Assembly: GCA_945860355.1 (NCBI GenBank)
Contig: CAMARB010000011.1
Location: 1 to 41,254 of the forward strand
Reading direction: 5' to 3'
DNA from: Chthoniobacter flavus
GTDB taxonomy: Bacteria; Verrucomicrobiota; Verrucomicrobiia; Chthoniobacterales; Chthoniobacteraceae
Length of the DNA stretch: 41,254 bases
The position numbers were made by a program, and so were the translations under genes. Positions within the stretch are counted from its first letter, which is position 1. Each line of letters begins with the position of its first letter. This document shows positions 1 to 41,254 of this stretch, piece by piece. The notes under the pieces are model-generated. The model ran no database searches. It was not told where the DNA came from and saw only the letters and a program-made list of their open reading frames with translations.

Positions 1-48
1 GCTCCCCCCAAGGCTCCCCCCAAGGCTCCCCCCAAGGCTCCCCCCGGG
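1..48. repeat. 12-bp tandem repeat, 4 units of GCTCCCCCCAAG (last unit ends GGG), probably continuing left of the window
   Basis: Direct reading: GCTCCCCCCAAG x3 then GCTCCCCCCGGG. Confidence 0.9.
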
Positions 49-61
49 TTCCCGCGTTGCC

Positions 62-646
62 CTAGCGACGGCGCATCCGCCGCATCCACTCCCGGCCTTC
101 CCGGCCCGGATACGCCCGCAGCGGAAGCCATTCCTCCAGCAGCTCGAAATCGGCCGCGAAAATCGCGTCCAGTTCCTCTTTATCCACCCCAAAAGGCGGG
201 CCCTCGTCGGGGCTGGAGTTGCCGGGATCCAGATAGAAAACCGCCAGGAACTCGCCTCCCGGCCGGAGCGCCGAGGCCACCGCCCGCGCATACGCCTGAC
301 GCACGGACGGCGAGATCGCGCAAAAACACGTGTGCTCCCACACCCAGTCAAAATCCCCGCAAAACCCGGGATCCGGATTCAGAAAATCCCCCAGCACATA
401 CCGCTCGCCCCCGACCTTCGGAAAAGACTCCGCCCCTTGAACGGCTGACGGGGCGAGATCCATCCCGACGACCTCTCCGGCGGACGCGGCCAAGGCCCGC
501 ACATCGTGGCCAAAACCGCATCCCGGCACCAGCACCCGGCCCGTCACCGGATGCCGCGCCAAAAAATCGACCAAGCCCGGGCTCGGCGCGCCTTTATCCC
601 AAGGGGTTTCACCGCGCTGATAACGGTCTTCCCAATCCGTACTCAT
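62..646 (-). CDS. SAM-dependent methyltransferase, TPMT/thiol methyltransferase-like
   Basis: Protein MSTDWEDRYQRGETPWDKGAPSPGL..VLVPGCGFGHDVRALA; TPMT/HOL-type N-terminus and SAM motif I. Start placed at 646, overlapping the upstream stop by ATGA, rather than the longer ORF. Confidence 0.8.
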   Translation of the reverse strand: MSTDWEDRYQRGETPWDKGAPSPGLVDFLARHPVTGRVLVPGCGFGHDVRALAASAGEVVGMDLAPSAVQGAESFPKVGGERYVLGDFLNPDPGFCGDFDWVWEHTCFCAISPSVRQAYARAVASALRPGGEFLAVFYLDPGNSSPDEGPPFGVDKEELDAIFAADFELLEEWLPLRAYPGREGREWMRRMRRR

Positions 647-1404
647 GGGGTTTTCCGGATCCAACAGCTCGCCTCCGCCAGGCTCCATTGGAATTTGCGG
701 GCGTGTTCGCGAATGAGAAACGGCAGGTCCCGGACGCTCCGCAGCTCGAAACGAGGCTCCAAGAACCGGCGCAACCCCTCCAGGGTCGGCACGGGGCCGG
801 AGGCGTCTGCGTAGCCGCCCAGCCAGCGGTCGCGGGGCGTGAACTCGGGAAGCCAGGTGTAGGGCGAGGTGATCACCAACTGCCCTCCCGGCGCCACCAA
901 ATCGGGCAACCGCTCCAAGCACCGCTGCGGGTCGCGCAACCGGTCGATCAAGTTTGCCATGAGCACCACGTCAAACTGCCCGAGATCGGACCTCGGCTCC
1001 ATGGCGTCGCCCTGCTCAAAACCCACCCGCAGGGGATCCACCCCTTCCGGGAGCCGCGCCACGAGCGGCGTCACCAACTCCCCCTCGTCCGTCCGGAAAT
1101 ACTCCAGAGACCCGGCGTCCCGGAGGGTTCGGGCGGCGTCGACAAAGCGGTGCGAGAAATCGATCCCCACGACCGATCTGCAAATTCTAGCCAGCTCAAA
1201 ACTCGAACGCCCCACCGCACAGCCCAGATCTAAGGCTCGGCCCTCGGGAGGGACCAGCGCCGGATCCACGCACTCCCAAACGCAGCGCGCCGGGTATTCA
1301 AGGGCGTCTTTGGGTCCGGCCGGATACGGCAGGATTTCCTCTGCCCGGCCGTAGTGGAAGAGCAGGTATTCCCCGAGCAGTTTGTCGGTTTCGTAGATAT
1401 TCAT
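643..1404 (-). CDS. Putative 4-mercaptohistidine N1-methyltransferase (OvoA C-terminal-like, stand-alone)
   Basis: MNIYETDKLLGEYLLFHYG..ALDLGCAVGRSSFELAR..VLMANLIDRL..SPYTWLPEFTPRDRWLGG..ARKFQWSLAEASCWIRK matches my recollection of the ovothiol methyltransferase family. Confidence 0.75.
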   Translation of the reverse strand: MNIYETDKLLGEYLLFHYGRAEEILPYPAGPKDALEYPARCVWECVDPALVPPEGRALDLGCAVGRSSFELARICRSVVGIDFSHRFVDAARTLRDAGSLEYFRTDEGELVTPLVARLPEGVDPLRVGFEQGDAMEPRSDLGQFDVVLMANLIDRLRDPQRCLERLPDLVAPGGQLVITSPYTWLPEFTPRDRWLGGYADASGPVPTLEGLRRFLEPRFELRSVRDLPFLIREHARKFQWSLAEASCWIRKTP

Positions 1405-1441
1405 CGCATCGGCAAGCCCCCTCCCGGGGTGGAGTGATGGG

Positions 1442-2587
1442 CTAGGCGTCAAGGAGTCCGCGCAGATACGTGGCCGGCTCGAAATTCTCGATCAACACCT
1501 CCGTTTTTCCGCCCCGATGCATCCGCACCTGAGGGACGCGGATTTCCGGCGTTTTGCTCGGGGAAAAAAGGATGTCGTCGTGGGTGGCGTTCTTGCGGTT
1601 CGCGAACCGGGCCGGGGTGAGCTTGCCGCCGAGATGATCGCTGCGCCCGGTAGCGACGTGCAGGGTGCCCCTGATCTTCTCGTCCTGAATATCGCGGCCG
1701 GACACCGGCAAAAGCTGGGTCCCAAACCCGAGCTCCCCGAGTTCACCCGTCACCGGATCGCTGGTGAGTTTCTCGTTGTGTTCAGCCACCGTGCGCGAGT
1801 TGCCCCGCAGCAGCGTGGCCTTGTGGATCCGGCCCCCGGTCACGTCCATCAACCCCAATGTTCCGTCCTCGTATTTGAGGGGGAACTGGCCCTCCGCCCC
1901 GGCCGGCACATAGTAAATCTCGCCCGCCGGCAGGTTGGCCACATCCGGGCCGCCCCGGCAAAGGCCATGGCTTTTCTGGGCATCCTGGCCGGCCAGTTCC
2001 AAGCGCAGGGTGAAGCGCTGGTGGTCCACCTCGTAGTCGATTTCCACGCTGTCGGCCCCGGTCATGCCCTGCCGCAGTTTCTCCGCCTCGACGCTCACCT
2101 CGTTGTAATCCACCGCCAAACCCGACGCCAAAATCACGTCGTTGACCCCGTGCAAAGTGGCCCCGCGGAACCCGAATTCCTTGGCAAACGCCGTCAACGG
2201 CGCCGTGGCCGAATAGGTCGAGATACAGAGCACGATGTCGTAGTTCTTGAGCACGTCCGCCACTAGGTCGAGCCGGCGCCCGTCACTGGCGTAGGCGGCC
2301 TCGGGCAGGTCCAGGTTGCTGCCGCCCGTGATCTCATAGGCATACATTTCCCCGCCCCGGAGACCCAACTCCGCCAAAACCCCGGCCTTGAGCCCCTGGT
2401 AAAACACGTCATGCGCCCGGCGCTGGATGCCCAGCTCGGACTTCTCCAAAAACCGGAACCCCTCCATCTCGCGAGGATCCTCAAGATCGATCAGGATACA
2501 AACGCGCTCCCCGCCTTTGGGTTCGAACACGGTGCGGAGAAGGCGGCTCAGGCTGAAAGGCGGAAATGTGCGGGATGCGGGATTCAT
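1442..2587 (-). CDS. Aminopeptidase-like protein (M29-like), function uncertain
   Basis: Long ORF with conserved-looking C-terminus (LPAGEIYYVPAGAEGQFP, GTQLLPVSGRDIQDEKIRGTLHVATGRSDHLGG) resembling M29 aminopeptidases. Start MNPASRTF at 2587. Confidence 0.55.
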   Translation of the reverse strand: MNPASRTFPPFSLSRLLRTVFEPKGGERVCILIDLEDPREMEGFRFLEKSELGIQRRAHDVFYQGLKAGVLAELGLRGGEMYAYEITGGSNLDLPEAAYASDGRRLDLVADVLKNYDIVLCISTYSATAPLTAFAKEFGFRGATLHGVNDVILASGLAVDYNEVSVEAEKLRQGMTGADSVEIDYEVDHQRFTLRLELAGQDAQKSHGLCRGGPDVANLPAGEIYYVPAGAEGQFPLKYEDGTLGLMDVTGGRIHKATLLRGNSRTVAEHNEKLTSDPVTGELGELGFGTQLLPVSGRDIQDEKIRGTLHVATGRSDHLGGKLTPARFANRKNATHDDILFSPSKTPEIRVPQVRMHRGGKTEVLIENFEPATYLRGLLDA

Positions 2588-2801
2588 AAGCAGAGTCAAT
2601 GATCGGACGAAGTTTCCCGGGTTCCCACTTTCAAAGAGGGAATCAGGCAAACGAGCCCTGGATTAGAGGCCGGATTGCCGCTGACGTCCAAACCATTCTC
2701 CTGAACCACGGACTTCGCGCCCCGACCGGCGAGAAATTTCACCCCGAGGTTTGCCGTTCGGCTCGGGAGCGGCAATGCTTCCGCGCGCGCGCCATTCACC
2801 C

Positions 2802-3635
2802 ATGATCTGGAAAACCCACACCCGCCAATTCGACCTCAGCCAAAAGGGGCTGACCATGGGGGTGCTCAACGTGACGAGCGACTCGTTTTCCGATGGCGGC
2901 CAATTCCTGGACCCCGCGTCCGCCCTGGCGCACGCCCGCTCTCTGCTGGAAGCCGGCGCCGACGTGCTCGACATCGGGGGCGAATCGACCCGCCCAGGGG
3001 CATCCCCGGTGGACGAAGCGGAGGAGATCCGGCGGGTCCTCCCGGTCATCGAAGCGCTTGCCCGGGAAACCCGGGTCGCCCTCTCCATCGACACCATGAA
3101 ACCGGGGGTCGCACGGGCCGCCCTGGAGAAAGGGGCGGAGATCGTCAACGACGTGACCGGCCTGCAAAACGCCGAGATGCGCGAGCTGATCCGGTCCACG
3201 GGTTGCGGCGCGGTGGCCATGCACATGAAAGGCACCCCGCGCGACATGCAGGACGCGCCTTTCTACGGGGATATCCTGGAGGAAATCCGGGGTTTTTTTC
3301 GACAAACCCTCGAGGCCTGCCTACGGTCCGGGATCGACCCGTTGTGCCTGGCGTTTGACCCCGGCATTGGCTTCGGAAAGACGCTCGCACACAACCTGAC
3401 TTTGCTGCGGAACCTGGAGTCGCTCCGGGTGGGCGCGCGTCCCCTGGTGCTCGGGGTCTCCCGCAAATCATTCATCGCAAAAGTGTTAGGAACATCCCCC
3501 CTCGAAGACCGCCACTGGCCCACCGTGGCGTTGACCGCCTACGGCCGGATCCGCGGCGCCCAAATCGTCCGGGTCCATGAAGTCGCTCCCAACCTTCAGG
3601 CAATGCGTATGACCGAAGCCCTGCTCGCCCCATGA
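2802..3635 (+). CDS. folP: Dihydropteroate synthase
   Basis: LTMGVLNVTSDSFSDGGQF, DIGGESTRPGA, SIDTMKPGVARAALEKGAEIVNDVTG, LAFDPGIGFGKT, LVLGVSRKSFI motifs. Confidence 0.95.
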   Translation: MIWKTHTRQFDLSQKGLTMGVLNVTSDSFSDGGQFLDPASALAHARSLLEAGADVLDIGGESTRPGASPVDEAEEIRRVLPVIEALARETRVALSIDTMKPGVARAALEKGAEIVNDVTGLQNAEMRELIRSTGCGAVAMHMKGTPRDMQDAPFYGDILEEIRGFFRQTLEACLRSGIDPLCLAFDPGIGFGKTLAHNLTLLRNLESLRVGARPLVLGVSRKSFIAKVLGTSPLEDRHWPTVALTAYGRIRGAQIVRVHEVAPNLQAMRMTEALLAP

Positions 3636-4510
3636 GTCTCCAGGCGCTTCTCACCCAGCACTGGAGGGATCTGCTGGAGATTGCGATTCTCTGGGCCGCG
3701 ATCTACCGCGCCTGGCTCTATTTCCGAGGCACCCGAGGCGCCAAGGTGCTCACCGGCCTGGCCGTGCTCCTGCTGGTCATCGCCCTGTGCTCGGAGATTT
3801 TCGAGCTCCCCGAGATCAGCTGGCTGTTCCGCAACCTGGTCACGTTCATGGCGTTTGCGCTGGTGGTCATCTTCCAGCCCGAACTGCGCAGGGCCCTGGC
3901 GGCGCTCGGCAGCCACCCGATATTCGCATCCGTCACCCAGAGCCGCGAAACCATCGAGGTGCTCACGGAACTCACCTTCGACCTGGCCAACCAGCAACTC
4001 GGCGCCTTGCTGGCCATCGAACGCGACACGAACATCGATTCATTTGCCGAAACCGGCGTGCGCATCGACTGCGAGTTGTCCTCGGAACTGGTGCTGAGTA
4101 TTTTCCAGCCCAAAACCCCCCTGCACGACGGCGGCATCATCCTGCGCAACGGGCGCATCGTCTCAGCCGCATGCGTTTTTCCGGTCAGCCAACGGATGGA
4201 TCTCGATCGAACACTGGGGACGCGGCATCGGGCCGCACTCGGGCTCACCGAGGAATCCGATGCCGTGGTTGTCGTGGTCAGCGAGGAGACGGGGATCGTC
4301 TCCGTCTGTCACCGCGGCCAAATCGAAAGAAACTTTGACCCCCGCACATTAAAAAAACGCCTGGGCGAACTGCTCCTGCTCCAGAAGAATGAAAACTCTC
4401 CTCCACCTGCTCCTGCATCACTGGCTCGCGAAACTCGTCTCCCTGGTGCTGGCCGTCGTGTTGTGGGGAGTGATCAAAAAGAGCATTCAGACGACCGTCA
4501 CCCCGTCTAA
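3632..4510 (+). CDS. cdaA: Diadenylate cyclase CdaA (DAC domain, membrane-bound)
   Basis: N-terminal TM helices; DAC motifs PLHDGGIIL and GTRHRAALGLTEESDAVVVVVSEETG; start overlaps the folP stop (ATGA). Confidence 0.93.
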   Translation: MSLQALLTQHWRDLLEIAILWAAIYRAWLYFRGTRGAKVLTGLAVLLLVIALCSEIFELPEISWLFRNLVTFMAFALVVIFQPELRRALAALGSHPIFASVTQSRETIEVLTELTFDLANQQLGALLAIERDTNIDSFAETGVRIDCELSSELVLSIFQPKTPLHDGGIILRNGRIVSAACVFPVSQRMDLDRTLGTRHRAALGLTEESDAVVVVVSEETGIVSVCHRGQIERNFDPRTLKKRLGELLLLQKNENSPPPAPASLARETRLPGAGRRVVGSDQKEHSDDRHPV

Positions 4511-4547
4511 GTTCCGCGGGTTCCAGCAACCATCTCGCCCTCTTTAG
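4389..4547 (+). CDS. 52 aa single-TM protein resembling only the N-terminal anchor of CdaR/YbbR
   Basis: Hand translation: MKTLLHLLLHHWLAKLVSLVLAVVLWGVIKKSIQTTVTPSKFRGFQQPSRPL*. Lies in the cdaR position between cdaA and glmM; out-of-frame overlap with the cdaA 3' end; stop is 2 nt before the glmM ATG. Not in the supplied ORF track (<60 aa). Confidence 0.6.
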   Translation: MKTLLHLLLHHWLAKLVSLVLAVVLWGVIKKSIQTTVTPSKFRGFQQPSRPL

Positions 4548-4549
4548 CC

Positions 4550-5968
4550 ATGTCTTCCCATTCGCCGACTCCCCCGCAGAACGCCCCGGTTCGAGCCCGC
4601 AAAATTTTCGGCACCGACGGCGTCCGCGGGGTCGCCAACATCGAACCGGTCACGGTGGAAACCGCGCTCAAGCTGGGCCGTGCCGCCGCCCACATTTTCA
4701 TGGAAATGAGCGAGCAAGCCGGCCGCAACCACGGCCGGGCGAGGATCGTGCTGGGGAAAGACACGCGGCTTTCAGGTTACATGCTCGAAAACGCCCTGGC
4801 CTCCGGCGTGATGTCGCTCGGCGCGGACGTGATCTTCATCGGGCCGCTGCCCACTCCGGGCGTGGCCTACATCACCCGCTCGTTACGGGCCGACGCGGGC
4901 ATCATGCTCAGCGCCTCGCACAACCCCTACGAAGACAACGGCATCAAGTTCTTCCGGCACGACGGCTACAAACTCGACGACTCCATCGAACAACGCATCG
5001 AACAACTCGTGTTCAGCGGCGAAATCGAATCCATCCGGCCCACCGCCGGTAAAATCGGGCGCGCCACCCGCATCGACGACGCCATGGGCCGATACGTCGA
5101 GTTCGCCAAAGCCAGTTTCCCCCGGGGCATGACCCTCGAAAAAATGCGCGTCGCCGTCGATGTCGCCAACGGGGCCGCCTACAAATCCTCCCCCTGCATC
5201 CTCCGGGAACTCGGCGCGGAACTCTTCGTCGGCCACGACAAACCCAACGGCCGGAACATCAACAAGGACTGCGGCAGCACCTACCCGCACGCCATCCAAA
5301 CCCTCGTCCGAGAAACCGGCGCCCACGTCGGCATCAGCCACGACGGCGACGCCGATCGCGTCCTGCTCTGCGACGAGAACGGGGAGGTGGTCGACGGCGA
5401 CGAGATCATGGCCATCGCCGCTCTCGACCTGCTCCGGGCCGGGCGTCTCGCCCAAAACACCCTGGTCGCCACGGTCATGAGCAATTTCGGCTTGGATGAA
5501 ACCCTCTCCCGCCACGGCGGCCGCGTCCTGCGCACCCAGGTCGGCGACCGCTACGTCATCGAGGCCATGATGAAAAACGACCTCAACCTCGGCGGCGAAC
5601 AAAGCGGCCACATGATCTTCCGCGACTTCTCAAGCACCGGCGACGGCATCGTCAGCGCCCTGCAAATCCTGCGGATCATGGTGGAAACGGGCAAACCCCT
5701 GAGCGAACTCAAAAAGTGCCTCCTGAAGTATCCCCAGGCCCAACGCAACCTGCGGGTCCGGGAGAAACGCCCGCTGGAGCAGGTGCCCGGCGTGTTGAAA
5801 CTGGTCACCGAAACCGAGCAACAACTCGCCGGCGCCGGGCGCGTCCTTTTGCGCTACTCCGGCACGGAACCCAAAGTGCGCCTCCTCATCGAGGGCCGGG
5901 ACGGCGCGGCCATCAACGCCCAGGCAGACCGCATCGCGGGGGTGCTCCAGGAAGCCATCGGGGAATAG
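4550..5968 (+). CDS. glmM: Phosphoglucosamine mutase
   Basis: KIFGTDGVRGVAN, GIMLSASHNPYEDNGIKFF, ISHDGDADRVLLCDENG, GGEQSGHMIF, RYSGTEPKVRLLIEG. Confidence 0.96.
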   Translation: MSSHSPTPPQNAPVRARKIFGTDGVRGVANIEPVTVETALKLGRAAAHIFMEMSEQAGRNHGRARIVLGKDTRLSGYMLENALASGVMSLGADVIFIGPLPTPGVAYITRSLRADAGIMLSASHNPYEDNGIKFFRHDGYKLDDSIEQRIEQLVFSGEIESIRPTAGKIGRATRIDDAMGRYVEFAKASFPRGMTLEKMRVAVDVANGAAYKSSPCILRELGAELFVGHDKPNGRNINKDCGSTYPHAIQTLVRETGAHVGISHDGDADRVLLCDENGEVVDGDEIMAIAALDLLRAGRLAQNTLVATVMSNFGLDETLSRHGGRVLRTQVGDRYVIEAMMKNDLNLGGEQSGHMIFRDFSSTGDGIVSALQILRIMVETGKPLSELKKCLLKYPQAQRNLRVREKRPLEQVPGVLKLVTETEQQLAGAGRVLLRYSGTEPKVRLLIEGRDGAAINAQADRIAGVLQEAIGE

Positions 5969-5974
5969 AATCGC

Positions 5975-6625
5975 GTGGTGCCCGATCTCCCCGCCCTCAG
6001 CCGGAGCCTGTTTCTGACCGCCACCGACACGAACGTCGGAAAAACCCATGTGGCCGAGCGCCTCGTGCGCTCCCTTCGCGCCCGGGGCATCGACGCCGTG
6101 GGCATGAAACCCCTGTGCTGCGGCGACCGCGACGACGCGGAGCGCCTGCACGCGGCCTCCGGCGGCGAGGCGCCCCTCAACACGATCAACCCCGTCTGGC
6201 TGCGCACCCCGGCGGCGCCCTACACCGCCTCCCTCATCGAGAACCGCCTCCTGGACCTGGCGCTCGTCTTTGAATCCTACAACGCCCTCCGGGCCCGTCA
6301 CGCGGTGGTCGTCGTGGAGGGCGCGGGCGGCTGGATGGTGCCGATCACGGCGGATTATTTCCTCAGCGATCTGGCCGCCGCGATGGATTTGCCCGTGGCT
6401 GTGGTGGTCGCCAACAAACTCGGCGCCCTCAACCACACCCTGCTCACCGTCCAAGCCATCGAAGCCCGCGCACTCTCCTGTGCCGGGGTGATCCTCAATC
6501 ACACCACCCCGGATTCGGGAGATCCCGCCACGACCACCAACCGCGCGGTTCTCGAGTCGTTATTGCGGGTGCCTATTTTGTGGGAAGTCCCCTACGAACC
6601 CGGCACGCCGGGGGACGGGGGGTGA
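5975..6625 (+). CDS. bioD: Dethiobiotin synthase (GTG start)
   Basis: LFLTATDTNVGKTHVAERLVRSL P-loop, VVVEGAGGWMVPI, VVANKLGALNHTLLT. Confidence 0.93.
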   Translation: MVPDLPALSRSLFLTATDTNVGKTHVAERLVRSLRARGIDAVGMKPLCCGDRDDAERLHAASGGEAPLNTINPVWLRTPAAPYTASLIENRLLDLALVFESYNALRARHAVVVVEGAGGWMVPITADYFLSDLAAAMDLPVAVVVANKLGALNHTLLTVQAIEARALSCAGVILNHTTPDSGDPATTTNRAVLESLLRVPILWEVPYEPGTPGDGG

Positions 6626-6644
6626 CCGCTCGTCAGGCGGGAGC

Positions 6645-6720
6645 GGGTGAGGGGTGAGGGGTGAGGGGTGAGGGGTGAGGGGTGAGGGGTGAGGGGTGAG
6701 GGCTGAGGGGTGAGGGGTGG
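6645..6720. repeat. 7-bp tandem repeat (GGGGTGA)x10 plus partial; G-quadruplex-compatible tract
   Basis: Direct reading of GGGGTGA units at 6651-6720, with one GGGCTGA variant and a terminal GGGGTGG. Confidence 0.95.
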
Positions 6721-7022
6721 AGGGAATGTTTTTCGAGCGGGAGCAAAGGAGCCGTCGCTTGAAAAAAAGGGGAGCGCGGGGCTGCATTTGCAATCCCGGC
6801 AAAGTGGGTGGAGGTTCGATTACAAATTCATAACCCCCTCAACCGAGGGGCTCGGCATTTCAGGAACGGGGGCGGGTATCAACGGGGTGGTCATGACGGT
6901 TTCTCTCAAGCAATTCCTCAACGGCAGTTCCGCAACTGCGACCGGATAGATAACCGCAGGCGGCCCGCTGCACATGCCGCATCCCGCCAAGCCCCCGCAC
7001 CCATTTTAAACCATCGCGTATT

Positions 7023-7454
7023 ATGTTGATCCACAAGTTCTTCCATGTCGCCCGGAGCCTTCCGGAAACGCAGAGACGGCTTGAAGCCTGGCAAACCCAG
7101 TGCGGACTACCGGGCATCCAAGCCGACTTCCCCCACCCCGCGCCTTGGGAATGGCCCCCCGACGCCGGCCCGCAGGAAGACATCACTCTGGAGAGCCTTC
7201 CCGGCGCGCACTCCCGCCAAATCCTTTTCCGCTCCCTCAAAGGCCCCATCGAACTGGCCGGGCTCATCGAGTTTTTCCCGATCCGCGACAACTTCACCGA
7301 AATCGAGCTGACGGCCGACTGCACATTCCCGTCCGCGCACCCGGACCCGCCGGCCTGGGACGCGTGGGTTGAGGACTTCCTCAACGCGCAACTCCAGCGC
7401 ATCGAACAAGACCTCAATGAACCCGCGTTCTCTCTTACGCTCGACGCCGGTTAA
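7023..7454 (+). CDS. Hypothetical protein, 143 aa
   Basis: Uninterrupted ORF MLIHKFFHVARSLPETQRRLEAWQ.. with plausible composition, located between two tandem-repeat tracts. Confidence 0.6.
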   Translation: MLIHKFFHVARSLPETQRRLEAWQTQCGLPGIQADFPHPAPWEWPPDAGPQEDITLESLPGAHSRQILFRSLKGPIELAGLIEFFPIRDNFTEIELTADCTFPSAHPDPPAWDAWVEDFLNAQLQRIEQDLNEPAFSLTLDAG

Positions 7455-7487
7455 AAGCGCGTCAGCGCTCCGGGGGGCCCATCGGTC

Positions 7488-7568
7488 CGATCGGTCCCAT
7501 CGGTCCCATCGGTCCCATCGGTCCCATCGGTCCCATCGGTCCCATCGGTCCCATCAGTCCGATCAGTC
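7488..7568. repeat. 9-bp tandem repeat, 9 units of CCCATCGGT with variant end units
   Basis: Direct reading: CCCATCGGT / CCGATCGGT / CCCATCGGT... / CCCATCAGT / CCGATCAGT. Confidence 0.95.
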
Positions 7569-7594
7569 AAATAAGCCCCCCTGTTCCACACGCC

Positions 7595-9001
7595 TTAGCC
7601 GGGCTCCTGCGGAACCGCAGGCAACCGCCGCAGCGAGTTGCGAACAAAATTGGCCCCCAGCTCCCAGATGGGTCCGGGAAACGTGCGGCAATCCTCGAGC
7701 ACCGACTCAAAGGCCGCCATAAAATGAGCGATCTCCCTTTCGCCGATCACCAGCGGCGGGATCAGCTTGATCACGTCCATGCCGTGCCCGGCGATCTGGC
7801 ACAACACCCCGTGCCGGGTGAGCAGGGCCGTCACCAACATCTGACAGAAGAGCTCCGGCTCCAGCCGGTGCAGGAGCTTCCAGCCCATGCGCGCAGCCAG
7901 TTCCCGCGGCTCGTGGAATTCGATCGCGATCATGAGCCCTTTGCCACGCACCTCCTTGATGACCGAGTGCCGGCGCTGAAGAGCGGTGAGCCGGTCCAGG
8001 AGCTCAGCGCCCACCGACTCGGCCCGGGCCACCAGCTGCTCCTCCTCAATCACTTGCAGCGTGGCAAGCCCGCACGCCATCGCCAGGTTGTTGCGCCCGA
8101 ACGTCGAGGAATGCACCACGCAACGGTCCAGCCGACTGAATGTCCGCTGATAAATCCAACGCCGCGCCACCACCGCCCCGCAGGGCACATAACCGCCGCT
8201 CAGGGACTTCGCCACGGTCACCAAGTCCGGCTCCAACCCCCAATGCTCGAACCCCCACCAACGCCCCGTCCGCCCCAGTCCCGTCTGGACCTCGTCCGCG
8301 ATGAGCAGGGTGCCACTCGCCCGACAGAGTTCCTGGGCGCGCTGATAAAACTCAGCAGTCGCATACAGGACGCCCTTGCCAAAAACCGGCTCCACAATCA
8401 GCGCGGCATACCGGCCCGATTCCAGTTCCCGCTGGAGCGCCGCGAGATCCCCCAACCCCACCCGCACACAACCTTCAAGCAAAGGGCCGAATCCCTCCTG
8501 AAAATGCGCGTCGCCCATGACCGAGAGCGAACCGTGGGTCAGACCATGAAAGGCCCCTTGAAAAGAAAGCAACCCCGCTCGGCCCGTGGCGGCCCGGGCA
8601 AATTTCAACGCCCCCTCCACGGCTTCCGTCCCGGAATTGCAGAAAAAAACGGCATCCAGATGGGATGGCATTTTTTTGAGGAGCGCCTCGGCGAGCAGCC
8701 CGCTCAAGAGCGAACAATCCATCTGGACCATGTTCGGCAGATCCAGTTCAAGCGTCTCCTGGATGGCGCGCTTGAGCGCGGGGTGGTTGCGCCCGATGTT
8801 GTACACGCTATACCCGCTCAAAAAATCCAGGTAAGCCCGGTCCTCAGCGTCGTAGAGCCACGCCCCCGATGCCCGGGTGTAAACGCGGTCGAACCCGATG
8901 ATGCGCTGGACCTCCACCAGGGTCCGGTTCAGGTGCCTGAAATGGAGCTCGTAATTCTCCCCCAAACGCCCGGCTACGAGTCTCTTGAGATCCAACGGCA
9001 T
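7595..9001 (-). CDS. Class III PLP-dependent aminotransferase (ornithine/putrescine aminotransferase-like)
   Basis: FFCNSGTEAVEGALKFARAATGR, LLIADEVQTGLGRTGRWWGFEHWGLEPDLVTVAKSLSGGYVPCGAVVA, HSSTFGRNNLAMA. Confidence 0.9.
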   Translation of the reverse strand: MPLDLKRLVAGRLGENYELHFRHLNRTLVEVQRIIGFDRVYTRASGAWLYDAEDRAYLDFLSGYSVYNIGRNHPALKRAIQETLELDLPNMVQMDCSLLSGLLAEALLKKMPSHLDAVFFCNSGTEAVEGALKFARAATGRAGLLSFQGAFHGLTHGSLSVMGDAHFQEGFGPLLEGCVRVGLGDLAALQRELESGRYAALIVEPVFGKGVLYATAEFYQRAQELCRASGTLLIADEVQTGLGRTGRWWGFEHWGLEPDLVTVAKSLSGGYVPCGAVVARRWIYQRTFSRLDRCVVHSSTFGRNNLAMACGLATLQVIEEEQLVARAESVGAELLDRLTALQRRHSVIKEVRGKGLMIAIEFHEPRELAARMGWKLLHRLEPELFCQMLVTALLTRHGVLCQIAGHGMDVIKLIPPLVIGEREIAHFMAAFESVLEDCRTFPGPIWELGANFVRNSLRRLPAVPQEPG

Positions 9002-9120
9002 GCGCCCGGGAATCTACAGATCGGGCCGCGGGGCGCGAGGCGGAAAATCACCCCGGAACCCGACCGCTTTCCTTCTGGCCGACGCTTGGCGGAAATGGGA
9101 TGACTGCCCGTTCGCAACCC

Positions 9121-11139
9121 ATGAAAATCCCCTCCCTCTGCGCGCTCCTCGTTCTTGCGGCTCAGCCCCTCCTCGCCGACGGCCCCAAGGACAACATCCC
9201 CGAGGCCGTCCGCCCGATTCCCCCGCTCGGCATCGAGATCCCCTCGGAGGAACGGAAAGAACTGGAGCAACGCGCAGCCGAACTGCTTGCGGAAATCACT
9301 GACCTGCGGGCCAAACTCAAAAAGAGCCCGCAACAACTCGAGCTCTTGCCCGACGTGGAGGTGTACCACAAAGCGGTCGATTGGGCCCTGCGGTACAACG
9401 AATTCTTCAAGCCCCAGGAAACCGCCGCCGCCCGCGACCTGCTCAAGCGCGGGTTTGAACGCGCCCAGGCGCTGCGCGAGGGCCAGGCCCCCTGGCTGAC
9501 CCAAACCGGCCTGGTCACGCGCGCCTACCGCTCCAAAATCGACGGCTCCATCCAGCCCTTCGGACTGGAAATCCCGCCCGGCGCATTGTCCGGGGCGCCC
9601 AACCGGGTTGATTTCTGGTGCCACGGCCGGGGCGAAACCCTCAGCGAACTCGCTTTCCTGGATCAACGCCACAAAAGCCCCGGACAGTTCAAGCCCGAGG
9701 GCGCCATTGTGGTGCACCTCTACGGGCGGTATTGCTGCGCCAACAAGTTCGCGGGCGAAATCGATCTGTTCGAGGCGCTCGAACGCCTTCAACGCGATTA
9801 TCGGGTGGACCAAAACCGGATTCTCATCCGCGGCTTTTCCATGGGCGGCGCGGCCGCCTGGCAGTTCGCCGTGCATTACCCGGGAAAATGGTGCGCCGCG
9901 GCACCCGGGGCCGGCTTCAGCGAAACGGCGGATTTCCTCAAGGTGTTCCAGGAGGAGGAACTCCGGCCCACCCCCTACGAGAAAAAACTCTGGCATCTCT
10001 ACGATGCCACGGATTACGCGCTGAACCTGTTCAACTGCCCGACAGTGGCGTACAGCGGCGAGTTGGACCGCCAAAAACAAGCCGCCGATCAGATGGAAAA
10101 GGCCCTCGCAGCCGAGAGCATGACGCTCACCCATTTAATCGGGCCGAAGACCGCCCACAAATACCACCCCGATTCTGCCCGGGACATCGCGCAGCGCCTT
10201 GACTCCATCGCCGCCCGGGGCCGCGACCCGGTGCCGCCCCGGATTCTTTTCACGACCTGGACATTGCGCTACGCGGAATGCCTCTGGCTCAAACTCGAAG
10301 GCCTCGGCCAACACTGGGAACGCGCCCGGGTGGAGGCGCAGCTGGATTCCCCGGGCCAAGCCGTGCGACTTACCACCAGCAACGTCACCGCGCTCGCCCT
10401 GGATTTCGCGGCTGGCCTCTGCCCCCTGGACCCCACCCGGCCCGTCATGGTCACTCTGGACGGCACGCAAGTGAGCTGTCCGCCCCCTCAGAGCGACCGC
10501 TCCTGGACAGTGCATTTCCAAAAACAAGGGAGCACCTGGGCGCTGGCCACCGAACCGGGGGAAACCCTCGCCAAACGCCCCGGGCTCCAGGGCCCCATTG
10601 ACGACGCGTTCCTCGACAGCTTCCTCATGGTCCGGCCGTCCGGCCAGGCGCTGCACCCGGCCACCGGGCAATGGGTGACCACGGAGATGCAGCGGGCACA
10701 GGAGCACTGGCGCAAGCAGTTCCGCGGCGACGCCCCCATCAAGGACGACCACGCGCTCACCGACGAGGACATCGCCGCCAACCATCTCGTCCTCTGGGGC
10801 GACCCGCAGAGCAACCAAGTGCTCGCTCGGATCATGGCCAAACTCCCGGTCCAATGGACCGCCCAGGAAGTGCGCCTCGGCAGCCGCACCTTTGACGGTG
10901 CCCAGCATGTGCCGGCGCTGATCTTCCCGAACCCCCTCAACCCGAAACGTTACGTTGTCATCAACAGCAGCTTCACCTACCGCGAATACGATTACCTCAA
11001 CAACGCGCGCCAAGTCCCCAAGCTCCCCGATTACGCCGTGTTCGATATCCGCAAACCCGCCACCTCCCAGGCCCCGGCCGCCGTGGCTCTGGCGGGGTTC
11101 TTCGGGGAACGCTGGGAACTTCCACCAGCGGCGAAATAG
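9121..11139 (+). CDS. Secreted prolyl oligopeptidase-like alpha/beta hydrolase
   Basis: Signal peptide MKIPSLCALLVLAAQPLLA; nucleophile elbow RILIRGFSMGGAAAWQFAVHYPGKW. Confidence 0.8.
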   Translation: MKIPSLCALLVLAAQPLLADGPKDNIPEAVRPIPPLGIEIPSEERKELEQRAAELLAEITDLRAKLKKSPQQLELLPDVEVYHKAVDWALRYNEFFKPQETAAARDLLKRGFERAQALREGQAPWLTQTGLVTRAYRSKIDGSIQPFGLEIPPGALSGAPNRVDFWCHGRGETLSELAFLDQRHKSPGQFKPEGAIVVHLYGRYCCANKFAGEIDLFEALERLQRDYRVDQNRILIRGFSMGGAAAWQFAVHYPGKWCAAAPGAGFSETADFLKVFQEEELRPTPYEKKLWHLYDATDYALNLFNCPTVAYSGELDRQKQAADQMEKALAAESMTLTHLIGPKTAHKYHPDSARDIAQRLDSIAARGRDPVPPRILFTTWTLRYAECLWLKLEGLGQHWERARVEAQLDSPGQAVRLTTSNVTALALDFAAGLCPLDPTRPVMVTLDGTQVSCPPPQSDRSWTVHFQKQGSTWALATEPGETLAKRPGLQGPIDDAFLDSFLMVRPSGQALHPATGQWVTTEMQRAQEHWRKQFRGDAPIKDDHALTDEDIAANHLVLWGDPQSNQVLARIMAKLPVQWTAQEVRLGSRTFDGAQHVPALIFPNPLNPKRYVVINSSFTYREYDYLNNARQVPKLPDYAVFDIRKPATSQAPAAVALAGFFGERWELPPAAK

Positions 11140-11378
11140 GCCGCAGACAGAAGCTTGGGGCCGGGCGAATGCAGCAGGGCTGTCGTGCGGGTTAAAATCC
11201 ACGGCCGTGGAGCTGAGGTCGCAGATGGCGGTGGACGCCTGCCTCCCCAAGCTCAGTGCCCGGGGCTGCGGGCAACCGCGATTTCAAAAGTGATCCGATG
11301 GCCGGGTTCGCCGCAGCGCTTGGTTGGCGGCGAGAAATCGAGGAGAAAGAATAAGCCAAGAGTGGGGCACGGCTAGAA

Positions 11379-11615
11379 TCACCAAATGGCTCCTCCGATC
11401 AGAGAGGAGGCGACAAGCAACGCGAGCGCAAGCGACTTCCAAGAACCGAGAACCCGCCCCTGCCAGCTGCGCGCCTCACGATCGAGGCGCGCCGCACCGG
11501 CCTGGGAAGTCTGTGATGTGCGGCGCTCGGACCAGCGCAGGACGCAGAAGATGCCTATGATGCCGTCGAAGAGTCCGACAAGCGCCCGAATGATGATGGA
11601 TGCAATGTCGCTCAA
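11379..11615 (-). CDS. Small putative membrane protein, 78 aa
   Basis: MSDIASIIIRALVGLFDGIIGIFCVLRW...SLALALLVASSLIGGAIW; two hydrophobic segments. No homology recognised. Confidence 0.35.
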   Translation of the reverse strand: MSDIASIIIRALVGLFDGIIGIFCVLRWSERRTSQTSQAGAARLDREARSWQGRVLGSWKSLALALLVASSLIGGAIW

Positions 11616-11985
11616 GACTGGTGCGTTCGGTTCAAGTTTGGCTTGGCAAAACTTCGTTCACAGGACACGCGTAGAACCGGCTGACAGGGATTCGGCACCC
11701 GCCGCGGGATTCACCGTCAGCTGAGGGGCGAGGTTCATTGCGCGGCATTTAAAGGAGGCACCGCTCTGATCGCGACTCGAAAACGGCCAGCCAATGCCCC
11801 CCGACTCATTTCCTTTTTTGGGGGACAGACAAACTGTGTGAAGGCCGCGTAAATGAGTCCGTCTTTCTGCTCCCCCGGCCTCCTTATCGATGGGCGAAGC
11901 GGAACTTTGGCAGACTGGGACCCCAAAGTCTCCGCGATTGAGAACGCCACGCTCCTCCGATCCGGTCCAGTTCGGATCTCCGGGT

Positions 11986-12005
11986 GGAACAAGAAGTGGC
12001 GAACC
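11986..12005. repeat. Short dispersed repeat GGAACAAGAAGTGGCGAACC (copy 1)
   Basis: 19/20 identity with 31926-31945; both intergenic. Confidence 0.6.
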
Positions 12006-12017
12006 GTACGGTTCGCC
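11998..12017. repeat. 20-bp perfect palindrome GGCGAACCGTACGGTTCGCC
   Basis: Self reverse-complementary, 50 bp from the 3' end of the RAYT remnant. Confidence 0.9.
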
Positions 12018-12066
12018 TTTCCCTTGGCACTGGAGCCTGCGGTCTGGACCGCTTCCCTCGACTTAG

Positions 12067-13128
12067 TTAGTCGTGGAATGTCCCGGAGGGGCGCACCGCT
12101 TTATTCCGCAAATCCCGCACGGCGAACAGCCCATGCAGATCCACGTTCCTCATTTCCCGGGCGCCATTCTTCCGACGACTCCCAAACCGCTCCCGGTTCT
12201 TTTTGAATACCCGCTCCACGAAATCCCCTGCCCCTATCGCGCAGCCGTCGCTGAAATACCGCACACGACAACGCAGCGACTGGTAAAAGCTCAACTTCCC
12301 GCCCGACCGGATCACCGCCTCCACCTCCCGAGCTCCCATCCCCCGGCGCGCCCCCAGCCCGTCGGGCCCCGCTTCGCGCTCCTCCCCGTTTTCGAACAGA
12401 TAAACACGGTATCGGGCCAACAAACGCCGCATCTCCTGGCACTCGGTTTCCCCGGGGCGCTCGGATGCCAGCACGCCCATCACGACCTTTTTCAGGCCCA
12501 GCTCTGCCGGCGTCCGCCCCGCCACGGCCTCCGCATAACCGCTCCAGCGGTAATCGGCCGGATCTTTTATGATCCCGGCTCGCACGGGGTTGAGGTCGAT
12601 CTACGCCGCCATGGTCGAGAGCGTCTGGCCAGTGCCCTCCACCAGCACGCTCTTGAAACGCCCCTCCCACAGAGTTCCACACCGCTCGTTCCGGGCGTTG
12701 AACCACTGCGAAAAGCGCTGTTTCACCCCCTGCATGAAGCTGGCCAGATTCCACATCCGGCGCAGAAACCGCCCCCGGAGCCGTTCCGCCCCGGCGTCAT
12801 CGCCAGCGCCACGCATTTCGGCGAGTTGCCGCTCCAGTTCCGACGCCGGATAGGAAAGCTCGGCCCGTCGAACCAGCCGCACTAGCTCCGCATCATCGGG
12901 CATGGTTTCCGGGCGTCTGGTCACGTGCACCAGCACATGCACGTGGTTGCTCATGACGCAGAAGGTGAGCACTTGCACGCCGCAGAACTCCTCATAGGCC
13001 CGGAGAATCTCGACAAACTTCTCTTTTTCCCGGTCCCCGAACGCGAACCGCCTCTCGACGACCCGCGTCACGCAGTGATAACCCGCCTCCAACGCCCCCT
13101 CCTCCGCCAGCAGCCTCCCCATCCTCAT
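12067..13128 (-). pseudogene. REP-associated tyrosine transposase-like (RAYT, HUH/Y1) interrupted by one in-frame amber codon
   Basis: N half: YHCVTRVVERRFAFGD..VMSNHVHVLVHV..MQGVKQRFSQWFNARNERCGTLWEGRFKSVLVEG..LSTMAA*; C half continues in the same frame: IDLNPVRAGIIKDPADYRWSGYAEAVAG... TAG lies at 12601-12603 (minus strand). Confidence 0.88.
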
Positions 13129-13146
13129 GGCAAAACCGGTCGCCCA

Positions 13147-13626
13147 TCACCACACACGCGTCAAAATTTTTTTATACATTTTGCTTTTCCCCAATCCATT
13201 GGCGCACTTGAGTAAACGGGCCCAGAGCTGCTTTTTGATCACCTCCATCGCCTGTTGTGCGCTTCGCTTGGGAAGATACCCAAAACTGTTGGGATGAAAG
13301 TCCGCCTCGTAGATCGGCATCAACACCAGCCAGAGCCCGGTTTGCACCACGCGATCTTTCACCATCGGGATGCCCGGCAGCCGTTTCTTTCCGCCCGTTT
13401 TGGCAATCCACACCCGTTTGACTGGCGAGGCCTCGTATTCCTTCGCTAGCAATTCTTCGCCCAGCCTCCTGACCCATTGGAGGACTCCTCCTGCCGTCCG
13501 CTCAATGTAGGAGGGAGTCTCAACCCGCCAAAAGCCGACAAACTCAGGGCGAAACGCTCCCTCAAAGGCTGCAGAAAGAGCGCCGGTTGTGACAACGCCT
13601 GCCGCATCCATCTCCGCGGCATCCAT
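13147..13626 (-). pseudogene. Truncated group II intron reverse transcriptase/maturase fragment
   Basis: EYEASPVKRVWIAKTGGKKRLPGIPMVKDRVVQTGLWLVLMPIYEADFHPNSFGYLPKRSAQQAMEVIKKQLWA matches RT N-terminal motifs; the YADD catalytic block and the maturase domain are absent. Confidence 0.8.
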
Positions 13627-14335
13627 TTAGATGCGTGAGCCCTGATTGGGGGAGGATTGGGGCCGCACAATTCTGGAATATTTCCTGCTAACTGAACGAT
13701 CGGGCCGCGCATTCATTCACCGTCCATTCACTCACGAAAAACGATCCGCGCATGCCGAACTCCCGTAACAACCCGGTTTTGGTGCAGCGCATGACCCGCT
13801 TCAGCCCGGACTTTTCGCTGCCGAAACAGCCGAATGGGACAGCCGAGCTGGGTCGCGCCGCTTCACTCATCACTCCCGCAGCGTCCAGTTTCACGTGTGC
13901 CCAAGTGCTCCGAAACGGGCGCGATGGAGTAGACCATCGGGCGGCTTTGATCCCGCAGTGGGCCATGGGGCCGCGCTCGGTGTCGGCCCTGATTTCGCCG
14001 GGAAAGTTGTCGAGCATTCAAATGTGGCAGAACGCGGCGAAACGCGCTCCCCGTCTGGCCGGAACCCTTCTGGGGCTCCTGTTCGGGCTCCAGTCGCAAT
14101 CCTTCGACCTACACCCGGTTGAGGGCAGTCAAAACGCCGCGGGAACAAGCCGCCGCCCCCACGGCGAGGTTAATGCGGACGGGGAGGGAGTGTCCTGAGG
14201 TTCCCGCAAACGACAGCGGGCTTTGGCAGGGACGAGCAACCTCCGGCTTCCGGATCAACACCCGCGCCGGACGGCTCCTGCGGGGAGACAAATCCAACTA
14301 AGAACGCCGCCGCCCTCCCAATCCGCCAAATCCCG

Positions 14336-16981
14336 ATGTTGCAGGCCAACCCTCTCATGCTTTCCATCAGATCCGGACGTGTCTCAAATCGTCTTGCCAT
14401 CGCGTTCCTTGGCCTTCTGGCCCTGCCCGGGGCCCGCTCTCTTTCCGCAGCAGAACCGGGTCGCCCATTTCTGGAACAGCACTGCTTCGACTGCCACGAC
14501 GCCGACACCCAGAAAGGCAACCTCAACCTCTCCGCACTCCAGTATCAGCCGAGCAATCCCGGCAACTTTGAGACGTGGGTCAAAATCCACGACAACGTGG
14601 CCTGCGGCGAGATGCCTCCGAAGAAAAAGGCGCGTCCTCTTGAGGATCAAAGGAGAGCGTTTCTTTCGGAGCTTGCCTCGAAGCTCATCGCTACGGAAAG
14701 GGAGCGCTCGGAAACTTCAGGACGCGCAGTGTTTCGGCGGCTCACGCGGACCGAGTATGAGAACGCCCTCAAAGACCTTCTGGATCTCCCGGAGTTGCAC
14801 GTGAAAGAAATGCTGCCCGCCGACGGGTTGCGGCACGGCTTCGACAAGGTCGGCGAGGCGCTGGACATTTCCCACGTTCAACTCTCCAAATACTTGGAAG
14901 CGGCCGAACGCGCTCTGGTCGCCGCCACAGCCACCCGGGCCACGCCCCCGCCCGTTTTTCAGCGGCGCCTCTACCCGACACAATCCTTCAAGTTCCACAT
15001 GAACCTGACGCTGGGAAGCGCGGTGCTGCTCAAGGACGGCAAGCCCGATCCCCTCTGGCCCGTCTTGGCGGAACGACGCGACTCACCGGACCTGGGAAAA
15101 ATCAAAACCCCGGACTTCTCCAAGCTCCAACAGTCGGTTGCTTTGCTCACCCCGAATCTGGAGGGCTGGCTCAAAAGCATGACATTCGCCCCGATCCACG
15201 CGGGCCGGTACAAACTCCGGCTCTCGACGTGGAGCTTCCAATGGAACGCGGGCAAGATCGAACCCGCGACCATCCAGCAAACCGCCAGGCTCCAGGTGGG
15301 GCCCAGGACATTGGGGTATTTTGGCGCTCCGTCAATGACCCCCGCCCTCCACGAAATTGAGCCGTGGCTTGAGATGGGTGACGAGGTCATCTTCGACCCT
15401 GCCTCATTTTTCTGGACCGGCTCTCAAATCCATCAGCGGAAAGGCGGCGGCGGCGCCTATGTCGGCCCGGCCGTCGTTGTCGACTGGCTCGAAGTCGACG
15501 GACCGCACTTCGAGGAATGGCCCCCTCAAAGCCACCGGCGCCTCTACGGAATGCTACCTCTTGAACCACTTGACCCCGCCCTCGGGCTCAACGCGCCGGA
15601 ACGGGTGCATTCCCGGCAAACACTCGGCTACGGCTGGCCTCAAACCAGCCAACTTCCCCCGGAGGAACGGGATTCCTCCCGGCTGTTCACGGTCTCGAGC
15701 CAGGATCCGGATGCAGACGCCAGGCGGCTGCTGGCCGAGTTTCTTCCCGTCGCCTTCCGCCGCCCGGTGAGCCCGGAGGACATCGAGGCGTATGCTCGCC
15801 TAGCCAAGGATCGTCTCGCGAAAAAGGATTGTTTCGAGCTCGCCATGCGCCATGCCTACCGGGCGGCGCTGACCTCCACCGAGTTCCTGTTCCGGGCCGA
15901 AACCCCTGGCCCCCTCAGCGCGTTCGCCCTCGCATCCAGACTCTCCTTCTGGCTGTGGAACTCCCAGCCCGACGCCCCTCTGCTCGCCGCTGCCGCCAAC
16001 GGATCTCTCCTCGAACCCCTCGTCCTGCACGCCGAGATGGAGCGCATGCTTAAAGATCCCCGGAGCAACCGCTTCGCCGCCGATTTCCTCGACCAATGGC
16101 TCAACCTCCGGGACATCGACGCCACGGATCCTGACGCCGCTCTCTACCCCGAATTTCACCGCTACCTGAAAGAGTCCATGCTGGACGAGAGCCGCTCTTT
16201 TTTCAGGGAACTCATTGATTCCAACCTGCCGGCGTCAAACATCCTCCACTCGGATTTCGCTATGCTCAACCAGCGCCTCGCCGAGCACTATGGAATCGCG
16301 GGCGTTGAAGGCCCGCAGATCCGCAAGGTCCGCCTTCCCGACGACAGTCACAGGGGCGGATTCCCCACGCAGGCCAGCGTGTTAAAAGTGACCGCTAACG
16401 GAACCGTGTCGTCGCCCGTCGTGCGAGGCGTGTTCTTCACCGAACGCTTCCTCGGCCTCCCCGTGCCGCCCCCTCCCCCGGGTATCCCTGCCATCGATCC
16501 CGACACCCGGGGGGCCACCACCGTGCGAGAACAACTCGACAAACACCGGGCCGACACGAGCTGCGCCGCCTGCCACCGCAAAATGGATCCCCCGGGACTC
16601 GCTTTGGAAAACTACGACGTCATCGGAGGCTGGCGCTCCAATTACCGTTCCCTGGACAAAGGTTCGCCGGTGAGCGTCCGACTACCGGACGGTGCCTCCG
16701 TCCGCTACAAAGAAGGTCCCACGGTCGATCCCAGCGGTGAAACCGCCCACAGTGAAGCCTTCGGCGACCTGCTCGGACTAAAAGGCCTCATTCTCAAGAA
16801 ACCCGAAACGGTTGCGCGCGCGTTCACCGCCCAAATGCTGGCCTATGCAACCGGCGCCGAGGTCGGGTTTTCTGACCGCGCGGAACTCGACCGGATCGTA
16901 GCCCAGACCGCCGCAGGAAATTACCGCGTACGGGATCTGCTCCACGCAATCGGCCAAAGCCGCCTCTTTCTCAACAAGTAA
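14336..16981 (+). CDS. DUF1592-type Planctomycete-style cytochrome c domain protein
   Basis: FLEQHCFDCHDADTQKGNLNLSAL and SCAACHRKMDPPGLALENYDVIGGWR (two CxxCH motifs) plus the multi-domain layout of this family; internal start at 14357 also possible. Confidence 0.88.
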   Translation: MLQANPLMLSIRSGRVSNRLAIAFLGLLALPGARSLSAAEPGRPFLEQHCFDCHDADTQKGNLNLSALQYQPSNPGNFETWVKIHDNVACGEMPPKKKARPLEDQRRAFLSELASKLIATERERSETSGRAVFRRLTRTEYENALKDLLDLPELHVKEMLPADGLRHGFDKVGEALDISHVQLSKYLEAAERALVAATATRATPPPVFQRRLYPTQSFKFHMNLTLGSAVLLKDGKPDPLWPVLAERRDSPDLGKIKTPDFSKLQQSVALLTPNLEGWLKSMTFAPIHAGRYKLRLSTWSFQWNAGKIEPATIQQTARLQVGPRTLGYFGAPSMTPALHEIEPWLEMGDEVIFDPASFFWTGSQIHQRKGGGGAYVGPAVVVDWLEVDGPHFEEWPPQSHRRLYGMLPLEPLDPALGLNAPERVHSRQTLGYGWPQTSQLPPEERDSSRLFTVSSQDPDADARRLLAEFLPVAFRRPVSPEDIEAYARLAKDRLAKKDCFELAMRHAYRAALTSTEFLFRAETPGPLSAFALASRLSFWLWNSQPDAPLLAAAANGSLLEPLVLHAEMERMLKDPRSNRFAADFLDQWLNLRDIDATDPDAALYPEFHRYLKESMLDESRSFFRELIDSNLPASNILHSDFAMLNQRLAEHYGIAGVEGPQIRKVRLPDDSHRGGFPTQASVLKVTANGTVSSPVVRGVFFTERFLGLPVPPPPPGIPAIDPDTRGATTVREQLDKHRADTSCAACHRKMDPPGLALENYDVIGGWRSNYRSLDKGSPVSVRLPDGASVRYKEGPTVDPSGETAHSEAFGDLLGLKGLILKKPETVARAFTAQMLAYATGAEVGFSDRAELDRIVAQTAAGNYRVRDLLHAIGQSRLFLNK

Positions 16982-17004
16982 GACCCGTCCGCATTCCAGC
17001 GCCC

Positions 17005-18267
17005 ATGCCCAACTCGTTCTCCCGTCGACAATTTCTGCTGCGCGCCGCCGGTGCAGCCCTCGCGCTCCCCCTTCTGGAGTCGCGAGCCCAATCCGGAGAC
17101 GCTCTCTGCCCCATGCGGATGGTGTTTATCATGACAAACATGGGCGTCATTCCGCGCTACTTTTTCCCGGAACAACCGGGAAAGGACTACGCAAGCACCC
17201 CCTACCTGGACCTGCTTTCTGAGCATCGGCACCGCTTCACGGTCTTCAGCGGGGTGTCGCATCCGGGAGTCGACGGAAACCACTCCTCGGAACGCAGCTT
17301 CCTCTCCTGCGCCCCGCGCCCCGGAGCCAGCAGTTTCAAAAACTCTCTCTCCGTCGATCAATTTGCCGCCGAACAGATCGGCCCCAAAACCCGGTTTAAC
17401 TCCCTGGTTCTGGGGGTCGGCAAGGGGCATATGGGCACCCCCTCCACGACCCGAGACGGCGTTCAGCTGCCCTGCGAACACAGCCCCGCCCAACTTTACC
17501 GCAAGCTTTTCATCCAAGGCACTCCCGAGGAGGTCGAGCGCAACATCGACAACCTCCGCAAAGGCGGCAGCATCCTCGACTTCGTCCGCAACGAAGCGCG
17601 CGGCCTGGGCAAAAATCTACCCGCCCGGGATCGGACCCGGCTCGACCAGTACTTCACCTCGGTCCGCGAACTCGAACAGCGCCTCGAGCACTCTGAAGCG
17701 TGGGAACTCAAACCCAAACCCTCCGTCTCCGCCCCCGCACCCAAAGACATCCCGGACGATGGCGAGGTCGAAGCCCAGACCGATCTCATGTACGACACGT
17801 TCCGGCTGGCGCTTGAAACCGATAGCACTCGGATCGTCAGCATCTATCTGGGCCCTCTGCTCGTCACCGCGAAGATCCCGGGGGTCAAGAACCAAACTCA
17901 CGCCCTGACCCATCACGGGAACGATCCCGCCAAGATCGAAGAGCTCCGCAGGATCGAGGAAGCCCAGTTCCGCAGCTTGAACAAGCTCATGTCCCGCCTA
18001 GCGAGCGTGAGCGAGCCGGGAGGCTCGCTGCTGGACCACACCATGCTTCTCTACGGCTCCAACCTCAGCAACGCCAACGCCCACGACACCACCAACCTCC
18101 CGCTTCTCTTTGCAGGCGGCGGATTTCAACACGGCCAACACCTCGCCTTCGATAAAACCCGCAACAAACCGCTGGCCAACCTTTTCGTCAGCATGCTACA
18201 GCGCAGCGGCCTTGAAAGCGACCGCTTCGCCTCCAGCACGGGCACCATGCCCGGCTTGGAAGTCTGA
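17005..18267 (+). CDS. DUF1552 domain protein, Tat-like signal
   Basis: SRRQFLLRAAGAALALPLLES leader; HHSSERSFLS-like region (NHSSERSFLSCA); sits directly after the DUF1592-type gene as in the usual pair. Confidence 0.88.
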   Translation: MPNSFSRRQFLLRAAGAALALPLLESRAQSGDALCPMRMVFIMTNMGVIPRYFFPEQPGKDYASTPYLDLLSEHRHRFTVFSGVSHPGVDGNHSSERSFLSCAPRPGASSFKNSLSVDQFAAEQIGPKTRFNSLVLGVGKGHMGTPSTTRDGVQLPCEHSPAQLYRKLFIQGTPEEVERNIDNLRKGGSILDFVRNEARGLGKNLPARDRTRLDQYFTSVRELEQRLEHSEAWELKPKPSVSAPAPKDIPDDGEVEAQTDLMYDTFRLALETDSTRIVSIYLGPLLVTAKIPGVKNQTHALTHHGNDPAKIEELRRIEEAQFRSLNKLMSRLASVSEPGGSLLDHTMLLYGSNLSNANAHDTTNLPLLFAGGGFQHGQHLAFDKTRNKPLANLFVSMLQRSGLESDRFASSTGTMPGLEV

Positions 18268-18306
18268 CACCCGCCCCCGCCCGCGCCCCTCCACGCCTCC
18301 CACTCC

Positions 18307-19194
18307 ATGAAATCACCCCGACACCTCATGTCCCGCCCATTCATCGCAACCCCCTGCATCGCTCTTTGCGCCCTTTTCAGCGTCTCATCGGCCTCCGCCA
18401 TCGATTACCCCGCCGCCACTCCTGAACCCCAGAAGACCGGCTGGCCTCTCACCGAAGCGGAGCTCACGTTCATTCTGACGCCCGAACATGCGCGCCGCCC
18501 CGGCGCAGAGAAAAAAATGCATACCCCGGAGCTCTGGCCTGTTGTTCCGTCCGCAGGCTCCTGGGGCGGCACATCCTGGTTGGATATGCACACCCGGCTC
18601 GTCGCCAACACACAGGCCAATCAGGGCCCTATCGATTGCCTCCTCGTCGGCGACAGCATCACGATGCAGTGGGGGGCCGCATGGAAGAAACATTTCGGCC
18701 ATTACAAGGCGGTCAACATCGGCATCGGCGGCGACAAAACCCAGAACGTCCTCTGGCGCTTGGACCATGGCGGTGTCGACGGCCTCACTCCAAAAGTCAT
18801 CGTGCTGATGATCGGCAACAACAACATGTTCTTCTCCAGGGAAACCGGCACCGAGCCGGTCGCGAGAGGCATTCAATCGTGCGCAGAAAACCTTCTCGAA
18901 AAGTTTCCCGCCGCCGAGCTCATCCTGGCCAAAATCCTCCCCGCTCACGCCCCGGGAAACCCGTTCTATGAGGACATCAAAAGCACCAATGCGGCGCTAG
19001 ATTCACTCAACCTCGCCCAGAACCCGCGCATTCACATGCTCGACCTCTGGAGCGATGTCACAAACCCCGACGGCAGCCTCAAGCCGGGCATCTTTACCAC
19101 CGACAACATCCATCTCACCCAGGAAGGCGGCTATGAACTCTACGCCTCCAAACTTAAGCCGGTGATCGAGGCGCTCCTAGGGCAATCCAAGTGA
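18307..19194 (+). CDS. Secreted SGNH/GDSL hydrolase, paralogue 1
   Basis: LLVGDSITMQWGAAW, NIGIGGDKTQNVLWRLDHG, VLMIGNNN, DNIHLTQEGGYELYA. Confidence 0.88.
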   Translation: MKSPRHLMSRPFIATPCIALCALFSVSSASAIDYPAATPEPQKTGWPLTEAELTFILTPEHARRPGAEKKMHTPELWPVVPSAGSWGGTSWLDMHTRLVANTQANQGPIDCLLVGDSITMQWGAAWKKHFGHYKAVNIGIGGDKTQNVLWRLDHGGVDGLTPKVIVLMIGNNNMFFSRETGTEPVARGIQSCAENLLEKFPAAELILAKILPAHAPGNPFYEDIKSTNAALDSLNLAQNPRIHMLDLWSDVTNPDGSLKPGIFTTDNIHLTQEGGYELYASKLKPVIEALLGQSK

Positions 19195-19221
19195 TCCGGG
19201 ACCGCTTTACAAACCCCTTCC

Positions 19222-20148
19222 ATGAACGCCGCCCGAGCCGCATCCTGCCTCCTTTTAGCCATTGGACACCTCGCATGCACTTCCGTGCACGCGGTGGACT
19301 ACCCCTACAAACCGTATTCTGAAGGCAAACTCGACCCCCAACCCTCTGGCTGGCCCCTGAGTCCCGCCGAGCTTCTGTGGGTCGAACAGCCCGAGTATTC
19401 GCGGAAACCCGGCCACGAGGCGCACAAACATCTGCCTGAAATGTGGCCCGTAACGCCCACCGCCGGCCACTGGAAACCCAAGGCGGAAGGCGACGGCAAT
19501 CGCTGGCTCCAGAACCACCAAACCCTCGTCTCCCTCGTCCAAGCCGCCAAAGGCTCTGTCGACGTCGCTCTTCTCGGTGACAGCATCACCCAAGCCTGGG
19601 GCGGCGGCTGGAACCAAGCGCCTGTGAACCCCGCGTGGGCTGGCCGCTTTCCAAATCTTAAGATGCTCAACCTCGGCATCGGCGGCGACCGGACAGAGGG
19701 AATCCTTTGGCGCCTCGAACACGGCGCGCTTGATGGCGTTTCCCCTCGGATCATCGTTCTCCTGATCGGTGTTAATAACGCGCCCCTGGTCACCGCCAAC
19801 GGCATTCCGCCCGCACGGGTCGCCGAAGGCATTCACCTTTGCGTGGGCAACCTCCGTGAACGCTGCCCGAATTCCCAGATCGTTGTGGTCAAGACCCTGC
19901 CGGGGTTCGCCCATCAATCCACCGTTCACGCCGACATCCAACGCATCAACTCAGCCGTCGAAACTCTCAAGCTCGATTCCGATCCGTTCGTGCATCTGCT
20001 CGATCTGTGGACGGATTTCACGGAGTCGGACGGTTCGCTGAAAAAAGCCGCTTACGCAGGTGATGACCTGCATCTCAGCAACGCGGGATACGAGATCTAC
20101 GCATCCCGACTCCAACCGCTCCTGGAAAAGCTGTTCTCCAAACAATGA
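19222..20148 (+). CDS. Secreted SGNH/GDSL hydrolase, paralogue 2
   Basis: ALLGDSITQAWGGGW, NLGIGGDRTEGILWRLEHG, VLLIGVNN, DDLHLSNAGYEIYA; same domain order as paralogue 1. Confidence 0.88.
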   Translation: MNAARAASCLLLAIGHLACTSVHAVDYPYKPYSEGKLDPQPSGWPLSPAELLWVEQPEYSRKPGHEAHKHLPEMWPVTPTAGHWKPKAEGDGNRWLQNHQTLVSLVQAAKGSVDVALLGDSITQAWGGGWNQAPVNPAWAGRFPNLKMLNLGIGGDRTEGILWRLEHGALDGVSPRIIVLLIGVNNAPLVTANGIPPARVAEGIHLCVGNLRERCPNSQIVVVKTLPGFAHQSTVHADIQRINSAVETLKLDSDPFVHLLDLWTDFTESDGSLKKAAYAGDDLHLSNAGYEIYASRLQPLLEKLFSKQ

Positions 20149-20379
20149 CCCGAACCGGGCATGGGCGCACACCGCCGCCCCCTCGGTCGGAAACGTTTTG
20201 AGACACGGTTCATCGGCGGGACTTCCACGGTTTCAAAAGACGAAGCCGCGACGGAGAAGCTCTGCCTCCGGGCGGAGCAACCCATAGACAGCACGCCGGA
20301 ACAGAGCTCCAGGGCCCATTCACTCGCAGGACTTTCCGAGCCAAGTCCGAGCGGGGCCAAAGGCCCGCGTTGGCACAAC

Positions 20380-20638
20380 CGCTCCCCTACGCCTACGGCG
20401 CTCCCGTCCTCCAGCCCAAGGTTGCGGTCGCCAGATCGCTCCCTTGGGACCACATCCCACCAAACCTTTCAACCCCAACGGGGTTGCGCCCCATACGCCG
20501 TTCTCCCATCCGTCCCGGCCGGAACCGCTTTGCGGTTCAATCGGCACTCCACTCATTCCCAGGGTAGGCCTCATTCCATTCGGCCGACCCTGGGCTGGAG
20601 GTCGTAAGCCCTTCGGGCTGGAAGCCCGACCACCACTC
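20380..20638 (+). repeat. Structured interspersed repeat, copy A
   Basis: Aligns end to end with 38526-38783 and 38866-39123; shares CAACCCCAACGGGGTTG, GAACCGCTTTGCGGTTC and CCCAGGGTAGGCC...GGCC.ACCCTGGG hairpins. Confidence 0.92.
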
Positions 20639-20956
20639 CGCCGCCTTCCTCGGGGAGCCGCCTTCCTCGCGGGGCGGTGGGGGCGGCTGGGGACAGGCAA
20701 CCTGGGATCTGACCATTCACCGGGGATCCGCAGGCTTTCGCGCGAGCCCTCATCGGGAAGTTAAGCCGCAAGCGCCTCATTTTGAACGCAAGTCGGGGCT
20801 AGAGGGAGGGCTCACGCGTCTAAAATTCAGCTTTGCGGGGGGCGGGGACGCACAAGTTCTCAGAGTGCGTGGCAAGGCGGAGGGCCTTGTTCCCCGGGGG
20901 AACAGAGAGAGTAGCCAACGGTGGAGCAAAGCGACACCACCGGAACGCGGCCCCAA

Positions 20957-20982
20957 AAACACCCCACCCCGCGGCGGGGTGG
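20957..20982 (-). terminator. Rho-independent terminator-like hairpin downstream of the giant exoprotein gene
   Basis: Minus strand: CCACCCCG-CCG-CGGGGTGG followed by GGTGTTTTT. Confidence 0.6.
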
Positions 20983-21052
20983 CAGAGGATTTGTTCCCCG
21001 GGTGCTCTCTGGCTTTCAAGGAGCCCGGATAAGACATCCCTGCGTCGACGGG

Positions 21053-24000
21053 CTACAGCTCCAGAAACTTCCGCCGCGCGCTTGGCTCGCCCGAAAGGAT
21101 CTGCCCGAGATTATCCCAGCGCCCATTGATTCCCAGCGTGCGGATCACCCAGATGTGACCGGAGGGTTCCAGCGTCTCGTCCCGGTAACCCAGACTCCAG
21201 TTCATCAGATCGAACGGAACCGGACGCACAAACGCAGGCCGCAGCGGAGCCTGATCTTCCGGCGTCACGGGCGGCTTCACGGGCACCTCGGGGTCCACAG
21301 GGATCGGAGGAATCATTGGCGGCTTCACAGCCAACGGCTGAAGGACATACCCGCTTCCGTCCACCGAGTTGAACTGCTCGGACATCCTCGCGTTTTTGGC
21401 CACCCCGGACCCGGCCAGCCGCGTCACGTTGTTTTTCCCAGAAACGGCCCCGCTGGCCGTGTTCCAAAAGACCGTCTTCGCGCCGGTCGAGTCCGGCGAA
21501 TAGGACAGCGTCCCGTTGAACGCGATCTTGGGGGAAACCATGCTCAGCCCGATGTCTTTGAGCCCCGCGTTCGTGAACTCCCCGGCGGCCCGCGCCAGCA
21601 CTTGGAGATTGTCCACATTGAGGTCCATCGAGACCGACGCGGCGAGGTCACCCACCACACCGCTCGCCGCCGTCACCGACAGCGCGCCGTTGCTCACCAC
21701 CAGCTTGTGGCCACCGCCCATCACGAACTTGTCCGACTCAAACGCCACGTCCCCACTCGGCTTCACGATCGACGAACGCCCGGAGGCCGTAGGACGTTCC
21801 GTCGGGTTGAGCGCGATCATGGCGCCGGACGCGTAACGGGCCCCTTGCAACACCAGCAAGTCACTCGCGTCCAAGGTCACGTCGCCCGCCGCCGACACGC
21901 CGCCCACTTCCACCCGGTTGCCGCGCGCGCTGAAACCCTCCAGCGCACCGCTTACGCCGGACTCACCCGTCACAGTCACGTTCCCGCTTGTCGCCAGCGA
22001 CACGGCGCCCGCACCGTCCGCCCCGGCATTGAGCGTCAAGGCCCCGCCCCCCGTGCTGCGCAGAGCAACAGGGCCCGACACCTGCACCGCGTCTCCGTAG
22101 GTCTGGGTGCCCGTCGTCGTCACGTCGCCGGTGATCTCGGTCGACCCGCCCGCGTCCGTGCTCAGGCTCGCCACGCTGATCCCGCCGCCCAGCGTCGTCA
22201 CCCCCGCCGTGTTCACCGTCAGATCATGCGCCCCGTCGGCCCCGCCGTTGAGCGCCAAAACCCCGCCGGCCGTGCTCGTCAGAATCGTAGCCGCCCCCAG
22301 AACCGCAGCGTCATCGTACGTCTGCGCACCCGTGGTTGTGATAGTTCCGGAAAGCCTCACCGTCCCGCCCGCGTCCGTCGTGACACTGCCCACGCTGATC
22401 CCGCCGCCCAACTGCGTGACGCCGCCCGTGTTGATCACCAGCGCCAGATCCCCCGTCGCCCCGGCGTTCAGGGTCACGTCGCCGGAATTCGTGCTCGTAA
22501 GCACCGCATCCTGCGCCAGCGTCACCCTGCCGCCGTACGTCTGCGCCCCGCTTGTGGTCACCGCACTCGTGCTCAGAAGGGTCGCGCCCGTCACTCCCAG
22601 CGTGCTCAGTCGGCTGACCGCGCCGTTAAACTCCGCGTTCCCGGTCACGCCGAGGCTGTTCGCACCACCCGCAACCGTGTCGGCAAAACTCACCGTCGTG
22701 CCGGTCAGCGCGGTGTCTCCGATCAACTCGGACTGTTCCCCGTAACTCTGGGCCCCGGTCGTCCGGATGTCGCCGGCAAGCCTCACCGTCCCGCCCGCGT
22801 CCGTCGTGACACTGCCGACGCTGATCCCTCCGCCCAGCTGCGTGACGCCGCTCGTGTTGATCACCAGCGCCTGATTCCCCGTCGCCCCGGCGTCCAGGGT
22901 CACGTCGCCGGAACCCGTGCTCGTAAGCACCGCATCCTGCGCCAGCGTCACCCTGCCGCCGTACGTCTGCGCCCCGCTTGTGGCCACCGCGCTCGTGTTC
23001 AGAAGGGTCGTGCCCGTCACTCCCAGCGCGCTCAGCCCGCTGACGGCACCGTTAAACTCCGCGTTCCCGGTCACGCCCAGGCTGTTCGCGCCGCCCGCAA
23101 CCGTGTCGACAAAACGCACCGTCGTCCCGGTCAGCGCCGCGTTGCTGCCCAGCGTCACCGCACCCGTGTAGGTTTGCGCTCCGGAGGTCGTCACCGTTCC
23201 GCCGTTGATTGCCGTGGTCCCGCTGACAGAAAGCGAGCTCAGGCCCGTGGCCGCACCTCCGAACACCGCGTTCCCGCCCACAGCGAGGCTGCTTGCGCCG
23301 CCCGCAAGCGTGTTGCCAAAACTCACCGTCGTGCCCGTCAGCAAGGTGTTTCCGATCAACTCCGCCTGTTCACCGTAACTCTGCGCACCGGTCGTCCGGA
23401 TGTCGCTGGAAAGCCTCACAGTGCCGGGTCCGTCCGTCGTGATACTCGCCACGTTGATGCCGCCCCCCAGCGTCGTCACTCCGGCCGTGTTCACCGTCAG
23501 ATCAAACGCCCCGCGGGCCCCGCCGTTGAACGCCACAGCCCCGCCGCCCGTGCTCGCCAGGGTCGTTGCCGCCCCCAGAACCGCCGCGTCGTTGTAAGTC
23601 TGCGCACCGCTGGTGGTCACCGTCCCGGGCAGCTCCACCGTGCCGCCCGCGTCGGTTTGCAGGCTGGCCAAGTTGATCGCGCCCCTGAGCCGCGTCACCC
23701 CGGAGGTGTTCACGTTGAGCGCGAACGCACCCGTCGCCCCCGCGTTCACGTTCACGTCGCTCGCGCCGGAGCTGCTCAGGGTCGTCGCGGCCCCCAGCAC
23801 AAGCGCGTCGGAGTAATCTTGCGACCCGCTGGTCGTCACCGCGCCGCCATTCAGCGCCGTGCTGCCGCCGACGTCCGTCAACACGCTGGCCGCCCGCACC
23901 GCGCCTTGAAAGGTCGCCGTCCCGGTCGAGAACACCGACAAGTCCCCGAGCGCCGTGGTCCCACCCAGCGCGGCCGACGCCGCGATGTTCCCGGCGCCCG

Positions 24001-27000
24001 AGCTCAGGGTAAGCTTCTGCGCACCGTTGAGTTGTTTCTCGATGTTGAGCGCACCGCCGCCCGTCTGAATCAGCGTCTCCTGAAGCAGCGAATAGTTCTC
24101 CTTCACCGAGAGACTCCCAGTCCCGTCCGCGCGGCCCAGGGTGAGTTTGTTAAACCCGGCCAGTGCGATCGCCCGCAGCTTGGACTGAGTCAGATCAAGC
24201 TGACCCGCCACGACGGTCGTTCCGAAGAACGTCATGTTCGTCGCAGAGGTTCCCGTTCCCAGCTGCAGTCCCCGCGTCCCGGTGATCGTCCCGGTGTTTG
24301 TCCCGGCAGAGCCTGCCAAGAGCATCTCGTTGGCCAGAAGCGCAAGGTCGTTCGCCCCGGCCGCCAGCGTTTGCGAAACTGTCAGGGTCCCCCCGGCCTC
24401 GAGCGTTCCGCCGTTGAGCAACTCCACCGACTCGGCATACGACTGGAGGCCGCTCGTCCTTACCGCCACTGCGGGACCGCCCACCCTTCCGAGGATGGTT
24501 TTCTGAGGGAAACCGGTGACGTCCGCCCCCCTCGATATCGTAAGGGATGCCAGTGGCGTGGTTGCGCCCAGCGATTCCGCCAGAGTTGTGAGCCCCCTGC
24601 TGTTGAGCGTCACCACGGAGCCGCCATCCAGCGCTCCGAGGACCATGAGGTTGCCCGTGCCGCTGTCAAACGTTGTGTTCTCCGCTAAAAGATTCGTCCG
24701 CCCCACCACGGTGAAATCCGCAGTCGCCTCGCCCCGGCCCACGATCAGGCTTTTTATGTTGGCGCCAAAGGCGCCCCAAGATTCGGGCGAAACCACGAGC
24801 GCTCTCGGGTTCGTCACGGAGTCTAAAAGCCGGACCGGGATATCCTTGCTCGGGGTGTAGATCTCCAATTTGCCCACATTCGAGATCGAGCCGGGACCGC
24901 CCAGGAGCGAAAGGTCGCTGTCGGAATAGAGGCTGAGGTTTTTGCCGTTCCCACTGATTGCCACCCCCGGATTGAACCTGATTGAACCATATTTCGGCCC
25001 CGTGGCGTCCAGCAGCCTGTTGTCGCTGCGGAGTTCGGTGTGGGTGGGCAGGGTCCAGCTCTCAAGGACCTCGATGGGAGCATGGTTCAACGACTCCGGG
25101 TCGCCGATGCGCAGCAAGGCGACGGACTCCTTAATGCGCCCCAACTTGGACGAGTTGAGATCCATCGTCTTTTTCGGGTCGAAGGCGTATGACGAGCCCA
25201 CAGAGCGATTGAGGAGGAACCTGAAAGGCACCGAATCAATCGAGCCGAAGAAGTTCACGGCCAGAGTGGACAGGTCGGAGACATCCTGGTTGATGTCGAG
25301 CCCCATGCTCCTCACCCAGAGCCGCTTCAAAGCCTTGTCGGAATGCAAGGTTCCTCCGGTCGGGACGTCGAGGATGACGTTGGTTCTGACGAACAAAACC
25401 GTGTTCGCCTTGAGCGAGAACCGCGAAGTTTTACCGAAACCTGCGACCCGCAAATCGTTTTCCATTTCATAGCGCCCAAAGACGATCGACGTGAAATCGT
25501 TCCCGATCTGCTCGTATTCCGCCTCCGTGATCGTCAAACGGTCGGGAACCTGGCTAGCCACGCCCAAGACCATGCCCCTCCGAACGGGGTTCAGGGTCGG
25601 GCTCACAGTGAAGTTATTCGCCGGCTGGATTGTGAGCGTGTCCGTCCCGGAAATGGGGGCAAGGAGATCAATCTCCATCCCGCGCAGGTCCAAGGGCTTT
25701 TTGGTAAGGGTGAGGGCGGCGTTCACCGACACAGTTGCCGACGAATGGAGACTGAGCCCGGTCACGGTGCTCCCCGTCAAGTCGATCGGCGCGTTGATCG
25801 TCGTGCTCCCACCCACCGTTGCGTTCTCGCGACCCAGCTGCAGGACGCCCGCGAAATTCTTGGCCAGAGTGTTGAGATCGTCCACGAGCACTGTGAAGAC
25901 GTTTTTCGTGGCGTCATAGGGGCGCCGCCCACCGCCATACACCTCCAAACCCCAGGTTGATTCCTTCTGGATGGGCGGGGAAATCGTGAGACCGCCAGCG
26001 CCCGTCACCGCAGAGAGCTTCCCGGGCGCTGACTGAATATCGCGCGCCGAGATCGCCAGGGACTTGCGACCGGCGTTGACGCCTTCGTTAAAGATGACCG
26101 GACCGCCGCTGGAAAGCCTCAGCAGCCCTCCCTTCGCGCCGGCGCCGGCATTCAACGCCAGACTATCGAGCACGGTGAGTGTGGTGTCTAGGGGACTCAA
26201 CTCATCGCCAATTCTCAGCTCGCTGTTCCCGTCGGCGATCTGCTTGAGCATTGCCGTATCCAGGCGCAACGTTCCGGGGACCACTGTGTCCTGGCCGGGT
26301 TTGGTCATGTCTAAGATCTCGACGTTGGCGCGGATCGCGGTGGCAGTCGTGCTCCGCATCGGCAGGAGGGTCACGATCGCGTCCTTGGCGGACAACCCCG
26401 CCTTCAGATTGATCACGTTGCCCGTGAGCTCAAAGGTGCTCCCCGTCGGGACCGAGACGGCGATGTTTCCGACAATGCCTGCGGTTCCCGACCTGAATTG
26501 AATCAGGCTTGTGGCGGGGGCGCTCCCGCCAACGATCAACGCATTGCTGTCGATCGGCGGAACACTCTCCCCGATCGAAAACACGGCCGAGCTGTCGGAG
26601 CGCCCAAACGTCAAACCGATGAAGTCTGATTTCCCGGTGGTCCCGTTTTCGAGGGCGAAGAGCTCCTGCCTTGTCAGGTCCAACTGTCCGGCCGTCAGGT
26701 TGTCTTTCGCCGCCAGCCTGAGTCCCGTCGTGGTGTTCGCCTGCTCGAATGTCAGCGCCCCGCTGCCGGTGACCGACCCCTTGGCGCCCGTCAAATTGAT
26801 CTCGTCCGCCCGCAGCACGAACTTTCCGTAGCTCGTGGAGGTGCTGGCCCCCTGCCCGGCTTTGAGGATCGCGGCGCCCACGCTGAGAACGCCGTTCCGG
26901 GCCGCGTCGGTGCCGAGCACCTGAAACGTCGACGTCGGGAACAAGCCAGCCGCCGACGCGTCGACGTTTCCCAGGATAGTGATGCCGTCGTCGCTCGCCG

Positions 27001-28561
27001 CGGCCCCGTGGTCCACGGTCAGGTTCACAGCCGCGCCCTTGGTTATCAGCTGGCTTCCAGCGCCCAGCGTCAAGAAGCCGCCGCCGTCCGCGTCCGAGTC
27101 CGCCGTGAAGTTGATCGCCCCGTTGTTTGTGGAGATCGAGATCCCTGGATTCACCACGAGGTTGCGCCCGGCGCTCGCTGCGAGCCCCGCCCCGGCCCTG
27201 GTCATGGCGATCGCCTGGTTAAACGTGATGTCGTTCGTCGCGCTCAGGGTCACAGAGGCCGCGGCGCTGTTGATGACGGAGGCGTCCACAGTCTGGTCGC
27301 CCGATCCGCCAATCGTTCCGGCGCCTCCCGTCGCAATCGTCAGATTGGTGGGATCCAGAAGCCAGTCACCCATTTTCCCTTGGGGCGAACTCGCGTCCAC
27401 CCTCGCCGTCTGGCCCACGCCCAACGTCAGTTTGCCGGAGGTCTCCACCTGGCCACCCGCCTGCCCGGCGCCCACGCCGCGCGCAGAGATCTGGCCGTCA
27501 AACTGCGTCGCGCCGTCCGCCCACACCACCACCTTGCCGCCCCCGCCGTGCCTCACGGCGTCGGCCTGGATGACGGTCGCCGCGTCCACGGTCGTCGTCT
27601 GAGCGCGATTCACCGCGCCGCCCCCCTGCCAGTCGCCGCCCAGCAACACCGCGCCCCCCCCGAGGTCCCCGCTCGCGTCCAGCTTGGCGCCCGTCAACGC
27701 CACCGTCTCACCCGTCACCTCGATCCGGCCCCCCTTCCTGCCCTTGCCGCGGGCCGACGCATCGATCCGCCCGCTCACCTCCACTCGCCCGCCTTTCCCC
27801 CCCCTCAACACCGCTTCCTCAGCCAGGATCTCACCGCTGTGCCGGAGGGCCACCGCGTAAAAGTCCCCGGCGCCGAGCAGCACCTTCTTCGCCACGATCC
27901 GCCCCGTGTTGACCACCCCCGCCTTCGCCGCCTTGCCCGGCGTGGCAGGTCCACCCTGGCTCACGTACACATTCCCCCCGCGCTCGCCCACCAGCACCTC
28001 GTCCCCGGCGACCATCGACACCATTCCCTTCGCCGATTGGACGACCCCGGTGTTCACCACATGCGCTCCAAAGAGGTTCACATCACCAGTCGCGCGGATC
28101 GTTCCCGCGTTGTTCACCTCGCCGCTCAGCTCCGTGAACCGGCGCCGACCCGCCAGAAAATCCTGGTCGCTGATTTTCCCGGCGGCGGCGACGATCCCGC
28201 CGACGTTGAGCACCGAACCGTTCTCGAAGAACACACCCGACGGGTTCACCAGCATCACCTGCCCGTTCGCCTTGAGCTGCCCGAAAATCCGGGTCGGATT
28301 GCCGTCCGTCACGCGGTTGAGCACCCGCGCCGTCGCCCCGGGCTGCACAAACGTCACCGCCTCCTTGCGGTCGATGTTGAACCCGCGGAAGTTGATCACC
28401 GCACGGTCCGAGGCGCGGATCTCCATCCGCCCGCCGTCCCGCTTAAAACTCGCCTTTCCGTGCGCCACCGACTCCCCCTGAGGCAGAGCCATCGCCCGTT
28501 GCCCGCCGATGGTAGCCAAAAGGGTCGCTATCGAAGTCGCTAGATACTGGTGTGCCTTCAT
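21053..28561 (-). CDS. Filamentous haemagglutinin/TPS-domain giant exoprotein, ~2502 aa
   Basis: Signal-like MKAHQYLATSIATLLATIGGQRAMA then TPS domain (RMEIRASDRAVINFRGFNIDRKEAVTFVQPGATARVLNRVTDGNPTRIFGQLKANGQVMLVNPSGVFFENGSVLNVGGIVAA) and a long repetitive beta-helix-like region. Start placed at 28561. Confidence 0.92.
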   Translation of the reverse strand: MKAHQYLATSIATLLATIGGQRAMALPQGESVAHGKASFKRDGGRMEIRASDRAVINFRGFNIDRKEAVTFVQPGATARVLNRVTDGNPTRIFGQLKANGQVMLVNPSGVFFENGSVLNVGGIVAAAGKISDQDFLAGRRRFTELSGEVNNAGTIRATGDVNLFGAHVVNTGVVQSAKGMVSMVAGDEVLVGERGGNVYVSQGGPATPGKAAKAGVVNTGRIVAKKVLLGAGDFYAVALRHSGEILAEEAVLRGGKGGRVEVSGRIDASARGKGRKGGRIEVTGETVALTGAKLDASGDLGGGAVLLGGDWQGGGAVNRAQTTTVDAATVIQADAVRHGGGGKVVVWADGATQFDGQISARGVGAGQAGGQVETSGKLTLGVGQTARVDASSPQGKMGDWLLDPTNLTIATGGAGTIGGSGDQTVDASVINSAAASVTLSATNDITFNQAIAMTRAGAGLAASAGRNLVVNPGISISTNNGAINFTADSDADGGGFLTLGAGSQLITKGAAVNLTVDHGAAASDDGITILGNVDASAAGLFPTSTFQVLGTDAARNGVLSVGAAILKAGQGASTSTSYGKFVLRADEINLTGAKGSVTGSGALTFEQANTTTGLRLAAKDNLTAGQLDLTRQELFALENGTTGKSDFIGLTFGRSDSSAVFSIGESVPPIDSNALIVGGSAPATSLIQFRSGTAGIVGNIAVSVPTGSTFELTGNVINLKAGLSAKDAIVTLLPMRSTTATAIRANVEILDMTKPGQDTVVPGTLRLDTAMLKQIADGNSELRIGDELSPLDTTLTVLDSLALNAGAGAKGGLLRLSSGGPVIFNEGVNAGRKSLAISARDIQSAPGKLSAVTGAGGLTISPPIQKESTWGLEVYGGGRRPYDATKNVFTVLVDDLNTLAKNFAGVLQLGRENATVGGSTTINAPIDLTGSTVTGLSLHSSATVSVNAALTLTKKPLDLRGMEIDLLAPISGTDTLTIQPANNFTVSPTLNPVRRGMVLGVASQVPDRLTITEAEYEQIGNDFTSIVFGRYEMENDLRVAGFGKTSRFSLKANTVLFVRTNVILDVPTGGTLHSDKALKRLWVRSMGLDINQDVSDLSTLAVNFFGSIDSVPFRFLLNRSVGSSYAFDPKKTMDLNSSKLGRIKESVALLRIGDPESLNHAPIEVLESWTLPTHTELRSDNRLLDATGPKYGSIRFNPGVAISGNGKNLSLYSDSDLSLLGGPGSISNVGKLEIYTPSKDIPVRLLDSVTNPRALVVSPESWGAFGANIKSLIVGRGEATADFTVVGRTNLLAENTTFDSGTGNLMVLGALDGGSVVTLNSRGLTTLAESLGATTPLASLTISRGADVTGFPQKTILGRVGGPAVAVRTSGLQSYAESVELLNGGTLEAGGTLTVSQTLAAGANDLALLANEMLLAGSAGTNTGTITGTRGLQLGTGTSATNMTFFGTTVVAGQLDLTQSKLRAIALAGFNKLTLGRADGTGSLSVKENYSLLQETLIQTGGGALNIEKQLNGAQKLTLSSGAGNIAASAALGGTTALGDLSVFSTGTATFQGAVRAASVLTDVGGSTALNGGAVTTSGSQDYSDALVLGAATTLSSSGASDVNVNAGATGAFALNVNTSGVTRLRGAINLASLQTDAGGTVELPGTVTTSGAQTYNDAAVLGAATTLASTGGGAVAFNGGARGAFDLTVNTAGVTTLGGGINVASITTDGPGTVRLSSDIRTTGAQSYGEQAELIGNTLLTGTTVSFGNTLAGGASSLAVGGNAVFGGAATGLSSLSVSGTTAINGGTVTTSGAQTYTGAVTLGSNAALTGTTVRFVDTVAGGANSLGVTGNAEFNGAVSGLSALGVTGTTLLNTSAVATSGAQTYGGRVTLAQDAVLTSTGSGDVTLDAGATGNQALVINTSGVTQLGGGISVGSVTTDAGGTVRLAGDIRTTGAQSYGEQSELIGDTALTGTTVSFADTVAGGANSLGVTGNAEFNGAVSRLSTLGVTGATLLSTSAVTTSGAQTYGGRVTLAQDAVLTSTNSGDVTLNAGATGDLALVINTGGVTQLGGGISVGSVTTDAGGTVRLSGTITTTGAQTYDDAAVLGAATILTSTAGGVLALNGGADGAHDLTVNTAGVTTLGGGISVASLSTDAGGSTEITGDVTTTGTQTYGDAVQVSGPVALRSTGGGALTLNAGADGAGAVSLATSGNVTVTGESGVSGALEGFSARGNRVEVGGVSAAGDVTLDASDLLVLQGARYASGAMIALNPTERPTASGRSSIVKPSGDVAFESDKFVMGGGHKLVVSNGALSVTAASGVVGDLAASVSMDLNVDNLQVLARAAGEFTNAGLKDIGLSMVSPKIAFNGTLSYSPDSTGAKTVFWNTASGAVSGKNNVTRLAGSGVAKNARMSEQFNSVDGSGYVLQPLAVKPPMIPPIPVDPEVPVKPPVTPEDQAPLRPAFVRPVPFDLMNWSLGYRDETLEPSGHIWVIRTLGINGRWDNLGQILSGEPSARRKFLEL
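22355..23206 (-). repeat. Two adjacent near-identical 426-nt intragenic units (142 codons each) in the exoprotein gene
   Basis: Matching blocks at a constant 426 nt offset, e.g. 22355 vs 22781 and 22475 vs 22901. Confidence 0.85.
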
Positions 28562-29148
28562 ATAAAAAACGCGTGCTCTGCGGTTTGAAAAACGTCGCGC
28601 AGCCCTCCCGGGCCAACGCCCGGCACACCTGCGCTTTGCCATGCCCTGCCGCCGCCACCCGGGGGCGCAGCGTGCGCATTCCGGCGGCCGAACCCCTCAG
28701 GCGGGCGCTCACCGTCCGCACTTCCAGCAGCGAAAAACCCGGCTCGAAACGCGGCACGCTCCCAAAAGCATCCGAGTCGATCCGGAGCCGCGCCATGATC
28801 GGATGAATTTTTCGGCGGACGATGCACGGTTCATGAATGCGCGCCACCTCCTCCGAGTTAGCAAAGAATGTGTTGGCCCCCGAAACTCGGCCGAAGTGGC
28901 CAAGGCAGGCGCAACCGACAACCGGGGGCCGCGCACGAACAGCCCTGGGAACATCAATGCACAGGCAGGGCCTGCATCGTGCGCCTCATTCGACTCGCCC
29001 CAAGGACTCCTCGAATTGCGCGCGCGATGCAGGCTGAATAGCCTCTGCTCCCGGTGGCGACTGATCAGTCAACGACTTCAGCCCTTCCGGCGGGACGGAC
29101 AATCACCCGACGATCCGCCGTTTGCCGCAGGGCCCATCCGCCCGCGGC

Positions 29149-29182
29149 AAAAACACCGCCGGGCAGACAGCTTACCGGCGGC
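29149..29182 (-). terminator. Rho-independent terminator immediately after the protease stop codon
   Basis: Minus strand: CCGCCGG-TAAGCTGTCTGC-CCGGCGG then TGTTTTT. Confidence 0.65.
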
Positions 29183-31237
29183 TCATTGAACGATGGGCTG
29201 GTCGGTGATGAAAACCGGACCATCGGAGCCAAAGATTGTCAGCTGGGCGGAATTGACGACTCCGACAGTGCCACTTTCGCGGTCCCGAACGCTGAGCCGC
29301 CACGTGCCCTTCGCGCTTTCACCCCAGTTGCGCACGGTCATGAAGGTCCATTTGTAGTCATCGCCATCGTCTCCGTGTTTCTCAGCCAAGCGGCTGACGG
29401 TGCCAGAGGGCGAGGTCAGCAGCACCTCCAGCTGGCCGCGGTTTTTGTGGCTGATGTCCACGGTCACCGTGACATGCTCGACGCGAAGGATGGCGCCCGT
29501 GGAAAACTCCGAGGTGACACCGGTGGCGTTGTTATCGGGCACCGCCAGGTTCAACCGTGGCTTGTTCAGGGCGATGCTCCTCTGCGTTCCGAGATTCGTC
29601 CAGACTCTGGCCCGGTTCACGGCGGCTCCGGCATTAACCAGGCCCGCGCCAAAGTTGTGGTTGAACTGCTGGCCGGCGCCATTGCGGATCCAGTCGGAAT
29701 CCAACGGGCTGTTCTTGGTCGCGGTTCTCATTAGGATCTCCTGCACATCGCGCCAGCCCAGATTGGGATTCGCCCCGAGCACAAGTGCGACCACGCCCGC
29801 GACGAGCGGAGATGCGGACGACGTGCCGCCCATGATTCTTGTGTAGCTGGCGTTGGGGAGATCGTAGTTTGCGGGGTAGCCCCAAGAGGGCGCTACGTCA
29901 TTGGCGACTCCTTCGGCGTTGAATCCCGGTTCTCCGACAAGGTCGGTGGTTGCGATCCCCTGCCTGACCGGGCCGTACGAACCAGTGTCCGAGGGAGCGG
30001 TGACAACGAGGCTGGCACCCGGCTCGCTGTAGTCGGAGACCCTCCCGAGATCGTCCATGGCTGCAACTCCGATTGTGTAGATGGAATTCACATACCCGTC
30101 GTAGTTCGAGTTGTCCCGATTCCCTCGTCCGTTCCCGCCAGCCCACACGAAGATGGTTCCTTTTCCGCCGCGTCCGGTTGTCGCGGCACTTTTCAGAGCT
30201 GCGGCAGCCAAGGGCCCCGGCCCCTCCAGGGTGACGCCGTCGTCGTATGGGCCCCAGCTGTTGCTTTTGATCTGGATGACCTCCTGCCTGTGCAGGAACG
30301 CCTCAGCTTCCTGTAGGTCCGTCTGGTTTTCGGAAAGGAGCCGCAGCCCGACAAGCCGAGCAAAAGGCGCGACGCCGCTGACGCCAAAACCGTTGCCCCC
30401 ACGCGCCGCAGCCACTCCGGCGCAGGCGGTTCCGTGATCATCCCACCACAGCTCTCCATCCCACTCTTGCAGCTCAGGGCTGGGGTCGGTGTCTCCCCCG
30501 ACCCAGTCGTAGTTGTACTGGAAATCAACATTCGGGAAGAGATCAGGGTGACGAGTCTGAAGGCCATCATCCACGATGCCAATCCGCACACCCGCCCCCC
30601 TGTAGGTGTTCCAGGTGTCGATGACGTTGACGTCCATTTTGGCGAGGCCACCGTTTTGCCCCGTGTTCCTGAGATGCCATTGCGAGGAAAAGTACTGGTC
30701 GTTCGGCACCCAACGTTTGTTTGCCCGGCGCGCGAGGAGGGGGTTCGCGGAGACGACCCCCGCCTGCCCCCGAAGGACCTCGGTGATCTTTAAACAGTCC
30801 ACCGCTTTGCCCGCGCGGAGGATGTGGGTGTTGGCTGCGGCGGGAGCGGGAGCTCCGTATTCCGCGCCAACCGCTGAGGCAAGAGCCACGACATCCGTGC
30901 CGGGCTGGACTTCAACCACGATGCCTTTGGTGACAATTCGGCGGGTGAACGCATTCCGGACGGCCCCTTTTTCGTAGAGGACGAGGGTCGGCTCCTCGCC
31001 CGTGGGTGCGGTTCTGGAGCGCGCCTGGGCCGCGCCGGCCTTGATGCTCGAGTCCGCTGCGCCTGATCGGATGCGCGTCTTTCCTTTGGAGTCGATCGAG
31101 GCATTTTGGTCAGCGGCGACCACGAATTGCCGCTGTCGTCCGCCGTCCTCCAGGAGGAATGCATCCTGGCTTTGTTGGGCTGAAGCCGCGTGAAGACCGA
31201 CAGTGAGAAGGAAGGTGAGCGGGGTGTTGTTTTTCAT
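29183..31237 (-). CDS. Secreted subtilisin/kexin-like S8 protease with C-terminal P domain
   Basis: RIGIVDDGLQTRHPDL, DDHGTACAGVAAA, GGTSSASPLVAGVVALVL catalytic blocks; C-terminal VTVDISHKNRGQLEVLLTSPSGTVSRLA..GTWRLSVRD P-domain signature. Confidence 0.92.
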   Translation of the reverse strand: MKNNTPLTFLLTVGLHAASAQQSQDAFLLEDGGRQRQFVVAADQNASIDSKGKTRIRSGAADSSIKAGAAQARSRTAPTGEEPTLVLYEKGAVRNAFTRRIVTKGIVVEVQPGTDVVALASAVGAEYGAPAPAAANTHILRAGKAVDCLKITEVLRGQAGVVSANPLLARRANKRWVPNDQYFSSQWHLRNTGQNGGLAKMDVNVIDTWNTYRGAGVRIGIVDDGLQTRHPDLFPNVDFQYNYDWVGGDTDPSPELQEWDGELWWDDHGTACAGVAAARGGNGFGVSGVAPFARLVGLRLLSENQTDLQEAEAFLHRQEVIQIKSNSWGPYDDGVTLEGPGPLAAAALKSAATTGRGGKGTIFVWAGGNGRGNRDNSNYDGYVNSIYTIGVAAMDDLGRVSDYSEPGASLVVTAPSDTGSYGPVRQGIATTDLVGEPGFNAEGVANDVAPSWGYPANYDLPNASYTRIMGGTSSASPLVAGVVALVLGANPNLGWRDVQEILMRTATKNSPLDSDWIRNGAGQQFNHNFGAGLVNAGAAVNRARVWTNLGTQRSIALNKPRLNLAVPDNNATGVTSEFSTGAILRVEHVTVTVDISHKNRGQLEVLLTSPSGTVSRLAEKHGDDGDDYKWTFMTVRNWGESAKGTWRLSVRDRESGTVGVVNSAQLTIFGSDGPVFITDQPIVQ

Positions 31238-31925
31238 GGGAGGTTGGTGCTGGGCGCGATCTCATCGGGAGATCGGGACTTTTTCGGATGACGGATTGAC
31301 CCGCGTTCTTAGCAAACGAACTTTCAATTTTTGTGCCCCCCTTGGCGCACACAGGTCATGCGAGCCCGTCCAACTCTTGAGCCTCTCTCGCGTCGGATCG
31401 CCGCACGCCTTGGTGGAATCAGCGACTCCGGGGAAACCGCGAAAGGTTCCCCCGACATGCACCCAACATTCCAACCGCGAGCCTCCTGACCGGCCTCGCG
31501 TCCCTTGCTGAGGTTCAAGAGGACAAGTTGCGTGGTCTTTTGATCCGCAGACTCCGAGATTAAAGGCGTGGAGTCATTTCACGCGGAGTCCTGGAAAGCG
31601 CAAAGGGCTTGAGGGAGTGGCAGCGTGATTTGGTCGAGTGGGTGCCAAATCTGGCACGCTGCGAGACTTGGTTTACATCAGGCTGCTTCGATTTCGGAGC
31701 GCTCAACGGTGAACTTCCAGCGGATGGTCTGAGGAACCCATTGTGCCCAGTGATGACAGACGGTTCAGGAGCAACACATGTGAACTGCCTTAAACCACCA
31801 TGGACACCCTCATGGCCTCGGGCGTCTGGCTTCCTCGTCGATGCGCGTGCGGGATTTCTGGGACTGTGGAATCGCGTGATTGAGAGCGCCGGACGACTCC
31901 ACCGGGCTCATTTTAGCGCTCCGGA

Positions 31926-31945
31926 GGAACAAGAAGCGGCGAACC
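31926..31945. repeat. Short dispersed repeat GGAACAAGAAGCGGCGAACC (copy 2)
   Basis: 19/20 identity with 11986-12005. Confidence 0.6.
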
Positions 31946-32259
31946 TCCGCTGCTCGACTGTCGCCGAGGTCCTAAGCTCACGGTCCTGGTCGGCGCCCGC
32001 CCTCGCTCAGTCGGCGCATGAGCCGGAGATGCGCACCGGCTGCCTTCGTGAAATCCCGCCCGGCAAATGTCCCCATGGGGTTCCACGCTCCGCAGCTCCC
32101 GGCCCCACCCTTGCGCCGACCGCTGAGTGCGGCGATCGCGCCGGGCCGGACTCGGCATAACCTCTGGCAGACGAGTTCCCGCCGGGGGCCTGCGGGAACC
32201 TCAAAGAAAGAGGGAGAAATCCTCTGGCCGTGCGAGGGGGACGCACTCACGATGGAGGG

Positions 32260-32538
32260 ATGTCTTTACCTCTGAACAACTCCCAAAAACGGGATCTCAA
32301 AGCCCGGGCCCAACTTCTCGAGCCGGTGCTCAAGCTGGGACACGGCGGCGTGAGCCCCGGTTTTTTGAAGAGCCTCGATGAGGCGCTCACCCAGCACGGG
32401 CTGGTGAAAATCAAGTTCAGCGACTTCAAGGAGGAGAAAAAGACGCTGGCCCCGCAAATCGCCGAGCAGAGCGGCAGCGAACTCATCATGCGGGTGGGCA
32501 ATGTGGCGGTTTATTACCGCCCTAAACCCGACGCCTAA
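32260..32538 (+). CDS. yhbY: YhbY/CRM-domain RNA-binding protein
   Basis: SQKRDLKARAQLLEPVLKLGHGGVSPGFLKSLDEALTQHGLVKIKFSDF..GNVAVYYRP. Confidence 0.85.
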   Translation: MSLPLNNSQKRDLKARAQLLEPVLKLGHGGVSPGFLKSLDEALTQHGLVKIKFSDFKEEKKTLAPQIAEQSGSELIMRVGNVAVYYRPKPDA

Positions 32539-32758
32539 AACCCGGGGATTCCCCGGCCAACCCACGCCAGGCCGGTCAGGAAACCCGACAGCGCTGGCCC
32601 GGGCGCCGAGGTTTGAAGCGGAGGGCCAAGAGGTTGCGACCGGCAGCTTCCCGGCTCCTCTGGGTGAACGCCCAAGCGCGCCAGGGGCGGCGCCGATGGG
32701 AGAGAGGAAGGGGTGCGATAGAAGTGGCGTTACCCGCCTCCAGAGCTTACAAGCCGCG

Positions 32759-34528
32759 ATGCAAAAGAAACTTTTCAGCGAGCTCGCTCTTTCGCCCGAG
32801 CTGCTCAAAGCCGTCGCCCGTATGGGGTTCGAAGAGGCTTCCCCCATTCAATCCGAAGCCATTCCCGTGATTCTCGGCGGGGCGGACATGGTGGGCCAGT
32901 CCCAGACGGGGTCGGGCAAAACGGCGGCTTTCGCCATCCCGGCCATCGAGAAAGTGGACGCCTCCATCAAGGCGCCCCAGGTGCTGGTGCTCTGCCCCAC
33001 CCGCGAACTCGCCGTCCAGGTTGCCGAGGAGGTTTCCAAGCTGGCACTTTTCAAACGCGGCATCCGCGAACTGCCCATCTACGGGGGGCAATCCTATGAG
33101 CGCCAGTTCCGCGGGCTCCAGGCCGGGGCCCAGATCATCATCGGCACCCCAGGCCGGGTGATGGATCACTTGGAGCGCGGCACACTCCAGATGGACCAGA
33201 TCCGCATGGTCATCCTCGATGAAGCCGACCGGATGCTGGACATGGGGTTTGTGGACGACATCCGCAAGGTCCTCAGCCAGGCGCCGCCGGAGCGGCAGAC
33301 GATCTTTTTCTCCGCGACCGTGCCCGCCCCCATTGCGCAGCTCATCAAGAGTTTCACCCGCAACCCGGTGACGGTGAAGATCCAGGCGGAGACGCTCACG
33401 GTGCCGCAGATTGAGCAGGTGTACTATGAAGTGGACCGGCGCAACAAAGTGGAGGTGCTCTGCCGGCTCATCGACCTCAACGACATCACGTGCGGCATTA
33501 TTTTCTGCGCCACCAAGATGATGGTGGATGAACTCGTGGAACACCTCATCGCCCGGGGCTACTCGGCCGACAAACTCCATGGCGACATCACCCAGGCCAT
33601 GCGCGAACGGGTCATGGCCAAGTTCCGCAAACGCGGGTTCGAGTTCCTGGTGGCCACCGACGTCGCCGCCCGCGGCCTCGACGTGGACGACATCGAGGTC
33701 GTGTTCAACTACGACCTGCCCCACGACGGCGAGGATTACGTCCACCGCATCGGCCGCACCGGGCGCGCCGGGCGCTCCGGCCGGGCCATCACATTCGTGG
33801 CCGGACGCGAGATCTACAAACTCCAGCACATCCAGCGCTTCACCCAGAGCCGCATTCGGAGGGAGCGCGTGCCCTCGGCGGAGGAGGTGGAGGAAAAACG
33901 CCGCAACATTTTCCATGAAGCCCTCCGGGAAACCCTGGAGAAGGGCGAGTTCAAGCGGCACGACGACCTCATCGACCGGCTCCTGGAGCAGGGCCACTCG
34001 GCCACGGACATCGCCTCGGCGCTGATCCATCTCCTGGGCGACGAGAAATCCAGCCGCCCCGGGCAGACCGGGCCGGAGCCGACGCCCCAGGCCGAACCGC
34101 GTTCGTTCGAGCCGCGCACCCACTCCAAGTATGACGCGCGCCCCCCGCGGGAACCCCGCGCGGAATCGCGCCCCCCGTCGGAATTCGCGGAACCGCGTCC
34201 CCGCCGGGAGCCAGTCCGGCCCCGGGCAGCGGCGGGCAGGAGCCGCGCGGAAGCCGGCGCCCCCCCGGAGCACATCTCGCATGAAAAAGGCATGGTGCGC
34301 CTGACCCTGAACCTGGGCCGGGACCAGAACGTGCAGCCCGGCGACATCGTCGGCGTCATCGCGGGCGTGGCCCGGATCCCGAAGGAAGCGATCGGCGCGA
34401 TTCGGCTGCAGGCCCGGCAATCACTGGTGGACATCGCTGGGGAACACCGCGCGCTCGTGCTCAAGAAGCTCAACGGGATCAAATTCAAAGGCCACACACT
34501 GAGCGTGCAGGAGGCCAAGAACGCCTGA
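32759..34528 (+). CDS. DEAD-box RNA helicase with DbpA/CsdA-type C-terminal RNA-binding domain
   Basis: GQSQTGSGKTAAFAIP, PTRELAVQVAEE, ILDEADRMLDMGF, FFSATV, HRIGRTGRAGRSG; C-terminal MVRLTLNLGRDQNVQPGDIVGVIAG. Start MQKKLFSEL at 32759. Confidence 0.94.
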   Translation: MQKKLFSELALSPELLKAVARMGFEEASPIQSEAIPVILGGADMVGQSQTGSGKTAAFAIPAIEKVDASIKAPQVLVLCPTRELAVQVAEEVSKLALFKRGIRELPIYGGQSYERQFRGLQAGAQIIIGTPGRVMDHLERGTLQMDQIRMVILDEADRMLDMGFVDDIRKVLSQAPPERQTIFFSATVPAPIAQLIKSFTRNPVTVKIQAETLTVPQIEQVYYEVDRRNKVEVLCRLIDLNDITCGIIFCATKMMVDELVEHLIARGYSADKLHGDITQAMRERVMAKFRKRGFEFLVATDVAARGLDVDDIEVVFNYDLPHDGEDYVHRIGRTGRAGRSGRAITFVAGREIYKLQHIQRFTQSRIRRERVPSAEEVEEKRRNIFHEALRETLEKGEFKRHDDLIDRLLEQGHSATDIASALIHLLGDEKSSRPGQTGPEPTPQAEPRSFEPRTHSKYDARPPREPRAESRPPSEFAEPRPRREPVRPRAAAGRSRAEAGAPPEHISHEKGMVRLTLNLGRDQNVQPGDIVGVIAGVARIPKEAIGAIRLQARQSLVDIAGEHRALVLKKLNGIKFKGHTLSVQEAKNA

Positions 34529-34618
34529 GCCGCTGGGGCGGCCACGGATTTTTGATGACTGGCGACTTGGCAAGACGCGCAACCCGGATTCAGCTGGAGG
34601 AAACCCTCCCCACCGTCC

Positions 34619-35071
34619 ATGCCCCCGCCCCCACCCAGAAGTTTTGAGCCCGAGGAACTACCGGCTCTCGCCCGGAACGTGATCCGCAACGCGAGGTTCC
34701 CCCAGCTGGCCACCGTCGATGGAGATCAGCCCCGGGTTCGCCCGGTTTCCCCCGTGCGCGTGGACGGATTCACCGTCTACGTGGCCAATCTCAGGCGATA
34801 CCACAAAACCGGGGAAATCGCCGCCAATCCCAAGGTGGAACTCAACTATCTCGACGACGCACACGACCAGGTGCGGATCACCGGGGTTGCGGAGGAAGTG
34901 CGGGACCCGGCGGTGCTGAAGGAGATTTGGGAGGGCAACCCGCTGCTCCGCAAATATCTGGGCTCCCCCGACAACCCGGACCTGATCATCTACCGGATCC
35001 GCCCTGAGCGGGTGCGGTTCATGCGGGAATGGGCGCTGGATTACTTTGAAGTGCCATGCACTGAGGGGTAA
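34619..35071 (+). CDS. Pyridoxamine 5'-phosphate oxidase family (FMN-binding split barrel) protein
   Basis: NARFPQLATVDGDQPRVRPVSPVRVDGFTVYVANLRRYHKTGEIAANPKVEL pattern. Confidence 0.8.
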   Translation: MPPPPPRSFEPEELPALARNVIRNARFPQLATVDGDQPRVRPVSPVRVDGFTVYVANLRRYHKTGEIAANPKVELNYLDDAHDQVRITGVAEEVRDPAVLKEIWEGNPLLRKYLGSPDNPDLIIYRIRPERVRFMREWALDYFEVPCTEG

Positions 35072-35112
35072 ACCAGCGTCGGCTGCCCGCTTTTCGCCCA
35101 GTTTTCAAACCC

Positions 35113-36525
35113 ATGAAAAACGAAGTCGTCGATACCCATCAAAAGGCTCTCCGGATCAATCTCGACTCGCGCTGGTACGGCACCTTCGCGGAAATCGGCG
35201 CGGGGCAGGAGGTCGTGCGCTGGTTTTTCCGGGTGGGCGGCGCGGCGGGGACGATCGCCAAGAGCATGTCGGCCTATGACATGACGGTGAGCGACGCGAT
35301 TTACGGTCCCACGGACCGATACGTGTCGCGGCGCCGGCTCCAGGCGATGTTGGACCTGGAATTCCAGCTCAACCTGGACCGGCTCCAGGCGCAGCGCGGG
35401 GATGGCACGGCCTTTTTCGCGTTTGCCGACACGGTGACGGCGCGCAGTTACAAGGGCAACAACGAGTGCCACGGTTGGATGGGCGTCAAGTTCCAGGCGC
35501 ATCCCCACGACGAACCCAGCCAGATCATCCTGCACGTGCGAATGCTGGATGCGGAAGCCGCGCTCCAGCAGGAGGCCCTGGGAATGGTGGGGGTGAACCT
35601 GCTTTACGGCGCGTTTTTCCGGCACCACGAACCCGAGGCCCTGCTCGAGTCTCTGCTGGACCGCCTGACCACGGGGCGCATCGAGATCGACATGATCGAG
35701 TTCAGCGGGATCGAGTTCCGTTACGTGGACAACCGGCTCATGAGCCTCAAACTCGTGCAACTGGGGCTCACCGGCGCCGCGATGTTCGGGGTGAACCGCG
35801 AGGTGCTTCAGCCCAGCGAGGTGTTTTATCGGCACGCCGTGCTCGTGGCCCGGGGAAGTTTCCGGCCCGTGACCACCGTCAACATCGACATGGTCCGGTC
35901 GGCCTATGAAAAGTTCTGCGCCGCCCCCCAGGTGCACGGCAAACCCGTCGTGCAAATCATGGAAATCACGATGAGCAACCTGCTCGCCACAGGCTCGGTG
36001 GATCGCCGCGATTTCCTGGCGCGCGCCGATCTGCTCTCCGAGTGCGGGATGACGGTGCTCGTGTCCGACTATTCCGAGTATTACCGCCTCGCCGGGTATC
36101 TGGCCCGGCACACCCAGGAACGCATCGGGATCGTCATGGGGGCGGCCAGCCTGATCGAACTCTTTGACGAAAAATACTACACCCAGCTGCCGGGCGGCAT
36201 CCTGGAGTCCTTCGGGCGCCTCTTCAACAACGATTTGAAGCTCTACGTTTATCCGCTCCAGGACGCCAAAACAAAGGCCCTGACCACGGTGGAGAACGTG
36301 CCGGTGGCCCAGGAACTTCAGCCTCTTTACCGGTATCTGGCCGACCGAGGCAGCTTTGTGCAGCTCGACAATTACCGGCCCGAGTGCCTGGGCGTGTTCT
36401 CCCGCGACGTCCTCAAGCGGATCGGCTCGGGCGACACCTCCTGGGAGCCCATGGTGCCGCCGGAAGTGGCCGAGCTGATCAAAAAACGCGGGTTTTTCGG
36501 CTATACTAAGAACCAGCCCATCTAG
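35113..36525 (+). CDS. Conserved-looking protein of unknown function, 470 aa
   Basis: Long well-composed ORF (MKNEVVDTHQKALRINLDSRWYGTFAEIGAGQEVVRWFFRVGGAAGTIAKSMSAYDM..). No family assigned with confidence. Confidence 0.75.
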   Translation: MKNEVVDTHQKALRINLDSRWYGTFAEIGAGQEVVRWFFRVGGAAGTIAKSMSAYDMTVSDAIYGPTDRYVSRRRLQAMLDLEFQLNLDRLQAQRGDGTAFFAFADTVTARSYKGNNECHGWMGVKFQAHPHDEPSQIILHVRMLDAEAALQQEALGMVGVNLLYGAFFRHHEPEALLESLLDRLTTGRIEIDMIEFSGIEFRYVDNRLMSLKLVQLGLTGAAMFGVNREVLQPSEVFYRHAVLVARGSFRPVTTVNIDMVRSAYEKFCAAPQVHGKPVVQIMEITMSNLLATGSVDRRDFLARADLLSECGMTVLVSDYSEYYRLAGYLARHTQERIGIVMGAASLIELFDEKYYTQLPGGILESFGRLFNNDLKLYVYPLQDAKTKALTTVENVPVAQELQPLYRYLADRGSFVQLDNYRPECLGVFSRDVLKRIGSGDTSWEPMVPPEVAELIKKRGFFGYTKNQPI

Positions 36526-36551
36526 AGGGTCTCCACCGTAACTCTAATCAC

Positions 36552-37067
36552 ATGAAATTCAGGACCCTCCTCACCACTCTGTGTTCCTTCCTCGGCCTGA
36601 CCCTTGGAGCCCAGGCCGCAACGCTGGAAGTCGGCTCACCCGCCCCGGACATCACCGCGGTGGATCAAGACGGCAAAAGCGTGTCATTTAAGGCCGTCTA
36701 CGAAAAAGGCCCGACGCTCGTTTATTTCTATCCCAAAGCCGACACGCCGGGCTGCACCAAACAGGCCTGCAGCCTGCGCGACGACTGGTCCGAGATCAAA
36801 GCCAAGGGCATCCAGGTGCTCGGGGTGAGCGGCGACAAACCCGACTCCCAAAAGGCGTTCCAGGACAAATACAAACTCCCGTTCACGCTGGTCGCCGATC
36901 ACGACAGCAAAGTCGCCGACGCCTTCGGGGTGCCGCACCTCGGCGGGTTCTCCAAACGCCAGTCGTTCCTCATCAAGGATTCCAAGGTGGTTTGGGTCAT
37001 GCCCGCCGCATCCACGGCCACCCATTCCAAGGATGTGCTCGCCGCTTACGAAAAACTCGGCAAGTAA
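36552..37067 (+). CDS. Exported peroxiredoxin, PrxQ/Bcp type
   Basis: Signal peptide MKFRTLLTTLCSFLGLTLGAQA; FYPKADTPGCTKQACSLRDDW with CX4C. Confidence 0.9.
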   Translation: MKFRTLLTTLCSFLGLTLGAQAATLEVGSPAPDITAVDQDGKSVSFKAVYEKGPTLVYFYPKADTPGCTKQACSLRDDWSEIKAKGIQVLGVSGDKPDSQKAFQDKYKLPFTLVADHDSKVADAFGVPHLGGFSKRQSFLIKDSKVVWVMPAASTATHSKDVLAAYEKLGK

Positions 37068-37092
37068 CCGCCACGGATCCCGGTTCATTTAG

Positions 37093-37134
37093 AAAAAAAG
37101 ACGCGTTCCCTTCCCCGGGAGCGCGTTTTTTGTT
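37093..37134 (+). terminator. Rho-independent terminator after prxQ, possibly bidirectional
   Basis: AAAAAAAGACGCGTTCCC-TTCCCC-GGGAGCGCGTTTTTTGTTT. Confidence 0.85.
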
Positions 37135-37274
37135 TCAGCCTGCAAACCGACTCTCGCAGTGAACGACGCTGCGTGTCCCCCGCATGAACGTTCCGGGATT
37201 TACAGAAGAATCTCCGCGATCTCCGCGACTCCGCGTGAAACAAGTCTCTCTCCCTGCCCACTCCGAGCTCGGGT

Positions 37275-38456
37275 TCAGCGGTCGGAGGCCTCTCCGAGCG
37301 AGCCTAACACAGCGCCCAAAATCTCGATCCCGCGCACCAGCTCCTCTTCGCTGGCCTTGGCGCAGTTGAGCCGCACACAGCTCTGAGCCGCGGGCTCGGA
37401 GAAAAAGACGTCCCCGCCCGCGAACGCCACGTTTTCCCGGCGCGCCAAAACCCGGGCCTGAGCGAAATCGATCCGCTGGGGCAGACGCACCCAGAGCATG
37501 TAACCGCCCGTGGGCGCATCCACGCGGCTGCCTTGCGGGAAACTGCGGGCCACGGCGTCGAGAGCCAGCGTTCGGCGCCGCGCATTGCGCTGCCGCAAAC
37601 CGGCCAGGTGGGGATCCAGCGCCCCCTGGGCGAGAAACTCCCGGAGCACCACCTCGGTGGGCACCGCGCTATGGAGATCCTGCTGGGTTTTGCGCGCGGT
37701 CGCCTGGTCAAACAGGGTGCCCGGCACACAGACACCAACGCGCAGACCCGGCGCCACCGATTTCGAGAAACTCGACACGTACGACACCGTCTCCCCTCCC
37801 ACGTCGAACGCCAACAACGGCTTAGGCGCCCCGCCGTCCTCGAGTTCGCCGTAAATGTCGTCCTCAATAATCCGCACCCCGAGTCGGCGACAGATTTCCA
37901 CGAGCCGCCCGCGGGCAGCCTCGGAGAGGGTCGCGCCGGAGGGATTGGAAAGCGAGCTGCACACCACCAGACAGCGGGGCCGCCAGCGCGCGAGCGACTC
38001 CTCGGCGGCGTCCAAATCGATGCCCCCCGCGTCTCTCACCGCCAGGGGCAGGATCCGCGCCCCTGCCTCGCTGAGGATTTCCAAAAGGCCGTAATAGGCG
38101 GGCGCCTCGCACGCCACGACATCCCCCGGACGGACTAGGACCGAAAGCAGCACCGACAGCCCCTGGGTGCATCCCGTGGTGGTGAAAAGCTCCGGCCCGC
38201 GCACGGACGCGCCCCGGCTGCGGAGGCGATCGGCCAGGAGTTCCCGCAGCGGGTGATCGCCCTCGGGATGATGATAGGCGAACAGGCGGGAGCCCTCCTT
38301 GGAAACCGCGTTTTGCAGCGCCTGCGTCAGCGCCGCCGTGGGCAGCGCATCGAGCCCGGGAATTCCCGCAGCGAGGTTGATCAACCCGGGTTCATCCGCC
38401 TGACGCATGAAATCCACCAAACGCGCGGAGGCTTTGAAGAGAAACGGCTCGGTCAT
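37275..38456 (-). CDS. PLP-dependent aminotransferase (MocR/2-aminoadipate aminotransferase-like)
   Basis: INLAAGIPGLDALPTAAL, HPEGDHPLRELLADRLRSRGASV, FTTTGCTQGLSVLLSVLVRPGD, EDDIYGEL, SSFSKSVAPGLRVGVCV. Start MTEPFLFK at 38456; the longer ORF runs into repeat DNA. Confidence 0.9.
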   Translation of the reverse strand: MTEPFLFKASARLVDFMRQADEPGLINLAAGIPGLDALPTAALTQALQNAVSKEGSRLFAYHHPEGDHPLRELLADRLRSRGASVRGPELFTTTGCTQGLSVLLSVLVRPGDVVACEAPAYYGLLEILSEAGARILPLAVRDAGGIDLDAAEESLARWRPRCLVVCSSLSNPSGATLSEAARGRLVEICRRLGVRIIEDDIYGELEDGGAPKPLLAFDVGGETVSYVSSFSKSVAPGLRVGVCVPGTLFDQATARKTQQDLHSAVPTEVVLREFLAQGALDPHLAGLRQRNARRRTLALDAVARSFPQGSRVDAPTGGYMLWVRLPQRIDFAQARVLARRENVAFAGGDVFFSEPAAQSCVRLNCAKASEEELVRGIEILGAVLGSLGEASDR

Positions 38457-38525
38457 GGCGTCCTGTAGCAGAGCCGGAAGCGCCATGCAAAGACGCAGCC
38501 CGAGCGAACCCAGAACGCACAGATC

Positions 38526-38783
38526 CGCTTCCCTACGCCCACGGCGTTCCCGGCCTCCAGCCCAGGGTTGCGGTCGCAAGAACGCTACCCTGGGACCATG
38601 TCCCGCGAAACAATTCAACCCCAACGGGGTTGCGCCTCATACGCCGTTCTCCCATCCGTCCCGGCCGGAACCGCTTTGCGGTTCAATCGCTACTCCACCC
38701 ATTCCCAGGGTAGGCCTCAGTCCATTCGGCCAACCCTGGGCTGGAGGCCGTAAGCCCTTCGGGCTTGGGGGCCGAGCACCCGT
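38526..38783 (+). repeat. Structured interspersed repeat, copy B
   Basis: See copy A; closing stem CGGCCTCCAG/CTGGAGGCCG around four hairpins. Confidence 0.95.
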
Positions 38784-38789
38784 CCTCAG

Positions 38790-38837
38790 CATTCCTCGCC
38801 AAACGCATTCCTCGCCAAACGCATTCCTCGCCAAACG
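38790..38837. repeat. 16-bp tandem repeat CATTCCTCGCCAAACG x3 between copies B and C
   Basis: Direct reading, three identical units. Confidence 0.95.
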
Positions 38838-38865
38838 CCGAAGGCATTCCGCCCTTCAGCCCGGC

Positions 38866-39123
38866 CGCTTCCCTACGCCCACGGCGTTCCCGGCCTCCAG
38901 CCCAGGGTTGCGGTCGCGAGACCGCTACCCTGGGACCATGTCCCGCGAAACGATTCAACCCCAACGGGGTTGCGCCTCATACGCCTTTCTCCCATCCGTC
39001 ACGGCCGGAACCGCTTTGCGGTTCAATCGGCTCTCCACCCATTCCCCGGGGTAGGCCTCATTCCATTCGGCCAATCTCGGGCTGGAGGCCGCGAGCACTT
39101 CGGGCTGGGTTCCGACCACCCAT
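38866..39123 (+). repeat. Structured interspersed repeat, copy C
   Basis: Same element as A and B; first hairpin GCGGTC-GCGA-GACCGC is perfect with a GNRA loop. Confidence 0.95.
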
Positions 39124-39197
39124 CCATCCCCGGACCCGATTGGAAGGAAACACTCAATCCCCAATAAAACGACGATCCGCACGTTTCCGTTTCACTC

Positions 39198-39683
39198 ATG
39201 CCACAATCTCTCTCCGCCGTTTATCTGCACGCGGTTTTCTCAACCAAAGAACGCCGTCCATTTCTACGGAATCCGGGACTCCGCGCCTCGTTGCACGACT
39301 ATCTGGGTGGAATTTCCAAAAACCTCCAATGTGCGCCACTGAGGATAGGGGGCGTGGAGGATCATGTGCACATTCTCGCCCGGCTCGGCCGAACGATCAC
39401 CCAAAGCGAGTGGGTCAAGGAACTGAAACGCGGATCAAATCTTTGGCTCAAAGAACAAACTGCCCCGCCAACACCCCCGGATCGGCCAAGCGCGCCCTTG
39501 TCTCAGTTCGCGTGGCAAAATGGCTATGCGTGTTTCTCGGTCAGCGTTTCCAATCTCCCGTCAGTTGCAGCCTACATCGACGCGCAGGCCGAGCATCATC
39601 GCAAAACCACCTTCCAAGCGGAATTACGGGCACTGTTGAAAAAGCACGGCGAGACTTGGGACGAAAAACACCTCTGGGACTAG
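39198..39683 (+). mobile_element. Y1 (HUH) IS200/IS605-like transposase CDS, 161 aa, intact
   Basis: SLSAVYLHAVFSTKERRPFLR, GGVEDHVHILARLGR (HUH), VAAYIDAQAEHHRKTTF (candidate Tyr). Confidence 0.88.
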
Positions 39684-40104
39684 CACACATGACCGATCTC
39701 CCCCACCATCACTCTATCTGAGACTGGACTAGTCCAAGCACGAGCAGTCGACGCACTGACGAAGGAGCAAAGACACAAGGAACGCACAAATAGTGCGTGT
39801 GGAAAGCGGCACAAGGGCATGGCCGGTTACCGCCGTGTGCATAAAAAACCTCCCCCCCTCCTCTCTCTTGAAAGGCCTACGCCAAAGCCGACATGAGCAG
39901 CGCGTCGCGGCATCCAGCTCGCTTGTCCCCAGCAGCACCCCCTATGGGTTTTGCGCGGGTGCTCCCCGGGTGCTCGCACATCAAAGCGGAAACCAGACGC
40001 CGTGAGGACATGGGCACATTCACATATCCTTCAGAAAATTTGCGCGTTTTTCAGACGGATTGAGGGGCCCTTGAGCTCCATTAAATCCGCGCACGTCAAA
40101 GGCA

Positions 40105-40120
40105 TGCTAACATTTTAGCA
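40105..40120. promoter_or_regulatory. Putative BlaI operator 1: TGCTAA-CATT-TTAGCA
   Basis: Perfect 6-bp inverted repeat with 4-nt spacer upstream of blaI. Confidence 0.7.
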
Positions 40121-40146
40121 CAAACATCTTCCACGGCCGCGCCTCA

Positions 40147-40166
40147 CATGCTAAGGATTTAGCATG
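40147..40166. promoter_or_regulatory. Putative BlaI operator 2: CATGCTAA-GGAT-TTAGCATG, overlapping the blaI start codon
   Basis: Perfect 8-bp inverted repeat with 4-nt spacer; same core as operator 1. Confidence 0.75.
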
Positions 40167-40553
40167 CATGAGAATTCCGCTCCCAACTTCAGTCGGCGTG
40201 AACGGCAGATCATGGACATCATCTTCGCCAGCGGCGAAGCCACTGCGGCTGAGGTTGCGGCCGCGCTGCCCGATCCACCCAGCTACTCCGCCGTGCGTGC
40301 CCTGCTGCGCATCCTCGAGGAAAAGGGGCACCTCAAGCACCGCGAGGACGGACCACGCTACATCTTCGCGCCCACCGAACGGCACGAGAAAGCGAGCAGC
40401 TCCGCACTCCGCCGCGTGTTGGAGACGTTCTTCGCCGGTTCGCTCTCCAACGCGGTGGCCGCCCTCGTCGACGGGGATGCTGGAAAACTCTCAGCCGAGG
40501 AACTCAAGCGCCTCGAAGCGATCGTCAAAACCGCCACGTCGAAATCCAAGTAA
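40164..40553 (+). CDS. blaI: BlaI/MecI family transcriptional repressor
   Basis: FSRRERQIMDIIFASGEATAAEVAAALPDPPSYSAVRALLRILEEKGHLKHREDGPRYIFAP. Confidence 0.92.
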   Translation: MHENSAPNFSRRERQIMDIIFASGEATAAEVAAALPDPPSYSAVRALLRILEEKGHLKHREDGPRYIFAPTERHEKASSSALRRVLETFFAGSLSNAVAALVDGDAGKLSAEELKRLEAIVKTATSKSK

Positions 40554-40559
40554 CACTCC

Positions 40560-41254
40560 ATGAACCCCGAAATCGTTGCCCCCTTTCTCCTTGAGTTCCT
40601 CGCAAAGAGCGCCTTTGTCCTCGCAGCTGCGGCGCTGATTGATCGCACCTGGCTCCGCGCCTCGGCTGCGCAGCGCCACCTCGTGTGGTGCGCTGCGTTC
40701 GCGACCGTGCTGCTCCTCCCGATCACCCGGTGGCACGCGCCTCGGTGGCCCGTTCCACTGCAGCGCGTGACGTTGGAGCTTCCCCCCCAGGCGCGCACGG
40801 ATCTCCCGCCGATCGAATCCGGCACCGTGCCGGGCACGCTAGCCTCCGCAGTGCCCGCGCCATCCCGCTGGCGCTGGCCGGATTGGAAACAGTCAATCGT
40901 CATCTCGTGGTCGGCAGGCGTGGGGCTGCTCCTCGCCGCGCGGCTGCTCGGCAGCTTGCGCTTGGTCTGGCTGCGAAGGATGACGCACCCGCTCACGGAT
41001 GCGCGCACCCAGCGGACGGCGGCAGAGATTTTCACCGCACTCGGGATCCGCCGAGCGGTCGATCTGCGCGTCTCTTCAATGGGCGGCGTGCCGCTCACCT
41101 GGGGAACTCTCCATCCAGTGCTCATGCTGCCCGCCAATGCCCTTGCGTGGAGCGATGTCCGACTCGCGGCCGCGTTACGTCACGAGGCCGGGCACATCGC
41201 CCGCGGCGATCACTTCACGCGCTCCATCGCGCAACTCGCCTGTGCTCTTTACTG
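40560..41254 (+). CDS. BlaR1/MecR1-like M56 family metallopeptidase sensor, 3' truncated by window end
   Basis: Hand translation from ATG 40560 stays open to the window end: MNPEIVAPFLLEFLAKSAFVLAAAALIDRTWLRASAAQRHLVWCAAFATVLLLP..AALRHEAGHIARGDHFTRSIAQLACALY; HExxH followed by GDH. Confidence 0.9.
   Translation, partial: MNPEIVAPFLLEFLAKSAFVLAAAALIDRTWLRASAAQRHLVWCAAFATVLLLPITRWHAPRWPVPLQRVTLELPPQARTDLPPIESGTVPGTLASAVPAPSRWRWPDWKQSIVISWSAGVGLLLAARLLGSLRLVWLRRMTHPLTDARTQRTAAEIFTALGIRRAVDLRVSSMGGVPLTWGTLHPVLMLPANALAWSDVRLAAALRHEAGHIARGDHFTRSIAQLACALY

Follow-up and report, generated by a model that had tools for sequence, protein, structure and literature searches.

Intergenic six-hairpin repeats of Chthoniobacter flavus as probable miniature elements of a subclass 1.2 Y1 transposase

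What is the repeat that occurs three times in a stretch of 41,254 nucleotides of Chthoniobacter flavus (contig CAMARB010000011.1, hereafter the window)? The preliminary description, made from the sequence letters, reported three copies (A, B and C) of a repeat with a multi-hairpin fold. All three are present as described, every quoted stem was found in the sequence, and each copy is located between genes (Table 1). Copy C follows copy B at an offset of 340 nt.

Table 1. Coordinates of the repeat copies and the transposase gene in the window, with one comparable locus from another genome
Feature	Position	Strand	Details
Copy A	20379..20619	.	H1 20415-20448 (+), H4 20558-20594 (-)
Copy B	38525..38775	.	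complete six-hairpin element (sequence, R1 model, genome copies)
Copy B, left half			h0 ACGCC-CAC-GGCGT 38535-38547; H1 38561-38594; H2 38616-38632
Copy B, right half			H3 38668-38684; H4 38704-38740; h5 AAGCCC-TTC-GGGCTT 38752-38766
B-C spacer	38776..38864	.	contains tandem GCATTCCTCGCCAAAC units
Copy C	38865..39109	.	directly 5' of transposase gene; H1 38901-38934 (+), H4 39045-39081 (-)
Y1/HUH transposase, 161 aa	39198..39683	+	PF01797, Pfam E 9.4e-18
Locus L087 (another genome)			hairpin 3504 (+); Y1 3607-4059; hairpin 4099 (-)

The repeat is not confined to the window. A genome search with a copy, as the preliminary description had proposed, revealed 14 places by BLAST, several of them partial and one overlapping another copy on the opposite strand; an H1 covariance model gave 17 matches in the same assembly (3.9 Mb, 276 contigs, 86.5% complete). 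Longer copies are 83-93% identical and some copies are truncated. Their left boundary is sharp at CCG(C)TTCCC and the surroundings differ between copies. One long left flank is common to five copies, and left flanks resembling the B-C spacer adjoin other copies (L009, L012). The window also harbors repeats of other kinds. Large repeats at 22096-23673, with spacings of 207, 219, 426 and 633, lie inside overlapping long ORFs (20921-24688 on the plus strand, 21053-28642 on the minus strand) and probably represent a repetitive protein. Short tandem arrays at 7457-7591 and 6631-6738 consist of 9-base GGTCCCATC units and 7-base GGGTGAG units.

Each unit is composed of two inverted three-hairpin ends, h0-H1-H2 and H3-H4-h5. 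In copy B, the R1 model matched H1 on the plus strand and H4 on the minus strand. The folding z-score of this copy is -5.2 as RNA and -6.2 as DNA, and none of 200 shuffles equals it. The single closed fold enclosing four hairpins, which had been proposed originally, is not the one of lowest energy. Because the outer arms are identical and in inverted order, H1 can pair through its 5´ arm with the 3´ arm of H4, and this pairing yields -121 kcal/mol as RNA against -88 kcal/mol for the closed fold, which is thus about 33 weaker. Pairing just outside H1 and H4, the presumed closing stem included, is only weakly above that of mismatched partners (8.6 vs 7.1 of 12 in 89 elements). The conserved units are local hairpins.

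We cut 89 distinct palindromic elements from the collected loci. Among them h0 is present in 81 and h5 in 83 (about 8 and 9.5 after shuffling), and in 71 of them H1 and H4 are separated by exactly two hairpins (2 after shuffling). H1-H4 spacing is mostly 87-134. The six-hairpin order is kept in these elements across phyla while their stems covary. H1 itself consists of an 8-bp outer arm, an unpaired T.T, an invariant G-C, a short covarying inner stem and often a GNA-type loop. As for the borders of the unit, we considered whether a common outer terminus exists beyond h0. Some lineages have TCATGAA there and the source genome has GGGACAG, and we rejected the idea because such a terminus is not general in 371 flanks. 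An additional palindrome, with TTCATGAAC or GAGCCTGTCATG, borders the units of some lineages (L353-L363 of genome G273; L021-L039) and is not general either.

The preliminary description lacked a transposase gene that starts 89 nt past copy C. Its product contains DHVH at position 55, WQ at 106 and YIDAQAEHH; the latter fits the Y motif of subclass 1.2, Y---Q--HH, found in 124/126 relatives. Judged by protein motif, the window's transposase is a TnpAY1 of subclass 1.2. A scan of the flanks found no right-end hairpin unit downstream of the gene, and the locus is therefore not a complete autonomous element. No solved structure matched the protein by sequence at E 0.001, and distant BLASTN in the plasmid collection gave no match. 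The source genome encodes a second Y1 of subclass 1.2 (G000:C47:16792-17226, L298), which is flanked by inverted hairpin ends of a different kind, CCGGCGGT...ACCGCCGG.

Is the neighborhood of hairpins and this transposase a coincidence? In other genomes, Y1 genes of the window's kind are located between inverted hairpin copies, as exemplified by the last row of Table 1. Within the window's phylum (388 genomes), 20 of the 21 genomes positive for H1 (model R1) encode Y1 at E<=1e-20, compared to 75/388 overall (Fisher p 1e-14). Further, when 50 genomes of Verrucomicrobiota, Planctomycetota, Acidobacteriota and others were picked solely by DNA motif, 41 encoded Y1, 38 of them at E<=1e-20. A Y1 of this kind was absent from one H1-positive genome (G346) and from 9 of the 50 motif-picked ones, mostly draft assemblies. 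The pattern used for searching species genomes was CAGCCCAGGGTTG-N(4-30)-CTACCCTGGG; the matches listed include records titled Verrucomicrobia, Kiritimatiellota, Lentisphaera, Planctomycetota, Acidobacteria, Hydrogenedentota, Prevotella, Desulfonatronum and others. Because many of these records are metagenome bins, an isolated unexpected taxon may reflect a binning error. Prevotella sp. P5-108 harbors many motif copies (L086, L095, L132, L169) and its sole related Y1 is without hairpin flanks, which may reflect transfer or the loss of a cognate enzyme.

The association also follows enzyme phylogeny. In a tree of 124 Y1 proteins, partly chosen through the motif and with one false hairpin (L274) counted as positive, the T.T hairpin label requires 5 changes, compared to 26 after shuffling, and 0/500 shuffles were as low. 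The clade nearest to the window's Y1 (n=28, SH-aLRT 99) has the T.T hairpin in 26/28 members, which are 26 of the 29 positives in the tree. In a sample chosen by Y1 alone, the hairpin accompanies 6/7 proteins of at least 55% identity (window excluded), 2/23 at 48-55% and 0/59 below. Orientation is regular as well: the upstream hairpin is sense in a ratio of 25:2 and the downstream one antisense in a ratio of 20:4; two false hairpins (L224 downstream, L274) are included in these counts. These two originated from a tolerant hairpin rule, added because strict scans overlooked variants whose inner stem has fewer pairs, and both were excluded from alignment A1.

Gene-less units in genome G273 retain a trace of their origin. 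In five dispersed units, portions of the 456-nt Y1 gene survive, all from within nt 367-442 and at 74-83% identity (lowest E 6e-13); no such remnant was noticed in the window's own copies. Because they keep a stump of the Y1 3´ end, we regard them as internal-deletion derivatives of a gene-bearing element; ends common with an autonomous element and a gene remnant, the two marks of a MITE, occur together in this genome. We suggest that the 240-250 bp unit is very probably a miniature gene-less transposable element of REPIN/TIR type, and that its halves (h0-H1-H2 or the inverse, H3-H4-h5) are the ends of a small transposon with only a subclass 1.2 Y1 gene. Contrary to the initial statement that no annotated feature class explains the repeat, it can be viewed as an end unit and miniature derivative of a Y1 (HUH) transposon.

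A possible mechanism is as follows. DNA of the unit would be exposed as a single strand on the lagging strand or during repair, and each exposed end would fold into three hairpins. The Y1 transposase, which has a single catalytic tyrosine, would read the H1 hairpin and its tyrosine would cleave near the element ends. The element, gene-bearing or gene-less, might then be moved or copied. Gene-less copies would originate by internal deletion and be mobilised in trans. Unpaired T or mismatched bases are the contact points for IS608, ISDra2 and TnpAREP (PMC8266576), and for this reason we propose T.T as the recognition mark. The anatomy of the unit and its association with the transposase are observed directly; binding, cutting and transposition, as well as the choice of transposase for the source-genome copies, are what we infer from these patterns.

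Regarding that choice, another transposase could have moved the source-genome copies, since a second repeat, GGGACAGRCAAA, adjoins most of them. This repeat is found in the window at 11822-11832 and 20690-20700, has 37 matches in the genome, against a single one for the reversed control, and is similar to GGGGWSAS, the TIR motif of published TIRYTs. Other Y1 genes are located within about 1.3 kb of it (C221:4202, window 12919-13083, C88). The source-genome copies might thus be passengers of a GGGACAGRCAAA element moved by a different Y1/TIRYT, and this would be compatible with the proposed nature of the unit itself. The excess over the reversed control, the close Y1 gene on C221, the presence of GGGACAGRCAAA near about 9/12 six-hairpin copies and the long left flank shared by five of them all speak for such hitchhiking. 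On the other hand, copies B, C and L009 are without GGGACAGRCAAA, and dispersed six-hairpin units elsewhere have no outer sequence that is generally shared (371 flanks). We take hitchhiking as a tentative, rather unlikely alternative.

The preliminary description had argued for selection on a folded RNA or ssDNA, leaning toward RNA. There is strong support for selection on a folded single strand. Across 42 H1 hairpins, covariation amounts to 0.314, compared to 0.107 in shuffled alignments (0/500 shuffles reach it) and at most 0.078 in slid ones, and the order of the six hairpins is kept in the 89 distinct elements. In alignment A1, the outer arms, T.T and adjoining G-C were partly selected for and only the inner stem is free of this bias; T.T and the adjoining G-C do not vary, and both were partly required during hairpin collection. 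Three pairs of the inner stem have 38 double changes, and the inner stem, unconstrained by the search pattern, covaries widely among the pattern matches listed.

The RNA part of the earlier suggestion fared worse. A structured non-coding or cis-regulatory RNA family would account for the strong fold, the covariation and the position of copies between genes. Nevertheless, the unit is inverted-symmetric and so has no unique sense strand, one transposase clade is flanked by it on both sides, and stumps of the transposase gene persist in some copies of a relative. Comparison with Rfam, another proposed check, gave 0 matches at the gathering cut-off over the whole window. Because of the inverted symmetry, the Y1 flanking, the gene stumps and the lack of an Rfam family, we favor folded ssDNA rather than RNA. 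The loops point the same way. GNA-type triloops, which are common in stable DNA mini-hairpins, make up 52/98 triloops. Loops frequently take this GNA form, with a closing pair and a preceding tandem G.A. Mini-hairpins of the d(GCGAAGC) type are very stable DNA, and one of them has reportedly been used in a DNA-aptamer paper. As DNA, the T.T strand, which has the purine loops, is more stable than its complement in 39/41 cases. The repeat is most likely not an RNA gene, and we consider an RNA family very improbable.

A classical GTAG-REP or REPIN moved by a class 2 RAYT is also a remote candidate. There is an inverted hairpin pair adjoining a Y1 gene, dispersed without the gene in 89 distinct elements, and the source genome has other Y1 genes. 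The details do not fit, though. Instead of GT[AG]G, the 5´ foot of the hairpin is CAG/AG before CCCAGGGT, and GTAG is found solely inside the stem of the complementary strand, not as the foot of a whole hairpin. The class 2 motif Y--NP occurs in 0/126 linked enzymes, of which 124 have Y---Q--HH, and the association tracks one subclass 1.2 clade. Finally, old neutral repeats with an inverted structure arisen by chance would agree with the divergence and truncation of copies, but are hardly credible given stem covariation that exceeds all shuffles and slides and a six-hairpin order kept across phyla. An attC or another recombination site was among the candidates as well, and no integrase was noted.

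The observation is wider than the preliminary description saw, because about two thirds of the examined subclass 1.2 genes have inverted-symmetric ends. In 59/88 Y1 genes the upstream and downstream flanks are inverted copies of each other above 98% of mismatched controls. Flanks with at least three perfect hairpins make up 45% (upstream) and 53% (downstream), compared to 5% of control windows. Their order is that of the window: a short hairpin with a 3-nt loop, a larger H1, a short hairpin, and the inverse on the other side. Hairpin flanks were also found in planctomycete (Lacipirellula) and Methylococcaceae examples. The published trait of subclass 1.2, no REP or terminal hairpins, thus disagrees with the 59/88 inverted-symmetric flanks; membership by protein motif stands, because absence of hairpins is a descriptive trait and not a motif. 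It seems reasonably likely that subclass 1.2 Y1s as a whole form a large unrecognised class of ssDNA transposons with three-hairpin inverted ends (h0-H1-H2) and seed miniature six-hairpin elements in Verrucomicrobiota, Planctomycetota, Acidobacteriota and further phyla. Hairpin types would then co-evolve with enzyme clades: the window's clade has the T.T-mismatch hairpin, and many others have a perfect 8-bp stem whose loop is of 3 nt, for example AAC.

The proposed nature of the unit has several consequences. Firstly, a transposase group reported without a substrate acquires a natural candidate for one. Secondly, dozens of enzyme/hairpin pairs become available for studying co-evolution of HUH enzymes and ssDNA hairpins. 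Thirdly, widespread intergenic hairpin repeats that lack an Rfam match and are mistakable for RNAs are accounted for. Searches of the openly available literature, including those by hairpin sequence with only unrelated matches among those listed, found no earlier description of the six-hairpin set; a prior mention elsewhere is possible.

How does the element relate to known systems? In IS200/IS605 elements, hairpins lie on the same strand at both ends. In the present unit the two ends are inverses of each other (sense 25:2 upstream, antisense 20:4 downstream, false hairpins included), and no tnpB was noted next to the window's gene. The likeness to this family, represented by IS608 and ISDra2, consists in a class 1 Y1 and subterminal hairpins that are contacted at unpaired or mismatched bases (PMC8266576). 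The window's gene resembles TnpAY1 subclass 1.2 in the motifs DH[IV]H, WQ and Y---Q--HH and in a length of about 150 aa (PMC6006769). The Quentin et al. 2018 survey enters REP as "no" for this subclass and gives its range as mostly Cyanobacteria and Bacteroidetes (PMC6006769). Here the genes are found in 75/388 genomes of the window's phylum, many with hairpin ends. As in TIRtrons, a Y1 gene is enclosed by inverted ends that are partly self-complementary, and dimers of these ends are dispersed (Di Nocera et al. 2013, PMC3733652); the sets in the part of that text considered here have GGGGWSAS or unrelated TIRs, and it describes no three-hairpin end (PMC3733652). REPIN/RAYT systems are similar in having two inverted ssDNA hairpins in a gene-less unit tied to a Y1, a mismatch or bulge in the hairpin, and enzyme-hairpin co-evolution (Bertels and Rainey 2011, PMC3116915; Corneloup et al. 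2021, PMC8266576). They differ in that our unit lacks a GTAG foot, has three hairpins in each half where theirs has one, is about 240 bp long, and has another enzyme class and a low copy number. Taken together, the element appears to act in the manner of a REPIN or TIRtron repeat. It lacks two defining features of GTAG-REPs, the foot tetranucleotide and the class 2 enzyme, as well as the same-strand hairpins of IS200/IS605.
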